From positions 763,413-827,412 of the forward strand of contig NZ_AP014510.1 in NCBI RefSeq assembly GCF_000828675.1: a DNA stretch of 64,000 nucleotides, given 5' to 3'. The translations under genes and the position numbers were made by a program. Below the pieces are notes generated by a model, which saw nothing but the letters and a program-made list of their open reading frames with translations, did not search any database and was not told the origin of the DNA. Origin of the DNA: Thermotoga profunda AZM34c06. GTDB taxonomy: Bacteria; Thermotogota; Thermotogae; Thermotogales; DSM-5069. Of the stretch, positions 1 to 64,000 are shown piece by piece (position 1 is the stretch's first letter; every line of letters begins with the position of its first letter).

Positions 1-1
1 T

Positions 2-94
2 ATTTCCCAAATCCAGTTTCCTTCAAAAAAGAAGGTATCGTTTCTTGAGGCGATGAATGGTAGGTTGATAAAGATCAAAGATAGATTTGTGTAA
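2..94 (+). CDS. C-terminal end of an upstream gene, possibly methionyl-tRNA formyltransferase
   Basis: An open frame enters the window from the left and stops at TAA 92-94, four bases before the RNase P RNA begins. About 30 residues are visible. They end in a pattern of the type F-L-x-x-x-N-G-R-L-I-K-I-x-D-R-F, which resembles the extreme C-terminus of Fmt proteins, where a KKxMSxxxFLxGxxLKxGD stretch closes the C-terminal OB domain. The fragment is too short for a firm assignment. A second open frame (1-48) also exists but is shorter and less protein-like. Confidence 0.4.
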   Translation: MSQIQFPSKKKVSFLEAMNGRLIKIKDRFV

Positions 95-97
95 ATT

Positions 98-431
98 GCA
101 GAGAGGAGCGGGTGGTCGCAGGCAATCTTGCCTGAGGAAAGTCCGGACTCCACGGGATGGGATGCTGGGTAACACCCAGAGGGAGTGATCCCTGGATAGG
201 GCCATAGAGACTTCAAACCGCCCGTAAAAGGGCAAGGGTGGAAAGGTGAGGTAAGAGCTCACCAGCATCGGAGTAATCCGGTGGCTCGGTAACCCCCATC
301 CGGAGCAAGGCCAAGCAGGGTTTGGGTGATCCCGCCCTATAAACCCGGGTAGGCCGCTTGAGAAGAGTCGAAAGGCTCTTCCCAGATAGATGACCACCTA
401 TTACAGAATCCGGCTTATAGCTCCTCTCTGC
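98..431 (+). ncRNA. rnpB: RNase P RNA, bacterial type A
   Basis: This is the catalytic RNA of ribonuclease P, which removes 5' leaders from tRNA precursors. The conserved 5' core GAGGAAAGTCCGGACTCCAC lies at about 134-153. The 3' core ACAGAATCCGGCTTATAG lies at about 403-420. The ends are set by the P1 helix: bases 98-109 (GCAGAGAGGAGC) pair perfectly with 420-431. The length of about 334 nt is normal for the type A class. The gene is wedged between the stop of the upstream frame and truA, with only 19 bases before the truA start, so it is probably processed from or co-transcribed with its neighbours. I see no clear sigma-70 promoter directly upstream. Confidence 0.96.
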
Positions 432-450
432 TTTCAGAGGTTGAAGAATT

Positions 451-1191
451 ATGAAGAGATTCTTAGCAACTGTATCTTATGACGGGACGCAGTTTTTTGG
501 TTTTCAGACTCAAAGTGATGTAAGAACTGTTCAAAGGGTAATAGAGGAAGCTCTTGAAAGAATTTTCAAGCAAAGAGTGACAACCATTGCCGCCGGAAGA
601 ACTGACACGGGAGTCCATGCAGTTGGTCAGGTGGTGTTGTTCAGCTGCCCAATTGAGATTGATCCAATGAGCATGAAAAATGCTTTGAATGCCAATTTGC
701 CAGATGATGTTTATGTTCGCAGAATAATCGAAGTTGATGAAAACTTTCATCCGAGGTTTGATGCTAAAAGGAGGATTTACCACTATTTTATATATAACTC
801 AAAAGAGCCCAATCTTTTTATTCGAAATTATGCCTGGTGGTTTCCATATGAATTGGATATTGAGAAAATGAGAGTCGCTGCAAAATTTCTTGAGGGAGAG
901 CATGATTTCAAATCATTTATGAAAAGCGACGATACTCAACAAAAAACTACTACAAGAACCATTTATCGAATAAGGGTAATCAAAATGAGAAATAGGTTGA
1001 TTCTGATCCGGGTAGAAGGTCGTTCATTTTTGAGACGAATGGTTAGGAATATTGTTGGTGCGCTTGTTAAGGTGGGAACTGGCGAATGGAAACCAGAGAA
1101 AATCAAGGAAGTGTTGGAATTGAGAGACCGGTCTCAGGCGGCAGCTACGGCGCCACCACATGGGTTATACTTTTACTCTGTGGATTTCTGA
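451..1191 (+). CDS. truA: tRNA pseudouridine(38-40) synthase TruA
   Basis: TruA isomerises uridines 38-40 in the anticodon arm of tRNAs. The 246-residue protein has the family length. The catalytic aspartate is D52 inside the motif [11 protein letters not shown]. Other family landmarks are FxGFQxQ near residue 15, [14 protein letters not shown] near residue 95 and [17 protein letters not shown] near residue 190. The ATG at 451 follows an SD-like AGAGG at 436-440. The gene follows rnpB almost directly, so two tRNA-maturation activities are linked here. Its last 106 bases overlap the longest reading of the next gene. Confidence 0.95.
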
Positions 1192-2489
1192 TTGCCGCTG
1201 ACCTTGGAAAATTCAATCTACATGGTAGAGAAATGTACATCTATGAACAAGCTGGTGTGGTTTACTACGTCGGGATCACCGAACCGGCTACTGAGGACCT
1301 TGAGGTCATTTCCCAATGGCTAAAACTCCCTGTTGTAAATTTTCTCTACGATGGACCAGCGCAGTATAGGGATTCTTTGGAAGAAAAGCTCAACGAATTA
1401 GGGGTACTTTTTGGTGTTGGAGATGTGTTATACGTATCGATCAAGACATCACATGAATTAGCTCATTACGAAGTTTCATATAAAGAAATTCGTAAAAGTG
1501 ATACGACTGATATTTCGCGATTGATTGATCATCTTACAAACATTTTTGTTGAATTGTTTCCACCTGTCGAAAAACCCAAAACGGGTTTTTTAGTTGAAAT
1601 AGGTGATCAAATAGATGTGAAGAAGGCATCGACGAATAAACCTGTTGAATTCAGATACAAAGAAAAAATCTATTCGGTGACTGTCAAGGGGCGCAAGTTA
1701 CTTTTATCGGAGGGATTTTACGAATTTTTTGGTAAGACAATATACGTCGATAGAGATATGGATATAGATGAACCCGTTTTTTTTGTAGAAGATGCAGCAA
1801 TGGTTTACAAGATTAAAGACAATTTTGCGATTTACAAATTCGGTAGATTGTCATTCCCAGATGGGCGTTCTTTTTATGTTGAAGAGCCATTTGATATTGT
1901 TAATGAGACGATTCTCAAAAAACTTATTACGGTGAAAGTTGATAATACACCAATCACCACACCGATTATCGGACGGTATGACCAGTATCTTTTACTCGCA
2001 AATGGTATGATATCTCCCATAGATTTATCTTGGACCATGAAAATCTGTGGTCCTATTGTGGATTGGACCGTTAACAAGGACAGGCTTTATGTTCTTGATA
2101 TCTTTTGTTATGTGAAGGCAATAGATTTGAAAAACAGAAAGATTTTGTGGGAAAAACGTCTTTTAGGCGCATGGGGGATAGGTTCAAATAAAGATTTGAT
2201 CTACGTTGGCTCTAATAATCAACTCATCGCGCTGAATGAAAATGGTCAGGTTGTTTCAAACCAAGATTGTTATGACTTTGGAACCTGGAAAGAAGGTATA
2301 ATTACATTGAAATCACCACAGGATGGTTATGTCATCAGGTCACATATTGGTTTTGCTGTAATGAAAGGAAGTCAAGCCGTTCTTTACATAGATGAACCGC
2401 GTTCTTTCGAAAATGTGATCAAAATCAAATTTTTCGATTGGGGAGCTGTTATTGTCACTCAAACAGGATGCTGGGTGGTAGAAAGGTGA
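1086..2489 (+). CDS. Uncharacterised secreted or membrane-anchored protein with a propeller-like C-terminus
   Basis: The function is unknown. The reading frame gives up to 467 residues. A hydrophobic stretch ([13 protein letters not shown], residues about 27-39) looks like a signal peptide or N-terminal anchor. The C-terminal third has PQQ/WD-like strands of the type [23 protein letters not shown], suggesting part of a beta-propeller outside the cytoplasm. The start is uncertain. The only in-frame ATG that keeps the hydrophobic segment is at 1086, inside truA, with AAGGTGGG about ten bases upstream. The next ATG at 1233 would remove the segment. The stop overlaps the GTG start of tlyA, indicating translational coupling in a truA-orf-tlyA-orf-secA-prfB operon. 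Confidence 0.6.
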
Positions 2490-3271
2490 AGCAAAGAATC
2501 GATATCTTTCTTGTTCAAAAAGGCTTTGTTTGCAGCAGATCTCAGGCGCGGGACTTGATAAAATTGAAGAGAGTACTCGTCAATGGAGAGATATGTGAAA
2601 AACCCGCGAAGATCGTCGACGATAGTTCAAAGATAGAGCTTTTAAAACCAAGAAAATATGTCAGTAGAGCCGCTGAGAAATTAGAGAAGGCCTATTATGT
2701 CTTTGGAATAAACTTCAATGACAAAGTGATATGTGATATTGGGGCTTCTAAGGGTGGATTCACACAATTCGCAATTGAACATGGAGCGAAAAAGGTATAC
2801 GCCGTTGATGTGGGAAGTAATCAACTTGCAGATTCGCTTCGAGTCGATCCAAGGGTTGTATGTTTTGAAAACTTCAATGCCAGATATTTGAGTATTGACA
2901 AAATAGGAGAATTGGTTGATATTGTTCTTTGTGATGTGTCATTTATATCTGTGAGAATCTTATTAAGAGCGATAAGTTCTGTTTTGAAGGAAAACGGCAT
3001 AGCTGTCTTGTTGATAAAACCACAATTCGAAACCGGACCAGTCTTTTCTCAGTCAAAAGAGTGTCACATTAAGGTAATTATTGAAATCCTTAGAGATAGT
3101 ATGAAAGAAGGGCTCTTTGGGTGTGGTTTAACTTACTCTCCCATCACTGGTTCTGATGGGAATATTGAATATCTTGCTTATTTTTCAAAAGTTTGCTCTG
3201 ATTTAGTGGATAATGAGACAATTGTCAACGTTGTGAACGAGGCTTGGTCAGTCTTCAGAGGTGAGAAATGA
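2486..3271 (+). CDS. tlyA: TlyA family rRNA 2'-O-methyltransferase (S4 domain)
   Basis: TlyA methylates riboses in 16S and 23S rRNA (family role); in pathogens its loss gives capreomycin resistance. The N-terminal S4 RNA-binding domain begins R-I-D-I-F-L-V-Q and contains the SRSQARDLI helix. It is followed by KPRKYVSRAAEKL and an FtsJ-type Rossmann fold with CDIGASKGGFTQF as the AdoMet-binding motif and DVSFISVR further on. I choose the GTG at 2486, which overlaps the preceding stop in a GTGA arrangement and follows GGTGG. This gives 261 residues, the usual size. An upstream ATG at 2438 lies inside the previous gene and adds a stretch that does not look like family sequence. Confidence 0.9.
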   Translation: MKQRIDIFLVQKGFVCSRSQARDLIKLKRVLVNGEICEKPAKIVDDSSKIELLKPRKYVSRAAEKLEKAYYVFGINFNDKVICDIGASKGGFTQFAIEHGAKKVYAVDVGSNQLADSLRVDPRVVCFENFNARYLSIDKIGELVDIVLCDVSFISVRILLRAISSVLKENGIAVLLIKPQFETGPVFSQSKECHIKVIIEILRDSMKEGLFGCGLTYSPITGSDGNIEYLAYFSKVCSDLVDNETIVNVVNEAWSVFRGEK

Positions 3272-3272
3272 T

Positions 3273-4667
3273 ATGCGTCAGGCGATATTGATTATCTTTC
3301 TTGTATTACTGCCAATTTGTTTTTTGGCTGAAATCATAGATTTTGTACCAGCGAATTACGATTTTTTCATTATTTTCAAAGACAATGGAACGTATTATCC
3401 GAAGATCTCATCGGTTCAGTTTTTCAATTTTCTTCTTGGAGAAAATGGTCTTGGTCTTGAGTATGTCACCAAATCATTACTTGAAAATATAGGTTACAAT
3501 ACGAGAGTCTCTCCAGATATTTTCTATGAAGCCATAAGCAAGAATATACTATTTGCATCAAAAGGTGTGACTCTGGATGTTGGATCGTTTTTCTCTGTTG
3601 ATTTGAATTATTATGTGGAAGCCTTGAGAAATATCGGAACAGATTCCATACTGGTATTTGAGACCGACAAACCCGAAGAATTTATCAAACTCATAGCGGG
3701 TGTGACTAATCTGAAGGTTTCTACCAATGAAAAGACTTGGATACTTCAGGATACCGATGTAGCCATTTTCGCACGATACCACAAAGGTTACATAGTATTG
3801 AGTGGTAGTAAGAGCGCTTTAGAAAAAGCAATTGACGTCTATGATAGACCGACTGATCAATTCAGTAACCGTTATCCAGTTAAAGATCTGATAAATCAAC
3901 CTGCTTGGATCTGTGGTTTTTTCAAGGGTAATTCCTTCAGTACTAACTTGGCTGGTATCGACACCAATTCACTGGATAGCGATTATTTCACTGTCACTGG
4001 TATTCCCAATGGAGAGTCTTTAGTCATTGAAGTAAAACAATATCTGAAGAAGAGTACAGATTTGAACAAATATTTATCTAATTCTGCAACGATGAGAAAT
4101 ATGCCTTTTATAGGAAATTTTGCATTTTCAGTAACTGCCAGTGGTCCATCTGATATAGCACAGAGTATTGCATCGTGGTTCCAAGGTGCTCAGGAAGAGG
4201 TCAGGAAGATTTATCAGATTATTTCGTCGATACTCGAAGTTAGTACAGGCAGAGTCTATTTGACAGGTGACATTTCCAGTGAGCAAGTGCGGTTTGCTGC
4301 TATTTTTAACTTAGCCACAGATTTTGATATGAATCTGATAAAATCCTATGGAGCACGTGATTTTGGTGGAGAATTGAGATTACCCATCTTGAATGGCTTT
4401 GTCTCGTTTTTTACGGTTGGCAAGGATCTTATCGTGACAAATATGACAAGAGAAGACTATCAAAAGGCATCGAATCGAAAAAGATTACGAGATGATGCTG
4501 CATATCAGTATTTATCGAAGAAATTTCCCGAGAAAGACATGATGAGAATTTATGTAGATTTGGGCAACATCGTTGAATCTATGCTCGGATCCAAAGCACG
4601 AGGTAGAGTTTTATTCTCTCAATTCATCGATAGTGGCGTAATCATTTACAGAGTGGAGGTAATGTGA
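3273..4667 (+). CDS. Uncharacterised secreted protein, possibly DUF3352-like
   Basis: The product has 464 residues and begins with a clear signal sequence ([20 protein letters not shown]), so it acts outside the cytoplasm. The body alternates short beta and helical segments, with phrases such as [15 protein letters not shown] and [17 protein letters not shown]. This resembles the DUF3352 type of secreted protein, but I cannot confirm the family. The ATG at 3273 is preferred over the GTG at 3261, because GAGGTGA lies at a good distance and the signal peptide then starts directly. It sits between tlyA and secA with overlapping or touching ends and is very likely co-transcribed with them. Confidence 0.7.
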
Positions 4668-4668
4668 A

Positions 4669-7260
4669 ATGGGATTTGCCATTTTTGATAGAAACAAAAT
4701 TTTGCTCAAAAGGTATTTCAAGTTTGTCGAGAAAATAAAAGAATCTGAGAAACGTATCTCAAAGATGAGTAATCTTGAGCTCATCAATCTATCACAAGAA
4801 ATGAAAAAGAACGTGAGTGATGAAAATATCATCGATTGTTTTGCACTTGCAAGAACTGTGGCAAAGAGAGTCTTAGGAATGTATCCTTTTGATGTTCAAG
4901 TCGTTGGTGGACTCGCACTTAACGAAGGTAAGGTAGCCGAAATGAAGACTGGTGAAGGGAAGACTCTTGCGGCAACGATGCCTTTGTATTTCAACGCCTT
5001 GTCTGGAAAAGGTGTACATCTTGTCACCGTCAATGATTACCTTGCTCGCCGTGACGCACTTTGGATGGGACCGTTGTATCTATTTCTTGGGCTCAGGGTT
5101 GGAGTCATAAATCAACTTGGGAAATCATACGAGGTCGTGTGGAAAAACAAGGATGCCTTTGAATCGGCAATAAGTGAAAATCTTTCGGTTTGGCCACAGG
5201 ATTACACAGATGAGTTTTTGAAAGATCATATGAAAAATCAAAGGGCAGTAGAGGCATTTGCTGTTGATTTGGTTGAAATAGACAGAAAAAAGGCATATGA
5301 ATGTGATATCACGTATGGTACAAACAATGAATTTGGTTTTGATTATTTACGCGATAATCTGGTTCTTGATCTGAATGATAAGGTTCAAAGAGGACACTTC
5401 TACGCGATAATAGACGAAGTCGATAGCATTTTGATCGACGAGGCTCGTACTCCATTGATAATCTCTGGACCATCAAGAGAAGGCGCTTCTATTTATAAAC
5501 GATTTGCATCGTTGGCAAAAAAGATGATAAAGGACACAGATTTCACCGTTGACGAAAAGGCACGAATGGTCATTTTGACAGAAAAAGGTATCGAGAAAGC
5601 TGAAAAATTGATAGGAATCGAAAATTTATATGATCCTTCAAATGTGAACAACGTCTATCACCTGTTGAATGCACTGAAAGCGTTGCATTTGTTCAAGAAA
5701 GATGTCGATTATGTCATTATGAACCAAGAAATAATCATAGTGGATGAATTCACAGGCAGACTTTTACCTGGTAGACGTTACAGTGGAGGATTACATCAGG
5801 CAATAGAGGCAAAAGAAGGAGTACCAATAAAAGAAGAGTCCATAACTTATGCAACTATAACTTTTCAGAATTACTTCAAAATGTACGAAAAACTCGCCGG
5901 AATGACCGGTACTGCCAAAACTGAGGAGGAAGAATTCAAACAGCTCTACGATATGGAAGTAGTAGTAATTCCAACCCATAAACCAATGATAAGAAAAGAC
6001 CATGATGATCTCATCTATCGAACACAATCTGAAAAATACGCGGCAGTAGTAGCCGATGTTGCTGAAAGGTACAAAAAAGGACAACCTGTTTTGATAGGAA
6101 CGACATCGATAGAAAAGAGTGAATTGTTGAGTTCGATGCTTAGAAAGATGAATATACCACACCAGGTGTTAAATGCCAAGTATCATGAAAAAGAGGCGCA
6201 GATAGTGGCTCTTGCTGGGCAAAAAAATGCAGTTACGATCGCAACAAATATGGCTGGGAGAGGTACAGATATAAAATTGGGTGAAGGAGTCACTGAACTC
6301 GGTGGTCTATGTATCATAGGGACAGAACGTCATGAAAGCAGACGTATCGACAATCAATTGAGAGGTCGCTCTGGTAGGCAAGGCGACCCAGGAGAATCAA
6401 GATTCTATCTGTCGCTTGAAGATGATTTATTAAGGATATTCGGGAAAGATCAACTCGAAAGAGTGATGAATGTCCTGAAGATCAAACCAGGTGAACCCAT
6501 TGAACACCCTCTTCTGACGAAGTTAATAGAGACCGTACAAAAGAGGGTAGAGGGAATTAATTTTTCTATAAGGAAGCACTTAATGGAAATGGATACCGTT
6601 TTAGACGTGCAGAGAAATTCAATTTACTCTTACAGAGATTGGATTTTGTCAGGTAAGGTGGAACAATATATAGATGAGGCAATCGAAGATTTTGTTGAAA
6701 GAAGGATAAGTGACTTTTGTGACGGGTCTGAGTGGGATCTCGAGGGTCTAAAGAACTCACTCTCCATTCTACCAAAAGGTGTGGTGAACTTAGATGGACA
6801 GAAGATAGATTCACAAGAGCAATTGAAAGAATTTTTGATAAATTCTTTGAAAGAGTCTTACAAGAGAAAAAAGGAAGAAATAGGAGATGAATACACTCAA
6901 TTTCTCAAATTCTTGGTATTGCGCATCATAGATGATAACTGGAGACAATATCTTGAAGAGGTAGAGCATGTCAAGGAAGCCGTCAACCTGAGGGCTTATG
7001 GTCAGAGAGATCCAATAATAGAGTTCAAAAAAGAAACATACGCGTTATTCGACGAGATGATAGCAAGGGTGAATGAACTTGTTGTCTCCTGGATGCTGAG
7101 AGTTGTGAGAGCAGATAAGCAAAAAGCAGAGCAAGAAGCAAAGAAAGATCTTGCAAATCTCCAACTTGTGCACGAAGAGTTCAACATTGTAAACAGATCC
7201 GAGAGGAGAAAGTTACAAAAAGATGAGAAAATAAAAAAGAGATTCAAAGTGAAGAGGTGA
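4669..7260 (+). CDS. secA: Preprotein translocase ATPase SecA
   Basis: SecA is the motor that drives unfolded preproteins through the SecYEG channel at the inner face of the membrane. The Walker A motif MKTGEGKT lies near residue 88. A DEAD-type Walker B ([17 protein letters not shown]) lies near residue 250. The second nucleotide-binding fold shows [11 protein letters not shown] and [13 protein letters not shown]. The helical wing and scaffold follow, with [18 protein letters not shown] near residue 750. At 863 residues it matches Thermotogae SecA. The C-terminus is lysine-rich and lacks the zinc-binding CxCxSGxxxxxC tail found in many bacteria. The ATG at 4669 follows GGAGGTAATG. Confidence 0.97.
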
Positions 7261-7268
7261 ATCACTGA

Positions 7269-8372
7269 ATGATAGCTTATGAAACTCGTGTGAAAATAGA
7301 CGAGTTAAAGGAAAAATACAATAATTTTCTAAAACTCATCAATCCAGAAAAAATAAAAGAAGAATTGAAAGAGTTGGAGCATCAAATGTCCGACCCAGAC
7401 ATTTGGAAAGATCAAAGAAAAGCCAGTGAACTTTCACGAAAGATACAACATTTTAAGGACCTTCTCAACGACATGGAGAAAATTAGAAGACATCTGGAGG
7501 ATATCGATGTTGGTATCGAATTGAGTGAAGAAGACCCACAGATTGCAGAAAATGTCGAGGAACTTGTTAAAAACGTTGAAAGAGATCTACGCCGCTTTCA
7601 GTTTGAGTTAATTCTGAACGATCCGCTCGATTCGAGTAATGCTTATCTGACAGTGCATCCCGGTGCTGGTGGAACTGAATCACACGATTGGGCTCAGATG
7701 TTACTCAGAATGTACATGAGATGGGCAGAGAGAAAAGGTTTTGAAGTTGAGTTGCTCGATTTTCAACCTGGTGAAGAAGCCGGTGTAAAAAGCGCAACGG
7801 TTCTGATAAAGGGTGAATATGCCTATGGTTATCTGAAACACGAAAGAGGCGTACATAGACTTGTGAGAATATCACCATTCGATGCGGCAAAAAGGAGACA
7901 CACTTCCTTTGCATCTGTGAATGTAATACCCGAGATATCAGACGATATAGAAGTAGAGATTAAACCAGAAGATTTGAGAATAGATACTTTTCGGGCGTCT
8001 GGTCATGGTGGTCAATATGTCAACAGGACAGATTCTGCCGTCCGAATAACACATCTCCCAACTGGTATTGTTGTTTCATGTCAGAGTGAAAGATCACAAC
8101 ACCAAAATAAGGCTCAGGCGATGAAGATGCTCAAAGCAAAGTTGTACCAATTGGAATTGTCTAAGAGAAAAGAACAACTTGAAGAGATCCAAGGTGAGCT
8201 GAAGGAAATAGCCTGGGGTAACCAGATAAGATCTTATGTTTTGCAGCCTTACACAATGGTAAAAGATCATAGAACGAATGTTGAAACAGGTAATTTTGAA
8301 GCAGTTCTCGATGGAGAGCTCGACGATTTCATAGAAGCAGAGCTACTCCATTTTGCCAACCAAGGTATTTAG
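7269..8372 (+). CDS. prfB: Peptide chain release factor 2
   Basis: RF2 recognises UGA and UAA stop codons and triggers peptide release in the ribosome. The GGQ catalytic motif is present as GHGGQYVNRTDSAVR near residue 246. The SPF anticodon-like tripeptide of RF2 appears in RISPFDA near residue 205. The N-terminal coiled-coil domain and the total length of 367 residues are typical. Unlike in many bacteria, the gene is one uninterrupted frame: there is no in-frame UGA or +1 frameshift site near codon 26, so the classical autoregulation is absent. It follows secA by eight bases, ends the operon, and meets the convergent gene downstream with a four-base overlap. Confidence 0.95.
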   Translation: MIAYETRVKIDELKEKYNNFLKLINPEKIKEELKELEHQMSDPDIWKDQRKASELSRKIQHFKDLLNDMEKIRRHLEDIDVGIELSEEDPQIAENVEELVKNVERDLRRFQFELILNDPLDSSNAYLTVHPGAGGTESHDWAQMLLRMYMRWAERKGFEVELLDFQPGEEAGVKSATVLIKGEYAYGYLKHERGVHRLVRISPFDAAKRRHTSFASVNVIPEISDDIEVEIKPEDLRIDTFRASGHGGQYVNRTDSAVRITHLPTGIVVSCQSERSQHQNKAQAMKMLKAKLYQLELSKRKEQLEEIQGELKEIAWGNQIRSYVLQPYTMVKDHRTNVETGNFEAVLDGELDDFIEAELLHFANQGI

Positions 8373-9307
8373 CGCCTGCTTATTCCATATTTTTTCATTT
8401 TATAACAGAAAGTCTTGTAGTTCATCTTGAGGACTGCAGATGCTTTTTTTCTGTTCCAGGAAGTTTTCTGTAGAGCATCATATATGAATTGTTTTTCGAT
8501 CTTGGCGACCATGCTGTTTACACAGTTTTTCAAATCGATCTGTTCAACATCTGTTGTAATAGTATTGGCTCCCATGAGATGATCGACTATATCGTTTCCA
8601 GTTGCGTAGGCATATATTGTTTCGAGCAATTCTTGGGTATTTCCAGGCCAATCGTACGACGTGAACATCCTCAGGGTTTGCTCGTCGGGGAAATGCATCG
8701 GCATATTTTTGTATCGACTATGGATCAATGAAAGCGCACGGTCTATCATGTAAGGAATATCTTCTTTTCTCTTCCTCAAAGGTGGGATTTCTATATTCAA
8801 ATCTTTCTCTAAACGAATCGATGATTCTATCACAACGATTTTTTTACCATCAACTATTGCTTCGTAATTGCCCGTGGAGATTTCCGTGTACTTGCCATCA
8901 GATAAAAAATCAACATATGCTTCGACCTTGATACCTTTTTCTGCCACGATCACCAATTTCTCTGGGATGTTGTTTTTTAATTTCTGCAGCTGCCTTAGTG
9001 TTGGAAGTATCTTTATTCCTTGAAGTTCTACAGAAGAATTCATTATATCATTGATTTTTCTACACCTCTCTAAAGCTTTCTTGGTCTCGATAAATCTTAT
9101 GGCTAAGATCAACTCAGAGATACTATCGACGAAAATAGCTTCTGGTTGTTTATCGAGTTTTGGACCATATACAACATCCCAAAACTCCTCAAGGATTTTC
9201 TGTACATAATCATCTTCGTCTTCATAATGTTTCACATACATCTTTTCGTTGGTCATTGGAAGAAGTGTTTCATTCGCGATCGCCAGTGGCATGAGAATTT
9301 TTATCAT
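8369..9307 (-). CDS. Degenerate NtrC-like protein: lacks Walker A, retains Fis-type HTH
   Basis: The C-terminal half matches sigma-54 activators. It has IPPLRKRKEDIP near residue 178, YDWPGNTQELLETIYAYA near residue 220 and a Fis-type helix-turn-helix (WNRKKASAVLKMNYKTFCYKMKKYGI) at the end. The N-terminal half (residues 1-170) has no Walker A, no GAFTGA loop and no DEAD-type Walker B, so it is unlikely to hydrolyse ATP or remodel sigma-54 polymerase. It is more plausibly a DNA-binding regulator whose N-terminal part has become a sensor. The ATG at 9307 follows GGGTGAT. It is the last gene of a four-gene minus-strand operon behind a Ptb-like enzyme. Confidence 0.7.
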   Translation of the reverse strand: MIKILMPLAIANETLLPMTNEKMYVKHYEDEDDYVQKILEEFWDVVYGPKLDKQPEAIFVDSISELILAIRFIETKKALERCRKINDIMNSSVELQGIKILPTLRQLQKLKNNIPEKLVIVAEKGIKVEAYVDFLSDGKYTEISTGNYEAIVDGKKIVVIESSIRLEKDLNIEIPPLRKRKEDIPYMIDRALSLIHSRYKNMPMHFPDEQTLRMFTSYDWPGNTQELLETIYAYATGNDIVDHLMGANTITTDVEQIDLKNCVNSMVAKIEKQFIYDALQKTSWNRKKASAVLKMNYKTFCYKMKKYGISRR

Positions 9308-9313
9308 GGTATA

Positions 9314-10183
9314 TCACCCAACACACGCAGCTAATGCTATCGACAAGAGCTTTGATTCGGCATTATCAGCCCTGGAAACGACCACTATAGGTGCCTTCGC
9401 CCCAACGATGAGGCCGGCTATTTTGCCTCCTGCAAAATAAAGTGCAGATTTTCCCAGAAAATTTCCAGAATGAATATCGGGGACCACTAAAAGATCTGCT
9501 TGCCCAGCTACCTCCCCTTTCACATTCTTCACTCTTGCTGCGTTAATATTCAGAGCGTTGTCCAAGCCAAGTGGTCCATCGACAATACAGTTTTTCAGCT
9601 CGCCCCTTTGTGCCATTTTTGATATTACCGATGCATCTATAGTCTCAGGCATGTCTTTGTTCACAGTCTCGACCGCACAGATTATTGCTACCTTTGGTTT
9701 TTCATAACCAAGTTTATGCATGAGATCTACAGCATTCTTAATTATCGCCACCTTTTCTTCAAGTGTTGGTTTGATAATCATTCCACCATCAGTTATAAAA
9801 ACAACTCTATCGAGTGTGGGAACTTCAACAACTGCAACATGACTCAAAAGCCCAGAGCTTCTCAGTCCCCATTCTTTATTGAGCACTGCTTTCAACAGCA
9901 CAGAAGTTTTTACAAGTCCCTTTAAGAGTATGTTTGCCCTATTAGATGAAACTATTTTCACACTTTCTTCTGCCGTTTGTTCTTCGGTCTGTGTATGTAC
10001 GAATTCCACTTCATTACCTATCCAGTTTCTCTTAGTACCCACAAGAAAAATCTTCTCAACGATTCTCTCTTCGTAAGCCATTCTCGCGGCTTTAACGGCT
10101 TCGTCATCTTCACATCCTGCAACGACTATATTCTTTCTACCCGAAGTTTTTGCACGTTCAACGAGTTCTTTTAAAGATTTCAT
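9314..10183 (-). CDS. ptb: Phosphate acetyl/butyryltransferase family enzyme, Ptb-like
   Basis: Family members exchange CoA and phosphate between acyl-CoA and acyl phosphate, the step before an acyl kinase makes ATP. At 289 residues it is in the phosphate butyryltransferase size class rather than that of the larger Pta. Recognisable blocks are ITDGGMIIKPTLEEKVAIIKNAV, DGPLGLDNALN, ADLLVVPDIHSGNFLGKSALYFAGGKIAGLIVGAKAPIV (seen in parts) and the closing SRADNAESKLLSIALA. No acyl kinase gene is adjacent. The substrate chain length cannot be read from the sequence; with the methylmalonyl-CoA mutase nearby, propionyl-CoA or a branched acyl-CoA is a possibility. GGGGG lies six bases ahead of the ATG. 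Confidence 0.85.
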   Translation of the reverse strand: MKSLKELVERAKTSGRKNIVVAGCEDDEAVKAARMAYEERIVEKIFLVGTKRNWIGNEVEFVHTQTEEQTAEESVKIVSSNRANILLKGLVKTSVLLKAVLNKEWGLRSSGLLSHVAVVEVPTLDRVVFITDGGMIIKPTLEEKVAIIKNAVDLMHKLGYEKPKVAIICAVETVNKDMPETIDASVISKMAQRGELKNCIVDGPLGLDNALNINAARVKNVKGEVAGQADLLVVPDIHSGNFLGKSALYFAGGKIAGLIVGAKAPIVVVSRADNAESKLLSIALAACVG

Positions 10184-10186
10184 CGT

Positions 10187-11029
10187 TTACCCCCCAATGT
10201 CTTTCACTGCTTTTGCCAGGAAAACAATGGCCATGATGGCATTAAAAACCACGGAATAATCGTCGCCTTTAAAGACGACTGTCCTGGAATCTAATCTTTC
10301 CAACCCTGGCATCAATTCGGCTGCATCGGCGAAGGATGTGTCCTTTAATTCTATTTTCATCTCAATTGGTGGCGTGAATTTAACAATAGGTAGTTTACTC
10401 TTTTCAATTTGCACAGCGCGTTGAGCGGCTTCCTTTATCTGTCTCATTACAAGTGACTTTGGTTTCATGATAGCAGAGAATCTTCCCGTTGACTCCTTTG
10501 TTACAACATATAGGTATTCGCCTTTCAACGATTGTTGCAGTTCTTTTTGTAATGTGTTGTCACCTATTACGAGTGCAAGTGGAACTCCATGATAACCAGC
10601 GAAAGCCGCATTTATGATAGCTTCATTCATGCGCTGCCCATTTATCCAGAAATTATGAATGACCGAACTGGAATATGTATGGTCCATAATTCCATATTTT
10701 GCGCCAACACCAGCATGATACCCAAGAAAAATGACTCTATCAAAACTTTTATCCAAACCTATCATCATGAAATCTTTTCTTAAAGATCCATGGGCAATTT
10801 CAACATTCTCAAATTCTTCTGTTATTTTGTAGTATATGTTGTCTCCTGCAGCGTGTGAGTCAGATATCAAAACATAATCCACTTTTCCACTTTCAAATAA
10901 TCCTTGAAGCAAAGCCTTTAGATGTTCATAAAGTATCTCAAAAGATTCCTTGCTCTGTCTTGGGGTGACCTCACTCCACATCGATATTCCAGCAAGCCCT
11001 TCCATATCAACAGAAACATAGACCTTCAT
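10187..11029 (-). CDS. dppA: M55 family D-aminopeptidase (DppA-like)
   Basis: M55 peptidases are zinc-dependent aminopeptidases that in Bacillus DppA release D-alanine from D-Ala-containing dipeptides. The N-terminus carries the family metal motif in SVDMEGLAGI (D8 and E10). Further conserved stretches are ISDSHAAGDN near residue 55, IAHGSLRKDFMM near residue 80, FLGYHAGVGA near residue 103 and VIGDNTLQKE near residue 160. The length of 280 residues is normal. The ATG overlaps the stop of the upstream GGDEF gene by four bases, so the two are translationally coupled. A link to cell-wall peptide recycling is plausible, since an Ala-Glu epimerase also lies in this window. Confidence 0.88.
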   Translation of the reverse strand: MKVYVSVDMEGLAGISMWSEVTPRQSKESFEILYEHLKALLQGLFESGKVDYVLISDSHAAGDNIYYKITEEFENVEIAHGSLRKDFMMIGLDKSFDRVIFLGYHAGVGAKYGIMDHTYSSSVIHNFWINGQRMNEAIINAAFAGYHGVPLALVIGDNTLQKELQQSLKGEYLYVVTKESTGRFSAIMKPKSLVMRQIKEAAQRAVQIEKSKLPIVKFTPPIEMKIELKDTSFADAAELMPGLERLDSRTVVFKGDDYSVVFNAIMAIVFLAKAVKDIGG

Positions 11030-12633
11030 GGCCTTTCCCCCTTTTTCATCTTATACATATTTTTATCGGCGATCTTTAAAACTTCTTCTAAGGTACGTGA
11101 ACCATCAAAAATCGAAACACCAAAACTCACAGATAATCTTTCATCGAATCCAGTGATCTTTAAATTTTGTATCTTTCTGGATATCCTCTCAGCAATTTGA
11201 TTGCCTTTATCAACATCAACATATGGAAGCATCAGCAAAAACTCGTCTCCTCCATATCTTACAACAAGATCCATCTTTCTGACACTTTTCAACAAAGATT
11301 TTCCAACCTCTCTTAGAACAGCATCACCAATGACATGGCCATAACTGTCGTTGATATGCTTGAAATTGTTCACATCGATCATGACAAAACAAATTTGGCC
11401 ACCTTTTCTTTCTATAATACCTTGAAACCTTTCAAAATATTCCATGAAATAATACCTTGTATAACAACCTGTGAGAGAATCTTTCATGGCAATTTCTTTG
11501 TATCTCAGACGTTGAGTTTCCAACTCATCAAATAGAGATTTCATTTTCATTGCGACAGCTATTTCCCTACCAATCAACTCAAAAAGGGCTAAATGAGATT
11601 CTGTAAAAGCCCTGGATCCCAATTTTTGAAAACTTATTGCGCCAACAATCTTACTACCGAGTTTTAGAGGAATACCCACATAACTCCAGATCTTATTGGT
11701 TTCTCCTGGCACTATCGCTTTTGGTTTGTAAGGATCCAAACGCACAGTTTTTGTGTTTGGGATGTATGTGAATTCACCTTTGTCTATAACATAATTCGAT
11801 AAACCAGTATATCCCCTTTTGATTTTTAAACCCGTTATCTCTTTTCCTTGATTTATACCATATTCAATGACAACAAATTCACCATCAACCAATGCAAGAT
11901 AAAAGGTGTCGATCGGCACAACCTTTCTTGTCTCTTCATAGATTATTCTCCCAATCTTTCGAAGATCGGTTTTTTCTTCACTCAATACATTCATGATCTT
12001 TTCTACTAAGGAAAAGTGCAACCCAAAGAGTCTAAGTTGTTTGTATCTTTCCTCTGCTAATCTCTGAGAAGTGATATCTTTGAATACTACTAAGAAATCG
12101 TCATATTCGGGTATCACTATTATTTTGTACAATTCATTGTTTATGATAATGTCATCTTGGACGATTGAATTGTTTTTAGAGGCTTTTTGAATCATCTTCT
12201 TAATGTTTTCCCATTGTTGTGGATGCATTTGTTCGAATCGGTCAAATTCTGGTTTATTGCAAAAGAGTATCTCGACCTTTTTGTTCACAATCATTACTGG
12301 TGAAATTGGCATAGCTTGAAAAAAAGTTGCGGCATGTTCTACAAGGTTTGGGTTTGGTTCTAATAAGAGTATGGTATATATCGAGTTCTTTTGTTGAATC
12401 GAAAAAGCCGTTAGAGTCTGCCATATACCACATTTGTCCATCAAAAAATTCAAGGTTGCCGTTGGTTTACTGCGGCTTTCTTCAACCAGTAACTTTATTT
12501 TTTCCTTTGTGTTTGTATCTGTGATTGTGAGAAAATTTTTAAAGAGCGGGTTTACCTCATATCCAGTTCCATCTTTGAAAATGGCGCAAGGGATTATATT
12601 TCTCCTACAAAACCAGATGAGTATATCTTCCAT
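11026..12633 (-). CDS. PAS-GAF-GGDEF diguanylate cyclase
   Basis: The protein has 535 residues and presumably makes cyclic di-GMP. The C-terminal GGDEF domain starts near DSLTGCYTRYYFMEYFERF and has the catalytic signature RYGGDEF near residue 455. The middle carries a GAF-like domain with YVGIPLKLGSKIVGAISFQK. The first 190 residues look PAS-like. No transmembrane segment is evident, so it is a cytoplasmic sensor. No EAL or HD-GYP domain is present. I choose the ATG at 12633, which has GGTGG five bases upstream, over a TTG at 12645. It is the first gene of the operon leading to dppA, ptb and the NtrC-like gene, and is divergent from the mutase operon. Confidence 0.88.
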   Translation of the reverse strand: MEDILIWFCRRNIIPCAIFKDGTGYEVNPLFKNFLTITDTNTKEKIKLLVEESRSKPTATLNFLMDKCGIWQTLTAFSIQQKNSIYTILLLEPNPNLVEHAATFFQAMPISPVMIVNKKVEILFCNKPEFDRFEQMHPQQWENIKKMIQKASKNNSIVQDDIIINNELYKIIVIPEYDDFLVVFKDITSQRLAEERYKQLRLFGLHFSLVEKIMNVLSEEKTDLRKIGRIIYEETRKVVPIDTFYLALVDGEFVVIEYGINQGKEITGLKIKRGYTGLSNYVIDKGEFTYIPNTKTVRLDPYKPKAIVPGETNKIWSYVGIPLKLGSKIVGAISFQKLGSRAFTESHLALFELIGREIAVAMKMKSLFDELETQRLRYKEIAMKDSLTGCYTRYYFMEYFERFQGIIERKGGQICFVMIDVNNFKHINDSYGHVIGDAVLREVGKSLLKSVRKMDLVVRYGGDEFLLMLPYVDVDKGNQIAERISRKIQNLKITGFDERLSVSFGVSIFDGSRTLEEVLKIADKNMYKMKKGERP

Positions 12634-12668
12634 CAAAACCACCAACCGCCATAGATAATACCATTACT

Positions 12669-12697
12669 TTGAAATTTAGTGCGTTAAATGATAAGAT
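12669..12697 (+). promoter_or_regulatory. Candidate sigma-70 promoter for the mutase operon
   Basis: TTGAAA (12669-12674) and TAAGAT (12692-12697) are spaced by 17 bases in the short gap between two divergent operons. The start codon TTG at 12716 and its GGTGA lie directly downstream, so the leader would be only about 12 bases. The match to consensus is moderate. Confidence 0.4.
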
Positions 12698-12715
12698 CTA
12701 TACGGTGATGATTAG

Positions 12716-13510
12716 TTGATTTTGGTCGATCCGCAGGACACAATTCCAATCTCTCTTACAGGGCGATGGTGTGCCCTTAATTGTGCACATTGTGGAAAAC
12801 ATTACCTGAGCAATATGAAAACCTTTGAAGAGATGGAAGGATATATTCGAGAAGGCCATCATTCTTTTTTGATCAGTGGCGGTTTAAATGGTGTTGGAGA
12901 GATACCTTACACCGATGCACTTCTCAAAAAACTTGGATTTTTGAAGCGAAAATATGATCTTCAGTACAACTTTCACATTGGTTTTCCATTGAATTTTGTT
13001 CATGACTTTAGAGATATCGCAGATGTTGTCAGTTTTGATTTTTTCTCCGATTCAGAGACAATGAAAAAAATCTACGGTATTGATAGAGATCCACTCCAAC
13101 AGATTGAAGTAATGAGATCTCTGGGAGCTTTTTCAGTTCCTCATATAACAATAGGAATAGATTGTGGAAAAATAACACATGAATACAAATCGATTGAAAT
13201 ACTCAGTAGATACTTTGATTCAATTGTTCTGAATGTCTTCATACCAACTTTTGGCACAACCTACGAATCTTGTAATCCTCCACCTGTTGATGAAGTCACA
13301 GCCATCTTTGAATATGCAAAGAAGCTTTTCAAAGTAGTTGCTCTTGGTTGTATGCAACCAAGAGGTTCTTACAGATCCATCTTACAAGGTGAACTTGAGG
13401 ATATCGTGGATGTCATCGTGAAACCTGTGAATAAATCTGGCGATCATTTTAGAGGTTGTTGCGCATTTTTGTTAAAACAAATCTCTCAGGGGGTGATGAA
13501 ATATGTATGA
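12716..13510 (+). CDS. Radical SAM protein (uncharacterised, BioB-like family)
   Basis: The CxxxCxxC motif that binds the [4Fe-4S] cluster is C19-ALN-C23-AH-C26. The 264 residues are enough for a partial TIM barrel without large accessory domains. Additional cysteines near the C-terminus occur in GCMQPRG and RGCCAF and could bind a second metal or act in catalysis. It resembles the uncharacterised biotin-synthase homologue group COG1856, but I cannot confirm that. The start is TTG with GGTGA upstream. It overlaps the mutase gene by eight bases and heads the operon, so a role in cobalamin, lipoate-like or acyl-CoA chemistry tied to the mutase is an inference from context only. Confidence 0.75.
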
Positions 13511-15182
13511 TAAAGAGTTTTTGAATAGCCTTTCAAAAAAGGTAAAAGAGTGGGAAGAACAACTCCAAGCAGAATTGAAGAAGTTTCCTGAAAGATCAGA
13601 GAGATTTGGATCAAGATCTGGTATAGAGATCAGAAGAGTTTATACACCGCTTGATCTTCAAAATACCGATTATTTAAATGATCTTGGAATGCCTGGAGAA
13701 TATCCTTTCACAAGAGGCGTGCAAAGAACAATGTACCGTGGAAGATTTTGGACTATGCGCCAGTATGCTGGTTTTGGTACGGCAGAGGAAACGAATAAAA
13801 GATTCAAATACCTCTTGCAACAAGGGCAGACAGGTCTGTCAGTGGCATTTGATTTACCAACTCAAATGGGATATGATTCAGACCACCCACTTGCACAAGG
13901 GGAAGTTGGTCGTGTAGGTGTTGCCGTTGATTCTTTGAGAGATATAGAAATTCTTTTTGATAGCATTCCCTTAAAAGATGTGAGCACTTCAATGACAATA
14001 AACTCAACAGCCGCTATTTTACTTGGTATGTATGCTGTCACTGCGCAAAAGCAAGGTGCCAACATTGGCGAACTCAGGGGAACCATACAAAACGACGTTC
14101 TAAAAGAATATATTGCAAGAGGAACATACATCTTTCCCCCTCAACCTTCGATGAAGATCATAACCGATATCTTTGAATTCTGCTCAAAAAATATGCCAAA
14201 ATGGAATACGATAAGCATCAGCGGTTATCACATACGTGAAGCTGGTGCAAATGCCGTTCAGGAACTCGCTTTTACCTTTTGTGATGGTATAGCTTATGTT
14301 GATGCGGCGATCAAATCTGGACTCGATCCCAATGTTTTTGGTAAGCAACTATCATTTTTCTTTGCGGCACACAACAATTTTCTGGAAGAGATCGCAAAAT
14401 TCAGAGCTGCACGCAGAATTTGGGCAAGGATCATGAAAGAGAGATTCAAGGTTACCAACCCGGAGGCACTCAAATTGAGGTTTCATACCCAAACGGGTGG
14501 TTCTACATTGACTGCACAGCAACCACTCAACAACATCGTTCGTGTTGCTTTGCAAGCCTTAGCCGCTGTCCTTGGTGGTACTCAATCGCTGCACACAAAT
14601 TCATTCGACGAAGCCTTGGGATTACCAACGGAAGAGTCGGTACAGGTTGCGTTGAGAACGCAACAGATAATCGCATATGAATCTGGCGTAGCTGACACAG
14701 TTGATCCCCTTGCTGGATCATTTGTGATCGAAACTTTGACCAACGAGATAGAAAATAGAGTATGGGAATACATAGAAAAAGTGGATTCGTTGGGTGGTAT
14801 GGTTAGGGCAATTGAAACAGGATATGTTCAAAAGGAAATTCACAACAGTGCCTATGAGCAACAACTCGCCGTTGAGAAGAAAGAACAAATCGTGGTTGGT
14901 GTGAATGCGTTTCAGACAGATCAAGAACACCAGTTGAAAAACATCTTAAAGGTCGATCCATCTGTCGAAGAAAGGCAAGTAATCGCTTTGAAAAAACTCA
15001 GAAAAGAGCGAGATAATGATGCTGTTCGAAGCGCATTGAAAAACCTTAAGCAAGCCGCGAAAAATGGTGAGAATATAGTACCATATGTATTCGATGCAGT
15101 CAGTGTGTATGCAACGCTGGGCGAGATCACAGACACCCTAAGAGATGTTTTCGGTGAGTATACCGAATCCATGATTTTGTGA
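13503..15182 (+). CDS. mcmA1: Methylmalonyl-CoA mutase, large (catalytic) subunit
   Basis: The enzyme interconverts methylmalonyl-CoA and succinyl-CoA using adenosylcobalamin. The 559 residues cover the substrate-binding TIM barrel only. Family landmarks are [20 protein letters not shown] near residue 63, [19 protein letters not shown] near residue 110, [10 protein letters not shown] near residue 160, [19 protein letters not shown] near residue 237 and [16 protein letters not shown] near residue 363. The cobalamin domain is encoded separately by the next gene, the two-protein arrangement seen in archaea and some bacteria. The ATG at 13503 follows GGGGGTGATGAAAT and overlaps the radical SAM gene. 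Confidence 0.95.
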
Positions 15183-15196
15183 GCGAGGTGGAATAA

Positions 15197-15613
15197 ATGA
15201 GAATCTTTAGAATTCTTATTGCTAAACCTGGTCTTGATGGTCATGATCGTGGTGCAAAGGTCGTGGCGCATGCCTTGCGCGATGCTGGTTTTGAGGTGAT
15301 TTACACTGGTCTTCGTCAGACACCTGAACAGATAGTTAGAACTGCTCTACAGGAAGATGTCGATTTGATAGGTCTTTCGATATTATCTGGAGCACATTTA
15401 CAGCTTTCAAAAAAGGTTATTGATTTGATGAAAAAAGAAGGAATAGAGCATATACCGGTTTTCGTTGGAGGAATCATCCCACCCGATGATGTACCACAAC
15501 TCCTTCAAATGGGAGTAAAAAGAGTCTTTGGACCTGGTACGCCATTGTCAAAGATCGTAGAAGAAGTCAAATCCATCTTGCAAGAGGGAGTGGCAAGTAC
15601 AGGTGGATCATAA
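15197..15613 (+). CDS. mcmA2: Methylmalonyl-CoA mutase, cobalamin-binding small subunit
   Basis: This 138-residue protein is a B12-binding Rossmann-type domain. The lower-ligand motif DxHxxG is D14-G-H16-D-R-G19 within [16 protein letters not shown]. Further conserved parts are [38 protein letters not shown] and VFGPGTP. It completes the catalytic subunit encoded 15 bases upstream. The ATG has GCGAGGTGGAAT before it. Confidence 0.95.
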
Positions 15614-16493
15614 GACACTTGCAAAGTTGATCACCCAGATAGAGAACAACCCCGAGTTGGCACCAGAAATCGTTGGACGTTTTCCTGAACATCAGTCAAA
15701 AGTAATAGGTTTCACCGGGAGTCCTGGTGTTGGGAAGAGTAGCCTTATCGATCGAGTTATCAGATGGATCAGAAACAAAGATCTGTCAGTTGCCGTGGTT
15801 GCCATTGATCCATCCAGTCCTTTTAGTAAGGGTGCGTTCTTAGGTGATCGCATAAGAATGAGAGATCATTTCGTCGATGAAAAAGTTTTCATCAGGAGTA
15901 TGGCGTCTCGTGGGGCTCTCGGCGGACTTTGCGACGCGGTATTTGATGTGGTAAACCTGTTAGAAGCAAGTGGATTTGATTATGTATTAGTCGAAACAGT
16001 TGGAGTTGGACAATCTGAGGTGGAGATTTCTAATCTGGCCGATCTCACTGTTTTGGTATTATCACCAGGTCTCGGAGACGATGTTCAGATGTTAAAAGCT
16101 GGTGTAATGGAGATAGCAGATCTTTATGTGGTGAACAAGAGTGACCTACCGGAAAGCGATACTCTCTACACTCAACTCCTTGCCTTTATTTCACTCGCTG
16201 GTAAGAGTGAAGAGCAGTTATGTAAAACAAGTTCGCATACACTCGATGGGGTACAAGAGCTTGTTGAGAAAATAGAGAAATTGTGGCAATTCTTTCATGA
16301 CAACGGGACGTTGAGACATAGAAGAAAGAAAAGAACCCAACACCATGCCGAGCACATTCTAAGAAAGATGATACAACAAGTTATGTACTCAATTGGGGAT
16401 TATCAGGTAGAAGACCCATACGAATTTGTGGAATTGGCGCTGTCGAAGTTATGCAAAATTCACTCAAAAAATGGTCAGGGGGGAGGGATTTGA
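15603..16493 (+). CDS. meaB: MeaB/ArgK-type G3E GTPase, methylmalonyl-CoA mutase chaperone
   Basis: MeaB protects the mutase and gates loading of adenosylcobalamin in a GTP-dependent way. The P-loop is GSPGVGKSS near residue 40. The switch regions include [18 protein letters not shown] and [13 protein letters not shown]. The base-recognition motif is NKSDLPES near residue 180. The GTG start lies inside the mutase small-subunit gene (11-base overlap). At 296 residues it is a little short at the C-terminus. Its last seven codons and stop lie inside the tRNA-Pro gene on the other strand and encode NGQGGG-type residues, so the original C-terminus may have been replaced. Confidence 0.93.
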
Positions 16494-16547
16494 ACCCTCG
16501 ACCTCCGGACCCCGATTCCGGCGTTCTTCCTTCTGAACTACCCCCTG
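16472..16547 (-). tRNA. tRNA-Pro (anticodon CGG)
   Basis: The minus strand folds into a complete cloverleaf of 76 nt including an encoded CCA. The acceptor stem is CAGGGGG/CCCCCTG with discriminator A73. The anticodon arm is CCGGA-ATCGGGG-TCCGG with CGG at 34-36, reading the proline codon CCG. The T arm is GAGGG-TTCAAAT-CCCTC. The C1:G72 pair and A73 are identity elements of bacterial tRNA-Pro and support the call. Its 3' end overlaps the last 22 bases of meaB on the opposite strand. Confidence 0.96.
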
Positions 16548-16564
16548 ACTCACTTTACATTAAG

Positions 16565-16593
16565 ATAATACCACACCTCAAATTCACTTCCAA
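16565..16593 (-). promoter_or_regulatory. Promoter of tRNA-Pro
   Basis: On the minus strand TTGGAA (16588-16593) and TATTAT (16565-16570) are separated by 17 bases. They lie 17 bases upstream of the tRNA 5' end, a normal distance for a short processed leader. Confidence 0.6.
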
Positions 16594-16646
16594 GATAGTA
16601 TTTCAATATCGAGTTCTATGGTAAAATTTCAAAAGGGTGAGGATTT

Positions 16647-19952
<3,306 letters not shown>

Positions 19953-19954
19953 GT

Positions 19955-21352
19955 TTACCACTCCACCAAGACTTTGTAAAGGAGTTGTGCATAAATTCGA
20001 GTCATCAAAACAAGATCGTCAAGTGCTATTCTCTCATCTGGCTGATGTTCGGTCTCAGGCCTGCCTGGTAGCAATGGCCCAAAGGCAACACCGCATGGGA
20101 CGGCTCTCGCATAAGTTCCCCCACCTGTGGTCAATAACTGAGCTTTTTCCCCGGTAACATCGGTATAGACTTCACTCAACATCTTGATTAATTCACTATC
20201 TGGTGAAACAAACAAAGGTGCATGGTGATTCCTTGGTTCTACTTGTAAAGGCTTCAAAGCCTCTATCACTTGTTTGGAAAGCATTGGTTCTGAATAATAG
20301 ATTGGATAACGTATGTTAATAACAGCCGTTATCTTGTCATTGTCAAGATCAACTGTACCAAGATTGAGTGTCAACGGACCGGCTATACAATCTGTACCAG
20401 AAATTCTCAGTGAATTACCATCGGTTTCATAACCAATCCTTGTAAAGATAGTTCTTATGAATGTCTCGATACCTTCGTCATTGATTTCCATTGTCCTTAA
20501 AAAGTCAAATAGAGCAGCAGCCGCATTGATACCATGTTCAGGTTTAGAACCATGAGCCGATTTGCCTTTTACCTCAATTTTCAACTCGTCACCATTCACT
20601 TGCCAAGAAATCTTCGCGCCATTTTTTGGCTTGAATTCTTCCAAATCTTTGAGAATCTGATCTTTGAAGGACTTCATGATAACTACTGCTCTTTGCGGTA
20701 CGACATTTGAAGCCTCTCCGGCTTTTAGATGGACGATATCGACACCAGATTTCTTTGATTTTTTGAGAGAAGAGCTTATTTTATAGTTTATAATGCCTTT
20801 CTCGGCATAGATTATCGGAAAGTTTGCATCTGGTGTTACTGCATAGACTGGAGCTTCTTCTTTCTGAAAGTAATACCTGATACCATCCCAACCAGATTCC
20901 TCATCGGTTCCAAGTATTATTCGTACACGATTTTTCACATCATATCCTGCATCCTTCACGGCTTTGAGTGCAAAGATGGCTGCAATTGTCGGACCTTTGT
21001 CATCTGATGCGCCTCTCCCCCACAAATAACCATCTCTGATCAATCCCGAATAAGGATCTACCGACCAACCATCGCCCTCTGGTACGACATCCAGATGGCC
21101 TAAGACTGCGAATAACTTCCCCCCTCTACCGTACTCTATGTGTCCACCATAACCATCCACGTTCTTGACTTGGAAACCAAGTCTCTTACCAAGATCAAGA
21201 GCGTACTCAAGAGCCTTTGCAATACCTTCTCCAAAAGGTTTATCAACACCTGCTGGTTCAGATTTGACGGACTTGATTTTTATGAGATTCGATATCTCTT
21301 GGAACATTTGTTGACTGTTTGCAAAAACAATGTCATCGATTTTCTTGTTCAC
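19955..21352 (-). CDS. pepV: M20 family dipeptidase PepV-like
   Basis: PepV-type M20 enzymes hydrolyse dipeptides in the cytosol with two zinc ions. The first metal motif is LGHLDVVPEGDGW near residue 80. The bridging aspartate block is GRGASDDKGP near residue 110. The catalytic glutamate is in GTDEESGWDGIRYYF near residue 145. The last metal ligand histidine is in PETEHQPDER near residue 435. At 465 residues it has PepV length, including the lid insertion. I choose the GTG at 21352, which has GGAGGTGA upstream, over an ATG at 21382. Confidence 0.9.
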   Translation of the reverse strand: MNKKIDDIVFANSQQMFQEISNLIKIKSVKSEPAGVDKPFGEGIAKALEYALDLGKRLGFQVKNVDGYGGHIEYGRGGKLFAVLGHLDVVPEGDGWSVDPYSGLIRDGYLWGRGASDDKGPTIAAIFALKAVKDAGYDVKNRVRIILGTDEESGWDGIRYYFQKEEAPVYAVTPDANFPIIYAEKGIINYKISSSLKKSKKSGVDIVHLKAGEASNVVPQRAVVIMKSFKDQILKDLEEFKPKNGAKISWQVNGDELKIEVKGKSAHGSKPEHGINAAAALFDFLRTMEINDEGIETFIRTIFTRIGYETDGNSLRISGTDCIAGPLTLNLGTVDLDNDKITAVINIRYPIYYSEPMLSKQVIEALKPLQVEPRNHHAPLFVSPDSELIKMLSEVYTDVTGEKAQLLTTGGGTYARAVPCGVAFGPLLPGRPETEHQPDERIALDDLVLMTRIYAQLLYKVLVEW

Positions 21353-21403
21353 AGACTCACCTCCACTAATAAAATGATACAATAATCGAGGGGTATTATT
21401 GAA

Positions 21404-21949
21404 GTGAAATGCCTTATAGTAATTGTAATATCACTTTCTATGGCTTTGATTGGTTTTGGCAATATCCTCTATACCGATGATTTTTGTTATACACTTGACA
21501 CTATCCACGCAGTTTTGATGTGGTCAGAAAACAATTTGAGTTTTACCATCTCTCCTTCGGCGAATTTTTCGATTCGTATCGATGATGAACGAGTTGCTTT
21601 GTTAACCAGAATTTTGAAATATTCAAGACTTGAGTTGACAACCAAAATCTCAAAGGACGAGATCGGATTTTATATTCAAGATAGAAAACCATTTCTCGCA
21701 TTTAATCACTTCACAATTGGATTCGATATGGCTCAGTACAAGAGTATTGTTTTCTCAACTATTGTGGAGAGTTATGGAATATTACCTGATCAATATGTCA
21801 ATCTTGGTGCTTCGCTGAGAATATACGAAAATGGTGAAAGGCTTTTGAAACTCCTTGCACACATTCGATTATGGCAATTTGGTATGATTGCTTCTATGAA
21901 TTATGGAGGTGATACTCTTTGCGGTGTTTCTTTCTATTTTTCATTTTAA
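21404..21949 (+). CDS. Uncharacterised secreted protein
   Basis: The 181-residue product has a signal peptide (CLIVIVISLSMALIGFGN) and then short strands rich in aromatics and hydroxyl residues, ending in GVSFYFSF. A C-terminal phenylalanine after alternating residues is typical of outer-membrane barrels, but the protein is short and no family is recognised. The GTG start follows GAGGGG. A possible -10 (TACAAT at 21378) lies just upstream without a good -35. It overlaps the metallophosphoesterase gene by 31 bases. Confidence 0.65.
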   Translation: MKCLIVIVISLSMALIGFGNILYTDDFCYTLDTIHAVLMWSENNLSFTISPSANFSIRIDDERVALLTRILKYSRLELTTKISKDEIGFYIQDRKPFLAFNHFTIGFDMAQYKSIVFSTIVESYGILPDQYVNLGASLRIYENGERLLKLLAHIRLWQFGMIASMNYGGDTLCGVSFYFSF

Positions 21950-22764
21950 CTATCTTCTTCTCTCAATGTTTATCTTTCCAAATAGTTTTCACAAGTGATC
22001 TACATGAAACTCTAAATGTGGATGGATTTGGACCTGCTGGTCTTATCGAGTGGTTATCGGGTATAGATAGAGATAAGACCTTGGTTTTAGACGGTGGAGA
22101 TCTTTTTGACTCAAAGATTCAGTTACCTTTTGTGGGTGATAGGAGATCATCAGTTCTGGAATACGTAAAGAAAGTTGGATACGATGCCATGGTTTTGGGT
22201 AATCACGAATATTATTTTTCTCATAAATGGTTGCAAGAATATAAGAAGATCAACAAATCATTGATTGGAGCAAATGTTCAAGACCTTGAACCGTTTCGCA
22301 TATTTGATATCGACGGCGTGAAAATCGCAGTCATAGGTTTGACAACGATACAGCACCTTGCCAACCGTGTTGAGTATCACAACGATTTGCCAAAAGATCC
22401 TTTCGAGTCACTGAGAAAGGTTCTTGAGACTCTCCCAAAAGTTGATTACATCATCTGCTTGAACCATCTGCAACATGAAAGTGATATAAAAATTCTTGAA
22501 TCTTTTCCAAAGATCGACTTGATTCTGAGCGGTCATGATCATCGTGGACCTGAACTCAAAAAGATTCAAAATAGTTATCTTTTTGAGGCGGCTTCTCATG
22601 CTGAATCGATCTATCTCATAGACGTTGATCCAATAAAGAAAAATGTTACGTACGAAAAACTCAAATTACCAACTAATTATATCCTTAGAGACAATACAGT
22701 CGGCACACTTTTGCTTGCTGGCGTGCTCATCGGTATTTTTTCAATACTCTGGGTATTTTTCTAA
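21919..22764 (+). CDS. Exported metallophosphoesterase, 5'-nucleotidase N-domain type
   Basis: The calcineurin-like fold is recognised from TSDLHETLN (first metal block), LDGGDLFDS, LGNHEYYFS (GNHE motif near residue 95), NHLQHESD and SGHDHRG (GHDH block near residue 208). This is the catalytic domain of UshA/CpdB-type nucleotidases without their C-terminal substrate domain. A signal sequence (FFLFFILTIFFSQCLSF) and a C-terminal hydrophobic helix (GTLLLAGVLIGIFSILWVFF) suggest it is exported and held at the membrane. The start is TTG at 21919 with GGAGGTGAT before it. A nucleotide or phosphomonoester substrate is likely but not determined. Confidence 0.85.
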   Translation: MRCFFLFFILTIFFSQCLSFQIVFTSDLHETLNVDGFGPAGLIEWLSGIDRDKTLVLDGGDLFDSKIQLPFVGDRRSSVLEYVKKVGYDAMVLGNHEYYFSHKWLQEYKKINKSLIGANVQDLEPFRIFDIDGVKIAVIGLTTIQHLANRVEYHNDLPKDPFESLRKVLETLPKVDYIICLNHLQHESDIKILESFPKIDLILSGHDHRGPELKKIQNSYLFEAASHAESIYLIDVDPIKKNVTYEKLKLPTNYILRDNTVGTLLLAGVLIGIFSILWVFF

Positions 22765-23501
22765 CCCAAGATTAGGTCAAGGACAGACATACACGTGAAA
22801 CCAACCAAGACCCAGTAAGTGGTTAGTCTTTCTTTACCTTTCAAATGAGTCTCCGGTATGATCTCATCACTTATCACAAAAACCATTGCTCCAGCCGCAA
22901 GAGCCATTAGGTATGGCATTAAGAGAGATGAAAAACGAGTGATGATAGCTCCAATTGCTCCTCCGACTATTTCTACCAAACCTGTCAGAAAACTCACTGC
23001 AAAGGCTTTCATTGGGCTGTATTTTGCGTTTATAAGCGACGCTGCGACTGCCGCGCCTTCTGGGATGTTTTGAATACCTATCGCCATTGCCACTGAAAAA
23101 GCATGGGGAGTGAACCCAGAGACACCAACTGCCATACCTTCTGGAAAATTGTGTATCGTTATCGCTATCACAAATAGCCATATACCCTTGAGTCTACGAG
23201 ATTCAAGTCCTTCATGACCTTTCATAAAATGCTCATGTGGAACGAACTTATCAATCAAATCTACCATGAGACCACCGAGCATGAATCCAACTGCAAACTT
23301 GATGGGTCCACCCAATTCCATTGATGGAATAACCAAACTAAAGGCACTCGCGGCAAGCATTACACCCGCCGCGAAACCGAGTGAGCTATCTATAAACTTC
23401 TCACTCGCCGCCTTCTTGATGAAAAGAAAGGGTAAGGCACCTAAGCCTGTCGCCATACCGGCAACTGCGCTGTAGAGAATACCCCTTGACAGTCCATTCA
23501 T
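22761..23501 (-). CDS. ZIP family metal transporter
   Basis: ZIP proteins import divalent metals such as zinc or iron. The 246-residue protein has about eight membrane spans. The metal-binding motifs HNFPEG (helix IV) and QNIPEGAAVA (helix V) are intact. A histidine-containing loop (PHEHFMKGHEG) lies between helices III and IV, as in GufA/ZupT-type members. It is the last gene of the Fe-S operon and overlaps the upstream scaffold gene by four bases, which suggests that it supplies iron to cluster assembly; zinc cannot be excluded. Confidence 0.9.
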   Translation of the reverse strand: MNGLSRGILYSAVAGMATGLGALPFLFIKKAASEKFIDSSLGFAAGVMLAASAFSLVIPSMELGGPIKFAVGFMLGGLMVDLIDKFVPHEHFMKGHEGLESRRLKGIWLFVIAITIHNFPEGMAVGVSGFTPHAFSVAMAIGIQNIPEGAAVAASLINAKYSPMKAFAVSFLTGLVEIVGGAIGAIITRFSSLLMPYLMALAAGAMVFVISDEIIPETHLKGKERLTTYWVLVGFTCMSVLDLILG

Positions 23502-23854
23502 GATTCAATCTTTGAGACAGCTTTTTTCAAAGCTTCCAAAGGAGCCTTTATACAGTCAAAGCCTTTATCATAAAATTCCATTTCTTGTCTAACGTGTTCC
23601 TCATTCAATGTTTTGACAAAGTCGATATGCTTTCCATTTGCCAGTCTGCACACGGCCTCGGCTGAGGCTATCACCCTTGGGCAACCAGAAGCCTTGAATG
23701 CGATATCTTTTATTTGGTAGTTTTCGATCTTCAAAAATATCCTGACTCTATCTCCATGGTCTGGATACACGACTTCTGCAGTATGTGTGTAATCTATTTC
23801 CTGAGCATATCTTGGATGCATGAACAATTCCTTGAATCTCTCTGAATACGCCAT
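23498..23854 (-). CDS. IscU/NifU-like protein with altered cluster ligands
   Basis: The 118-residue protein has the IscU fold pattern: KIENYQIKDIAFKASGCPRVIASAEAV and FDCIKAPLEALKKAV. Of the three classical cysteines, C58 and C101 are present, but the first one (in the ACGD motif) is replaced by histidine in PDHGD (H33, D35 retained). An extra cysteine is found at C69. The protein may therefore bind iron or a cluster differently, or act as a carrier rather than a primary scaffold. It follows a cysteine desulfurase gene by ten bases and overlaps the ZIP gene. Confidence 0.8.
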   Translation of the reverse strand: MAYSERFKELFMHPRYAQEIDYTHTAEVVYPDHGDRVRIFLKIENYQIKDIAFKASGCPRVIASAEAVCRLANGKHIDFVKTLNEEHVRQEMEFYDKGFDCIKAPLEALKKAVSKIES

Positions 23855-23864
23855 CAGATACCCC

Positions 23865-24992
23865 TCAAATTCTTCGCAATCGTTTCACTTCTTCGCACAA
23901 TACTTGGATAAAATACTCTATCTCATCTTCAGTATTATCATATCCAAGTGTTATTCTAATCGCTCCATCAATCATCCAATCGTCTAAATCCATTGACTCA
24001 AGTACATGAGATCTAACCATTTTATGATGTGAAGAACACGCAGAAGCCGTCGAAACAGATATATCACGCATATCAAGTGCTGTTGCCAGTGTTTCACCGT
24101 GAATACCTTTAAAAGAGATATTTATATGAGAAAAGATAGTCCTATCACCATTTATATGGTAATCAGAAAGCTGTGATACTGCATCGATGATCTTTTTTTT
24201 CAAAGATTGGATTTTCTTGGACCACTCTGAATAGTTTTTCTCAATCACATTCAGTGCGACAGCCATTCCGTGTGCACCAGGGACATTTTCTGTACCACTT
24301 CTCAAACCTTTTTCATGACCTCCGCCGTAGATGATCGGGTCTAATTTTACAGATCTGTTCACGTATAGAAAGCCACAACCTTTTGGCGCATAAAATTTAT
24401 GACCAGATGCCGAGAGCATATCGACGAGTGATCCATCTATCTTCAGTTTTCCAATTGCTTGTACTGCATCACTGTGCAGAACTATTCCATATTTTCTTGC
24501 TATCTTTGAGATCTCTTCAATTGGCTGAATCACACCCGTTTCATTGTTGACCCACATTATAGATGCAAGGACGGTATCTTTTCTAATAGCCTTTTCAAAA
24601 TCATCTGGTGTGATATACCCTTCAAAAGTTGGTTTTAGGTATGTGACACGATAACCGTGTTTTTCCAGTTCTCTTGCCACTTGTAAGACTGCTGGATGTT
24701 CTATCTGAGTTGTAATGATATGGCCGCCATTTGGAAAGTTCGCTCTCAGGAAACCCATGATAGCTATGTTATCTGACTCGGTCCCGCCAGATGTAAAGAA
24801 AATCTCTTCGGGTGAAACATTTATGTGGTTTGCGATGGTTGTTCTGGCTTGTTCATAGATTTGTTTTGCCTGTTGACCATGGGAATGTAAACTCGAGGCA
24901 TTGCCAAAGTTCTCAGTTAAAACTTTTACAACTTCTTGGGCTACTTCTTCAAAGACTGGTGTTGTTGCCGCATGGTCAAGATATACTCTCAT
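23865..24992 (-). CDS. Cysteine desulfurase, NifS/IscS type (copy 1)
   Basis: The enzyme removes sulfur from cysteine using PLP and passes it as persulfide to a scaffold. LDHAATTP opens the protein. The PLP lysine is in SASGHKFYAPKGCGFLYV near residue 205. The catalytic cysteine is in STASACSS near residue 325, on the long mobile loop of class I enzymes. At 375 residues it is typical. It overlaps the upstream IscU-type gene by 17 bases, so scaffold and desulfurase are made together. Confidence 0.93.
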   Translation of the reverse strand: MRVYLDHAATTPVFEEVAQEVVKVLTENFGNASSLHSHGQQAKQIYEQARTTIANHINVSPEEIFFTSGGTESDNIAIMGFLRANFPNGGHIITTQIEHPAVLQVARELEKHGYRVTYLKPTFEGYITPDDFEKAIRKDTVLASIMWVNNETGVIQPIEEISKIARKYGIVLHSDAVQAIGKLKIDGSLVDMLSASGHKFYAPKGCGFLYVNRSVKLDPIIYGGGHEKGLRSGTENVPGAHGMAVALNVIEKNYSEWSKKIQSLKKKIIDAVSQLSDYHINGDRTIFSHINISFKGIHGETLATALDMRDISVSTASACSSHHKMVRSHVLESMDLDDWMIDGAIRITLGYDNTEDEIEYFIQVLCEEVKRLRRI

Positions 24993-25377
24993 CTTTTACA
25001 CTCCTTGATGTTGATTCTTCATATGTCTTTATTGCCTTTCTGAGAGTATCAACAGCAAGGTTACTGCAGTGATATTTTACTTGTGGTAAGCCACCGAGTT
25101 TCTCCACTATCTCCTTCCATGTTATTTGCTTTGCTTCTTCAAGAGAAAGCCCCTTGACAACCTCGGTCATCATGGAGGCAGTGGCAATATTCGCCGCGCA
25201 ACCGTAAGACTCGAATTTTATATCTGCAATGCGATCGTCCTCGATCTTCAGATAGACGGTCATCATATCACCGCAGGCTATGCTACCTTCAGTTGCTTGA
25301 GCATCTGCATCTTCTATTTTACCCAGGTTTCTTGGGTTTTTGAAATGATCCATCACCAACTCAGTGTATTTCAGCAC
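24976..25377 (-). CDS. iscU: IscU/NifU-type Fe-S cluster scaffold
   Basis: This scaffold collects iron and persulfide to build [2Fe-2S] clusters. All three cluster cysteines are present: C35 in ACGD (with D37), C60 in YGCAAN and C104 in YHCSNLAVDTL. The beginning YTELVMDHFKNPRNLG is the family signature. The 133 residues are normal, with a short acidic/serine tail. The gene lies between two cysteine desulfurase genes, four bases behind one and overlapping the other. Confidence 0.93.
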   Translation of the reverse strand: MLKYTELVMDHFKNPRNLGKIEDADAQATEGSIACGDMMTVYLKIEDDRIADIKFESYGCAANIATASMMTEVVKGLSLEEAKQITWKEIVEKLGGLPQVKYHCSNLAVDTLRKAIKTYEESTSRSVKDESIS

Positions 25378-25381
25378 TTAA

Positions 25382-26554
25382 TCACCTCCCAGCCTTAATA
25401 GGGCTGATCTTTCTGAGCCACGAGACAACTGACTTCAGTTTTTCTACTGTGTAATCTATCTGTTCTTTTGTTGTGAATCTATCAAAGGTGAATCTGATCG
25501 ACCCATGCGCTCTCTCATGGTCACCACCGATGGCGAGGATTGCGTAATTTGGTTCCAATTTTTCTGAAGCACAAGCTGAGCCAGTTGCAACTTCCACTCC
25601 TTCCATACTCAAAGCCAAGCTTATGGCTTCGCCTTCTATGAATTTAAAACTGAAGTTGACATTATAAGGTGTTCTGCGATCGTCTCTTGGTCCATTCAGA
25701 ATCACATGATCTATCTCCGATTCTACTCTGTCTATGAAATATCTCTGCAGTGTTCTGAGATTTTCAAAAGTTGAATCCATATTTTGAATGGCGATTTCCG
25801 CAGCTTTTTTCATTCCCATTATTGCAGGGACATTTTCTCCACCAGGTCTTCTCTTGTCGAAAGACTCTGCACCATACATTATGGGCGTAATCTTTACTCC
25901 TTTTTTCATGTACAAAAACCCAACACCTTTTGGTGCGTGAAATTTATGGCCACTCACACTCATCAGATCGATTTTCATCTTTTTCACATCGACTGGAAAT
26001 TTTGCATACATCTCAGCGGCATCGGTGTGAAAATATATCTTGTGATCTTGTTGGCTCAAGAGCTTTCCAATTTCTTCGAGTGGCATAATCGATCCAACAA
26101 AATGACCTATAGCTATAACACTCACCAATATCGTAGATGGTTTGATCGCTTTTTGTAATTCATCTAACTTTATAAATCCTTCATTATCAACGGGTATTGT
26201 AGTAACTTCAAAACCTTCTTCTTTTAGGTGAGACACTATACTCATAACTGAACCGTGCTCTAACGCCGAGACAATTATGTGATTACCTTTATTTTTGTTT
26301 GCTCGAGCAACACCGAGAATGGCTAAATTGTTTGATTCTGTTGCGCCTGAGGTGAATATTATTTCTTCTGCAGAATCTGCATTTATCGATTTGGCGAAAA
26401 ATTCTCTTGCGTTCACTATATCATCGTAGACTTCTTGCGCAGATTGATAAAGGCCATCTGGTCTTGCGAATTTGTCGGTCATGTAATCTAAAACTACCTG
26501 TGCAACCTCGGGTATTATTCTCGTAGTTCTGCAGTTATCGAGAAAAACTCTCAT
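25382..26554 (-). CDS. Cysteine desulfurase, NifS type (copy 2)
   Basis: This is a second, clearly diverged aminotransferase-fold desulfurase of 390 residues. It begins LDNCRTTRIIPEV. The PLP lysine is in SGHKFHAPKGVGFLYM near residue 205 and the catalytic cysteine is in GSACASE near residue 335. A charged loop (GGDHERAHGSIRFTF) follows. The position directly ahead of the three-cysteine scaffold suggests that this pair forms the main sulfur-donor/scaffold unit. The desulfurase-plus-scaffold pairing resembles the minimal MIS (MisS-MisU) arrangement described for anaerobes. Confidence 0.9.
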   Translation of the reverse strand: MRVFLDNCRTTRIIPEVAQVVLDYMTDKFARPDGLYQSAQEVYDDIVNAREFFAKSINADSAEEIIFTSGATESNNLAILGVARANKNKGNHIIVSALEHGSVMSIVSHLKEEGFEVTTIPVDNEGFIKLDELQKAIKPSTILVSVIAIGHFVGSIMPLEEIGKLLSQQDHKIYFHTDAAEMYAKFPVDVKKMKIDLMSVSGHKFHAPKGVGFLYMKKGVKITPIMYGAESFDKRRPGGENVPAIMGMKKAAEIAIQNMDSTFENLRTLQRYFIDRVESEIDHVILNGPRDDRRTPYNVNFSFKFIEGEAISLALSMEGVEVATGSACASEKLEPNYAILAIGGDHERAHGSIRFTFDRFTTKEQIDYTVEKLKSVVSWLRKISPIKAGR

Positions 26555-26564
26555 CGAACACCTC

Positions 26565-27386
26565 CTACAGGTAAGTTATAACCCTCAGAATAATTCGAGC
26601 CATTTTTTCTCCAGTCTTTTCAGCTATTTCAAGGACTTCCTCTGCACTCAAAGGTTTCAGATCTTCAGGTACGGCTCTATCTGTTATAGCAGAGAGACCG
26701 AGTACCTTTATACCGGCATGTCTTGCGACTATTACTTCTGGGACCGTTGACATACCAACGGCATCGGCACCGAGATTTCTGAACATCTTTAATTCCGCTG
26801 GTGTTTCGAAATTTGGACCTGTTACTGCCACATAGACACCCTCGTAAACATCTATCTTTTCTTCTCGAGCTGCTCTTTTTGCGAGTTTGATCAGCTCTTT
26901 GTCGTACGGCTCACTCATATCTGGAAATCGAGGTCCCCATTCTTCAACATTCGGTCCTATCAATGGGTTATCACCCATGAAATTTATATGATCCGTTATG
27001 ATCATTGGCTTTCCAACATCAAAAACTGGATTCAATCCCCCCGATGCATTTGTCACAAACAGATATTTCACACCGAGTAGTTGCATAACCCTAATGGGAA
27101 ATGTCACTTCTTGCATGGAATATCCCTCATAATAATGGAATCTCCCATTCATTAGAACAACATCTTTGTTATTCAACTTCCCAAAGATGAGTTCACCCTT
27201 ATGTCCAGGTGCTGTAGATATTGGAAAACCTGGTATATCTGAGTAATGAAACTTCTTTGGTTCTTGCAATACATCAGCGATTTTCCCAAGACCCGAGCCA
27301 AGAATTATGCCAATCTGAGGAGCTACACCACTCTTCTGTTTCAAAAAATCAACGGCGCTTTTCACCTTTTCCACATATTGATTCAT
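26565..27386 (-). CDS. Purine nucleoside phosphorylase
   Basis: The trimeric PNP family cleaves purine nucleosides with phosphate into base and ribose-1-phosphate. Landmarks are IILGSGLGKIAD near residue 27, the phosphate-binding GHKGELIFG, GRFHYYEGYSMQEVTFPIRV, VTNASGGLN near residue 115 and AVGMSTVPEVIVARH near residue 215. The catalytic Glu/Asn region (ITDRAVP) is present. The ATG at 27386 is preferred over the GTG two codons upstream because of its distance from GGGGTG. It sits inside the Fe-S operon, probably by operon packing rather than function. Confidence 0.93.
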   Translation of the reverse strand: MNQYVEKVKSAVDFLKQKSGVAPQIGIILGSGLGKIADVLQEPKKFHYSDIPGFPISTAPGHKGELIFGKLNNKDVVLMNGRFHYYEGYSMQEVTFPIRVMQLLGVKYLFVTNASGGLNPVFDVGKPMIITDHINFMGDNPLIGPNVEEWGPRFPDMSEPYDKELIKLAKRAAREEKIDVYEGVYVAVTGPNFETPAELKMFRNLGADAVGMSTVPEVIVARHAGIKVLGLSAITDRAVPEDLKPLSAEEVLEIAEKTGEKMARIILRVITYL

Positions 27387-27410
27387 CCTCACACCCCCTG
27401 ATTTTTCACA

Positions 27411-28370
27411 TTATCCTATAAGACCCTTTATTATTAATTCAGTTGCTTCTTCCTCACTTAATCCCTTTGCCATCAACGTTTGAAGTTGATTTGCATTGAC
27501 ACGACCTATGGAAGCCTCATGGGTTAATTCCGCTAACTCATTCAGCACCTTCAAAACAGGGACAGTGCTCACATCGACTCCTTCACCTTTTGTTATCTCT
27601 TCACATTTTACATGACCTTTTGAATAATCCCCAATTCCATAAGCCTCATTCACAACTCTAACCTTGGACTGATCTAACGCAACAACAACTGTCTTTGCGA
27701 TGCCATTGGCATGAGAACCAATTAAATCGAGTTTTTCTCTTATCAAAACTTCATCTGACTTACTTGCCTTTATCTTTGCCGATAGATCTGCCACGGCGTT
27801 TTTTTGAACTTCAGCCGATGCGTCAAGACGCAATTTACCAATCCTTGTTTTGGTCAATGTAAAGTTGTTCACAAAGAGTCCATTTTCTTCTACGATAACC
27901 CTCGTGGTTGTGTTTAAAGTTATTGAACCTGTATTAGAGTGATAATGCTCATCGGCATAGTACATCTTTGCATTTTTTCCTACATGGACTAATGCCAATG
28001 CATCATGGGTGAATTCCTCTACCCATGGAAATGTACAATGAGCCACGAATCTCACCTGTGAATTATCTCCAACCTCTATTTCAAAGATAACACGTTGGAG
28101 ACCTCTTTTTTCAACAAATCCCGTACAGATATGCACAGGAGTATGAATCACTGTGTTCTTCTCTATCAATATCTTTGCCTTAACTCCATTGTCGATTTTT
28201 TCTGGAAAGATTCGTATACCTTCAAGCCCATTGAGACCTATTACTCTATCTCCACTTATTATCAGAGAGGCTACTCTTCTGTCCAAAAACTTAGAAACAT
28301 CTCCACCGGCTTTTTCATAAGCCTTTTTCAGTAATTCAAATTCTCTTTTTTGATCAATTGTACTTATCAT
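27411..28370 (-). CDS. sufB: Short SufB/SufD family protein (SmsB-like)
   Basis: The protein partners the ATPase SufC to assemble Fe-S clusters. The C-terminal family block is plain: THEASIGRVNANQLQTLMAKGLSEEEATELI. It has 319 residues, far fewer than classical SufB (about 470-500) and fewer than SufD. The beta-helix core begins directly after a short N-terminus, without the long N-terminal domain. No second suf gene (SufD) is present. This matches the reduced two-component SMS system (SmsC-SmsB) rather than complete SUF. The start overlaps the sufC stop by four bases. Confidence 0.88.
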   Translation of the reverse strand: MISTIDQKREFELLKKAYEKAGGDVSKFLDRRVASLIISGDRVIGLNGLEGIRIFPEKIDNGVKAKILIEKNTVIHTPVHICTGFVEKRGLQRVIFEIEVGDNSQVRFVAHCTFPWVEEFTHDALALVHVGKNAKMYYADEHYHSNTGSITLNTTTRVIVEENGLFVNNFTLTKTRIGKLRLDASAEVQKNAVADLSAKIKASKSDEVLIREKLDLIGSHANGIAKTVVVALDQSKVRVVNEAYGIGDYSKGHVKCEEITKGEGVDVSTVPVLKVLNELAELTHEASIGRVNANQLQTLMAKGLSEEEATELIIKGLIG

Positions 28371-29101
28371 ATTCTCACTTCCTCAGTGGTAGGAATGTTT
28401 GCATGTGAACAACTATCGCATTTGTTTTTATAATACTCTATGATCTTATCGGGCGAGCCTTGAGCGAGAATAGAGCCGTTGCACAGTAGGTAGGCTTCTT
28501 GCGATATCTTTGCGATTTCCTCTCTGTGTGTGATGACAATAACCGTTCCTTTGTTTTTTACAATGTATTCAATCACTTTCTCGATCATCGACAAAGACAT
28601 TATGTCAATACCAGAATCAGGTTCGTCCAAGATTGCATAGCGTGGATTCAGAAGTAAAACAGAAGCGAGTTCAACTCTTTTTCTTTCCCCCCCACTCAGA
28701 AGTCCATCGACCATCCTGTGCTTGTAAAGTTCTGGTGATAATCCCACAAGATCAAGAGCAAAATCGATTTGATCATTCGAGATTTTCAATTTTCCACCGA
28801 GTGTCAAATACTGTTCCACAGTCAGCCCTTGAAATCTGACTGGTTCTTGCCACAATAGTGTCAAACCCTTTTTGGCTTTGTCTGTTATAGAAAGATTGGT
28901 TATATCTTCACCATCGAGTAAAATCTTACCTGTTGATGGTTTATAATCATTTATTCCCATTATGAGATATGCAAGAGACGATTTCCCCGCACCATTAGTC
29001 CCAAGAATGGTGTATACCTTACCCTTTTGGAAAACTATATTTACGTTTTTCAAGATATACCTGTTGTTTCTGATAAAACTTATATTCTCTAAAATAAGCA
29101 A
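28367..29101 (-). CDS. sufC: SufC-type Fe-S assembly ATPase
   Basis: SufC is the ABC-type ATPase of the cluster-building complex and is cytosolic. Walker A is GTNGAGKSS near residue 35, the Q-loop WQEP, the signature LLSGGERKRVELASVLLLNP and Walker B ILDEPDSGID. The tail has a CDSC pair (NKCDSCSH) that SufC normally lacks and that might bind metal. The TTG at 29101 lies nine bases after GAGGAG. An ATG at 29110 is also in frame but has no room for the SD. The gene opens the eight-gene operon and its start lies inside a large inverted repeat. Confidence 0.9.
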   Translation of the reverse strand: MLILENISFIRNNRYILKNVNIVFQKGKVYTILGTNGAGKSSLAYLIMGINDYKPSTGKILLDGEDITNLSITDKAKKGLTLLWQEPVRFQGLTVEQYLTLGGKLKISNDQIDFALDLVGLSPELYKHRMVDGLLSGGERKRVELASVLLLNPRYAILDEPDSGIDIMSLSMIEKVIEYIVKNKGTVIVITHREEIAKISQEAYLLCNGSILAQGSPDKIIEYYKNKCDSCSHANIPTTEEVRI

Positions 29102-29141
29102 CCGCACCATCTCCTCAATTTAAATTGTACATGGTGCGGTT
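29100..29141 (-). promoter_or_regulatory. Nested inverted repeats over the sufC translation start
   Basis: An 11-bp perfect inverted repeat (AACCGCACCAT at 29100-29110 and ATGGTGCGGTT at 29131-29141) has a 20-base centre. That centre contains a 12-bp perfect palindrome, CAATTTAAATTG (29115-29126), and the sufC SD. In the mRNA the two arms would pair and hold the SD in the loop and the start region in the stem. It could be an RNA switch or a double operator. Confidence 0.6.
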
Positions 29142-29151
29142 TACATTTATA

Positions 29152-29170
29152 TTAGACTTTTTAAGTCTAA
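29152..29170 (-). promoter_or_regulatory. Inverted repeat overlapping the likely suf promoter
   Basis: TTAGACTT and AAGTCTAA form a perfect 8-bp inverted repeat with a 3-base spacer, located 14 bases behind the preceding epimerase stop. On the minus strand a TAATAT hexamer overlaps its end, with TTGAAA 20 bases before it. Without a T-run it is unlikely to be a terminator; an operator over the operon promoter is more plausible. Confidence 0.45.
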
Positions 29171-29183
29171 ATTGTTTCAAAGG

Positions 29184-30212
29184 TCAATCTAAGATGATAA
29201 ATGGACCTTCCTGTTTGAAATCACCTCTGAACTTTTCTTCATTTAATGATAAATGAGAATCCAAGTCATAATACGTGAACGCACCTGTACCGGCAGCCAA
29301 ATGGATACTCTGTCTGATCCCAAGGCTGCTCTCACCCATACAACCAATCATCAATTTTATATTTGCCGCTTGGGCTATTTGTATGATCGCCAGGGCATCG
29401 CTCAGCCCTGATTTCATGAGTTTGATATTTATTACATCTACTGCCTCTTCTTTTATAACATTCAATGCGTCGTATTTTGTGAAAACACTTTCATCGGCTG
29501 CCACTGGATACGGACTGTTCCATCTGACAAATTTCAGCCCATCGATATCGTACCTGAAAACAGGTTGCTCGAAGACATCGACGTTAACAGATTCATGATA
29601 GAGCGCTTGAATAAACTCCACGGCTTCCTTTGGTGAAAATCCTTGATTGGCGTCGACTACAAAACTCGCGTCTGGTGCGATTTCTTTGGATCTAACAACT
29701 CTCTCTATATCTGTTTTGACGTCTCTACCAACCTTTATTTTTATCTTTTTGAAGCCTTCTTTGTAAATTCTTTCAACCTTAGCTAATGTGGTCTTCAGAT
29801 CTTCTATACCAACTGTTTTGTCGGTCTCAAGTCTATCCTTAGCACCACCGAAGAATTGATATGGTTTTATCCTGTATCTTTTGCAAAATGCATCTATTAT
29901 GGCAAATTCAACCGCTGCTTTGATCGCTGGTGTCGCTCTTAGATTTTGAAGTGAATTGAACAGGATATGATATTTTTCAACATCTTTTCCCACTAAGATA
30001 TCCTTTACCGTGGATTCCATTTTTTCAAGCATCTGAGGCGTCTCACCAGAAATGACAAACAACGCCGAAGCCTCACCCCAACCCTCCGTACCATCTTCGA
30101 GCCTCACACAAACTTCGACATTTTCCTGTTCCTCGTGAGTGCCAAGCGAAATTGTGAATGGTTCAAAGTACTGGTAAAAAACCCTTTTAAAAGAAATCGA
30201 CTTGATTTTCAC
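29184..30212 (-). CDS. Dipeptide (L-Ala-D/L-Glu) epimerase, enolase superfamily
   Basis: The enzyme epimerises the second residue of L-Ala-D-Glu-type dipeptides released from murein. The two acid/base lysines are in KIKIKVG near residue 160 and KLMKSG near residue 262. The metal ligands are in VDANQG, FEQPV and AADESV. The total of 342 residues and the N-terminal capping domain (GWGEAS) fit the characterised Thermotoga maritima enzyme family (TM0006). It overlaps the DUF1611 gene by four bases, a pairing that recurs in many genomes. Confidence 0.9.
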   Translation of the reverse strand: MKIKSISFKRVFYQYFEPFTISLGTHEEQENVEVCVRLEDGTEGWGEASALFVISGETPQMLEKMESTVKDILVGKDVEKYHILFNSLQNLRATPAIKAAVEFAIIDAFCKRYRIKPYQFFGGAKDRLETDKTVGIEDLKTTLAKVERIYKEGFKKIKIKVGRDVKTDIERVVRSKEIAPDASFVVDANQGFSPKEAVEFIQALYHESVNVDVFEQPVFRYDIDGLKFVRWNSPYPVAADESVFTKYDALNVIKEEAVDVINIKLMKSGLSDALAIIQIAQAANIKLMIGCMGESSLGIRQSIHLAAGTGAFTYYDLDSHLSLNEEKFRGDFKQEGPFIILD

Positions 30213-31231
30213 AAAGCCACCTCCAGTTTTGATATGATTTTTGAAAGTTGTTTTTCATCAAAAGGATCAAAAACAAAATAACCGTCAAGTTTATAATCTC
30301 TATCCAAACAAGAAACACCCAACACCTCTGATCCTACCAGCTGTTGAATCAACTGTATCTCCTTAACAGGATCTGGTACCAGAGGAAAGTCTTCAAAAAA
30401 TTCAAATTTCTTCCTTCGAGGTTCATGTACCATGACCACATATTGTGGCATACATCCATATATTAGACCAAGTGTCACCTGACCATACGCAAGATGTCTC
30501 AAAGCACCTTGTCCTTCGATGAAAACGATACGATTTCCCTTCTGTTCGAGCTTAAGAATGAGTCCTTCCACAACGCCAGGTACGAAATCTGCAGCCAATG
30601 CGTCTATTGCGACTCCTTCATCGGCCCCTATCATAATACCAGTTTGACCTGTTGCAAGAAAAGCAGCTGGAAGATTTCTTTTTAAAGCCGCTTCCCACAA
30701 TTGAATTGCGGTTGTTCTCTTGCCAGTAGCGCAATCCGTGCCAAGGACACAAACGCGCAAAATTTTCGATTTCAGAATCTGTCCATTGAAGATTCTCAAT
30801 TTTCCATCATAATGTCTGACATCTATTATTCGGCTTTTGGTTAATTTAGAAGCACTCAGAAATGGTTCTATTTCAGAAAGCCTAAGGTGTAACCCCGAAA
30901 CTACATCAAGTCCATACTCAATCGCTTTGAGAATGTGTCTCACAAGTTCATCGGGTAGATAACCCCCGACATTTGATATACCTATTACCAAAACTCTCGC
31001 ACCCAATCGGACTGCCTTATCAACATCGTTTACAATTGGAACATTGAATCTCACCGGCGATACAAAGTCACTGATTTGTTTTCCTTCTTGTTCGGCTATG
31101 ACACAAACCGGTTTTAGAACTCTACTGTGTCTTAATAGACCATAGGTTGTCTTTGCCAAAGAAGTTCCAAGTTGACCCCATGATAGAATTGCAGCGGGAG
31201 TCCCGGGTTCGAAAAACTGACTTATGTGCAA
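30209..31231 (-). CDS. DUF1611 family P-loop protein
   Basis: The C-terminal domain carries a phosphate-binding loop GTDCATGKRTT near residue 163 and FIEGQGALRHLAYG near residue 233, as in DUF1611 (COG3367) proteins. The N-terminal domain is a Rossmann-type fold. At 340 residues it has normal length. Such genes lie next to dipeptide epimerases, and a role in D-amino-acid or glutamyl peptide metabolism, possibly as an ATP-dependent ligase or kinase, has been inferred for the family. The ATG follows GGAGGTGG. It heads a two-gene operon. Confidence 0.85.
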   Translation of the reverse strand: MHISQFFEPGTPAAILSWGQLGTSLAKTTYGLLRHSRVLKPVCVIAEQEGKQISDFVSPVRFNVPIVNDVDKAVRLGARVLVIGISNVGGYLPDELVRHILKAIEYGLDVVSGLHLRLSEIEPFLSASKLTKSRIIDVRHYDGKLRIFNGQILKSKILRVCVLGTDCATGKRTTAIQLWEAALKRNLPAAFLATGQTGIMIGADEGVAIDALAADFVPGVVEGLILKLEQKGNRIVFIEGQGALRHLAYGQVTLGLIYGCMPQYVVMVHEPRRKKFEFFEDFPLVPDPVKEIQLIQQLVGSEVLGVSCLDRDYKLDGYFVFDPFDEKQLSKIISKLEVAL

Positions 31232-31332
31232 GATTCCACCTCCTTTTTATTAGATATTTTATAGATGATAACACTCAACGGTACATTGTTGTTTTTTCGA
31301 AGTTCTGACGATAATACTAAAGGAGGATTTCG

Positions 31333-31998
31333 ATGGATGGTATTGTGGTTGATAGATTTGGAAAATGGGTGAAAATAAGGACCGAGAAGGGCGAGACAGT
31401 CGTTAAGATGAACAAAAAATTGCCCGAGATAGGTGAATTGGTAAGGATAACCGATCATCCATCCAATCTCAAGGTTTATGTCGCAGAAAAAGTCTTTGAA
31501 GCACCAGAGGTTTTGCCTCCCTTGCAACAACTCCAACCGCTTTTGCGAAACATAGATAAGCCCAGAGGGAATTTGGATATACCGTTTCTTGCGAAACTCG
31601 CTGAGCAAGTCGAAAGGCGTGTGGGACAACTCCAGAGTGATTTTTTTGATCAATTAGGTCTGTACTATAAAAAAGGTGAGATCAACGAGAATATGGAAAC
31701 TTTTGGTTTGTGGCTCATGACAGTTTCACATCCATATACATTTAAAAGTCTACCAGACCTTGAAAAGCCGATTCACATATTCATGGATAGAAATTCAAAA
31801 AAATTCAGAGTAGATTTCGTGAGAGATTCTAAAACGATGACCATCGATGGGGTCATCATCGCAGATCAGATTGCTGTAAATATGTCTGGTTTCAGAGCCA
31901 ATCAAGAACAGATCCAACATTTGAGAGATTCTTTGAACACATACTTCAAAAGTGTCTTGATAAACACAGGGGGGTTGAGAAATGGATTATACGCATAA
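31333..31998 (+). CDS. Uncharacterised protein paired with an FlhB-like gene, possibly FliK-C-like
   Basis: The 221-residue product has a short beta-rich N-terminus (GIVVDRFGKWVKIRTEKGETVVKM), a helical middle and a C-terminal part (KKFRVDFVRDSKTMTIDGVIIADQIAVNM, then NTYFKSVLINTGG) that looks like the FliK C-terminal hook-length domain. In Bacillus an FlhB-like gene (ylqH) also follows a protein of this kind (ylqG). The assignment is an inference from pattern and context. The ATG follows GGAGGATTTCG. Its stop overlaps the next gene by 17 bases. Confidence 0.55.
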   Translation: MDGIVVDRFGKWVKIRTEKGETVVKMNKKLPEIGELVRITDHPSNLKVYVAEKVFEAPEVLPPLQQLQPLLRNIDKPRGNLDIPFLAKLAEQVERRVGQLQSDFFDQLGLYYKKGEINENMETFGLWLMTVSHPYTFKSLPDLEKPIHIFMDRNSKKFRVDFVRDSKTMTIDGVIIADQIAVNMSGFRANQEQIQHLRDSLNTYFKSVLINTGGLRNGLYA

Positions 31999-32233
31999 GC
32001 TGGCAGTCGCACTTGGTTATGATCCAGAGAAATTTAACGCCCCTTTTGTGATAGCCAAGGGAAAGGGAGAAATCGCTGAAAAAATCATCAATGAGGCTGA
32101 GAAGTCCGGTGTTCCAATAGTTTCATCTCCAGCCCTTGTCAGGAAGTTGTACAAACTCCAACTACTTGAAGAAATACCCGACGATCTGTACGTTGCCGTT
32201 GCACAGATACTCGTTTTCATACAGAATTTATGA
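31982..32233 (+). CDS. FlhB C-terminal domain homologue (FlhX/YlqH-like)
   Basis: The 83-residue protein corresponds to the cytoplasmic C-terminal domain of the flagellar export switch protein FlhB: AVALGYDPEKFNAPFVIAKGKG, then AEKSGVPIVSSPALVRKL and EEIPDDLYVAVAQILVFI. The autocleavage motif NPTH of FlhB is replaced by the start region, so this is the stand-alone, post-cleavage-like form. Such proteins can partly replace the FlhB domain in export switching. No other flagellar gene is nearby. Its end overlaps the convergent sensor gene by six bases. Confidence 0.85.
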   Translation: MDYTHKLAVALGYDPEKFNAPFVIAKGKGEIAEKIINEAEKSGVPIVSSPALVRKLYKLQLLEEIPDDLYVAVAQILVFIQNL

Positions 32234-33070
32234 CTTGCGTTCCCTGATTTTTTCAAGAGTTTGCTTTAAAACCTCAAGTTCTTGCGCGGCTTTTTTCAAG
32301 ATTCTGTCCTTTTTTTGAATATTCTCATTGAGTTCATCGATGATTCTTGAAATCTTTTTATCCCTTATCTTTACTTTATCAGCTGAGCCTTCTGCAAGTT
32401 TTTCAAGTGACTTTCTGATCGAAACCAGTTTCGATCTATAATGATCCTGAAAAAGGACTAATAAAATCGTCAAACCAACGCAGACACATAAAACAAATGG
32501 TATGAATATCTTCCACAGGATATTTTCCATATAAATAAAGGTAGTCACAGAAAATCCATAAACAGGATTGACACTGCTAAAAGCGAGGACATCGTAACCT
32601 CTGTATTTTGTTTTGAACACTTTGTTGGTCTCTTGAATTGTCATAATACCATAGAGTCTCTCGCCAATATTCACAACTTCTGAGGCAGCAATGATTCTTC
32701 CCGCTGTGTCTGTCACAAAATACATTGTGGGTATAGATAGATCAGTCAGAGAAACTAAAGCACTCTGCACTCCTTGTTCTTTGCGTATGCAGACAACGAT
32801 CTTTTTCAAATTCTCATCGTAAAGAAAGAGTCCTCCGATCTTTTTCGCCAATTCAACATAATCAGCAGGCACTCGATTCGAGATATCGAAGGAAGCCTCA
32901 ATCTTTTTCAAGATTTGTGATTCTATTAATTTGTTGGCTACTTGTACAAGCAAAATGCTGTTTTTTTCAACAGCTTCGGTGAATTCATATTTGATCAATA
33001 ACATCGGCAGTAATAAACAGAAAGTCAGGATCAGGAAAATCAAGAGTATCCTCACGAATCTTCCAACCAT
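32228..33070 (-). CDS. Membrane sensor with two TM helices and HAMP-like coiled coil, no output domain
   Basis: The 280-residue protein has an N-terminal membrane helix (ILLIFLILTFCLLLPMLL), an extracytoplasmic region of about 150 residues with a dCache-like look (YFVTDTAGRIIAASEV), a second membrane helix (IFIPFVLCVCVGLTILLVLF near residue 187), and then a HAMP-like linker and a coiled coil (residues 205-280). No histidine kinase, MA, GGDEF or HD domain follows. It may signal to a partner through the coiled coil. It overlaps the acetyltransferase gene by 19 bases, as the last gene behind mutL and rimI. Confidence 0.7.
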   Translation of the reverse strand: MVGRFVRILLIFLILTFCLLLPMLLIKYEFTEAVEKNSILLVQVANKLIESQILKKIEASFDISNRVPADYVELAKKIGGLFLYDENLKKIVVCIRKEQGVQSALVSLTDLSIPTMYFVTDTAGRIIAASEVVNIGERLYGIMTIQETNKVFKTKYRGYDVLAFSSVNPVYGFSVTTFIYMENILWKIFIPFVLCVCVGLTILLVLFQDHYRSKLVSIRKSLEKLAEGSADKVKIRDKKISRIIDELNENIQKKDRILKKAAQELEVLKQTLEKIRERKS

Positions 33071-33564
33071 TTTCCCATTACCACCAGATCTACATATTCA
33101 TTGTCAATGAAAACCGCTTTTTTCTTGACACCTTCTACTTCAAAACCAAATTTCTTGTAAAGTGCCATAGCTCTGTTGTTGTTCGACATCACTTCTAATT
33201 GGATCTTCTTGAATCCTTTTTGTTTTGCGATCTTCAGGCACTCTTCCATAAGACTACTTCCGATACCTTTACCCCAAAACTGCTTTCGCACGCTTATACC
33301 CAACTCCCCTTTGTGCATAATCCTCCTTCTACTTGAACCAGAGAGAGTTATCATCCCAATTATTTGATTATTGTACTCAGCTACCAAAAAAATCCTTCGT
33401 GAGTCACCCAGATAAAGAGCGATCATCCTTCTTTGGTCAATTATATCTTCAACTTCATCTGGGCATGTTAAAAGAAATTTCGATTCACTGGAGACTTCCC
33501 TTTTGAAAGATACCAATTGAGCCGCATCGGATAAACGTACTTGTCTAATCAAAACGCCTTCCAC
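33052..33564 (-). CDS. GNAT acetyltransferase, RimI/RimL-like
   Basis: The GNAT fold is recognised from the acetyl-CoA loop VRKQFWGKGIGSSLMEECLKIA near residue 95 and the closing LEVMSNNNRAMALYKKFGFEVEG near residue 124. The length is 170 residues. The LYKKFGF and EGxxKKAV details are common in enzymes that acetylate protein N-termini, aminoglycosides or polyamines; the substrate cannot be deduced here. It sits four bases behind mutL on the minus strand. Confidence 0.85.
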   Translation of the reverse strand: MEGVLIRQVRLSDAAQLVSFKREVSSESKFLLTCPDEVEDIIDQRRMIALYLGDSRRIFLVAEYNNQIIGMITLSGSSRRRIMHKGELGISVRKQFWGKGIGSSLMEECLKIAKQKGFKKIQLEVMSNNNRAMALYKKFGFEVEGVKKKAVFIDNEYVDLVVMGKWLEDS

Positions 33565-33568
33565 ATCA

Positions 33569-35248
33569 TCAAATCCTTTCGAAGAATTTATCGAGTTCTC
33601 TGAATTCTATGGAATAAATTATTGGACGACCGTGCGGACAGGCAGTGATCTTTTTATCAAAGATTTGTTGAACAAGGAAGATGGCTTGTTCATTATCAAG
33701 CCTATCTTTGGTTCTCAATGCATTTTTACATGCCATGTCAGCTATAATCTTTCGCATGACTTCCTCAAAGCTCTGAAGATCTATTAATTTCATCTCATCA
33801 ATACTTTGTATCAGAAACTCTTTGAGATCTCCTTGATTCAACCATTTCGGAATTCTATTGACAATTATCTTCCCAGCTTGAATTTGATAATCAAACCCTA
33901 TTTTCTTCAAAAGATCTGTTCTCTCGAGAACATCAAGTTCACTCTTTCTAAGTGGTATTTCAATATTCATGAGTAAATCTATTGTTGGCATGCGATCAAT
34001 ACAAGACATTATTTCATCGTATATGAGCCTCTCATGTGCCGCGTGAAAATCAACAACGAGCAAAGCCTCTGTTGTCTCAACGATTATGTACCTTCCTCTC
34101 ACAATACCAATTATGTTAAAATTCAAGGGTTCAAGGAAATAACCAGTGCGCGCTGTACTGTGTTCGGAAATTTGTACATCTGTACTGTTTCTGTAAGTAT
34201 CAACAGGCTCAGATAGTTTATGGTCCGTTGCTTTAGAAGAAGGAATGACCACTGGAATTTTACGCACGACAACTTTTTCAAAGAGTCCTTTCACTGAATC
34301 TCGGATGAATTTGAAGACCTTCTCTTCGTCGGAAAATTTCACTTCCAATTTCTGAGGGTGTATATTCACATCGACATCTTTTGGGGGAACATCCAAATTC
34401 AGAACAACCAGTGGATGTTCCTTTTGGTTTAGAAAATCGCTGTATGCCGAATAAATAGCGCTTTGTACAATAGAACTGACCACATACCTACCGTTCACGT
34501 AGGTGAATAAAGATCTTTTATTTCTAAAAAAAGGTGGTTTGGTTACACAGCCGGATAATCTCATTCCATGTTGTTCTACGTCTAAAGAGATCAGAGAATC
34601 CCGTGGCACATCTTTGAAAAGAACCTTGACGCGTTCAATCAAGGTTGATGGCACAAAATTATACACGATTTGTTGATCTCTCAACAGAATGAAGGCTATA
34701 TGTGGATGTGAAAGACAGAATCTTTCAAATGTTTCCGTTGCCATTCTACCTTCGACGGCAGATGACTTTAGAAATTTCCTCCTCGCAGGCACATTGAAGA
34801 ACAGATCCTTTACAACGACAACCGTACCCTTTTGACAGGCATTGGGTTTTTCATATATCAAATTTCCTGCCACGATTTCGACTTCATGACCCACCTGCGA
34901 TCGGTCGGTTCTCGAAGTTATCTTGGTCTTGCTCACCTGACAGATAGAATAAAGGGCTTCACCACGAAAGCCAAAAGACCTGAGTAGATAGATGTCTTCG
35001 AAATTCGAAATCTTGCTTGTTGCATGAGGCTCAAAGCAAGACAGTAAATCATCTCTGTCCATTCCTTCACCGTTGTCTTGGACTTTTATTTCATCTTTTC
35101 CACCATTCAATAACTCAACGACAATTCTCGTTGCTCCAGCGTCTATTGAGTTTTCGACCAATTCTTTAACTACGGAATGCGTACCGGTAACAACCTCTCC
35201 GGCAGCAATTCTCGAAACAACAGAAGGATCGAGTTTCTTAATCTTCAC
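33569..35248 (-). CDS. mutL: DNA mismatch repair protein MutL
   Basis: MutL links mismatch recognition by MutS to strand incision. The GHKL ATPase domain shows RIAAGEVV, VENSIDAGAT, DNGEGM and SFGFRGEAL. The C-terminal domain retains the endonuclease motif as DFHAAHERLIYDE near residue 400 (usual DQHA has F for Q), and ACKNALR and CPHGRP near the end. It is therefore of the nicking type found in bacteria without MutH. The GTG at 35248 (559 residues) follows GAGGTG; a GTG five codons upstream has no proper SD. No mutS lies in the window. Confidence 0.93.
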   Translation of the reverse strand: MKIKKLDPSVVSRIAAGEVVTGTHSVVKELVENSIDAGATRIVVELLNGGKDEIKVQDNGEGMDRDDLLSCFEPHATSKISNFEDIYLLRSFGFRGEALYSICQVSKTKITSRTDRSQVGHEVEIVAGNLIYEKPNACQKGTVVVVKDLFFNVPARRKFLKSSAVEGRMATETFERFCLSHPHIAFILLRDQQIVYNFVPSTLIERVKVLFKDVPRDSLISLDVEQHGMRLSGCVTKPPFFRNKRSLFTYVNGRYVVSSIVQSAIYSAYSDFLNQKEHPLVVLNLDVPPKDVDVNIHPQKLEVKFSDEEKVFKFIRDSVKGLFEKVVVRKIPVVIPSSKATDHKLSEPVDTYRNSTDVQISEHSTARTGYFLEPLNFNIIGIVRGRYIIVETTEALLVVDFHAAHERLIYDEIMSCIDRMPTIDLLMNIEIPLRKSELDVLERTDLLKKIGFDYQIQAGKIIVNRIPKWLNQGDLKEFLIQSIDEMKLIDLQSFEEVMRKIIADMACKNALRTKDRLDNEQAIFLVQQIFDKKITACPHGRPIIYSIEFRELDKFFERI

Positions 35249-35318
35249 GTAACCACACCTCACTTAATAATGATAACTCATCGCAGTATAAAAACAATAT
35301 AAGAAAGAGGTGATCGAT

Positions 35319-36497
35319 TTGAATCGTAAATCAAATTCGGCGATCAAATTCATCATTTTGATGGGTTTTGTGAGCCTTTTTTCTGATATTGTCTATGAAG
35401 GAGCTAGGAGTATATCAGGACCATACCTCGGTCTTCTCGGTGCAAGTGCTACCGCCATTTCTTTAACTGCTGGACTTGGTGAATTCATAGGTTATGCCTT
35501 CAGACTCGTGAGCGGTTATTTTGCAGATAAAACAAAACGTTATTGGCTATTGACTTTTCTTGGTTATTTAATGAATCTATTAGCGATTCCTACCTTGGCA
35601 CTCGTTGGGAAATGGCAGTTAGCCGTTTTACTTTTAATAGCTGAAAGATTCGGTAAAGCTATCAGAAAGCCCGCAAGGGATACAATGATGTCCTTTGCAG
35701 TGAAACAAGTCGGGGCTGGTTGGGGATTTGGATTGGAAGAAGCTTTGGATCAAATTGGTGCCGTAACGGGTCCGGTGATTTTGTCTGTCGCTCTGGCTCT
35801 GAAGAGTGGTGGAGAAATTCTGAGATACAAATTTGCCTTCTCGCTGTTGCTCGTGCCTGCATTGATTTCTTTATTGTTGCTGACAATTGGCCGAGTATTG
35901 TTTCCGACACCGAGTGATTTTGAAAAAAACACCCCTGTGAAGTCAACTCATGTGGTGAATAAAAGTTTTCGTTGGTATCTTATAGCGATCTCATTCATTG
36001 CCGCGGGTTTTGCTGATTTTCCATTGATAGCCTATCATTTCAGCAAGATCAACTTGATGAGCTCCTCTTTGATCCCATTATTTTATTCGATCGCAATGGG
36101 AATCGATGCCGTTGCAGCGGTCGTATTCGGTAGACTCTTTGATAAACGTGGTTTGATAGTTCTAATAATCTCTTCGTCACTCGGTGCATTTTTTGCACCA
36201 CTCATCTTCCTGACAAAAAATTTGTTTGCGATAGTTCTTGGAGTGTGTTTGTGGGGCATTGGAATAGGCGCTCAAGAATCTATCTTGAAGGCAGTTGTAG
36301 CAAATCTGATACCTGTTGAAAAACGTGGTACAGCCTATGGGATCTTCAACACGGTTTTTGGTTTTGCCTGGTTCCTTGGTAGTTTGTTGATGGGTGTTTT
36401 GTATGACATATCGTTAGTTTTACTCGTGATCTTCTCGGTTTTGATGGAACTACTTTCAATCGTGATGATTATTTTCATGAACAGATCAAGTCAGTGA
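35319..36497 (+). CDS. MFS transporter
   Basis: The 392-residue protein has about 11-12 membrane helices. The loop between helices 2 and 3 contains SGYFADKTKRYW, the MFS motif A variant, and GRLFDKRGLI is the matching loop in the second half. The segment SLFSDIVYEGARSISGPYLG is typical of a group of putative drug or sugar-phosphate exporters. The substrate is unknown. TTG at 35319 is preferred over GTG at 35310 because GAGGTG then lies at six bases. It is divergent from mutL and overlaps the convergent wecG/tagA-like gene by seven bases. Confidence 0.85.
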   Translation: MNRKSNSAIKFIILMGFVSLFSDIVYEGARSISGPYLGLLGASATAISLTAGLGEFIGYAFRLVSGYFADKTKRYWLLTFLGYLMNLLAIPTLALVGKWQLAVLLLIAERFGKAIRKPARDTMMSFAVKQVGAGWGFGLEEALDQIGAVTGPVILSVALALKSGGEILRYKFAFSLLLVPALISLLLLTIGRVLFPTPSDFEKNTPVKSTHVVNKSFRWYLIAISFIAAGFADFPLIAYHFSKINLMSSSLIPLFYSIAMGIDAVAAVVFGRLFDKRGLIVLIISSSLGAFFAPLIFLTKNLFAIVLGVCLWGIGIGAQESILKAVVANLIPVEKRGTAYGIFNTVFGFAWFLGSLLMGVLYDISLVLLVIFSVLMELLSIVMIIFMNRSSQ

Positions 36498-37201
36498 TTG
36501 GAAAGAACGATTTTTATGAACTTGAGTACGTCCTTTGGCACATTCTTTTTATCGAGCGGTGATTGAAGAAATCTGTAAAGCCATTCGAGGTGGAGTTTTT
36601 GAATAAACCTTGGAGCCCTTTTCTTAAAACCGGATATTACATCGAATGAACCACCAACACCCATCGCATAAACAGCATTTATCTTTGAAAAATTCTCACT
36701 GATCCACAGTTCCTGTTTTGGCACTCCCATACCAACGAAAATCAGGTTGGCACCGCTTGAATTAATAACCTTCAACGGCTCGTTATCTACAAAGTAACCG
36801 TGATGATACCCGCAGATGATGTTGTTGAATCGTTTATTGAGATTCTCCGCCGCCTTAGCAACGACCTCTGGTCTTGCGCCGAGTAAAAACACTTTCCATT
36901 TTCGCTGTTCGGCGATTTTGCACAATTCAATCATCGTGTCTATGCCAGTTATCCTTTGAGAGTTCTTCTTGTGAATTTTCTTGATAGCCCAAACAACCCC
37001 TATCCCATCTGGAAAGATCAAGTCTGCTTTTTGAACTGCTTTTCTATAAAGATCATCCTCGAAGGCTTTAACCATGATTGAAGCATTTGCTGTGACAACA
37101 AAAGTTTTTGTTCCATCTGAGATTCGCTGGATTAATAAATCAAGAAGCTCTTGTTTTTCTGCTATTGTGACAGGCAGGTCAAAAAGCCAAACTACTTCCA
37201 A
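36491..37201 (-). CDS. WecG/TagA/CpsF family glycosyltransferase (GT26)
   Basis: The family adds an N-acetylmannosamine-type sugar to a lipid-linked GlcNAc in enterobacterial common antigen or teichoic acid synthesis. The 236 residues show VTANASIMVKAF, the active-site FPDGIGVVWA near residue 67, VFLLGARPEVVAKAAENL, FVGMGVPKQELWI near residue 150 and GVGGSFDVISG. It acts at the inner face of the membrane. It lies 5 kb before the polysaccharide locus, separated by tRNA-Leu and the accessory island, yet could serve the same polymer. Other Thermotogae may carry it in the core genome. Confidence 0.9.
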   Translation of the reverse strand: MEVVWLFDLPVTIAEKQELLDLLIQRISDGTKTFVVTANASIMVKAFEDDLYRKAVQKADLIFPDGIGVVWAIKKIHKKNSQRITGIDTMIELCKIAEQRKWKVFLLGARPEVVAKAAENLNKRFNNIICGYHHGYFVDNEPLKVINSSGANLIFVGMGVPKQELWISENFSKINAVYAMGVGGSFDVISGFKKRAPRFIQKLHLEWLYRFLQSPLDKKNVPKDVLKFIKIVLSNH

Positions 37202-37226
37202 CTAAAAACCTCCATTACAAAATATT

Positions 37227-37246
37227 AAGGCCGGCTTTGCGGCCTT
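37227..37246 (-). terminator. Candidate intrinsic terminator behind tRNA-Leu
   Basis: A perfect 7-bp stem AAGGCCG/CGGCCTT with a 6-base loop directly follows the tRNA 3' end on the minus strand and is followed by AATATTTTG. The T-tract is weak, so termination may be partial. Confidence 0.5.
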
Positions 37247-37247
37247 C

Positions 37248-37333
37248 TGGTGCCGAGGGCGGGACTTGAACCCGCACGGGAGTAACCCACATGATCCTGA
37301 GTCATGCGCGTCTGCCATTTCCGCCACCTCGGC
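37248..37333 (-). tRNA. tRNA-Leu (anticodon CAG)
   Basis: A class II tRNA of 86 nt with encoded CCA. The acceptor stem is GCCGAGG/CCTCGGC with discriminator A73. The anticodon arm is CATGA-CTCAGGA-TCATG with CAG, reading CTG. The variable arm (GGGTTACTCCC) and the T arm (GCGGG-TTCAAGT-CCCGC) are normal. The accessory island starts right upstream of its 5' end. Confidence 0.96.
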
Positions 37334-37348
37334 AACTTTTCGTCCTTT

Positions 37349-37377
37349 ATGATACCACAAGGCTGGGTTTTAATCAA
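37349..37377 (-). promoter_or_regulatory. Promoter of tRNA-Leu
   Basis: On the minus strand TTGATT (37372-37377) and TATCAT (37349-37354) have a 17-base spacer and lie 15 bases ahead of the tRNA 5' end. Confidence 0.65.
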
Positions 37378-37395
37378 GAATCGTCCATTGAATGA

Positions 37396-37468
37396 TCCGA
37401 AAAATATCCATGACATAATAAAATGGGATGAAACTGCGAAAAAGCTACCAATAGGGATAAACGATTAC
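37396..37468 (+). pseudogene. Truncated leader and first codons of an AAA-ATPase/PD-(D/E)XK gene
   Basis: This stretch aligns base for base with the leader and first codons of the full gene at 38792 (compare 38750-38824). Reading on gives KKLPIGINDY and then a stop inside the following repeat. The start codon has changed from GTG to GCG. Homology breaks exactly where the 36-bp repeat begins. Confidence 0.8.
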
Positions 37469-37504
37469 TGTCACAGTTTGTAGACAACTATCACATAAGT
37501 CACA
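37469..37504 (+). repeat. 36-bp repeat, left copy, made of TGTCACA-type units
   Basis: It matches 38713-38748 at 33 of 36 positions. Inside, units of 9-10 bases recur: TGTCACAGT, TGTAGACAAC, TATCACAT and AGTCACAAT. The spacing of about one DNA turn suggests an iteron-like binding site for a protein. A TATAAT lies 11 bases downstream (37516), before the ATPase gene. Confidence 0.85.
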
Positions 37505-37537
37505 ATCTACAATGTTATAATTATACCTGGTGGTCAA

Positions 37538-38701
37538 ATGAAAAAAGATGATATAAAAAATATTCTGAAAGCACTTTTTGATGAACCCCTCTCCTCTAAG
37601 GATCTACTTGTTGACAGAGAAAAAGAAATAGATTCCCTCAATATGGTGTGTTCATTCCAACCGGCGGGAATTTATGGTGTGTGCGGCGAAACGGGTGTCG
37701 GAAAAACAACTGTGTTGAATTTCATTAAGCCCGATGAAGGAGAAAGGATTTATCTGAAGCTCACAGAAAAGCAGAGCAAAGAGATAATAATTGCCGATAT
37801 GCTTTACAAACTCGCTGCGGAAGTGAAGAAAAGCAAAGCCACAGAGCTTTTGAAAATTGCAAAGCAAGCGATTGATTTCGTTGTCGAAGAAAGAAGTGAA
37901 ACCAGTTCTCTTGGAGCAGCTGGAGGGGTTTTTGTAACAGGGAATCTTTCTAAGAGTACGACTCGCACAAAGAAATTCAATATTTATCAAGCTTATGAAT
38001 TGTTTGATAAACTCCTTGAGGCTCTATTGAGAAAATACAATAAAGTTGTTCTGCTCATAGATGAACTCGATAAAGAAAAGAAAGAAGAAGTGCTTGTAAT
38101 TCTCGATTCGCTCAAAGCTGTTTTTGGTAAAAACGGATTAGTGGTAATACTTTCTTTGCCATTTGCAATATACAGGGAATATGTGAGAGACAGATTGAGA
38201 TGGAACGAATCTGGAAATTTAGAGAATATATTGAAAGATACATTTTTTATAGAGCCACTTGATGATGAACAAATACAGCAAATGATCTCAAAAAGGTTGA
38301 TAGCTTATCCAGACTATTTCGACGGCGATGCCCTTTATGAAATAGCGAGATACAGTGATGGGAACCCGAGAGATGCCCTTTGGATTTCTCAACAGATCGT
38401 TCAGAGTAATCTCGATAACGAAAGAATAACAGGACAAATAGCAAGAGAAACTATTAAAAAGATAGTCAAAAGATATTTTGGAAGTTCCTGGGAATTAACA
38501 GACCTTCAGAAAAAAGTGCTTCGTATTGTGGCAGATCATCAGGGGAGCAGGAATAACATAGTAAAAGAGCTTGAGAAAAGAAATGTAAAAAGGCAAACTG
38601 CCTATACTTATATAAACCGTCTAAAGGAAGACGGATTGATAATTGAAAGAGATGAAAAATTAATGGTTTCTGGAAAGATCTTCTATTTGATCTCATCCTG
38701 A
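37538..38701 (+). CDS. Orc1/Cdc6-like AAA+ ATPase with winged-helix C-terminus
   Basis: The 387-residue protein has Walker A GETGVGKTT near residue 52 and Walker B VVLLIDELDK near residue 170. The lid domain contains EPLDDEQIQQMISKRL and GNPRDALWISQQIV near residue 285, which resembles the sensor 2 region of Orc1/Cdc6 and related initiator or STAND ATPases. The last 80 residues (ELTDLQKKVLRIVADH to LKEDGLII) form a winged helix for DNA binding. The flanking iteron-like repeats are obvious candidate targets. It could be a replication, recombination or defence ATPase; there is no partner gene that decides. The ATG follows GGTGG. Confidence 0.75.
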   Translation: MKKDDIKNILKALFDEPLSSKDLLVDREKEIDSLNMVCSFQPAGIYGVCGETGVGKTTVLNFIKPDEGERIYLKLTEKQSKEIIIADMLYKLAAEVKKSKATELLKIAKQAIDFVVEERSETSSLGAAGGVFVTGNLSKSTTRTKKFNIYQAYELFDKLLEALLRKYNKVVLLIDELDKEKKEEVLVILDSLKAVFGKNGLVVILSLPFAIYREYVRDRLRWNESGNLENILKDTFFIEPLDDEQIQQMISKRLIAYPDYFDGDALYEIARYSDGNPRDALWISQQIVQSNLDNERITGQIARETIKKIVKRYFGSSWELTDLQKKVLRIVADHQGSRNNIVKELEKRNVKRQTAYTYINRLKEDGLIIERDEKLMVSGKIFYLISS

Positions 38702-38703
38702 TC

Positions 38704-38748
38704 TGTCACAACTGTCACAGTTTGTAGACAGCTGTCACACAAGTCACA
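38704..38748 (+). repeat. 36-bp repeat, right copy, with one extra TGTCACA unit
   Basis: The copy proper is 38713-38748; an additional TGTCACA unit stands at 38704-38710. It lies between the ATPase stop and the leader of the first nuclease gene. Together with the left copy it brackets the ATPase gene. Confidence 0.85.
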
Positions 38749-38791
38749 TCTCTGAAAAAGTGCCCATGGCATAATAAAATGGGGTGAAACT

Positions 38792-40384
38792 GTGAAGAAA
38801 TTACCGATAGGTATAAACGACTACAAACAGATCATAGAGGGTAATTACATATACGTAGACAAGACAAGATACCTGCATGAAATGGCAACTACGGGGATAT
38901 ATTATTTTCTCTCACGACCAAGGAGATTTGGGAAGAGTTTAACGGTCAGCACATTTTATTATCTATTCACAGGAGAAAAAGAACTGTTCAAAGACACATG
39001 GATATACAACAACTGGGATTGGGAGAAAGAGAGATATCCTGTTGTTGTATTGGACATGAACAGATTAAACACGAGTGATATAGGGAGTATGAGGAAAAGG
39101 CTTGAGATGATTTTAGAAGAACATGCTGAAATATATGGCATAGTACTTCAGGATGACACCATAGATGGGAAATTCGAACAGTTGATAAAAAAGGCACATG
39201 AGAAGGTTAAAAAGCCTGTAGTTTTACTGATAGACGAATATGAGAAGCCGATATTAGATCACATAACAAACAAGGCAAAGATAGAAGAGATGAGGAATGA
39301 ACTAAGGCAATTTTATGGGAAGATAAAGAGTCTTGGTAGTTCACTGAGATTTGTATTTATAACAGGCATAACCAAATTCACAAAGATGGGTGTATTCAGT
39401 GCGTTGAATAATCTCACAGATATCACTTTCAGTGAATTTTATTCGCAGATGCTTGGATATACACAACAAGAAATAGAACATTATTTCAGTGAACACATAA
39501 CAAAAGTGAGCAGAGAAATGAAAATGACAGAAAAAGAATACCTTGGAACCTTGAAAAGCTATTATGATGGTTTTTCTTTTGATGGCCTTCATCATGTATA
39601 CAATCCCTATGCTGTATTACTTGCGTTGTACAACAAAAAATTTGCTTCATACTGGAACGAATCTGGAGCTCCACAGTTCATTTTCGAATATTTCAAAACT
39701 CACAAAGTTACAAGAGATGATCTGGTAGGGAAAATAGTTCCTGAAAGTGATTTTACTGACAAAGAAATAGAAGATACATCACCTGTTATCTTTCTAACTC
39801 AAGCGGGATATTTAACACTAACAAAGAGAGTATCACCAGATCCCAAGCAAGGACCGATGTACATACTGGGTATACCCAATATAGATGTAGAGGCAGGGTT
39901 AGATAAAGTATTGTTAGAAGCGAGATATGGCATGGATACAAGTGAAATAAACCAAAAGATATACATAATACGTGAATCAATGGCAAAAGAAGACGTAGAG
40001 CAATTGATGGGGGCGATACAATCAGCATTAGCAGAGATAAGTTATGATGTTATTGAAAGGATAAAACGATCAGGGAAAGAAGATAAAATAACCCAGCTTG
40101 AATCATTTTACCAGACATATATAAAGACCTTACTTGGTGTCGCTGGGTACAAAGTGATAGAAGAACAGATAGCGAATACGGGAAGGGCAGACTTAGTGGT
40201 GAAAACCAACGGTACAGTGTACATATTCGAATTAAAAATAGACCAACCTGCGAGCAAAGCGATAGAACAGATAAAGCAAAAAAGATATTATGAATCATAC
40301 AGATACAAAAGATGTTATTTGGTGGGTATAAGTATCTCAAGTGAAGAAAGAAATATAAAAGAATGGAAATATGAAAAAGTCTGA
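38792..40384 (+). CDS. AAA-ATPase-like / PD-(D/E)XK nuclease family protein (copy 1)
   Basis: The 530-residue protein has the two-domain layout of the AAA-ATPase_like (PF09820) and PDDEXK_9 (PF08011) families. The N-terminal ATPase part starts KLPIGINDYKQIIEGNYIYVDKT and has RPRRFGKSLTVST as the P-loop equivalent and VVLLIDEYEKPI as Walker B. The C-terminal nuclease core is GRADLVVKTNGTVYIFELKID with an ELK active-site motif. The cellular role is unknown; such genes are often multicopy in anaerobes and have been suspected of mobility or defence roles. The GTG start has GGGGTG upstream. Long stretches are identical in DNA to the copy at 40960. Confidence 0.88.
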   Translation: MKKLPIGINDYKQIIEGNYIYVDKTRYLHEMATTGIYYFLSRPRRFGKSLTVSTFYYLFTGEKELFKDTWIYNNWDWEKERYPVVVLDMNRLNTSDIGSMRKRLEMILEEHAEIYGIVLQDDTIDGKFEQLIKKAHEKVKKPVVLLIDEYEKPILDHITNKAKIEEMRNELRQFYGKIKSLGSSLRFVFITGITKFTKMGVFSALNNLTDITFSEFYSQMLGYTQQEIEHYFSEHITKVSREMKMTEKEYLGTLKSYYDGFSFDGLHHVYNPYAVLLALYNKKFASYWNESGAPQFIFEYFKTHKVTRDDLVGKIVPESDFTDKEIEDTSPVIFLTQAGYLTLTKRVSPDPKQGPMYILGIPNIDVEAGLDKVLLEARYGMDTSEINQKIYIIRESMAKEDVEQLMGAIQSALAEISYDVIERIKRSGKEDKITQLESFYQTYIKTLLGVAGYKVIEEQIANTGRADLVVKTNGTVYIFELKIDQPASKAIEQIKQKRYYESYRYKRCYLVGISISSEERNIKEWKYEKV

Positions 40385-40447
40385 GGAGTAAATTTTTGCT
40401 TCGTGTTAAGATAGACATGAAATTCTGTGCATAGAAGGTGATGTTAA

Positions 40448-40666
40448 ATGAAACTCAAAGAGATGATTTTCATAGTGGAGGAAGATCCAGAGGGTGGATA
40501 TAACGCCAGAGCTTTAGATTATAGTATTTTTACCGAAGCAGACACCTTAGAAACGCTCAAAGAGAACATAAAAGACGCTATAAATTGCCATTTTGATAAA
40601 ATTGATGACAGACCAGATATTATTCGACTCCACATTGTAAGAGAAGAAACATTTACATATGGCTAA
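40448..40666 (+). CDS. hicB: HicB-like antitoxin
   Basis: The 72-residue protein has the HicB N-terminal fold: FIVEEDPEGGYNARALDY, then TEADTLETLKENIKDAINCHF. There is no separate DNA-binding domain at the C-terminus, so autoregulation is uncertain. It overlaps the hicA gene by eight bases, in the antitoxin-first order. Confidence 0.85.
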   Translation: MKLKEMIFIVEEDPEGGYNARALDYSIFTEADTLETLKENIKDAINCHFDKIDDRPDIIRLHIVREETFTYG

Positions 40667-40910
40667 ACTTCCACGAAACCTTTCAGGTAGAGAGCTTGCC
40701 AAATTACTCAATGGGTATGGTTATGAGATAACAAGAAAGAGCGGCAGTCATCTGAGATTGTCCTCAAATATTATGGGTTATGAACATAGAATCACCATTC
40801 CAGATCATTCTTATCTCAAAATAGGTACCTTAAATAACATATTAAAAGACATAGCAGAATATCTGAAAATCTCCAAAGAGCGTTTGATAAATGAACTTTT
40901 TAGCAAATGA
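40659..40910 (+). CDS. hicA: HicA-like mRNA interferase toxin
   Basis: HicA toxins cut mRNA through a double-stranded RNA-binding-like fold with a catalytic histidine. LSGRELAKLLNGYGYEITRKSGSHLRL carries the GSH motif near residue 30, and ITIPDHSYLKIGTLNNILKDI completes the fold. The 83 residues are usual. It lies between two near-identical nuclease-like genes, so loss of the flanked segment by recombination would be counter-selected by the toxin-antitoxin pair. Confidence 0.87.
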   Translation: MAKLPRNLSGRELAKLLNGYGYEITRKSGSHLRLSSNIMGYEHRITIPDHSYLKIGTLNNILKDIAEYLKISKERLINELFSK

Positions 40911-40959
40911 AACTCGTTGTGCGTTCCTTTGGCAAAAATAAGGTCGGAGGAGGTTTAAA

Positions 40960-42540
40960 GTGAAAAAGCTACCGATAGGTATAAACGACTACAAACAGAT
41001 CATAGAGGGTAATTACATATACGTAGACAAGACAAGATACCTGCATGAAATGGCAACTACGGGGATATATTATTTTCTCTCACGACCAAGGAGATTTGGG
41101 AAGAGTTTAACGGTCAGCACATTTTATTATCTATTCACAGGAGAAAAAGAACTGTTCAAAGACACATGGATATACAACAACTGGGATTGGGAGAAAGAGA
41201 GATATCCTGTTGTTGTATTGGACATGAACAAAATAGACAGTACAGATCTTGAGACATTGAGAGAGAGTATTCAGATGATGTTATTAGATTATTCCAAGGA
41301 GTACGGTATAGAATTTCAGACCAAAACGGTATCGAACAGGATACAGGAATTGATAAAAAACATTCACTTAAAGACATCAAAGCCTGTAGTTTTACTGATA
41401 GACGAATATGAGAAGCCGATATTGGATCACATAACAAACAAGGCAAAGATAGAGGAGATGAGGAATGAACTAAGGCAATTTTATGGGAAGATAAAGAGTC
41501 TTGGCAGTTCGCTGAGATTTGTATTCATAACAGGCATAACCAAATTCACAAAGATGGGTGTATTCAGTGCGTTGAATAACTTAGAAGATATCTCCTACTA
41601 TGAAAAATTTTCACAAATGTTTGGATATACACAAGAAGAGATTGAAAAATATTTTCATGATTACACAGACAATTACCTTAGAAAAAATCACATGACAAAA
41701 GAAGAATTTTTCGAACGACTTGAAAACTACTACAATGGTTTTTCCTTCGATGGCAAACACAAAGTATACAATCCATTTGCAGTATTGCTATTTTACAAGA
41801 GTGGAGAATTTGCAGAGTATTGGCATGAGAGTGGTGCACCACAATTTCTGTATGACTATTTCATAAACAAGAAGGTAGATTTAAACGAGATACTAAAAGA
41901 CGGTGAAGTAGAGAAGAGTGAATTATCCAAGAGAGAAATAGAAGAGACGACACCGAAAGTTTTCTTGATACAATCTGGGTATTTGACCTTTGAACAGATT
42001 ATAGAACAAGGCAGGTACAAAATAGATTTTCCCAATATAGATGTGAAAAAATCGATAGGTAGCATGTTATTAGAGATAAATTACCAGATAAGTGATGAAA
42101 AAAAGAGGCAGATATCGGCACAGATAGAAAAGGCGATAAAGGAAGAAGATATAGACAGATTGATTGAAGTATTTAAAACAGTGATATCAGGGATGAGCTA
42201 CAGGATAACAGGTGAGATAGAAAGGCATGTGAAAGAAGAGAGAGTGAAGAACTTAGAGATGTATTATCAATCACTGGTATATTGTATACTTGCTGCATCT
42301 GGGTACAATGTAGAGACAGAAGTAGAGACTGGTGGTGGGAGGATAGACATAATACTCAAGACCGATGGTACGGTATACATATTCGAATTAAAAATAGATC
42401 AACCTGCGAGCAAAGCGATAGAACAGATAAGGCAAAAAAGATATCATGAATCATACAAATACAAAAGATGTTATCTGGTGGGTATAAGTATCTCAAGTGA
42501 AGAAAGGAATATAAAAGAGTGGAAATATGAAAAAGTTTAA
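40960..42540 (+). CDS. AAA-ATPase-like / PD-(D/E)XK nuclease family protein (copy 2)
   Basis: The 526-residue paralogue has the same layout: KLPIGINDYKQIIEGNYIYVDKT, RPRRFGKSLTVST, VVLLIDEYEKPI, and nuclease core GRIDIILKTDGTVYIFELKID. DNA identity with copy 1 is complete or nearly so at about 40970-41228, again around 41383-41580 and at the 3' end (about 42365-42535). Between these blocks the proteins diverge strongly. The GTG start follows GGAGGAGG. The mosaic suggests gene conversion of parts while substrate-facing segments vary. Confidence 0.88.
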   Translation: MKKLPIGINDYKQIIEGNYIYVDKTRYLHEMATTGIYYFLSRPRRFGKSLTVSTFYYLFTGEKELFKDTWIYNNWDWEKERYPVVVLDMNKIDSTDLETLRESIQMMLLDYSKEYGIEFQTKTVSNRIQELIKNIHLKTSKPVVLLIDEYEKPILDHITNKAKIEEMRNELRQFYGKIKSLGSSLRFVFITGITKFTKMGVFSALNNLEDISYYEKFSQMFGYTQEEIEKYFHDYTDNYLRKNHMTKEEFFERLENYYNGFSFDGKHKVYNPFAVLLFYKSGEFAEYWHESGAPQFLYDYFINKKVDLNEILKDGEVEKSELSKREIEETTPKVFLIQSGYLTFEQIIEQGRYKIDFPNIDVKKSIGSMLLEINYQISDEKKRQISAQIEKAIKEEDIDRLIEVFKTVISGMSYRITGEIERHVKEERVKNLEMYYQSLVYCILAASGYNVETEVETGGGRIDIILKTDGTVYIFELKIDQPASKAIEQIRQKRYHESYKYKRCYLVGISISSEERNIKEWKYEKV

Positions 42541-42608
42541 AAGGTGTTTGACTTTTGTTGTTCCATCCAATATAATTTTTTTGGAGTACAAATACAGGAG
42601 GCATTGCT

Positions 42609-43590
42609 TTGAAAATCGTGGTTTTGGCTGGGGGAAGCGGAGAGAGATTTTGGCCACTTTCTACCCTTCAAACACCAAAGCAGTTTTTAAAGTTATTCGA
42701 AGGAAAAACATTATTAAGGCAAACCTTTGAAAGACTTTCCTATAAAGCCAATCCCAATGATATATACATTGTCACAAACAAAGTCTATAAGCAAGCCACA
42801 TATTCAGAACTTCCCGAGATACCAAGACAAAACATATTGCTCGAACCATCAAAAAAAAAACACCGCACCTGCATGTGTTTTTGCAAGTTTGAATCTTCCA
42901 GAAGATGAAACAATCTTTATAGTTCCATCAGACCACTACATATCTCAAATTGATAAATTTTGGCAGTGTGTTGAAACGGCTCAGAAGTTTATTGAAAATC
43001 ACGAAGGTATAATCACCTTTGGTATAGTCCCCACACGTGTTGAAACTGCATATGGTTATATCCAGTCAAATGAACGGATAGAAAGCAACATCTTTAGAGT
43101 CATTAAATTTCACGAAAAGCCTGATCATGATACAGCTTTGCTATATATACAAAAAGGCAATTACTTTTGGAACAGTGGCATGTTCATGTACAAAAATGAA
43201 TACTTCATTGAACAGATGAAAAAACATTCCCCGCAGGTGATCGAACCGTTTTTGCGTTGCACAGATATAGAAAGTATTTATCAAAAAGTACCATCTATAA
43301 GTATAGACTATGCATTGATGGAAAAAACAGACCAGATCTATATGGTAAAGGCAGATTTTATTTGGTCTGATGTTGGAAACTTCAAATCACTCAAAGATCT
43401 TGGAACACAAAATTCGAACTACACAGTACTCGAAAACAGTGAAAATGTGTTTGTTAAAACCACAAAACCAACCATAGTGATAGGTGTTGATAACTTAGTA
43501 ATAGTGGAAAGCGAAAATGGGATATTAGTGTGTGACATGGATCAATTGGATAAACTGAGAAACGCATTGAAAAAACTGGATCAAAAATAG
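42609..43590 (+). pseudogene. manC: Mannose-1-phosphate guanylyltransferase with a one-base frameshift in an A10 run
   Basis: The enzyme makes GDP-mannose from mannose-1-phosphate and GTP. The first part (42609-42850) reads VVLAGGSGERFWPLS, TPKQFLKLF and LLEPS. The second part, in another frame, continues NTAPACVFASLNL, FIVPSDHYIS, FHEKPD, GNYFWNSGMFMYK and DYALMEKTD to the stop at 43588. The break lies in ten adenines at 42851-42860. Nine would give one open frame of about 327 residues with the conserved EPSKKNTAPA. The gene is either inactivated, phase-variable, rescued by polymerase slippage on the A-run, or mis-sequenced. Confidence 0.85.
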
Positions 43591-43606
43591 ACTTGGGGAG
43601 ATTTTG

Positions 43607-44848
43607 ATGAAAACAATGCGTTTATTTCTCTTAGATTATGCAATACTGTGGTTTTTAAACTGGCTTTTGACAAAGGCTGTGTTTACCTCTTTGGTCTTTG
43701 CCTCGATCAGCTGCACTTCACTTTTTGCCTTCAGAGTCTATGAAACTGAGCACCTTGAAAGCATCAACGAACAAATCGTAAGAACCTTTATCGCCTTGAT
43801 ATTTTCAAACGCCGTGAAATACATTTTCTATCCAGTGTTTAAGAAATCCTTGACATTCGATTATATCTACATTCACATCTTTCTTGGCACAATCTCTGTA
43901 GTTTTAGCTAACTGGCTATTCAATTCTGTCTTCAAAACAAGGATAAAACCAAAAAAATACATAGTCATAGGTCGTGAGAAAGAAATAGGTCATATCTTAG
44001 ATGAAATCACTCGAAAAACACGCGGTGAATACCAGTTTGTTCAATACATCAACCCTTCACCGACAACTCTGAAAGAGAAGATAAAGACGTACGACCATGT
44101 GCTTGTTGCAAACTACGAACTGTACAAGCACGTAGATTATCTGCTTGAAAACAGCACGGCTAAAATCGAATACCTTTCAGAACTTGCAGAGAGAGTGTTA
44201 AGAAGGATCCCACTTGAAGTGATTGAGAATTTCAAAGAATACTACGAACTTGAGTTCCAAAAGGCAAAAGAATCACCGATGAAAAGAATTATCGACATAC
44301 TTGGAGGGATAGTGGGGTTGATAATAAGCCTACCAATCATGCTGTTCTTTGGAATTTGGATACTTATTGAAGATGGCTGGCCGGTATTCTTCAAACATCT
44401 ACGTGTTGGGAAGAATGGGAGGTATTTCCAATTTGTAAAGCTCCGTTCGTTAAAGCAAGAAGGTTTTGACCCGAGCAATCCAAATGGCACGATTCAAACA
44501 AGGATGTTAAAAATTGGAAAAATAATAAGACCTCTAAGAATAGACGAGCTACCGCAATTCTGGCTGGTGTTAAAAGGTGAGATGAGCCTGGTTGGGCCAA
44601 GGCCAGAGATGGTGGAGTATCATAGGGTATATTCAAATCGGATTCCATATTATCAATACAGACTAAGGCTAAAACCAGGTATAACCGGCTGGGCACAGAT
44701 AAATTATCAACACACGACAACGCTTGAAGAGTACAAAAAAAAGACGGAGTATGATCTGTACTACATAAAGAACAGAAGCACAATTATGGATTTAAGGATA
44801 ATTCTTCAAACAATTGAAGCTATATTCTGGAGAAGGGGTGCGAGGTAA
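43607..44848 (+). CDS. Bacterial sugar transferase (polyprenyl-phosphate sugar-1-phosphate transferase)
   Basis: This family starts polysaccharide synthesis by placing a sugar-1-phosphate on undecaprenyl phosphate at the membrane. The 413-residue protein has several N-terminal hydrophobic segments and a Rossmann-like middle. The catalytic C-terminal domain shows KRIIDILGGIVGLIISLPIM, FVKLRSL, IGKIIRPLRIDELPQFW, LVGPRPEM and KPGITGWAQIN. The large type resembles WbaP/CpsE. ATG at 43607 has GGGGAG six bases upstream. It follows manC by 16 bases, so it probably starts the repeat unit of this locus. Confidence 0.92.
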   Translation: MKTMRLFLLDYAILWFLNWLLTKAVFTSLVFASISCTSLFAFRVYETEHLESINEQIVRTFIALIFSNAVKYIFYPVFKKSLTFDYIYIHIFLGTISVVLANWLFNSVFKTRIKPKKYIVIGREKEIGHILDEITRKTRGEYQFVQYINPSPTTLKEKIKTYDHVLVANYELYKHVDYLLENSTAKIEYLSELAERVLRRIPLEVIENFKEYYELEFQKAKESPMKRIIDILGGIVGLIISLPIMLFFGIWILIEDGWPVFFKHLRVGKNGRYFQFVKLRSLKQEGFDPSNPNGTIQTRMLKIGKIIRPLRIDELPQFWLVLKGEMSLVGPRPEMVEYHRVYSNRIPYYQYRLRLKPGITGWAQINYQHTTTLEEYKKKTEYDLYYIKNRSTIMDLRIILQTIEAIFWRRGAR

Positions 44849-44898
44849 TGCATCACTGCCTCTGTCGCTCAGAATATATTTAATGCGAGGTGCAATAC

Positions 44899-45909
44899 AT
44901 GTTTGGAATAAGTGTAGTTATACCTGCACATAATTCAGAGAAATATTTAGGAAAATGTATAGATTCTGTGACCCGCAACACCTTTCAAGATTCTGAAATT
45001 GTCGTTATCGAGAACGGTTCAAGCGATCGGACTTTACATGTGGCAAAGGAATGTCTTTCTAAGATGCTCCCTGCGGAAAGATATAAAATAATATCGATTC
45101 CAGAAGGGAATGTATCAAAAGCAAGAAACGAGGGTATAAAAGCTTCTAATGGGAAATATCTCTTCTTTTTAGATTCCGATGACTATATTTCACCCGAAAC
45201 ATTGGGTTCATTGTACAAAGCTGCCGAGGAAAATCGTGCCGATATTACATACTGTCCTTTTGATAGAATCCTACAAAGCGACACAGAATGTAGAAAACTA
45301 TCGTATGAAAAACTATATAAATCACACAAAGCAATAATATCTGGTGTAGAATTTCTGAAGGATTTTTTAAAAGGAAGGAAATGGTTATGTACAGGCAATA
45401 ACATTATCAGACGTGATCTTATAAATAATGGAAAAATTTGGTTTCCAGAAGAGTTTCATGGTGGCGAAGATCAATACTTTTATATGGAAATCCTTTTGCA
45501 CGCAAAGAAAGTTGTTTTTAGTCCCAGCGGTCGAATGTTTTACGTACAGCGTACGAGTGGAAGCTTAGCGGCTTCTGATAAAGTCCTGGATTCTTTGAAA
45601 GCTTACGAGCTATTTACCCAAGAGGTCGAAAATGACAAATACTTTTTGGATCGCAGGAGCAAAGATGAGATTTTGAATTTAATCCGTCGTTTCAAGCTAC
45701 CATATCTCTATGTACGAGCATTTTACAGATTATCTAAGATTATGACATACGATGAGATGGCTACAGTCATGAGAGCAAAAAGAGGAACGTTCAAAAAGAT
45801 GCCTTTACCCCTTCCGGTGTCGTCCAAGTTGTGGTTTCCAACATTTGTTGGATATGTAATGTTGAGGTATTTTCCAAAGTTATTTTATATTATGTCAAAC
45901 AGATTATGA
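44899..45909 (+). CDS. Glycosyltransferase family 2
   Basis: The GT-A fold appears in ISVVIPAHNSEKYLGKCIDSV, VVIENGSSDRT and the DxD-containing FLDSDDYISPETL near residue 92. HGGEDQYFYMEIL near residue 190 is the acceptor-side block. The protein has 336 residues, with a basic C-terminal amphipathic tail. It transfers a sugar from a nucleotide donor to the lipid-linked chain in the cytosol; donor and acceptor are unknown. ATG at 44899 has GAGGTG six bases upstream. Confidence 0.9.
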   Translation: MFGISVVIPAHNSEKYLGKCIDSVTRNTFQDSEIVVIENGSSDRTLHVAKECLSKMLPAERYKIISIPEGNVSKARNEGIKASNGKYLFFLDSDDYISPETLGSLYKAAEENRADITYCPFDRILQSDTECRKLSYEKLYKSHKAIISGVEFLKDFLKGRKWLCTGNNIIRRDLINNGKIWFPEEFHGGEDQYFYMEILLHAKKVVFSPSGRMFYVQRTSGSLAASDKVLDSLKAYELFTQEVENDKYFLDRRSKDEILNLIRRFKLPYLYVRAFYRLSKIMTYDEMATVMRAKRGTFKKMPLPLPVSSKLWFPTFVGYVMLRYFPKLFYIMSNRL

Positions 45910-46087
45910 TAGATTATTGCAGAACATCGATTTGTGGTACATTAAACAAAGTTTCTTAAAAAAGGTGTTTAAGATTTTATGATACCTTTTCAATAAAAAA
46001 CTATGCGAGCTAAAACACTTCGCATTTAACGCTTGCAGAGTAAGACGCTTTTTAAAAACAATAAAGCTTAAGGAGTGATAAGACACC

Positions 46088-47194
46088 TTGTTTGCAGCTA
46101 TATATGTTTTACTTCATCTTATAATTACGACATATATGTTGATGAAGAAAAAAATGGATGGCTTTATATTGTTCCTTTTATCCGCTCTAACTTTTATTTT
46201 GTTGTTTCTCAAGCCAGATACATTTGATATACTAAACTACACCGATGCTGTAGGGTATGTCTCATATTTTACATTTGAGCCTTTATTTTCAATTACGCTA
46301 ATGGTCTTGAGAAACTTCCTGTCACCGCGACTGACAATATGGGTTGTTCAATTTGTTATACTCATAATATCTTACTTAATTGTTAGTATAACTACTAAAT
46401 CTGCGGGAGAAAATGATATCGCATCAATAGTGAAGTATTTCATACTTGTAGTGCTTATGCCAGGTTTCCTCCTTGGCTTTTCAAACGCTCTCCGCCAATG
46501 TTTGGCTGGATTACTTATGATTCTATCCATTCAATATCTTGTTAGAAAAAAGTACTCTCTTTCCTTTCTTCTTTTCTTCCTGGGAATAATGTTTCACTTT
46601 TCGCTTATTTTTGTTGTGCCGTTATTGTTTTTAGCTGTTATCTTAAACAAGTGCCAGGTTCGTGGTATACCCTATACGCGAGTAAATGGCATCACTATTA
46701 GGGCTAGATTTTCTATCCCTTTTACATTTTTCCTTATTTCGATACCGTACATGCTGATTTTCTTAATTTTTCCATCAACTACTTCAATCTTTCTTTCTAC
46801 AGATTATGGATTCTATTTTAATGCTCTTTTTATCGAAGGACGCCAACCGCTTTATCTGAAGATTATCTTCGTTATTACCTCATATGTTGGCTCGTTGGTT
46901 TTTGCCAAGTTTAGATTTGAGCGATTCAACGTAAGTAAGATTGATATACATCACGAGAACCAAGAATTCTTAGTGTTAACAAACAACTTAAGGTTAATTC
47001 TTTTGACAGTTTCTGTCCTCTTCATCACAGATCCACTTTGGTGGGAAGCAGGATCGCGTGTACTTTACTATTACTACGTAGTAGAAATGTTTTGGATGGT
47101 AAAGGCTTTCCAAATGGGTTATCTATATTCTCCATTATGGGCTTTCTTTGTAAATACGTTTGCAATGAATGTATGGAACATATTGAACGGTTAA
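46088..47194 (+). CDS. EpsG-like polysaccharide polymerase
   Basis: The 368-residue membrane protein has about ten hydrophobic helices. The conserved NALRQCLAGLLMI block near residue 135, followed by KKYSLSFLLFFLGIMFHFSLIFVV, is typical of EpsG/Wzy polymerases. It would join repeat units at the outer face of the membrane. TTG is the start with GGAG upstream. A 178-base gap without a gene precedes it. Confidence 0.82.
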   Translation: MFAAIYVLLHLIITTYMLMKKKMDGFILFLLSALTFILLFLKPDTFDILNYTDAVGYVSYFTFEPLFSITLMVLRNFLSPRLTIWVVQFVILIISYLIVSITTKSAGENDIASIVKYFILVVLMPGFLLGFSNALRQCLAGLLMILSIQYLVRKKYSLSFLLFFLGIMFHFSLIFVVPLLFLAVILNKCQVRGIPYTRVNGITIRARFSIPFTFFLISIPYMLIFLIFPSTTSIFLSTDYGFYFNALFIEGRQPLYLKIIFVITSYVGSLVFAKFRFERFNVSKIDIHHENQEFLVLTNNLRLILLTVSVLFITDPLWWEAGSRVLYYYYVVEMFWMVKAFQMGYLYSPLWAFFVNTFAMNVWNILNG

Positions 47195-47219
47195 CAGTAG
47201 ATCATTAGGAGGTGAAGTG

Positions 47220-48527
47220 TTGAGAAAGAGGATGCTATTGATAAGTGGAATTGTTGGACCAGTCACTGGAAGTAATCAGTCCTTTAGGAATACTGTTATC
47301 GGTTATCTTAACAGTGATTGGCAAATTGTACACCTTTGTTTCTTTTCACGCAAAAATCGAAGATATCAACTTGAGGATCTTCTTGGTTTCAAAAATTACA
47401 GATTTCGTGGCATACCTCTAATTTTAGAAAAGCTAGCTGTGTTGGTAAAAACCATCTCCAAGATCGGTTTAAAGAAGCAAAGAAAAGAAAATTTTCAACT
47501 AGATGCCTCGCATCAAACTTTCCGACGTGAAAGATTTCTGAATGAAGTAAGATCGTTAAACTTAATCTTTTTTATCGTCTACAGCCTATTCGAAACTGTT
47601 CGTGGGATTTTGATTGCAGCTTTTTTCAAACCAGATATTGTTTACGCGTACGAAGTGTATTCAGTGATTCCGGCGTTATTTATAAGCAAGCTCTTTCGTA
47701 TACCATTTGTTAAACGCTTTCAAGGTGTCTATGCGGCGCATGAATACGAATTAAAAAGTTATAGATACTTTCCCTTCAAAATTGCGTACAGTGTTGCCTC
47801 TGATTTGGCAATCATTACTAATGATGGGACTGGGGGGAACAAACTTCTTACACAACTCGGTTTTCCAAGAAATAGAATAATTTTCCTTTTAAATGGAATT
47901 GATGAGAGAGTATTATCATTCGAGTGCAAGAACGTACTTAGAGATGATGTATTGAAACGGCATTCACTACCAACTGATTCAAAAATTTTGACAACCTTCA
48001 ACAGAGCATATCCTGCAAAGAGAGTTGACAGAGCTGTTTATCTCTTGAAATCATTACGCGACAAGGGTATACCAGTATTTCTAATTTGGGCCGGTGCTAA
48101 TGGACCTCTGGAAGAGCAAATCATCGAATACTCTAAGATGTTAAATGTTCATAATTTTCTCAGGTACCTAGGACCTATTCCATATGAAGAGGTTCTAAAA
48201 TTATTGTGCATTTCAGACCTAAACTTAATTCTTAATGATGAGGCCAACTTGGGGAACCAGATTTTAGAAGCTGCATGGCTTGGTGTTCCTACTTTGGCTA
48301 CTGACGATGGTACTAACTCTAGAATAATCGCAACTCCTAATATTGTCTATGTTAAACCAGAGGAGTTTGAAATTCAGGGGCCTATCAAAGCAATTGAAAT
48401 TCTTGAAAAAAATATTAGTGAGAGACATGTAAGACCTACTACTCTTTATTCTTGGAAGCGGAGAATGGAAGTTGAGATAAAACTTATTGAGAAATTGTTA
48501 AGTCGAGGAAGAGCAAGAATGAAATGA
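47220..48527 (+). CDS. Glycosyltransferase family 4
   Basis: The GT-B fold is recognised from the N-terminal LLISGIVGPVTGSNQSFRN, the linker FLLNGIDERV near residue 225, TFNRAYPAKRVDRAVYLLKSL, and the donor-side block LILNDEANLGNQILEAAWLGVPTLATDDG near residue 340. At 435 residues it is longer than usual because of an insertion near residues 70-120. TTG at 47220 follows AGGAGGTG. The donor sugar is not known. Confidence 0.85.
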   Translation: MRKRMLLISGIVGPVTGSNQSFRNTVIGYLNSDWQIVHLCFFSRKNRRYQLEDLLGFKNYRFRGIPLILEKLAVLVKTISKIGLKKQRKENFQLDASHQTFRRERFLNEVRSLNLIFFIVYSLFETVRGILIAAFFKPDIVYAYEVYSVIPALFISKLFRIPFVKRFQGVYAAHEYELKSYRYFPFKIAYSVASDLAIITNDGTGGNKLLTQLGFPRNRIIFLLNGIDERVLSFECKNVLRDDVLKRHSLPTDSKILTTFNRAYPAKRVDRAVYLLKSLRDKGIPVFLIWAGANGPLEEQIIEYSKMLNVHNFLRYLGPIPYEEVLKLLCISDLNLILNDEANLGNQILEAAWLGVPTLATDDGTNSRIIATPNIVYVKPEEFEIQGPIKAIEILEKNISERHVRPTTLYSWKRRMEVEIKLIEKLLSRGRARMK

Positions 48528-48568
48528 AATAAGGTCTTATTTCAGTAAACAAAGGAGGGTTCTGGTTC

Positions 48569-49621
48569 GTGAAGTTGATCTCTCTCGTTGGTGCACGTCC
48601 GCAATTTATCAAAGAAGCCATACTCCACAAAGAATTCTCAAAAGTTGGAATAAAAGAAATCCTTGTCCACTCAGGCCAGCATTACGATTTCAACATGTCA
48701 GATATATTTTTTCAAGTGCTTGACATTCGAAAGCCAGATTATTATCTCAATGTTGGTTCAGGAATGCATGGAGAGATGACTGGAAAGATAATGATTGAAT
48801 TTGAAAAGATCGTTTTGAAAGAAAAGCCAGACATAATAATTGTCTACGGAGACACGAACACAACACTTGCAGGTGCAATAGTTGGGGCAAAACTAAAGAT
48901 ACCAGTAGCGCATGTTGAAGCAGGAATAAGGCAAAAGCCGAAAGATATGCCTGAAGAGATAAACAGAGTGCTGACTGATCATGTTTCAACTTTACTTTTT
49001 TGTCCAAGTGTGTTGGCTGTAGAGAACTTGAAAAGAGAAGGGATAAGTGAAGGAGTATATTTTGTGGGTGATGTGATGTACGATTTGTTTTTGGAAATGA
49101 AACCATTGTTTAGATACGATATATACAAAAACTTGAACTTAAAAGAAAATGAGTTTATCGTATGCACGTTGCACAGAGATTTCAACACAGATATACCAGA
49201 AAGACTAAAAAATATACTACTTCAATTGGTGGAGATATCCAAAAAACTTCCAGTAGTCTTTCCAATACATCCAAGGACGATGAAAAGGATAAAGGAGTTT
49301 GGTTTTGAAGGATTAATTGATGATATTTTTGTGACAGAACCAATAGATTATTTAAACATGATGGGTTTGATTGAAAAGAGTAAATGTGTAATAACAGACT
49401 CAGGGGGATTACAGAAAGAAGCATATTGGAGTGGTAAAAGATCTATTGTAGTCATGCCAGATACAGGTTGGAGAGAACTTGTTGAGGTAGGATGGAACAT
49501 ATTGAGTGAGCCAGGAGATTTGACAGAAAAGTTTGAATTACTTATGAAACCAACTGATTATCCAGAAAATCTTTATGGGGATGGACAAGCTGGAAGGAAA
49601 ATTGTTGAATTGATTGTTTGA
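48569..49621 (+). CDS. wecB: UDP-N-acetylglucosamine 2-epimerase
   Basis: WecB interconverts UDP-GlcNAc and UDP-ManNAc. Landmarks are VGARPQFIKEAIL, HSGQHYDFNMSDIFF, VYGDTNTTLAGA, HVEAGIRQKPKDMPEEINR, TLHRDFN, IHPRTMKRIKEFG and DSGGLQKEAYWSGK near residue 278. The 350 residues are complete. Parts of this gene recur as fragments at 51374 and 63650. The next enzyme to UDP-ManNAcA (WecC) is not seen in the window. Confidence 0.92.
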   Translation: MKLISLVGARPQFIKEAILHKEFSKVGIKEILVHSGQHYDFNMSDIFFQVLDIRKPDYYLNVGSGMHGEMTGKIMIEFEKIVLKEKPDIIIVYGDTNTTLAGAIVGAKLKIPVAHVEAGIRQKPKDMPEEINRVLTDHVSTLLFCPSVLAVENLKREGISEGVYFVGDVMYDLFLEMKPLFRYDIYKNLNLKENEFIVCTLHRDFNTDIPERLKNILLQLVEISKKLPVVFPIHPRTMKRIKEFGFEGLIDDIFVTEPIDYLNMMGLIEKSKCVITDSGGLQKEAYWSGKRSIVVMPDTGWRELVEVGWNILSEPGDLTEKFELLMKPTDYPENLYGDGQAGRKIVELIV

Positions 49622-49673
49622 TATAACAGCATCTGATGGAAATTCAAATGACACATAAATACCATGCATAAAA
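49502..49673 (+). repeat. Direct repeat of the wecB 3' end, copy A
   Basis: The last 40 codons of wecB and about 50 bases behind it match 63650-63817 at roughly nine of ten positions, with small indels only beyond the stop. The shared non-coding tail shows that this is DNA duplication, not just protein conservation. Confidence 0.85.
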
Positions 49674-49745
49674 GGTTTACAGGTTATTAAGAAAAACAGT
49701 AAGATATTATCTTTTCAAGTTAATCGATCTTTGATTGAACAAAAC

Positions 49746-49773
49746 AAAAGCCCCCTTCAAAAGGGGGCTTTTT
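49746..49773. terminator. Bidirectional intrinsic terminator
   Basis: A perfect hairpin AAAAGCCCCCTT-CAA-AAGGGGGCTTTT is flanked by A and T runs on both sides. It closes wecB transcription on the plus strand and the sigma-like operon on the minus strand. Confidence 0.9.
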
Positions 49774-50130
49774 CTATTCATATGAATATTGGTCTAAGAT
49801 TTCATCTTCTACAAGATATAGTTGTATTTTTCTATCTTTTAAAAACGTGAATGGACTTTCACTACTCCATGGTGCATATTCTCCATTTAGCATTGATTTT
49901 AATTTATACCTCATCACTGTTTCTAAGTATAATTCAAAAGATCCTTTTTCAGGCTGCCATGTGTTGTATACATAGATAAATAAATACTGTATTGTTTGGT
50001 ATAGGTCATTCCATGAATCTATTCTGTAGCAGTATTTATTCCAGTACTCTGTGCAGATCTTTTTCAGAAAAGGTTGAAACTTTTCAAAGTACTCTTCAAA
50101 AGAGGAGGGTTGACCCCTCCTCCTTTTCAT
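49774..50130 (-). CDS. Small sigma-70 region 2-like protein
   Basis: The 118-residue product has a helix pattern of sigma region 2: DSWNDLYQTIQYLFIYVYNTW followed by KGSFELYLETVMRYKLKSML. No region 4 is present. Small split sigma subunits of the SigO/RsoA kind from Bacillus are a possible parallel, but the match is by pattern only. ATG at 50130 overlaps the preceding stop in ATGA with AGAGG upstream; an ATG at 50148 has no SD. A strong hairpin lies just after the start codon. It is the last gene of a four-gene minus-strand cassette. Confidence 0.6.
   Translation of the reverse strand: MKRRRGQPSSFEEYFEKFQPFLKKICTEYWNKYCYRIDSWNDLYQTIQYLFIYVYNTWQPEKGSFELYLETVMRYKLKSMLNGEYAPWSSESPFTFLKDRKIQLYLVEDEILDQYSYE
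50098..50127 (-). terminator. Hairpin at the start of the sigma-like gene, possible attenuator
   Basis: Bases 50098-50109 pair with 50115-50127 (one unpaired base), giving on the minus strand a GGAGGAGGG/CCCTCCTC stem flanked by AAAA and TTTT. It has the form of an intrinsic terminator but sits inside the first ten codons of the sigma-like gene, so it could limit its expression. Confidence 0.6.
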
Positions 50131-50372
50131 GCCGCCTCTTTTTTCCATAGAGTTTGGTTTAGAAAATCTACTAAGTTATCTATCATGAAATCCAGTACAT
50201 AATCAAGGACGACATCTGGTATAGGCAGCCTTATGTTGAAATCACTTAGAAAATCAAAGACCATCTGTTTAACTTCTTCTTTCTTTTTCACTCCATCCTT
50301 GGGCCTTTCTACAAGAAACACTCCCAAAGCCACAATTCTACCTATGATCTGAAAAACTTCAAAGAAATTCAT
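50127..50372 (-). CDS. Uncharacterised small protein of the DUF1659/DUF2922 cassette
   Basis: The 81-residue product has a hydrophobic N-terminal stretch (FEVFQIIGRIVALGVFLV), a lysine-rich middle (KDGVKKKEEVKQ) and an acidic, hydrophobic C-terminus. In Firmicutes, DUF1659 and DUF2922 genes are often followed by a small membrane protein (YvrJ); this one occupies the same place but I see no YvrJ signature. ATG follows GAGGAAGTGG. It is coupled to the sigma-like gene. Confidence 0.65.
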   Translation of the reverse strand: MNFFEVFQIIGRIVALGVFLVERPKDGVKKKEEVKQMVFDFLSDFNIRLPIPDVVLDYVLDFMIDNLVDFLNQTLWKKEAA

Positions 50373-50384
50373 TTAACCACTTCC

Positions 50385-50594
50385 TCAGAGTAGGTTGAAG
50401 AACTCATTGGAATTTGTTTCTACTATCGCTGCTCTATCTTTTACATAACCAGTTGGTATAGCTCCAAGTGTTATGAGTGCATCCATTGCTTGAGAAACTT
50501 GTTGACTTGTTAGATCTTCTTTTGGTGATTGGATGGTTATCCTTCTTCTTTTACCTTCTTGCTGGTTTACAAAATCAAGAAACAGTCTTTTCAT
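50385..50594 (-). CDS. DUF2922 family protein
   Basis: The 69-residue product follows the DUF2922 pattern: LFLDFVNQQEGKRRRITIQSPKEDLT, then QVSQAMDALITLGAI and VKDRAAIVETNSNEFF. The function of the family is unknown. ATG has AGGAGGTG six bases upstream. It lies 13 bases behind the DUF1659 gene. Confidence 0.85.
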   Translation of the reverse strand: MKRLFLDFVNQQEGKRRRITIQSPKEDLTSQQVSQAMDALITLGAIPTGYVKDRAAIVETNSNEFFNLL

Positions 50595-50607
50595 TCATCA
50601 CACCTCC

Positions 50608-50802
50608 TTACATAACTTGTGTGGTGACTATCAAATAAACTTCTTGAACGGTGTAGTTTGTAAGATCCCCTATAACCTGAGCGATCTGCAAAGCCTTTGA
50701 AGGATCAACAGAATCTTCTACATCGATGTTGTTTCTGCGCAAGATAGGACGGCCTGTCTGTGACAGTTCACCTGTGTTGTAAACGATTCTGAGTTGTTTC
50801 AC
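50608..50802 (-). CDS. DUF1659 family protein
   Basis: The 64-residue product follows the DUF1659 pattern: LRIVYNTGELSQTGRPILRRNNI, then DPSKALQIAQVIGDLTNYTVQEVYLI. The function is unknown; members stand beside DUF2922 genes in Firmicutes. GTG at 50802 is preferred over ATG at 50805 because AGGAGGTG then lies five bases away. It is the first gene of the cassette. Confidence 0.83.
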   Translation of the reverse strand: MKQLRIVYNTGELSQTGRPILRRNNIDVEDSVDPSKALQIAQVIGDLTNYTVQEVYLIVTTQVM

Positions 50803-50822
50803 CATAACACCTCCTTAAAATT

Positions 50823-50849
50823 TTGGGAGCACCCGGGTATTTCTCCCAA
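50823..50849 (-). promoter_or_regulatory. Leader hairpin ahead of the DUF1659 cassette
   Basis: TTGGGAG (50823-50829) and CTCCCAA (50843-50849) pair perfectly around a loop that contains CCCGGG. On the minus strand a TTGTTA and a TACTAT with 16 bases between them lie just upstream and may be the promoter, so the hairpin would be the first structure of the transcript. Confidence 0.5.
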
Positions 50850-51161
50850 TATATAGTATACGGATGTATATATTTAACAAAATGACCTTGCCTATGAAAA
50901 CAACGATAAAAGAATCGTTTTTCTAAGATAAACTCTTTATTCAAGCCTATCTTGAAACTTAGTTGAATCTAATGAAAAACAAGATATGATTGTTCTTTAT
51001 TCATGAGTATTAAAGTGACTGTACCAGTTTAGTTAAAATGGCATGTTATTGAAGATAACAAACGAACCCTTCAACAATTCTCACATTTGACAAAAACATA
51101 GATTTTCATGTGATAGAATTTTTTGGAAAGATCTTATGGATTTTCTAATTAGGGGGTAAAT
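50850..51161. other. Gene-free stretch with promoter-like sequences
   Basis: No protein-coding region is supported here. The stretch is about 70% A+T, holds the probable promoter of the minus-strand cassette at its left end, and a TTGACA near 51090 followed by TAGAAT (21-base spacing) at the right, ahead of a truncated glycosyltransferase start. Confidence 0.5.
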
Positions 51162-51227
51162 ATGAAGATTTTGATTATCACCAATTTTGCTCCTACACTT
51201 TCTTTTGTGATAAAATCTTACCGATAG
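51162..51227 (+). pseudogene. Truncated N-terminus of a glycosyltransferase
   Basis: ATG with an AGGGGG SD opens a frame of 21 codons: MKILIITNFAP and about ten more residues, then TAG. The first eleven residues are the usual beginning of GT4-type glycosyltransferases. No continuation is found in the next 150 bases in any frame, so only the start remains. Confidence 0.5.
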
Positions 51228-51373
51228 TAAGTAGTAACTGTCTGACATGCGTTAGTAATGGCAACTGAGTAAGTTATTTGGTAGAACGAATGATGAGAAG
51301 TTAATTTCGAAATATACGGGCTGGAAAAACTATGGAAATCTTTAGTTTAGGTGTGCTTAAGTTTTGGTTTTAA

Positions 51374-51628
51374 ATACAAATTGTTACAAACATTACAAAT
51401 GACTACGAGGGACTAAGAAATATACTACTTCAATTGACAGAAATATTGAAAAGGCTTCTGGTTGTTTTTACAATACATCCAAGAGTGATGAAAAGAGTGA
51501 GGAAATTTACCTTCCAGGAATTGGTTAAAGAGTTTGTTGTATTAGAACCGTTAGATTATTTAATTATGATAGGGTTAATGGAAAAGAGTAAGTTGGGAGT
51601 TGCGGAAAGAAGTATATTGGTGTGGTAA
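51374..51628 (+). pseudogene. Internal fragment of a second wecB gene
   Basis: The frame gives NDYEGLRNILLQLTEILKR, VVFTIHPRVMKRVRKF, LEPLDYLIMIGLMEKSK and a damaged end, which corresponds to WecB residues of about 205-290. The DNA is closely related to 49206-49450 of the intact gene (for example AATATACTACTTCAATTG is shared) but the upstream part differs, so it derives from another wecB allele. The conserved DSGG segment is deleted just before the end. Confidence 0.8.
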
Positions 51629-51660
51629 AAAATCGATTAGTGAACCGAAGGAGGCTAATA

Positions 51661-52740
51661 ATGTTTCTTCACCTGATAACGGATAGTATATATACTCAGA
51701 AATACATTGACTTCGTAGAAAGACAATTTGAAAAGTACAACAACAAATACATTTTTATTCACAGCCATTCGTTAGAGCCTATGAAATACGTTAATAGCAA
51801 CAAAGTGGAAAGTTTCCGATTATTAAATCCCATAGAATTCAAAAATCTTATCGATGTTTTAAAAAAGTCAGACTATATTTTTATCCATGGTCTTTTTGAT
51901 ATCAAAATCATATCGCTTTTTAATATATTTTCACGTTTTGCAAGAAAAGCTTCTTGGGTCCTTTGGGGCGGCGATCTATATAATTACTGGTTGAATGATA
52001 AGCATGGTTTGAAAGCAAGGTTCATAGAATTTTTAAAGAGAAGGTTAATCAAACGATTACACAGTGTAATTTGTTTTCTAGAAGAAGACTATAAATTCTT
52101 GAAAGAAAAGTATAAAACAAATGCTGTTTATAAATACGCATTCTATCCAAATCCTGTGGATTTTGAGACTATTGATCAATTGATGGAGGATAACCATGAT
52201 AATTCTGTTAGAAAGCTCTTGATCGGAAATTCTGCTTCAGAGACGAATAATCACTTTGAAGCTTTTAAAATTATCAAAGAATTAGACATTCAGGACTTTC
52301 AAATTATATGTCCACTTTCTTATGGTGATATGGAATATGCAAAAAAGGTCGAAAGATACGGTAGAGAACTCTTTGGAGAACGATTTATTGCTTTGATGGA
52401 TTATCTTCCGCCTGTAGAGTATGCAAAGATACTCACCAGTGTTGACGTAGCAGTTTTCGCACACCGGAGGCAACAGGCGCTTGGGAACATCCTGGCGTTG
52501 CTTTATGCTGGTAAGAAAGTATATGTTAGAAGTGATATATCTACTTGGAAATTCTTGGGTAGACTCGGCATAATTGTATTTGATACAATCAAATTGTTGT
52601 CTGGTGAAGATAGAAACTTATTTGAGTATGACGAAAAAATAGGACAGAAAAACAGAGCAATTATTAAAAGAGAGCTTTCAGAAGAAAGATGCGCACAATC
52701 ATGGAAAAGTATATTTGATGAATTTCAGAAAAATGCTTAA
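51661..52740 (+). CDS. wecF: WecF-family (GT56) TDP-Fuc4NAc transferase-like protein
   Basis: WecF adds 4-acetamido-4,6-dideoxygalactose from its TDP donor to the lipid-linked intermediate of enterobacterial common antigen. Here the 359 residues match family size and pattern: [41 protein letters not shown] near residue 103, [15 protein letters not shown] near residue 185 and [26 protein letters not shown] near residue 265. The ATG follows GGAGG. The rmlA, aminotransferase, acetyltransferase and rmlB genes that could make its donor follow in the same direction. Confidence 0.85.
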
Positions 52741-52763
52741 CTCGCAGATGGGGGGTAGAGAAA

Positions 52764-53636
52764 GTGAAAGGCATAATTCTTTCTGGTGGTTCAGGTACAA
52801 GGTTGTATCCACTAACAATAGCTTTAAGTAAACAGCTCTTACCTGTGTATGACAAGCCGATGATATACTATCCACTTTCCATACTCATGCTTGCGGGGAT
52901 CAGAGATATACTAATAATTTCAAATCCGGAATTCATAGAGCTTTACAAAAGATTGCTTGGTGATGGTGGGCATATTGGAATAAATATTCAATACAAAATT
53001 CAAGAAAAGCCAAGAGGGATAGCGGAGGCATTTATATTAGGTGAGGAGTTCATTGGAAATGATACGGTGTCGCTTGTCTTGGGTGATAATGTTCTTTTCA
53101 GTCAAGGTTTAACGTCCGTACTTCAAAAGTGTGTAAAACTTCAGAATGGAGCAATAATCTTCGCATACCCGGTTAGGAATCCATCCGATTTTGGTGTAGT
53201 TGAGTTTGATAAGGATGGAAAAGTCATTAGTTTGGAGGAAAAGCCGAAAAATCCACGTTCAAATTTTGCGGTGCCTGGAGTTTACTTTTACGATAACCAA
53301 GTTGTTGAGATAGCCAAATCAGTAAAACCATCAGCACGTGGAGAGTTAGAGATAACGGATGTGAATAGAGAGTATTTAAGAATGGGCAAACTTAGGGTAG
53401 AGGCCTTTGGAAGGGGCTTTACTTGGCTTGATACCGGGACTCCGGAAAGTTTGTTAGAAGCTTCAAACTTCGTTGCCACAATTCAGAGGATGCAAGGTTT
53501 TTATGTGGCTTGTATAGAGGAGATAGCTTACAGGATGGGATTTATAACAAGAACGCAGCTGTTAGAACTTGGGGAAATGATGAAGAATACAGAATATGGG
53601 AGGTATATTCTTGAAATAGCGAGGGGAGAAGAATGA
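52764..53636 (+). CDS. rmlA: Glucose-1-phosphate thymidylyltransferase
   Basis: RmlA makes dTDP-glucose. The nucleotide-binding start is [21 protein letters not shown] with KPMIYYPLS following. LGDNVLF holds the metal aspartate, and [40 protein letters not shown] and [10 protein letters not shown] are conserved. The 290 residues are usual. GTG is the start. The last four bases overlap the next gene. Confidence 0.95.
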
Positions 53637-54715
53637 TAAACGTTACTAGAAGTATGATGCCGGAATTTGGAGAGTATGTTGAGAAGATAAAAAAGCTTTG
53701 GGATACGCGATGGTTAACGAACAACGGTGAGTATTTGGTAGAACTTGAGAAGAGTTTGGAGCAACGTTTTGAAGCTAAGTGTGTTATTGTGTCGAATGGC
53801 ACACTTGCACTGTTGATAGCGCTTGAGTTGTTTGATTTTCCAATAGGTGCGGAAATAATAACAACACCATTTACATTTGTTGCAACGGCAAGCTCAATAA
53901 TATGGCAAAGGTACAGACCCGTGTTTGTTGACATTGAACCTGAGACGTTTAATATTGACCCGAAAAAAATAGAGGAAAAAGTAAGTGACAGGACAACAGC
54001 AATACTTCCGGTTCATGTGTTCGGGAATCCATGCAATGTTGAAGAAATAGACGGGATAGCACGGAGGAACAATCTGAAGGTAATTTATGATGCCGCACAT
54101 TGCTTTGATGTGTATTACAAAGGTAAGTCCGTGTATGCTTTCGGCGATGTATCGATAGCCAGTTTCCATGCAACGAAAGTATTTCATACGATAGAAGGTG
54201 GGGCGATATTTACAACAAATGAACAACTAGCAGAGCGTGCAAAGATGTTAAGGAATTTTGGGTTCAACAAGGATTTGCAGATAGTGGATAAAGGCATAAA
54301 TGCGAAGATGAACGAATTCCAAGCAGCGATGGGATTGTTGAATTTGGAAATCGTGGATGAAGAGATAAGAAAACGCAAGGAAAGATACGAAAAATACGTT
54401 GAACTGTTGAGAACAGAGAACGTCAACTTTCAAAGATTGAATTCCGGGATAACGAAATACAATTACATATACATGCCGGTGCTATTTGAGAATGAACAAA
54501 AACGTGACCTTGTGTACGAGAATTTGAAGGAGAACGGTGTAAACACAAGAAAATATTTTTATCCGTCGTTGAACAGGGTTTTCGGAGATCAGAACTTACC
54601 TGTATCGGAAGATGTCTCGAAAAGGATACTTCACCTTCCTTTGTATGGAGATTTAGAATTCGAGGAAATAGATAGAATAGTGGGGACGATAAGAAAAGTG
54701 TTGAAGGGGGTATAG
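53633..54715 (+). CDS. DegT/DnrJ/EryC1 family sugar aminotransferase
   Basis: This PLP enzyme transfers an amino group to a keto sugar nucleotide. The PLP lysine lies in [17 protein letters not shown] near residue 182. Other blocks are [36 protein letters not shown] and [11 protein letters not shown]. At 360 residues it is like WecE/FdtB-type enzymes acting on TDP-4-keto-6-deoxy- or TDP-3-keto-6-deoxyglucose. Its place between rmlA and rmlB makes a TDP-linked product very likely. No ketoisomerase (FdtA) is present, which favours C4 amination. Confidence 0.9.
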
Positions 54716-54718
54716 AGT

Positions 54719-55294
54719 ATGAAGACATCATTTTATACAGAAGAAGAACTCAAAGAAATAGGTTTTAAATCAGTAGGCAAGAATGTTTTAATAAGCAGGA
54801 AAGCATCGATATATGGTGCCGAGAATATTGAAATAGGAGATAATGTGAGAATAGATGATTTTGGCATACTGTCCGGGAGGATAAAACTCGGTAGTTTTAT
54901 ACATATAGCGGCTGGGACATTCTTGTTCGGCGGAGACGCAGGAATAGTAATGGAGGATTTCTCTGGATTATCAAGCAGAGTAGCCGTATATACTCTTAAT
55001 GAAGACTACGGTGGAGAGTTTTTGACAAATCCAACGGTACCGAGTAAATACAGGAAAGTTACACATGCACCTGTGTTGATAAAAAGACATGCAATTATTG
55101 GAACAGGAACAACAATACTGCCTGGTGTAACAATTGGAGAAGGGGCTTCTGTTGGTGCCATGAGCTTGGTAACGAAAGATATACCAGATTGGGTGATAGC
55201 GGTTGGTATTCCAGCAAAACCGATAAAGGAGAGAAAGCGAAATCTATTGGAACTTGAAAAGGAATTACTAAGAGAATTGAACAGAGGTGAGTAA
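54719..55294 (+). CDS. Left-handed beta-helix acetyltransferase
   Basis: The hexapeptide repeats are clear: VLISRKASIYGAENIEIGDNVRIDDF, IKLGSFIHIAAGTFLFGG, and AIIGTGTTILPGVTIGEGASVGAMSLVTKDIP. A closing helix ends the 191 residues. It probably acetylates the amino group put on by the preceding enzyme, as FdtC or VioB do. The enterobacterial route uses a GNAT (WecD) for the same reaction, so this would be a non-homologous replacement. It starts three bases behind the aminotransferase stop. Confidence 0.87.
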   Translation: MKTSFYTEEELKEIGFKSVGKNVLISRKASIYGAENIEIGDNVRIDDFGILSGRIKLGSFIHIAAGTFLFGGDAGIVMEDFSGLSSRVAVYTLNEDYGGEFLTNPTVPSKYRKVTHAPVLIKRHAIIGTGTTILPGVTIGEGASVGAMSLVTKDIPDWVIAVGIPAKPIKERKRNLLELEKELLRELNRGE

Positions 55295-55295
55295 G

Positions 55296-56366
55296 TTGAC
55301 GGTCCTTGTTACTGGTTGCTGTGGTTTCATAGGGAGTAATTTTGTGTATTACTATCTTGAGAGATATAAAGATCGAAAGATTATAGGGCTTGATAAGTTA
55401 ACGTATGCGGGGAATCTTGATAATCTTTCAAAACTTTCTGATGATCAAAAGGAGAGGTTTGTGTTCATAAAGAGTGATATAAATAATACCGAGTTAGTTG
55501 AACATATATTCCAAACGTACGATATAGATGTTGTTGTAAATTTTGCTGCTGAGAGTCATGTGGATAGGTCTATATATACGCCGAGGGTCTTTTTGGAAAC
55601 CAACGTACTCGGTGTTCAAAATCTTTTAGATGTTGCAAGGAAGTATTGGAAAAGTGAACAGGGATGGAAGAGTGGTAAAAGGTTCGTCCAGATATCAACA
55701 GACGAGGTCTATGGCAGCTTGGGACCAACTGGCAGATTTACCGAGAGCACGCCACTTTCACCGAGAAGTCCGTACTCGGCAAGTAAAGCTGCAGCAGATA
55801 TGTTGGTATTAGCGTACTATGAAACATATGGTATGCCTGTTAATGTCACCAGGTGTTCCAACAATTATGGACCGTACCAATTTCCAGAAAAATTGATACC
55901 GCTAATGATAATAAGTGCAAAGGACCACAAACCGCTGCCCGTATATGGAGATGGAAAGAACGTAAGGGATTGGATCCATGTAAGAGATCATTGCAATGCT
56001 ATAGATAAAGTGATTCAGCAAGGTAAAGTAGGGGAAATATATAACATTGGTGCGGAAAATGAAAGGGAGAATATATGGATAGTCAAAAAAATAATAGAAC
56101 TGGTAAGGGAAGAAACAGGTGATGAGGAGATAAACGAAAGCTTGATAAGATATGTGAAAGACAGACCAGGACACGACAGAAGATATGCAATAGATAGTGG
56201 CAAAATCAGAAGGGAACTTGGTTGGCAACCAGAAATAGATTTTGAGGAAGGGTTGAAGGATACGGTTAGGTGGTATTTGAGTAATGAATCTTGGTTTGAA
56301 AAGATACTTAGTGGTGAATATTCGAATTGGTACGAGAAAAATTACGTTGTCCAGAAGAGAGTTTAG
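55296..56366 (+). CDS. rmlB: dTDP-glucose 4,6-dehydratase
   Basis: RmlB makes dTDP-4-keto-6-deoxyglucose. The NAD-binding motif is TGCCGFIGSNFVYYYLE, with GLDKLTYAGNLDNL, NFAAESHVDRSI, the catalytic STDEVYG and the YSASKAAADML Tyr/Lys pair, then NNYGPYQFPEKLIPL and HDRRYAID. The 356 residues are typical. TTG at 55296 follows AGAGGTGA; a GTG at 55287 overlaps the previous stop but lacks an SD. Confidence 0.95.
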   Translation: MTVLVTGCCGFIGSNFVYYYLERYKDRKIIGLDKLTYAGNLDNLSKLSDDQKERFVFIKSDINNTELVEHIFQTYDIDVVVNFAAESHVDRSIYTPRVFLETNVLGVQNLLDVARKYWKSEQGWKSGKRFVQISTDEVYGSLGPTGRFTESTPLSPRSPYSASKAAADMLVLAYYETYGMPVNVTRCSNNYGPYQFPEKLIPLMIISAKDHKPLPVYGDGKNVRDWIHVRDHCNAIDKVIQQGKVGEIYNIGAENERENIWIVKKIIELVREETGDEEINESLIRYVKDRPGHDRRYAIDSGKIRRELGWQPEIDFEEGLKDTVRWYLSNESWFEKILSGEYSNWYEKNYVVQKRV

Positions 56367-56403
56367 GATAGTTAAATAGATAAACAAAAAGGTGAAAAGG
56401 GCA

Positions 56404-57849
56404 ATGAGTAAAGAGCGTTATTTGAAATCTTTTGTTAGTTTTTCTGTAGGTACATGGGCTAATGCACTTTTGTCATTTATTACAACTCCAGTAGTTACCT
56501 TTCTTATCTCACCTAAGGAATTCGGAAAGGCAAGTATTTATACTTTAGTATACTCTATCTTACTAATTGTAGTCCGTTTGGGAACAGAGCAGTCTTATGT
56601 GCGGTTTTTCTACGAGTTTTCCGAAACCGATCGAAAGAAACTTTTATGGAATTGCATGTGGCCAGGGTTATGGTTGCTTGCTATGATTTCGATTGTGTTG
56701 ATGTTTTTCTCACGCAACATTTCGAAACTGATTGTAGGTGAGTGCGATAGTAAGATAATTCTTCTTTTGATTTTTTCACTTTTCACGGGTCTTCTGCAAA
56801 TTTATAACATGTACTCAATCAGGATGAAGCAGATGGGATGGCGGTATTCGTTTATACAAGTATTATTTAATCTTTTTAATTTTGCCGGTGTTCTTTCTTT
56901 TTCACTGATCTTCGCCAGGAATTTTTATTCTATTGTTGTTGGGCAAATTGTTGCCAATATTGGTGCGTTTGCAATAGGTGTCGCATTTGAAACGGATTAT
57001 TGGAAACCTGTTAAGTGGCAAATGGATATTTTGAAAAAGGTTGTTTTGTATGGCATTCCGTTTGTACCAACCTCCTTGTTACTGTGGGTTTTTCAATCTA
57101 TCGATCGATTAACCCTTCGAGCAATGACGTCTTTCGATGAAGTTGGTCTGTACACCGCGGCTTTCAAGGTTGTCAGCGCAATGAACTTGATCCAGGCTGG
57201 TTTTACAACTTTTTGGGTCCCGGTATCATACGAACAGTTTCAGAAAGATCCAGACGACAAGCATTTGTACAAGAAGATGAATGAAATCATTTCAGTCTTG
57301 ATGTTTTTATTTGCAAGTGTTGTTGTACTTGGTAAGGATGTTATTTTCTTGATTGTTTCAAGAAATTATAGACCCTCGGCATACATTGCACCGTTTCTTG
57401 TTCTTGGGCCGGTTATGTATTCTATATCCGAAACAACGGTTTTGGGTATTAATTTTATGAAAAAGACCTACTGGCACTTTGTTATTTCTGTGTTTACAAG
57501 TACGACAAATGTGCTGGGAAACATTTTGCTTGTACCACTACTTGGTGCAAAAGGTGCGGCAATTTCAACGGGATTAAGTTATGTGTTGTTCTTTACTTTG
57601 AGGACAAAGATAAGCACAAAGTTGTATCCGGTGGATTATGAACTTGGAAAGATTTATGCATCAACGGTTTTGTTGGTATTTCAATGTTATTTTGCGACGA
57701 TGAATAGGAATTTGTTGTTGAATGTGGTTGTTGGTTTGTTAACGGTTTGTGGTATAGGATTAGTTTATAGAAAAGTGTTGTTGAGAGAATCTAAGGAAGC
57801 GATTGTAATGTTGAAGAGGTTTGTTAACGAGAGACGAAGAGGCGTATGA
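56404..57849 (+). CDS. wzx: Wzx-type polysaccharide flippase
   Basis: The 481-residue protein has about 12-14 membrane helices of the MOP exporter fold. It begins LKSFVSFSVGTWANALLSFITTPVVTF and contains RLGTEQSYVRFFYEF and IDRLTLRAMTSFDEVGLYTAAFKV, which are usual in O-unit flippases. It would turn lipid-linked units to the outer face for the EpsG-like polymerase at 46088. ATG at 56404 is chosen over GTG at 56392. Confidence 0.88.
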   Translation: MSKERYLKSFVSFSVGTWANALLSFITTPVVTFLISPKEFGKASIYTLVYSILLIVVRLGTEQSYVRFFYEFSETDRKKLLWNCMWPGLWLLAMISIVLMFFSRNISKLIVGECDSKIILLLIFSLFTGLLQIYNMYSIRMKQMGWRYSFIQVLFNLFNFAGVLSFSLIFARNFYSIVVGQIVANIGAFAIGVAFETDYWKPVKWQMDILKKVVLYGIPFVPTSLLLWVFQSIDRLTLRAMTSFDEVGLYTAAFKVVSAMNLIQAGFTTFWVPVSYEQFQKDPDDKHLYKKMNEIISVLMFLFASVVVLGKDVIFLIVSRNYRPSAYIAPFLVLGPVMYSISETTVLGINFMKKTYWHFVISVFTSTTNVLGNILLVPLLGAKGAAISTGLSYVLFFTLRTKISTKLYPVDYELGKIYASTVLLVFQCYFATMNRNLLLNVVVGLLTVCGIGLVYRKVLLRESKEAIVMLKRFVNERRRGV

Positions 57850-57882
57850 ACTTTAAGGTTATATGAAACAGGAGGAAATCAT

Positions 57883-58974
57883 ATGAAAATCCTCGTGATA
57901 GGGTACATGCATCCTAAAAATGATAAAAGGGTATTTCGAACGGTAAGAGCATTGTCAGAAAGGTGCGAGGTGATCTATCAATACTGGACAGACAAAGATG
58001 AGAAGGAGTACGTCGATGGTAATGTCAGATATATGCCAGTGAAATACACGAAAAATACAAAGGGCAACTATATAGTGGAATACATGAGAAGGATAAAGTT
58101 TGACAGATTAATTTTGGATATGATCGAGAACTTTGAATACGATGTTGTGTACTTTCACCATTTCTTGGCAAGTTTGCCCGTTAAGGCTTTTGAGGTGGCA
58201 AAGAGAAGAGGAAAGATGATTGTATACGATGTGCACGAGTATCACCCTGAAAATTTCTTGAATGCGCTAAAAGGGGTCTTAAAGTATTTGAAAGAAAAGG
58301 TTGTATTGAATATATTCAAAAAACAATTGACTTTGTCAGACAAGGTTATTTTTGTTTCCAAAGAAATGCAGGAAGATGTGTACAAAAGGCTTTCAATTGA
58401 CAAGCCCTATCTTGTTTTTCCAAATTATGCAGATGATGTGTTTTTCTCGGAGAAAAGGGAGAAGGAGATATGCATTGTTGGAAAAGTATCGAGGGGTATG
58501 GAACATGAGAAGGGAATTTTGAAGAAGTTAATTGAGCACGGGTTTAGGGTCAAGTTAATAGGTATGGATTTGGGTGTGCTAAGTGATATTCCACATGAGT
58601 ACAAAGCCTTTATGCCATACGAAGAGATGATGAAAGAACTTTCAAAATGTACTTTTTCCCTTATTTCGTACAATACGATCGGCTATGAAAATTACAAAAA
58701 CGATATATTCGCACTACCAAACAAGTATTACGATTCACTTGCAGCTGGAGTGCCTGTTATAGTGAAGAATACGTTTGTGTCGATGGTAAAAGAAGTAGAG
58801 AAGTACGGCATAGGTGTGGTGATTGATCCTAAGGATGTAAATGGTTCTGTGAAGAAGATACTGGATGCTTATGAAAATTACCAAGCATTGATTAATAATG
58901 TGAAAAAATACCAGCACATGTTTGTATTTGATGAGGCGAAAAAAGACGAGCTCTTGAGTTTTATCTTAAGTTGA
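57883..58974 (+). CDS. Glycosyltransferase family 4
   Basis: The 363-residue GT-B protein starts KILVIGYMHPKNDKRVFRTVRAL. It has VVYFHHFLASLPVKAFEVAKRRGKMIVYDVHEYHPENF near residue 90 (read in parts), VFPNYADDVFF near residue 180, and YENYKNDIFALPNKYYDSLAAGVPVIV near residue 265. Such enzymes often add a hexose or an amino sugar. The ATG follows AGGAGGAAATC. The gene ends before two convergent ATPase-related sequences. Confidence 0.88.
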   Translation: MKILVIGYMHPKNDKRVFRTVRALSERCEVIYQYWTDKDEKEYVDGNVRYMPVKYTKNTKGNYIVEYMRRIKFDRLILDMIENFEYDVVYFHHFLASLPVKAFEVAKRRGKMIVYDVHEYHPENFLNALKGVLKYLKEKVVLNIFKKQLTLSDKVIFVSKEMQEDVYKRLSIDKPYLVFPNYADDVFFSEKREKEICIVGKVSRGMEHEKGILKKLIEHGFRVKLIGMDLGVLSDIPHEYKAFMPYEEMMKELSKCTFSLISYNTIGYENYKNDIFALPNKYYDSLAAGVPVIVKNTFVSMVKEVEKYGIGVVIDPKDVNGSVKKILDAYENYQALINNVKKYQHMFVFDEAKKDELLSFILS

Positions 58975-59040
58975 GGTTATCTGTTGTCGAGCCTGTACGG
59001 TGTTTGTCGAGCTTGTCGACGGTGACAAGATGAAGATTTT

Positions 59041-60216
59041 TTACCACAACATGCCAAGTGTCCACAGGGGTATTGTGTTTCTTATGGGAAGATCGATATC
59101 ATCTCTAACGACAAAGTCACTTGATTTTGATCGTTTATTTTTTCCCCAGATTTCAAGCTTTACAACTTTTGCACCTTCGAATATGAAATCTGCCTCCTCT
59201 TCATTTTTGCTGGCTAAGATCTTTCCCCTCTCTTTAAGTGCAAAGATTGTGAAGGCTTCTCTGAAGTTTCCAATTTCCCCTTCAAGGGCATAGTACAAGG
59301 CTGGATCGGCAAAGAAAATCTTCGCGCCCTTAGAGTATGGCTTTTCAATCTTGTCTTTGTAGGCTATATTTATCACGCCGGATTCTTCCATAGCGTGAAG
59401 AAGTTCGTACAATTTAGGCTTTCCTATAGCCCACTGCCTGCACATTGATTCGACGTTAAATGTTTGGATTTTAGAGTATGCAAGGTGGCTGATTATCGCT
59501 TTCATCACTCCAAAGTGATTTTCATGAACAACGTTTAGCAGGTGTGTTATGTCGTAGTATATCGTTTTTTCAAGGGTGTTCAATAGCTTCTCTTTGAAAT
59601 TCCCTTCGATGTAGAACGGTCTGGTGCCTTTTTCGCGATAGTCTTTGAAAAAGTTCAATATGTCTACTTGCCTTAAGATTTCAGAAGTGTATTCGGCGAG
59701 GTTTTCGAACGGTGAATCTAATACTTCTAAATCAATGCCCGCTTCGAAATGTATGTACTCTCTTAGAGACATCAATGGAAGTTTCAAAAGCACAAATCGC
59801 CTTGAAAGATCGTCCACGCTTTTTCTCAGTAACACAGAACTACTGTCGGAAATCCAGATCGTTTTGTTTGGAAAGGAATCGTACAAGAACTTCAGCATGG
59901 CGGACCAATTTGGCATAAAGTGAATTTCGTCGATGATAACACCCGGGTAGTTTATGAGAATCGTTTCGAGTAAATCTTGCAGAGGTACAGTTAAAAGGAG
60001 CGGATCATCGCCCGAGATATACAACAAGTTGTGCCTTTTTGCCATGAGAAGCAGGAAGGTGGTTTTGCCAACACCTCGTGGACCATGAAGTAGTATTGCC
60101 CTGTTTTGAAATTTCGCTTCAAGCTGCTTGAAAAACAATCGTTTCCTTTCTGGCAAGAAGTTTGTTAGCCTTGTTGTACGTAGTTCAAGCCTTTCAATTA
60201 TTTGATTTAGATCCAT
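59041..60216 (-). CDS. AAA ATPase of the DUF4143 (AAA_14) type
   Basis: The 391-residue protein has Walker A LLHGPRGVGKTTFLL near residue 42, Walker B GVIIDEIHFMPNW near residue 90 and WISDSSSVLLRK as sensor 1. The C-terminal DUF4143 part contains FADPALYYALEGEIGNFREAFT and VVKLEIWGKNKRSKSSDFVV, the latter a PD-(D/E)XK-like strand-helix. The role is unknown; such genes are multicopy and scattered among prokaryotes. It runs against the polysaccharide genes and is probably a separate acquisition. The ATG has CAGGAGGTG upstream. Confidence 0.85.
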   Translation of the reverse strand: MDLNQIIERLELRTTRLTNFLPERKRLFFKQLEAKFQNRAILLHGPRGVGKTTFLLLMAKRHNLLYISGDDPLLLTVPLQDLLETILINYPGVIIDEIHFMPNWSAMLKFLYDSFPNKTIWISDSSSVLLRKSVDDLSRRFVLLKLPLMSLREYIHFEAGIDLEVLDSPFENLAEYTSEILRQVDILNFFKDYREKGTRPFYIEGNFKEKLLNTLEKTIYYDITHLLNVVHENHFGVMKAIISHLAYSKIQTFNVESMCRQWAIGKPKLYELLHAMEESGVINIAYKDKIEKPYSKGAKIFFADPALYYALEGEIGNFREAFTIFALKERGKILASKNEEEADFIFEGAKVVKLEIWGKNKRSKSSDFVVRDDIDLPIRNTIPLWTLGMLW

Positions 60217-60387
60217 CCTAACACCTCCTGGATATTGTTCAAAACTGATTGTATCATAAATAGTTTTAATGTAAAACGATTTATTACAAAGAACACTATT
60301 ATAGTTTTATATCAAAACGAAAATAACTTATTTCAGTTTTGTATTGAAACGATTTAGGTACTGTCAGGCTATAAATATTGCCGAAAG

Positions 60388-60580
60388 GTTGATAAATGAA
60401 TCCAAGCAAGAGAAAGTTTAGTTTCTTCTTTTGCCAGTTGTTGAGTCTGTCCAGTGTTTGGAGTACAAAATCCCTTGATTTTGAGGATTTCTTTTTCCCG
60501 ATGATTTCTAATTTAATACCTTCAAAGGCAAGATATCCTTCCTCTTCGTTAAAGAACTCTGGTTGCAAGCGGAAATAGAC
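60388..60580 (-). pseudogene. Remnant of a second DUF4143-type ATPase C-terminus
   Basis: FNEEEGYLAFEGIKLEIIGKKKSSKSRDFVLQ aligns with the C-terminal strand-helix of the complete gene at 59041. A 108-residue frame (60299-60625) contains it, but its N-terminal part has no counterpart in the family and the ATPase domain is missing. It is best read as a decayed tail. Confidence 0.6.
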
Positions 60581-60625
60581 TTTGAAGGAGGATTGAAAAA
60601 TATTGTGGTTCATTTGGGATTGCAA

Positions 60626-61068
60626 TAGTTTTTTCTATGAGTTTTCTGAAATAGATTGAAAGAAGCTCTTGTAAAATTGCATTTAGTGTGATTTTCAAGA
60701 AAGAATTGAAAAATTTTCAGATAATCAATTTTTGTCTATGAGGGAAGATGAAAACATTATGGATTTAAATCTTTTATCTTTCCAAATGTTAAGGATACAA
60801 TCTTTTTGTGGGCCAGCGAGCACGGAAAAAGAATCCAGAAATTTACTTTCTTGTTGTGGGAAAGCAAGAACCATTACTTTGCATCGTCTTCTGCTTTGTT
60901 GATCCTCGGACCTGATGAAAGTCTTTCAAGTGTCTCACTCATATGCATGTTTGTCATCGTGATGTTTCGTCAGCGCGTTAATGTTTCGGAATTGTTGGAA
61001 AAAATTTTAGGTTTTTTGGATACGACCAGAGAACAATTTGATTGATAGCTACAGAGGGGGTATAAGAC
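60626..61068. other. Gene-free stretch, probably decayed DNA
   Basis: I find no supported gene. A 79-codon plus-strand frame (60806-61045) has no SD and low-complexity hydrophobic content, and I recognise nothing in it. An SD (GAGGGGG) for the following gene stands at its end. Confidence 0.5.
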
Positions 61069-62424
61069 ATGAAATTTGAAGATGTTATAAAACTCATAGA
61101 GAAAAAGGACTTTTCTGCGGCAAAACAGCTGGCACAAAGTATAGAAAGCGATATCGAAAGGTTGAATATCCTTGGAATAATCAATTTCTATGAAAATAAC
61201 TTAGACGATGCACTTAAGGATTTTAAAAACGCTTTGGAAATCGCTCCAACTCACAACGATGTGTTATTCAATTATGCAAAAGTATTGTTTGAAAAAGGCG
61301 AATATTTTGAATCTTGGAGGTACCTTACAAGAATAAGTGACAAATCATGGGAAATTTGGGATATGCTTGGAGATACTCAATTCAAATCAGGAAACATGCC
61401 AATGGCTCTTCACTATTACAAGAAAGCCTACGATATGTCCAATTTATCAGAATTGAAAACTAAGTACGATTCCTTGAGAAACCAATACCACACAGGAAAG
61501 AAGTTTGCCATATTGTGCCTCCCGGGACTTGATAACTTTATTCACAATATATCCGAGATATTATCACATGTATATGACGTAAAACTGGTGGTAAGCGCTG
61601 ATTCGAAGGAGATTCAGGAAGCTTACAGCTGGGCAGATATAGTCTGGCTTGAATGGGCAAACGAAATGGCTGTTGCGATAACAAACAACCTTCCGAAAGG
61701 CACAAAAAAGATAATTTGCCGCCTACACCGTTACGAAGCCTTCGCAAATTATACAAGAAACATAAATTGGAAAAACGTGGATAGGTTGATACTTGTTGCC
61801 GAACACATAGGTGATGTTTTAAAAGAATATCACTCAAATGCCTATGAAAAATTTCGTGATAAAATTGTCGTCGTGCCAAACGGTTTGGATCTTTGTAAAT
61901 TCGATTTTAGACCACGTGGCCACGGATACAACATAGCTATCGTTGCACTGATAAATCATAGGAAAGATCCAGCCGCTTGGCTTCAAGTAATAGGCTATCT
62001 CAAACAAATAGATCCACGTTACACACTGCATATAGCTGGTTCCTTTCAAGAAATTCACTACCAGAATTATTTTGAACATTTCATTAAAGAAGCAGACCTT
62101 GAAGAGAACGTCAAACTCTACGGGCACATTAAAGACATAGCCAAATTCTTGGAAGATAAAAACTATATTCTGTCTACGAGCATCCACGAAGGTCATCCGT
62201 ACAACATAATGGAAGCAATGGCAAGGGGCATTAAGCCTATCATTCATAATTATGAAGGAGCTAAAGTGCAATGGCCAGAAAAGCTTGTGTACAACTTCAT
62301 CTTTGAAATTCCGAAGATAATAGAATCTGAGTACTCTTCAGAAAGATATAGAAAACATGTGGAGGACAATTATTCTCTTGAAAGGCAGATGGAGAAAATA
62401 CTATATTTGATTATTACTCTATAA
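61069..62424 (+). CDS. TPR repeat protein fused to a GT4 glycosyltransferase
   Basis: The first 140 residues form about three TPR units (LNILGIINFYENNLDDALKDFKNALEIAP, then NYAKVLFEKGEYFESWRYL and DMLGDTQFKSGNMPMALHYYKKAYDM). The rest is a GT-B glycosyltransferase: CRLHRYEAFA, VVVPNGLDLCKF near residue 268, LHIAGSF, VKLYGHIKDI and LSTSIHEGHPYNIMEAMARGIKPI near residue 375. The TPR part may recruit a protein substrate or a complex, as in protein glycosylation. The protein has 451 residues; the ATG follows GAGGGGG. Confidence 0.85.
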   Translation: MKFEDVIKLIEKKDFSAAKQLAQSIESDIERLNILGIINFYENNLDDALKDFKNALEIAPTHNDVLFNYAKVLFEKGEYFESWRYLTRISDKSWEIWDMLGDTQFKSGNMPMALHYYKKAYDMSNLSELKTKYDSLRNQYHTGKKFAILCLPGLDNFIHNISEILSHVYDVKLVVSADSKEIQEAYSWADIVWLEWANEMAVAITNNLPKGTKKIICRLHRYEAFANYTRNINWKNVDRLILVAEHIGDVLKEYHSNAYEKFRDKIVVVPNGLDLCKFDFRPRGHGYNIAIVALINHRKDPAAWLQVIGYLKQIDPRYTLHIAGSFQEIHYQNYFEHFIKEADLEENVKLYGHIKDIAKFLEDKNYILSTSIHEGHPYNIMEAMARGIKPIIHNYEGAKVQWPEKLVYNFIFEIPKIIESEYSSERYRKHVEDNYSLERQMEKILYLIITL

Positions 62425-62439
62425 GGAGGAAAAAGAACT

Positions 62440-63132
62440 ATGGCTTCTTTAATGGATTATTTGAGTGGAAAGGAATTTTCAAACGGTCTTCAAATATCTT
62501 TTCCAGATCAACCTTATACAACGCGATTAGAGTTTCTTGAAAAGCTCTGCGTGAGTAAGCGAGTTCTTCACATAGGTTTTGCGGACCACAAAGATGTGAT
62601 TAATGAGAAAATCAAGAACAATCTCTGGCTTCACAAAAGGCTTTTAGATGTCTCACAAAGCTGCTATGGAATAGATATTAATTGTGACAGTGTAGAGTAC
62701 GTGAGGAAAGAACTTGGAATCTCTAATGTGTATTGTCTGGATATAATAACCGAAGAACTTCCTACGGATCTTTTAGAAAAGAACTTCGACATAGCAATTC
62801 TCGGTGAAGTTATCGAACATGTTAACAATCCAGTATTGTTCCTGAGTAAAATAAAAAATAAATTGTCACTTATTTGTCGCTCACTGGTTATAACAACTCC
62901 CAATGCACTTAGATTGGCTAATTTTGAATTTGCACTCCGTGGAATTGAAACAATCAACACGGACCATCGGTATTGGTTTACACCTTATACACTTATGAAA
63001 GTAGCAACTGAAGCTGGTTTAGTGATACAAAACTTATATTTCGTCAATAGCTATTACAACCAAAAAGACTTTTACCTTCTTTCCAAAATTCCTATTCTCA
63101 GAGAGGATCTGGTTTTGATTGCGCAGATTTGA
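62440..63132 (+). CDS. Class I SAM-dependent methyltransferase
   Basis: The 230-residue protein has VLHIGFADHKDVI as the AdoMet loop (with HIGF for the usual DxGxGxG), YGIDINCDSVEYV as the second strand and FDIAILGEVIEHVNNPVLFLSKI as the central strand. TTPNALRLANF and TDHRYWFTPYTL are typical of sugar or lipid methyltransferases of this group. It probably methylates a sugar of the polymer. The ATG follows AAGGAGG. It is coupled by position (15 bases) to the TPR-GT gene. Confidence 0.85.
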   Translation: MASLMDYLSGKEFSNGLQISFPDQPYTTRLEFLEKLCVSKRVLHIGFADHKDVINEKIKNNLWLHKRLLDVSQSCYGIDINCDSVEYVRKELGISNVYCLDIITEELPTDLLEKNFDIAILGEVIEHVNNPVLFLSKIKNKLSLICRSLVITTPNALRLANFEFALRGIETINTDHRYWFTPYTLMKVATEAGLVIQNLYFVNSYYNQKDFYLLSKIPILREDLVLIAQI

Positions 63133-63170
63133 TTAAAACAAAAACCCCCACTGTATTAGCAGAGGGGGTT
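63131..63170 (-). terminator. Intrinsic terminator of a former rRNA operon
   Basis: The minus strand reads AACCCCC-TCTG-loop-CAGT-GGGGGTT followed by TTTGTTTTAATC (stem arms at 63143-63149 and 63164-63170). It lies just behind the 3' end of the 5S fragment, the normal place of an rrn terminator. It can also stop the methyltransferase transcript on the plus strand. Confidence 0.75.
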
Positions 63171-63186
63171 GTTTGGGATATATCAA

Positions 63187-63236
63187 GCCTGGGCATTACC
63201 TACTCTCGCAAGGGGTCGCCCTACCATCGACCCGTA
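63187..63236 (-). rRNA. 3' fragment of a 5S rRNA gene
   Basis: The minus strand reads CGATGGTAGGGCGACCCCTT, then GCGAGAGTAGGTAATGCCCAGGC, the 3' third of a bacterial 5S rRNA (loop E/helix IV and the closing helix I strand; compare E. coli CGATGGTAGTGTGGGGTCTC and GCGAGAGTAGG). The 5' part is absent: no GCCTGGG partner for helix I is found within 150 bases. The break lies near 63236, where an epimerase fragment begins. Confidence 0.75.
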
Positions 63237-63377
63237 GTTGAACTACCTGACAAGTTCATATCTGGAAGGAAGAGATTCTCAAATGAGAGATTGAGGAAAT
63301 TAGGTTGGCAACAGAAGGTACCACTGAAAGAAAGGTTGAAAGAAGTGATAAGGTGGTATGAGGGGATAATGAAATGA
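63237..63377 (+). pseudogene. C-terminal fragment of an NAD-dependent sugar epimerase/dehydratase
   Basis: The frame reads ELPDKFISGRKRFSNERLRKLGWQQ and then LKERLKEVIRWYEGIMK before a stop. This is the usual C-terminus of short-chain sugar-nucleotide epimerases, where a new domain helix is followed by xxLxxLGWxPxxxLxEGL and WY. The rest of the gene is absent; upstream lies the 5S fragment. Confidence 0.65.
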
Positions 63378-63645
63378 AAGTGGTGGTTCTTGGAGCAAGT
63401 GGATTCATAGGACAGAATTGGTGGAGTATTTACTTAAAGGTGGTTTTGAAGTTGTTTCTGTTTACTTTACACATGCAGTTGAATATTCAGGAACGATAAG
63501 TTATGAAAATTTTCTTCAGATTGGTGGAAGAATAGAAGCGGTAATATTTGCAGGAGGCAATTCTAACCATAATATTGAGAACAAACATTTATTTGAAAGC
63601 AATAGAAAAAGGCAGCAAATATATACAAGAAATTTTAGTTCATAA
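63374..63645 (+). pseudogene. Broken N-terminal part of an NAD-dependent epimerase
   Basis: ATG 63374 (overlapping the preceding stop) gives MKVVVLGASGFIG, the Rossmann start of an SDR epimerase. One base is missing near 63412; after it the correct frame continues as TELVEYLLKGGFEVVSVYF and then FLQIGGRIEAVIFAGGNSNHN. The reading ends near 63645 in unrelated residues. It is followed by the wecB tail repeat. Confidence 0.65.
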
Positions 63646-63649
63646 TGTG

Positions 63650-63817
63650 TTGAGTGATCCAGAAGATTTGACAGAAAAGTTTGAATTACTTATGAAACCA
63701 ACTGATTATCCAGAAAATCTTTATGGGGATGGACAAGCTGGAAGAAAAATCGCTGAGTTGATTGTTCGATATAACAGCAACTGATGGAAATTCAAAACAT
63801 AAATACTACGCATAAAA
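63650..63817 (+). repeat. Direct repeat of the wecB 3' end, copy B (wecB tail fragment)
   Basis: The segment encodes LTEKFELLMKPTDYPENLYG, then DGQAGRKIAELIVRY, equal to the WecB C-terminus apart from a few residues, and continues into the same non-coding tail as copy A. It may be the missing 3' end of the split wecB at 51374. Confidence 0.85.
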
Positions 63818-63844
63818 TGACTATCTTTCTTCTGATCGTGTTGA

Positions 63845-64000
63845 TCATGCGATGGCTGCTTGGTACGATACCTGATTGGAGTTCCTGTTGTGGTGCCACA
63901 GGTCACAGTGGATGAAATCATAGGTACGGGCTTGGTGAGAGATGAGAAACTGTCAAACAAAAAACTCGCATTGAAGATATTGGAAGAGTGTGTGATTTTT
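63845..64000 (+). CDS. Partial reading frame running off the window
   Basis: An open frame (possible TTG start at 63860) gives RYLIGVPVVVPQVTVDEIIG and then TGLVRDEKLSNKKLALKILEEC to the window end. The composition looks protein-like, but I do not recognise it and no SD is evident. It may be the damaged start or interior of a gene that continues to the right. Confidence 0.3.

Follow-up and report, generated by a model that had tools for sequence, protein, structure and literature searches.

The locus raises the question of why an Orc1/Cdc6-like ATPase gene should stand between two copies of an iteron-like repeat in a bacterial chromosome, and whether gene and repeats form one element. In the window (the whole stretch of 64,000 nucleotides that was analysed), direct repeats at 37467-37504 and 38711-38748 are identical at 35 of 38 positions and enclose the ATPase gene; the pair in the original prediction, counted there as 33/36, is thus real. 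A 20-mer common to both repeats has two exact copies in the window (none is expected from shuffled sequences) and only the same number of zero-mismatch copies in the whole 2.19-Mb genome, and a repeat dispersed genome-wide was rejected on that count. Comparison with relatives gives a full repeat of 45 bp made of five units that start at 1, 10, 21, 30 and 39 (spacing 9-11-9-9 bp). The fifth unit that had been noticed in the right copy is therefore genuine, and the damaged copy is the left one, where foreign sequence stands in place of unit 1. The features referred to below are as follows.

37248-37333, minus strand: tRNA-Leu(CAG) gene, in a flank that three sister genomes conserve up to ~37360; does not serve as an attachment site
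37400-37468, plus strand: remnant of a nuclease gene (leader and first codons, GTG changed to GCG), at the junction with the damaged left repeat and outside the module
37460-37504, plus strand: left (5') class-B repeat, in which unit 1 (37460-37468) has been replaced and units 2-5 (37467-37504) are preserved
37538-38701, plus strand: Orc1/Cdc6-like AAA+ ATPase of 387 aa with a C-terminal winged helix; predicted recognition helix at residues 352-364
38704-38748, plus strand: right (3') class-B repeat with all five of its units, at 1/10/21/30/39
38792-40384, plus strand: AAA-ATPase_like/PDDEXK_9 nuclease gene that follows the right repeat directly, as it does in sister genome G001
40448-40666, plus strand: small ORF before HicA, in the place of a HicB antitoxin, no Pfam match
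40659-40910, plus strand: HicA toxin gene (Pfam HicA, 7.9e-12)
40960-42540, plus strand: second AAA-ATPase_like/PDDEXK_9 nuclease gene
58985-59029, plus strand: solo class-A repeat (TGTCGA type) with no ATPase, in the same orientation and adjoining a glycosyltransferase gene; the third repeat in the window

The ORF at 37538-38701 contains Walker A/B motifs and a C-terminal winged helix. When its AlphaFold model (pLDDT 86, pTM 0.81) was compared with known folds, the top matches, over residues 2-387, were archaeal Cdc6/Orc1 proteins (2qby_A, Z 18.2; 2v1u, 17.2; 1fnn, 17.1; 1w5t, 16.9), followed by the archaeal ATPases 2qen (16.5) and 2fna (15.1) and by STAND proteins and TnsC at ~14. Since 2qen lies within about 1-2 Z of the top rows, the fold does not single out Orc1/Cdc6. 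By sequence the protein stays outside that family (TIGR02928 orc1/cdc6, 15.7 bits against a cut-off of 181.3), and its strongest Pfam match is KAP_NTPase (46.7 bits). No close solved relative was found by sequence, the matches being weak ones to MetN, Nse1 and a designed protein (E 0.003-0.01), and the ATPase fits no PADLOC defence model; its matches there are weak and concern the C-terminal DNA-binding region (best E 4.3e-6, 24.6 bits). An Orc1/Cdc6-like fold is thus supported by the structural model, in agreement with the original prediction, since the best full-length matches are archaeal Cdc6/Orc1 proteins even though the sequence falls below the family cut-off.

These matches are to proteins bound to origin boxes, and the ATPase could accordingly be a true initiator of the Orc1/Cdc6 type, its repeats being origin boxes and the loci traces of integrated plasmid-like replicons, whose shared boxes would recombine and carry cargo. 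One initiator gene beside repeated, clade-specific boxes is also the arrangement of the haloarchaeal orc/cdc6-adjacent origins, some of which arrived with new genomic content (PMC3528665), and direct repeats, arrays and cargo would all be accounted for. However, no relative of the ATPase was found in 72,556 plasmids, 50,697 phage records or viral contigs, and a plasmid, phage or viral home was rejected for this reason. Moreover, neither a relaxase nor a helicase or primase stands alongside the gene, and the fold is common, at lower Z, to STAND ATPases and TnsC. We therefore regard an origin-like role as unlikely.

How regularly do gene and repeats occur together? A profile of eight homologues detected relatives of the ATPase in 36/103 Thermotogota genomes (15/38 genera), and a contig scan that required two strict peptide patterns, which distant relatives could escape, found them only in Thermotogota. 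The repeat is present on both sides of 33 of the 38 intact copies, as expected of an element with its own repeats. Among the five exceptions, G063 has the left repeat only, G071 the left repeat and a stub of the right one, G005 a weak left repeat and G013 none; in G069 the left repeat is present and the next one lies 6 kb further, past polysaccharide genes. The window genome also has a 40%-identical paralogue of the ATPase with its own, different pair of direct repeats.

The repeats fall into two classes, A (TGTCGA) and B (TGTCACA), which match two clades in a maximum-likelihood tree of the protein; class B forms one clade (support 98/93), and no shuffling of the labels on the tree gave a split as good as the observed one. 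The predicted recognition helix, placed with helices from the AlphaFold model, reads K[RK]QTxYTY in 13/13 class-B rows and R[TS]T[AS]YS in 22/22 class-A rows. It is mainly from this co-variation of repeat class with recognition helix and protein clade, seen at the sequence level, that we infer binding of the ATPase to its repeat. The two repeats of one element also resemble each other more than they resemble those of neighbouring elements: of the variable columns, 31 are specific to the element and 2 to the side, and the mean left/right identity is 0.933 compared with 0.880 in permutations (0/5000 as high). This points to a pair that has been repeatedly homogenised or renewed, i.e. to concerted evolution.

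A simpler account would make the repeats passive: the ATPase would be a defence-type gene common in such islands, the duplicated upstream site would offer accidental homology and general recombination would do the rest. It is consistent with G086 and G010, where the duplicated segment (79 and 78 bp, respectively) extends toward the promoter, as if copied from the left end, with the AAA_14, ATPase_2 and AAA_21 genes that are common as cargo beside the ATPase, and with the persistence of repeats where the ATPase is missing (see below). Two observations are left unexplained, namely that nearly all homologues in 15 genera keep two full copies and that the repeat class changes together with the recognition helix, and we find this account somewhat unlikely.

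The positions of the repeats relative to putative promoter elements suggest yet another role. A TATAAT box begins ~11 bp past the end of the left repeat and the CATAAT of the nuclease leader is found ~20 bp past the end of the right one, so that the ATPase might be a DNA-binding regulator with the left repeat as its own operator and the right repeat as that of the gene that follows, which in the window encodes the nuclease. The order repeat-then-nuclease is kept in G000 and G001, and a solo repeat precedes a Cmr-type gene in both genomes (by ~110 bp in G000 and ~90 bp in G001). On the other hand, the right repeat often precedes a terminator or a convergent gene, cargo genes run in either direction relative to the repeats, and an operator would not lead one to expect exchange at the repeats, a constant orientation of neighbouring repeats or pairs that evolve in concert. 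A purely regulatory pair is, in our opinion, quite improbable.

The left side of the window element required separate consideration. The tRNA-Leu gene noted earlier is indeed present, 204 bp from the start of the ATPase gene, and had been pointed out as a common type of integration point; the locus might then be an integrase island or transposon of the usual kind that entered next to a tRNA gene. Yet it is the 5' side of the tRNA gene that faces the element, no tRNA segment is repeated, the ORFs next to the window element include neither an integrase nor a transposase, and the other ATPase copies are located elsewhere, not at tRNA genes; such an origin is highly improbable. The flank mutL-MFS-wecG-tRNA-Leu is conserved in sister genomes G001, G002 and G003 up to ~37360, and other genes are found beyond this point in those genomes. 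The truncated nuclease start was also confirmed (37400-37468 against 38756-38824, 83% identical, with GTG changed to GCG), but not its proposed place in a tandem unit, as the 95%-identical element of G001 has no such fragment on its left. In that genome a 93%-identical block, repeat-ATPase-repeat-nuclease-HicA, stands at another place with a different left flank, and because of this other flank the fragment is not considered part of the module; a duplicated gene start inside the unit was rejected for G000/G001. It looks like debris from a further copy of the nuclease gene, at a junction whose rearrangement also cost the left repeat its unit 1. Both the tRNA gene and the duplicated gene start are thus incidental. 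Fragments of the nuclease N-terminus at such borders were also seen in G001 and, probably, in G049 (left of the left repeat), and nuclease remnants may recur at junctions. The same nuclease family stands in the place of the ATPase at one Marinitoga-type locus.

Is the unit mobile? In pairs of near copies of the element (L098/L099, L069/L074 and L090/L091), homology starts and stops at the repeats and the flanks differ. The comparison with an empty site, suggested in the original prediction, was possible in sister genome G003, whose orthologous intergenic region has neither the gene nor the repeats; its flanks are only 73-78% identical, too diverged to show an exact target-site duplication. The class-A copy of G001 is nested in the Thermotoga clade and its DNA match to the Thermotoga copy stops at the end of the right repeat, a pattern that points to transfer across genera. 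The module consists of a single gene, the ATPase, and contains no transposase, integrase or relaxase.

Sequence models of both repeat classes were run over the 103 genomes. Class A repeats were found in 44 and class B repeats in 21 of them, many being solo, and repeats persist in genomes G066, G055, G052 and G068, which have no ATPase at all. Repeats without the ATPase had been set beforehand as an observation that speaks against an element with its own repeats, and they do exist; yet they are found in islands of the same kind, in the same orientation and at exchange junctions. The solo repeats thus change the model rather than refute it. G077 and G081 share a near-identical flank up to the last base of the repeat, which is followed by the ATPase in G077 and by AbiL/TOPRIM-type cargo in G081. 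Similarly, ATPase-repeat-trpG-like in G049 corresponds to nuclease-repeat-trpG-like in G052, homology resuming at the repeat. At a third locus the neighbours are shared, and what they enclose is repeat-ATPase-repeat in G049 and G051 but, in G052 and G055, two repeats with toxin-antitoxin genes, an MFS gene and another gene between them. Arrays of 3-4 direct repeats occur in the Mesotoga-like genomes G039 and G040 and in G081, with ATPase and defence modules in varying order. Not all solo repeats require a cassette system: the one in G039 has the same outer flanks as a full element, and some of those in Mesotoga-like genomes look like plain deletions of the ATPase between its own repeats.

Neighbouring repeats within 25 kb of each other have the same orientation in 18/18 cases, whereas cargo genes run in either direction. 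That orientation is set by the direction of replication was also considered, but two repeats 59 kb apart in G085 are in opposite orientation, which speaks against it. The cargo includes AbiL-, AriA/AriB-, HEC-01- and PDC-type proteins, CRISPR type III genes and polysaccharide genes. The 49 cargo proteins match 89 PADLOC families compared with 15 for 49 controls (E 1e-15), a rough comparison because the families are partly redundant and the controls, although encoded more than 4 kb away, belong to these islands too. No integrase was found among the 49 cargo proteins (Pfam, best 25 families) or recognised in the ORF maps of the loci.

Taken together, we favour the view, at slightly better than even odds (about 0.55), that the ATPase gene is a mobile Orc1/Cdc6-like module, whose putative binding-site repeats serve as exchange junctions in variable, defence-rich islands. 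The module would consist of one gene, for an AAA+ winged-helix ATPase, bracketed by two direct 45-bp sites of five units each, to which the protein would bind through its winged helix with about one unit per helical turn; the 5' repeat would overlap the ATPase promoter, so that the protein would also regulate its own gene. The repeats are the points at which related genomes come to differ in the module or in other genes, and loci devoid of the ATPase retain a single repeat. What stands between direct repeats would be inserted, swapped or deleted through recombination, probably of the homologous type, which would also keep the two copies of a pair similar and in which the bound ATPase might assist. 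Several observations weigh against this exchange module: direct repeats of 45 bp can recombine unaided by general homologous recombination, some solo repeats (G039) are explicable as simple deletion of the ATPase, repeats persist in the four genomes named above as devoid of it, and the left junction of the window itself is damaged. In a bolder version, put forward tentatively and more doubtful, the 45-bp direct sites would be paired or processed by their own ATPase instead of by a site-specific recombinase, and the ATPase would thereby mobilise its own gene and exchange modules for defence and surface polysaccharides throughout Thermotogota. The exchange module and the alternatives weighed above are not fully exclusive of one another.

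If the favoured reading holds, an Orc1/Cdc6-like fold would be tied to gene mobility in bacteria. Mobile modules are usually found via their recombinase, and one that has none would be missed by recombinase-based searches. The 45-bp array would provide a simple marker for the breakpoints at which thermophilic bacteria rearrange their defence islands, and the two repeat classes with their two recognition-helix sequences offer a ready test of specificity. In the open-access literature we found no described system that combines a bacterial Orc1/Cdc6-like ATPase with bracketing, co-evolving direct arrays that delimit exchangeable defence modules, and it looks like an undescribed mobile module.

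Several known systems share part of its properties. The archaeal orc/cdc6-adjacent origins (PMC3528665) likewise have an Orc1/Cdc6-type AAA+ winged-helix protein beside repeated boxes, the types of box diversify in parallel with the groups of protein, and modules arrive with new genomic content; the module described here differs in being bacterial, in having two intact direct 45-bp arrays that bracket the gene, and in that the arrays also stand alone and delimit other genes. The archaeal ATPase_2 family (PF01637) and the STAND/KAP NTPases are related through Pfam domain matches and fold (2qen/2fna, Z 16.5/15.1), although the sequence match of the window ATPase is weak. AAA+ transposition regulators of the TnsC/MuB type have a similar fold (Z about 14) and act with binding sites at DNA ends, but here there is no partner transposase and the repeats are direct, not inverted. 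In the same way, the direct-repeat ends and the single gene, an ATPase, set the module apart from DDE transposons and insertion sequences, and its location on the 5' side of tRNA-Leu with no repeated tRNA sequence sets it apart from tRNA-integrated islands. SCC-type cassette islands are also composite and divided by direct repeats of one attachment sequence, whereas the islands considered here showed no serine or tyrosine recombinase and occupy many chromosomal locations. As in integron gene cassettes, recurring sites in the same orientation separate defence-rich modules that are exchanged between related genomes (18/18 neighbours; exchange at three loci); unlike in integrons, no integron integrase was recognised among the cargo proteins or in the ORF maps, the place of attC hairpins is taken by iteron-like arrays of five units, and the sole recurrent gene is the ATPase.

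The two AAA-ATPase_like/PDDEXK_9 nucleases encoded to the right of the ATPase module (window 38792-40384 and 40960-42540) share an identical N-terminal stretch of about 90 residues and match again near the C-terminus, with a divergent middle part. This mosaic suggests gene conversion or domain swapping. A HicA toxin gene (40659-40910), conserved in genome G001, lies between these two nuclease genes, which adjoin the repeat.

A solo class-A (TGTCGA-type) repeat, i.e. one without an ATPase gene, is located at window 58985-59029, directly behind a glycosyltransferase gene (gene start MKILVIGYMHPKNDKRVF). Glycosyltransferases of the same type were also found near repeats in two other genomes (G069, locus L196; G083, locus L201), and it appears as if surface-polysaccharide genes were likewise swapped at these repeats. 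Type III CRISPR (Cmr-type) genes with an adjoining class-A repeat were found in three genomes; in G101, an ATPase fragment remains beside the repeat.

Class-A repeats at Cmr-type genes
G000 (source genome): C1:850323 (locus L177, 7324-7368)
G001: locus L186, 6371-6415
G101: contig C67 (locus L205)

The ATPase gene itself is broken into two by an IS200/IS605-type element in G007 (loci L020/L104 and L024/L105); its two parts, separated by about 54 kb, are on opposite strands, and each retains an outer repeat of its own. A repeat-delimited array in a Mesotoga-like genome is adjoined by several similar, repeated short genes (protein start ..ENLQIWKLGV.LAKD.YLLTE; L174, 2859-4505).

A second repeat array, of the TTCGATAAA / CGTACGAATTTATCGA type, adjoins the divergent AAA_14-type ATPase genes that neighbour the class-A element. 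This suggests that further ATPases of these variable, defence-rich islands likewise bear repeated sites of their own.

Arrays of the second type
L076: about 230-120 bp upstream of the gene
L077-L080 (including L078) and L082: position as in L076
G000: C1, near 832900
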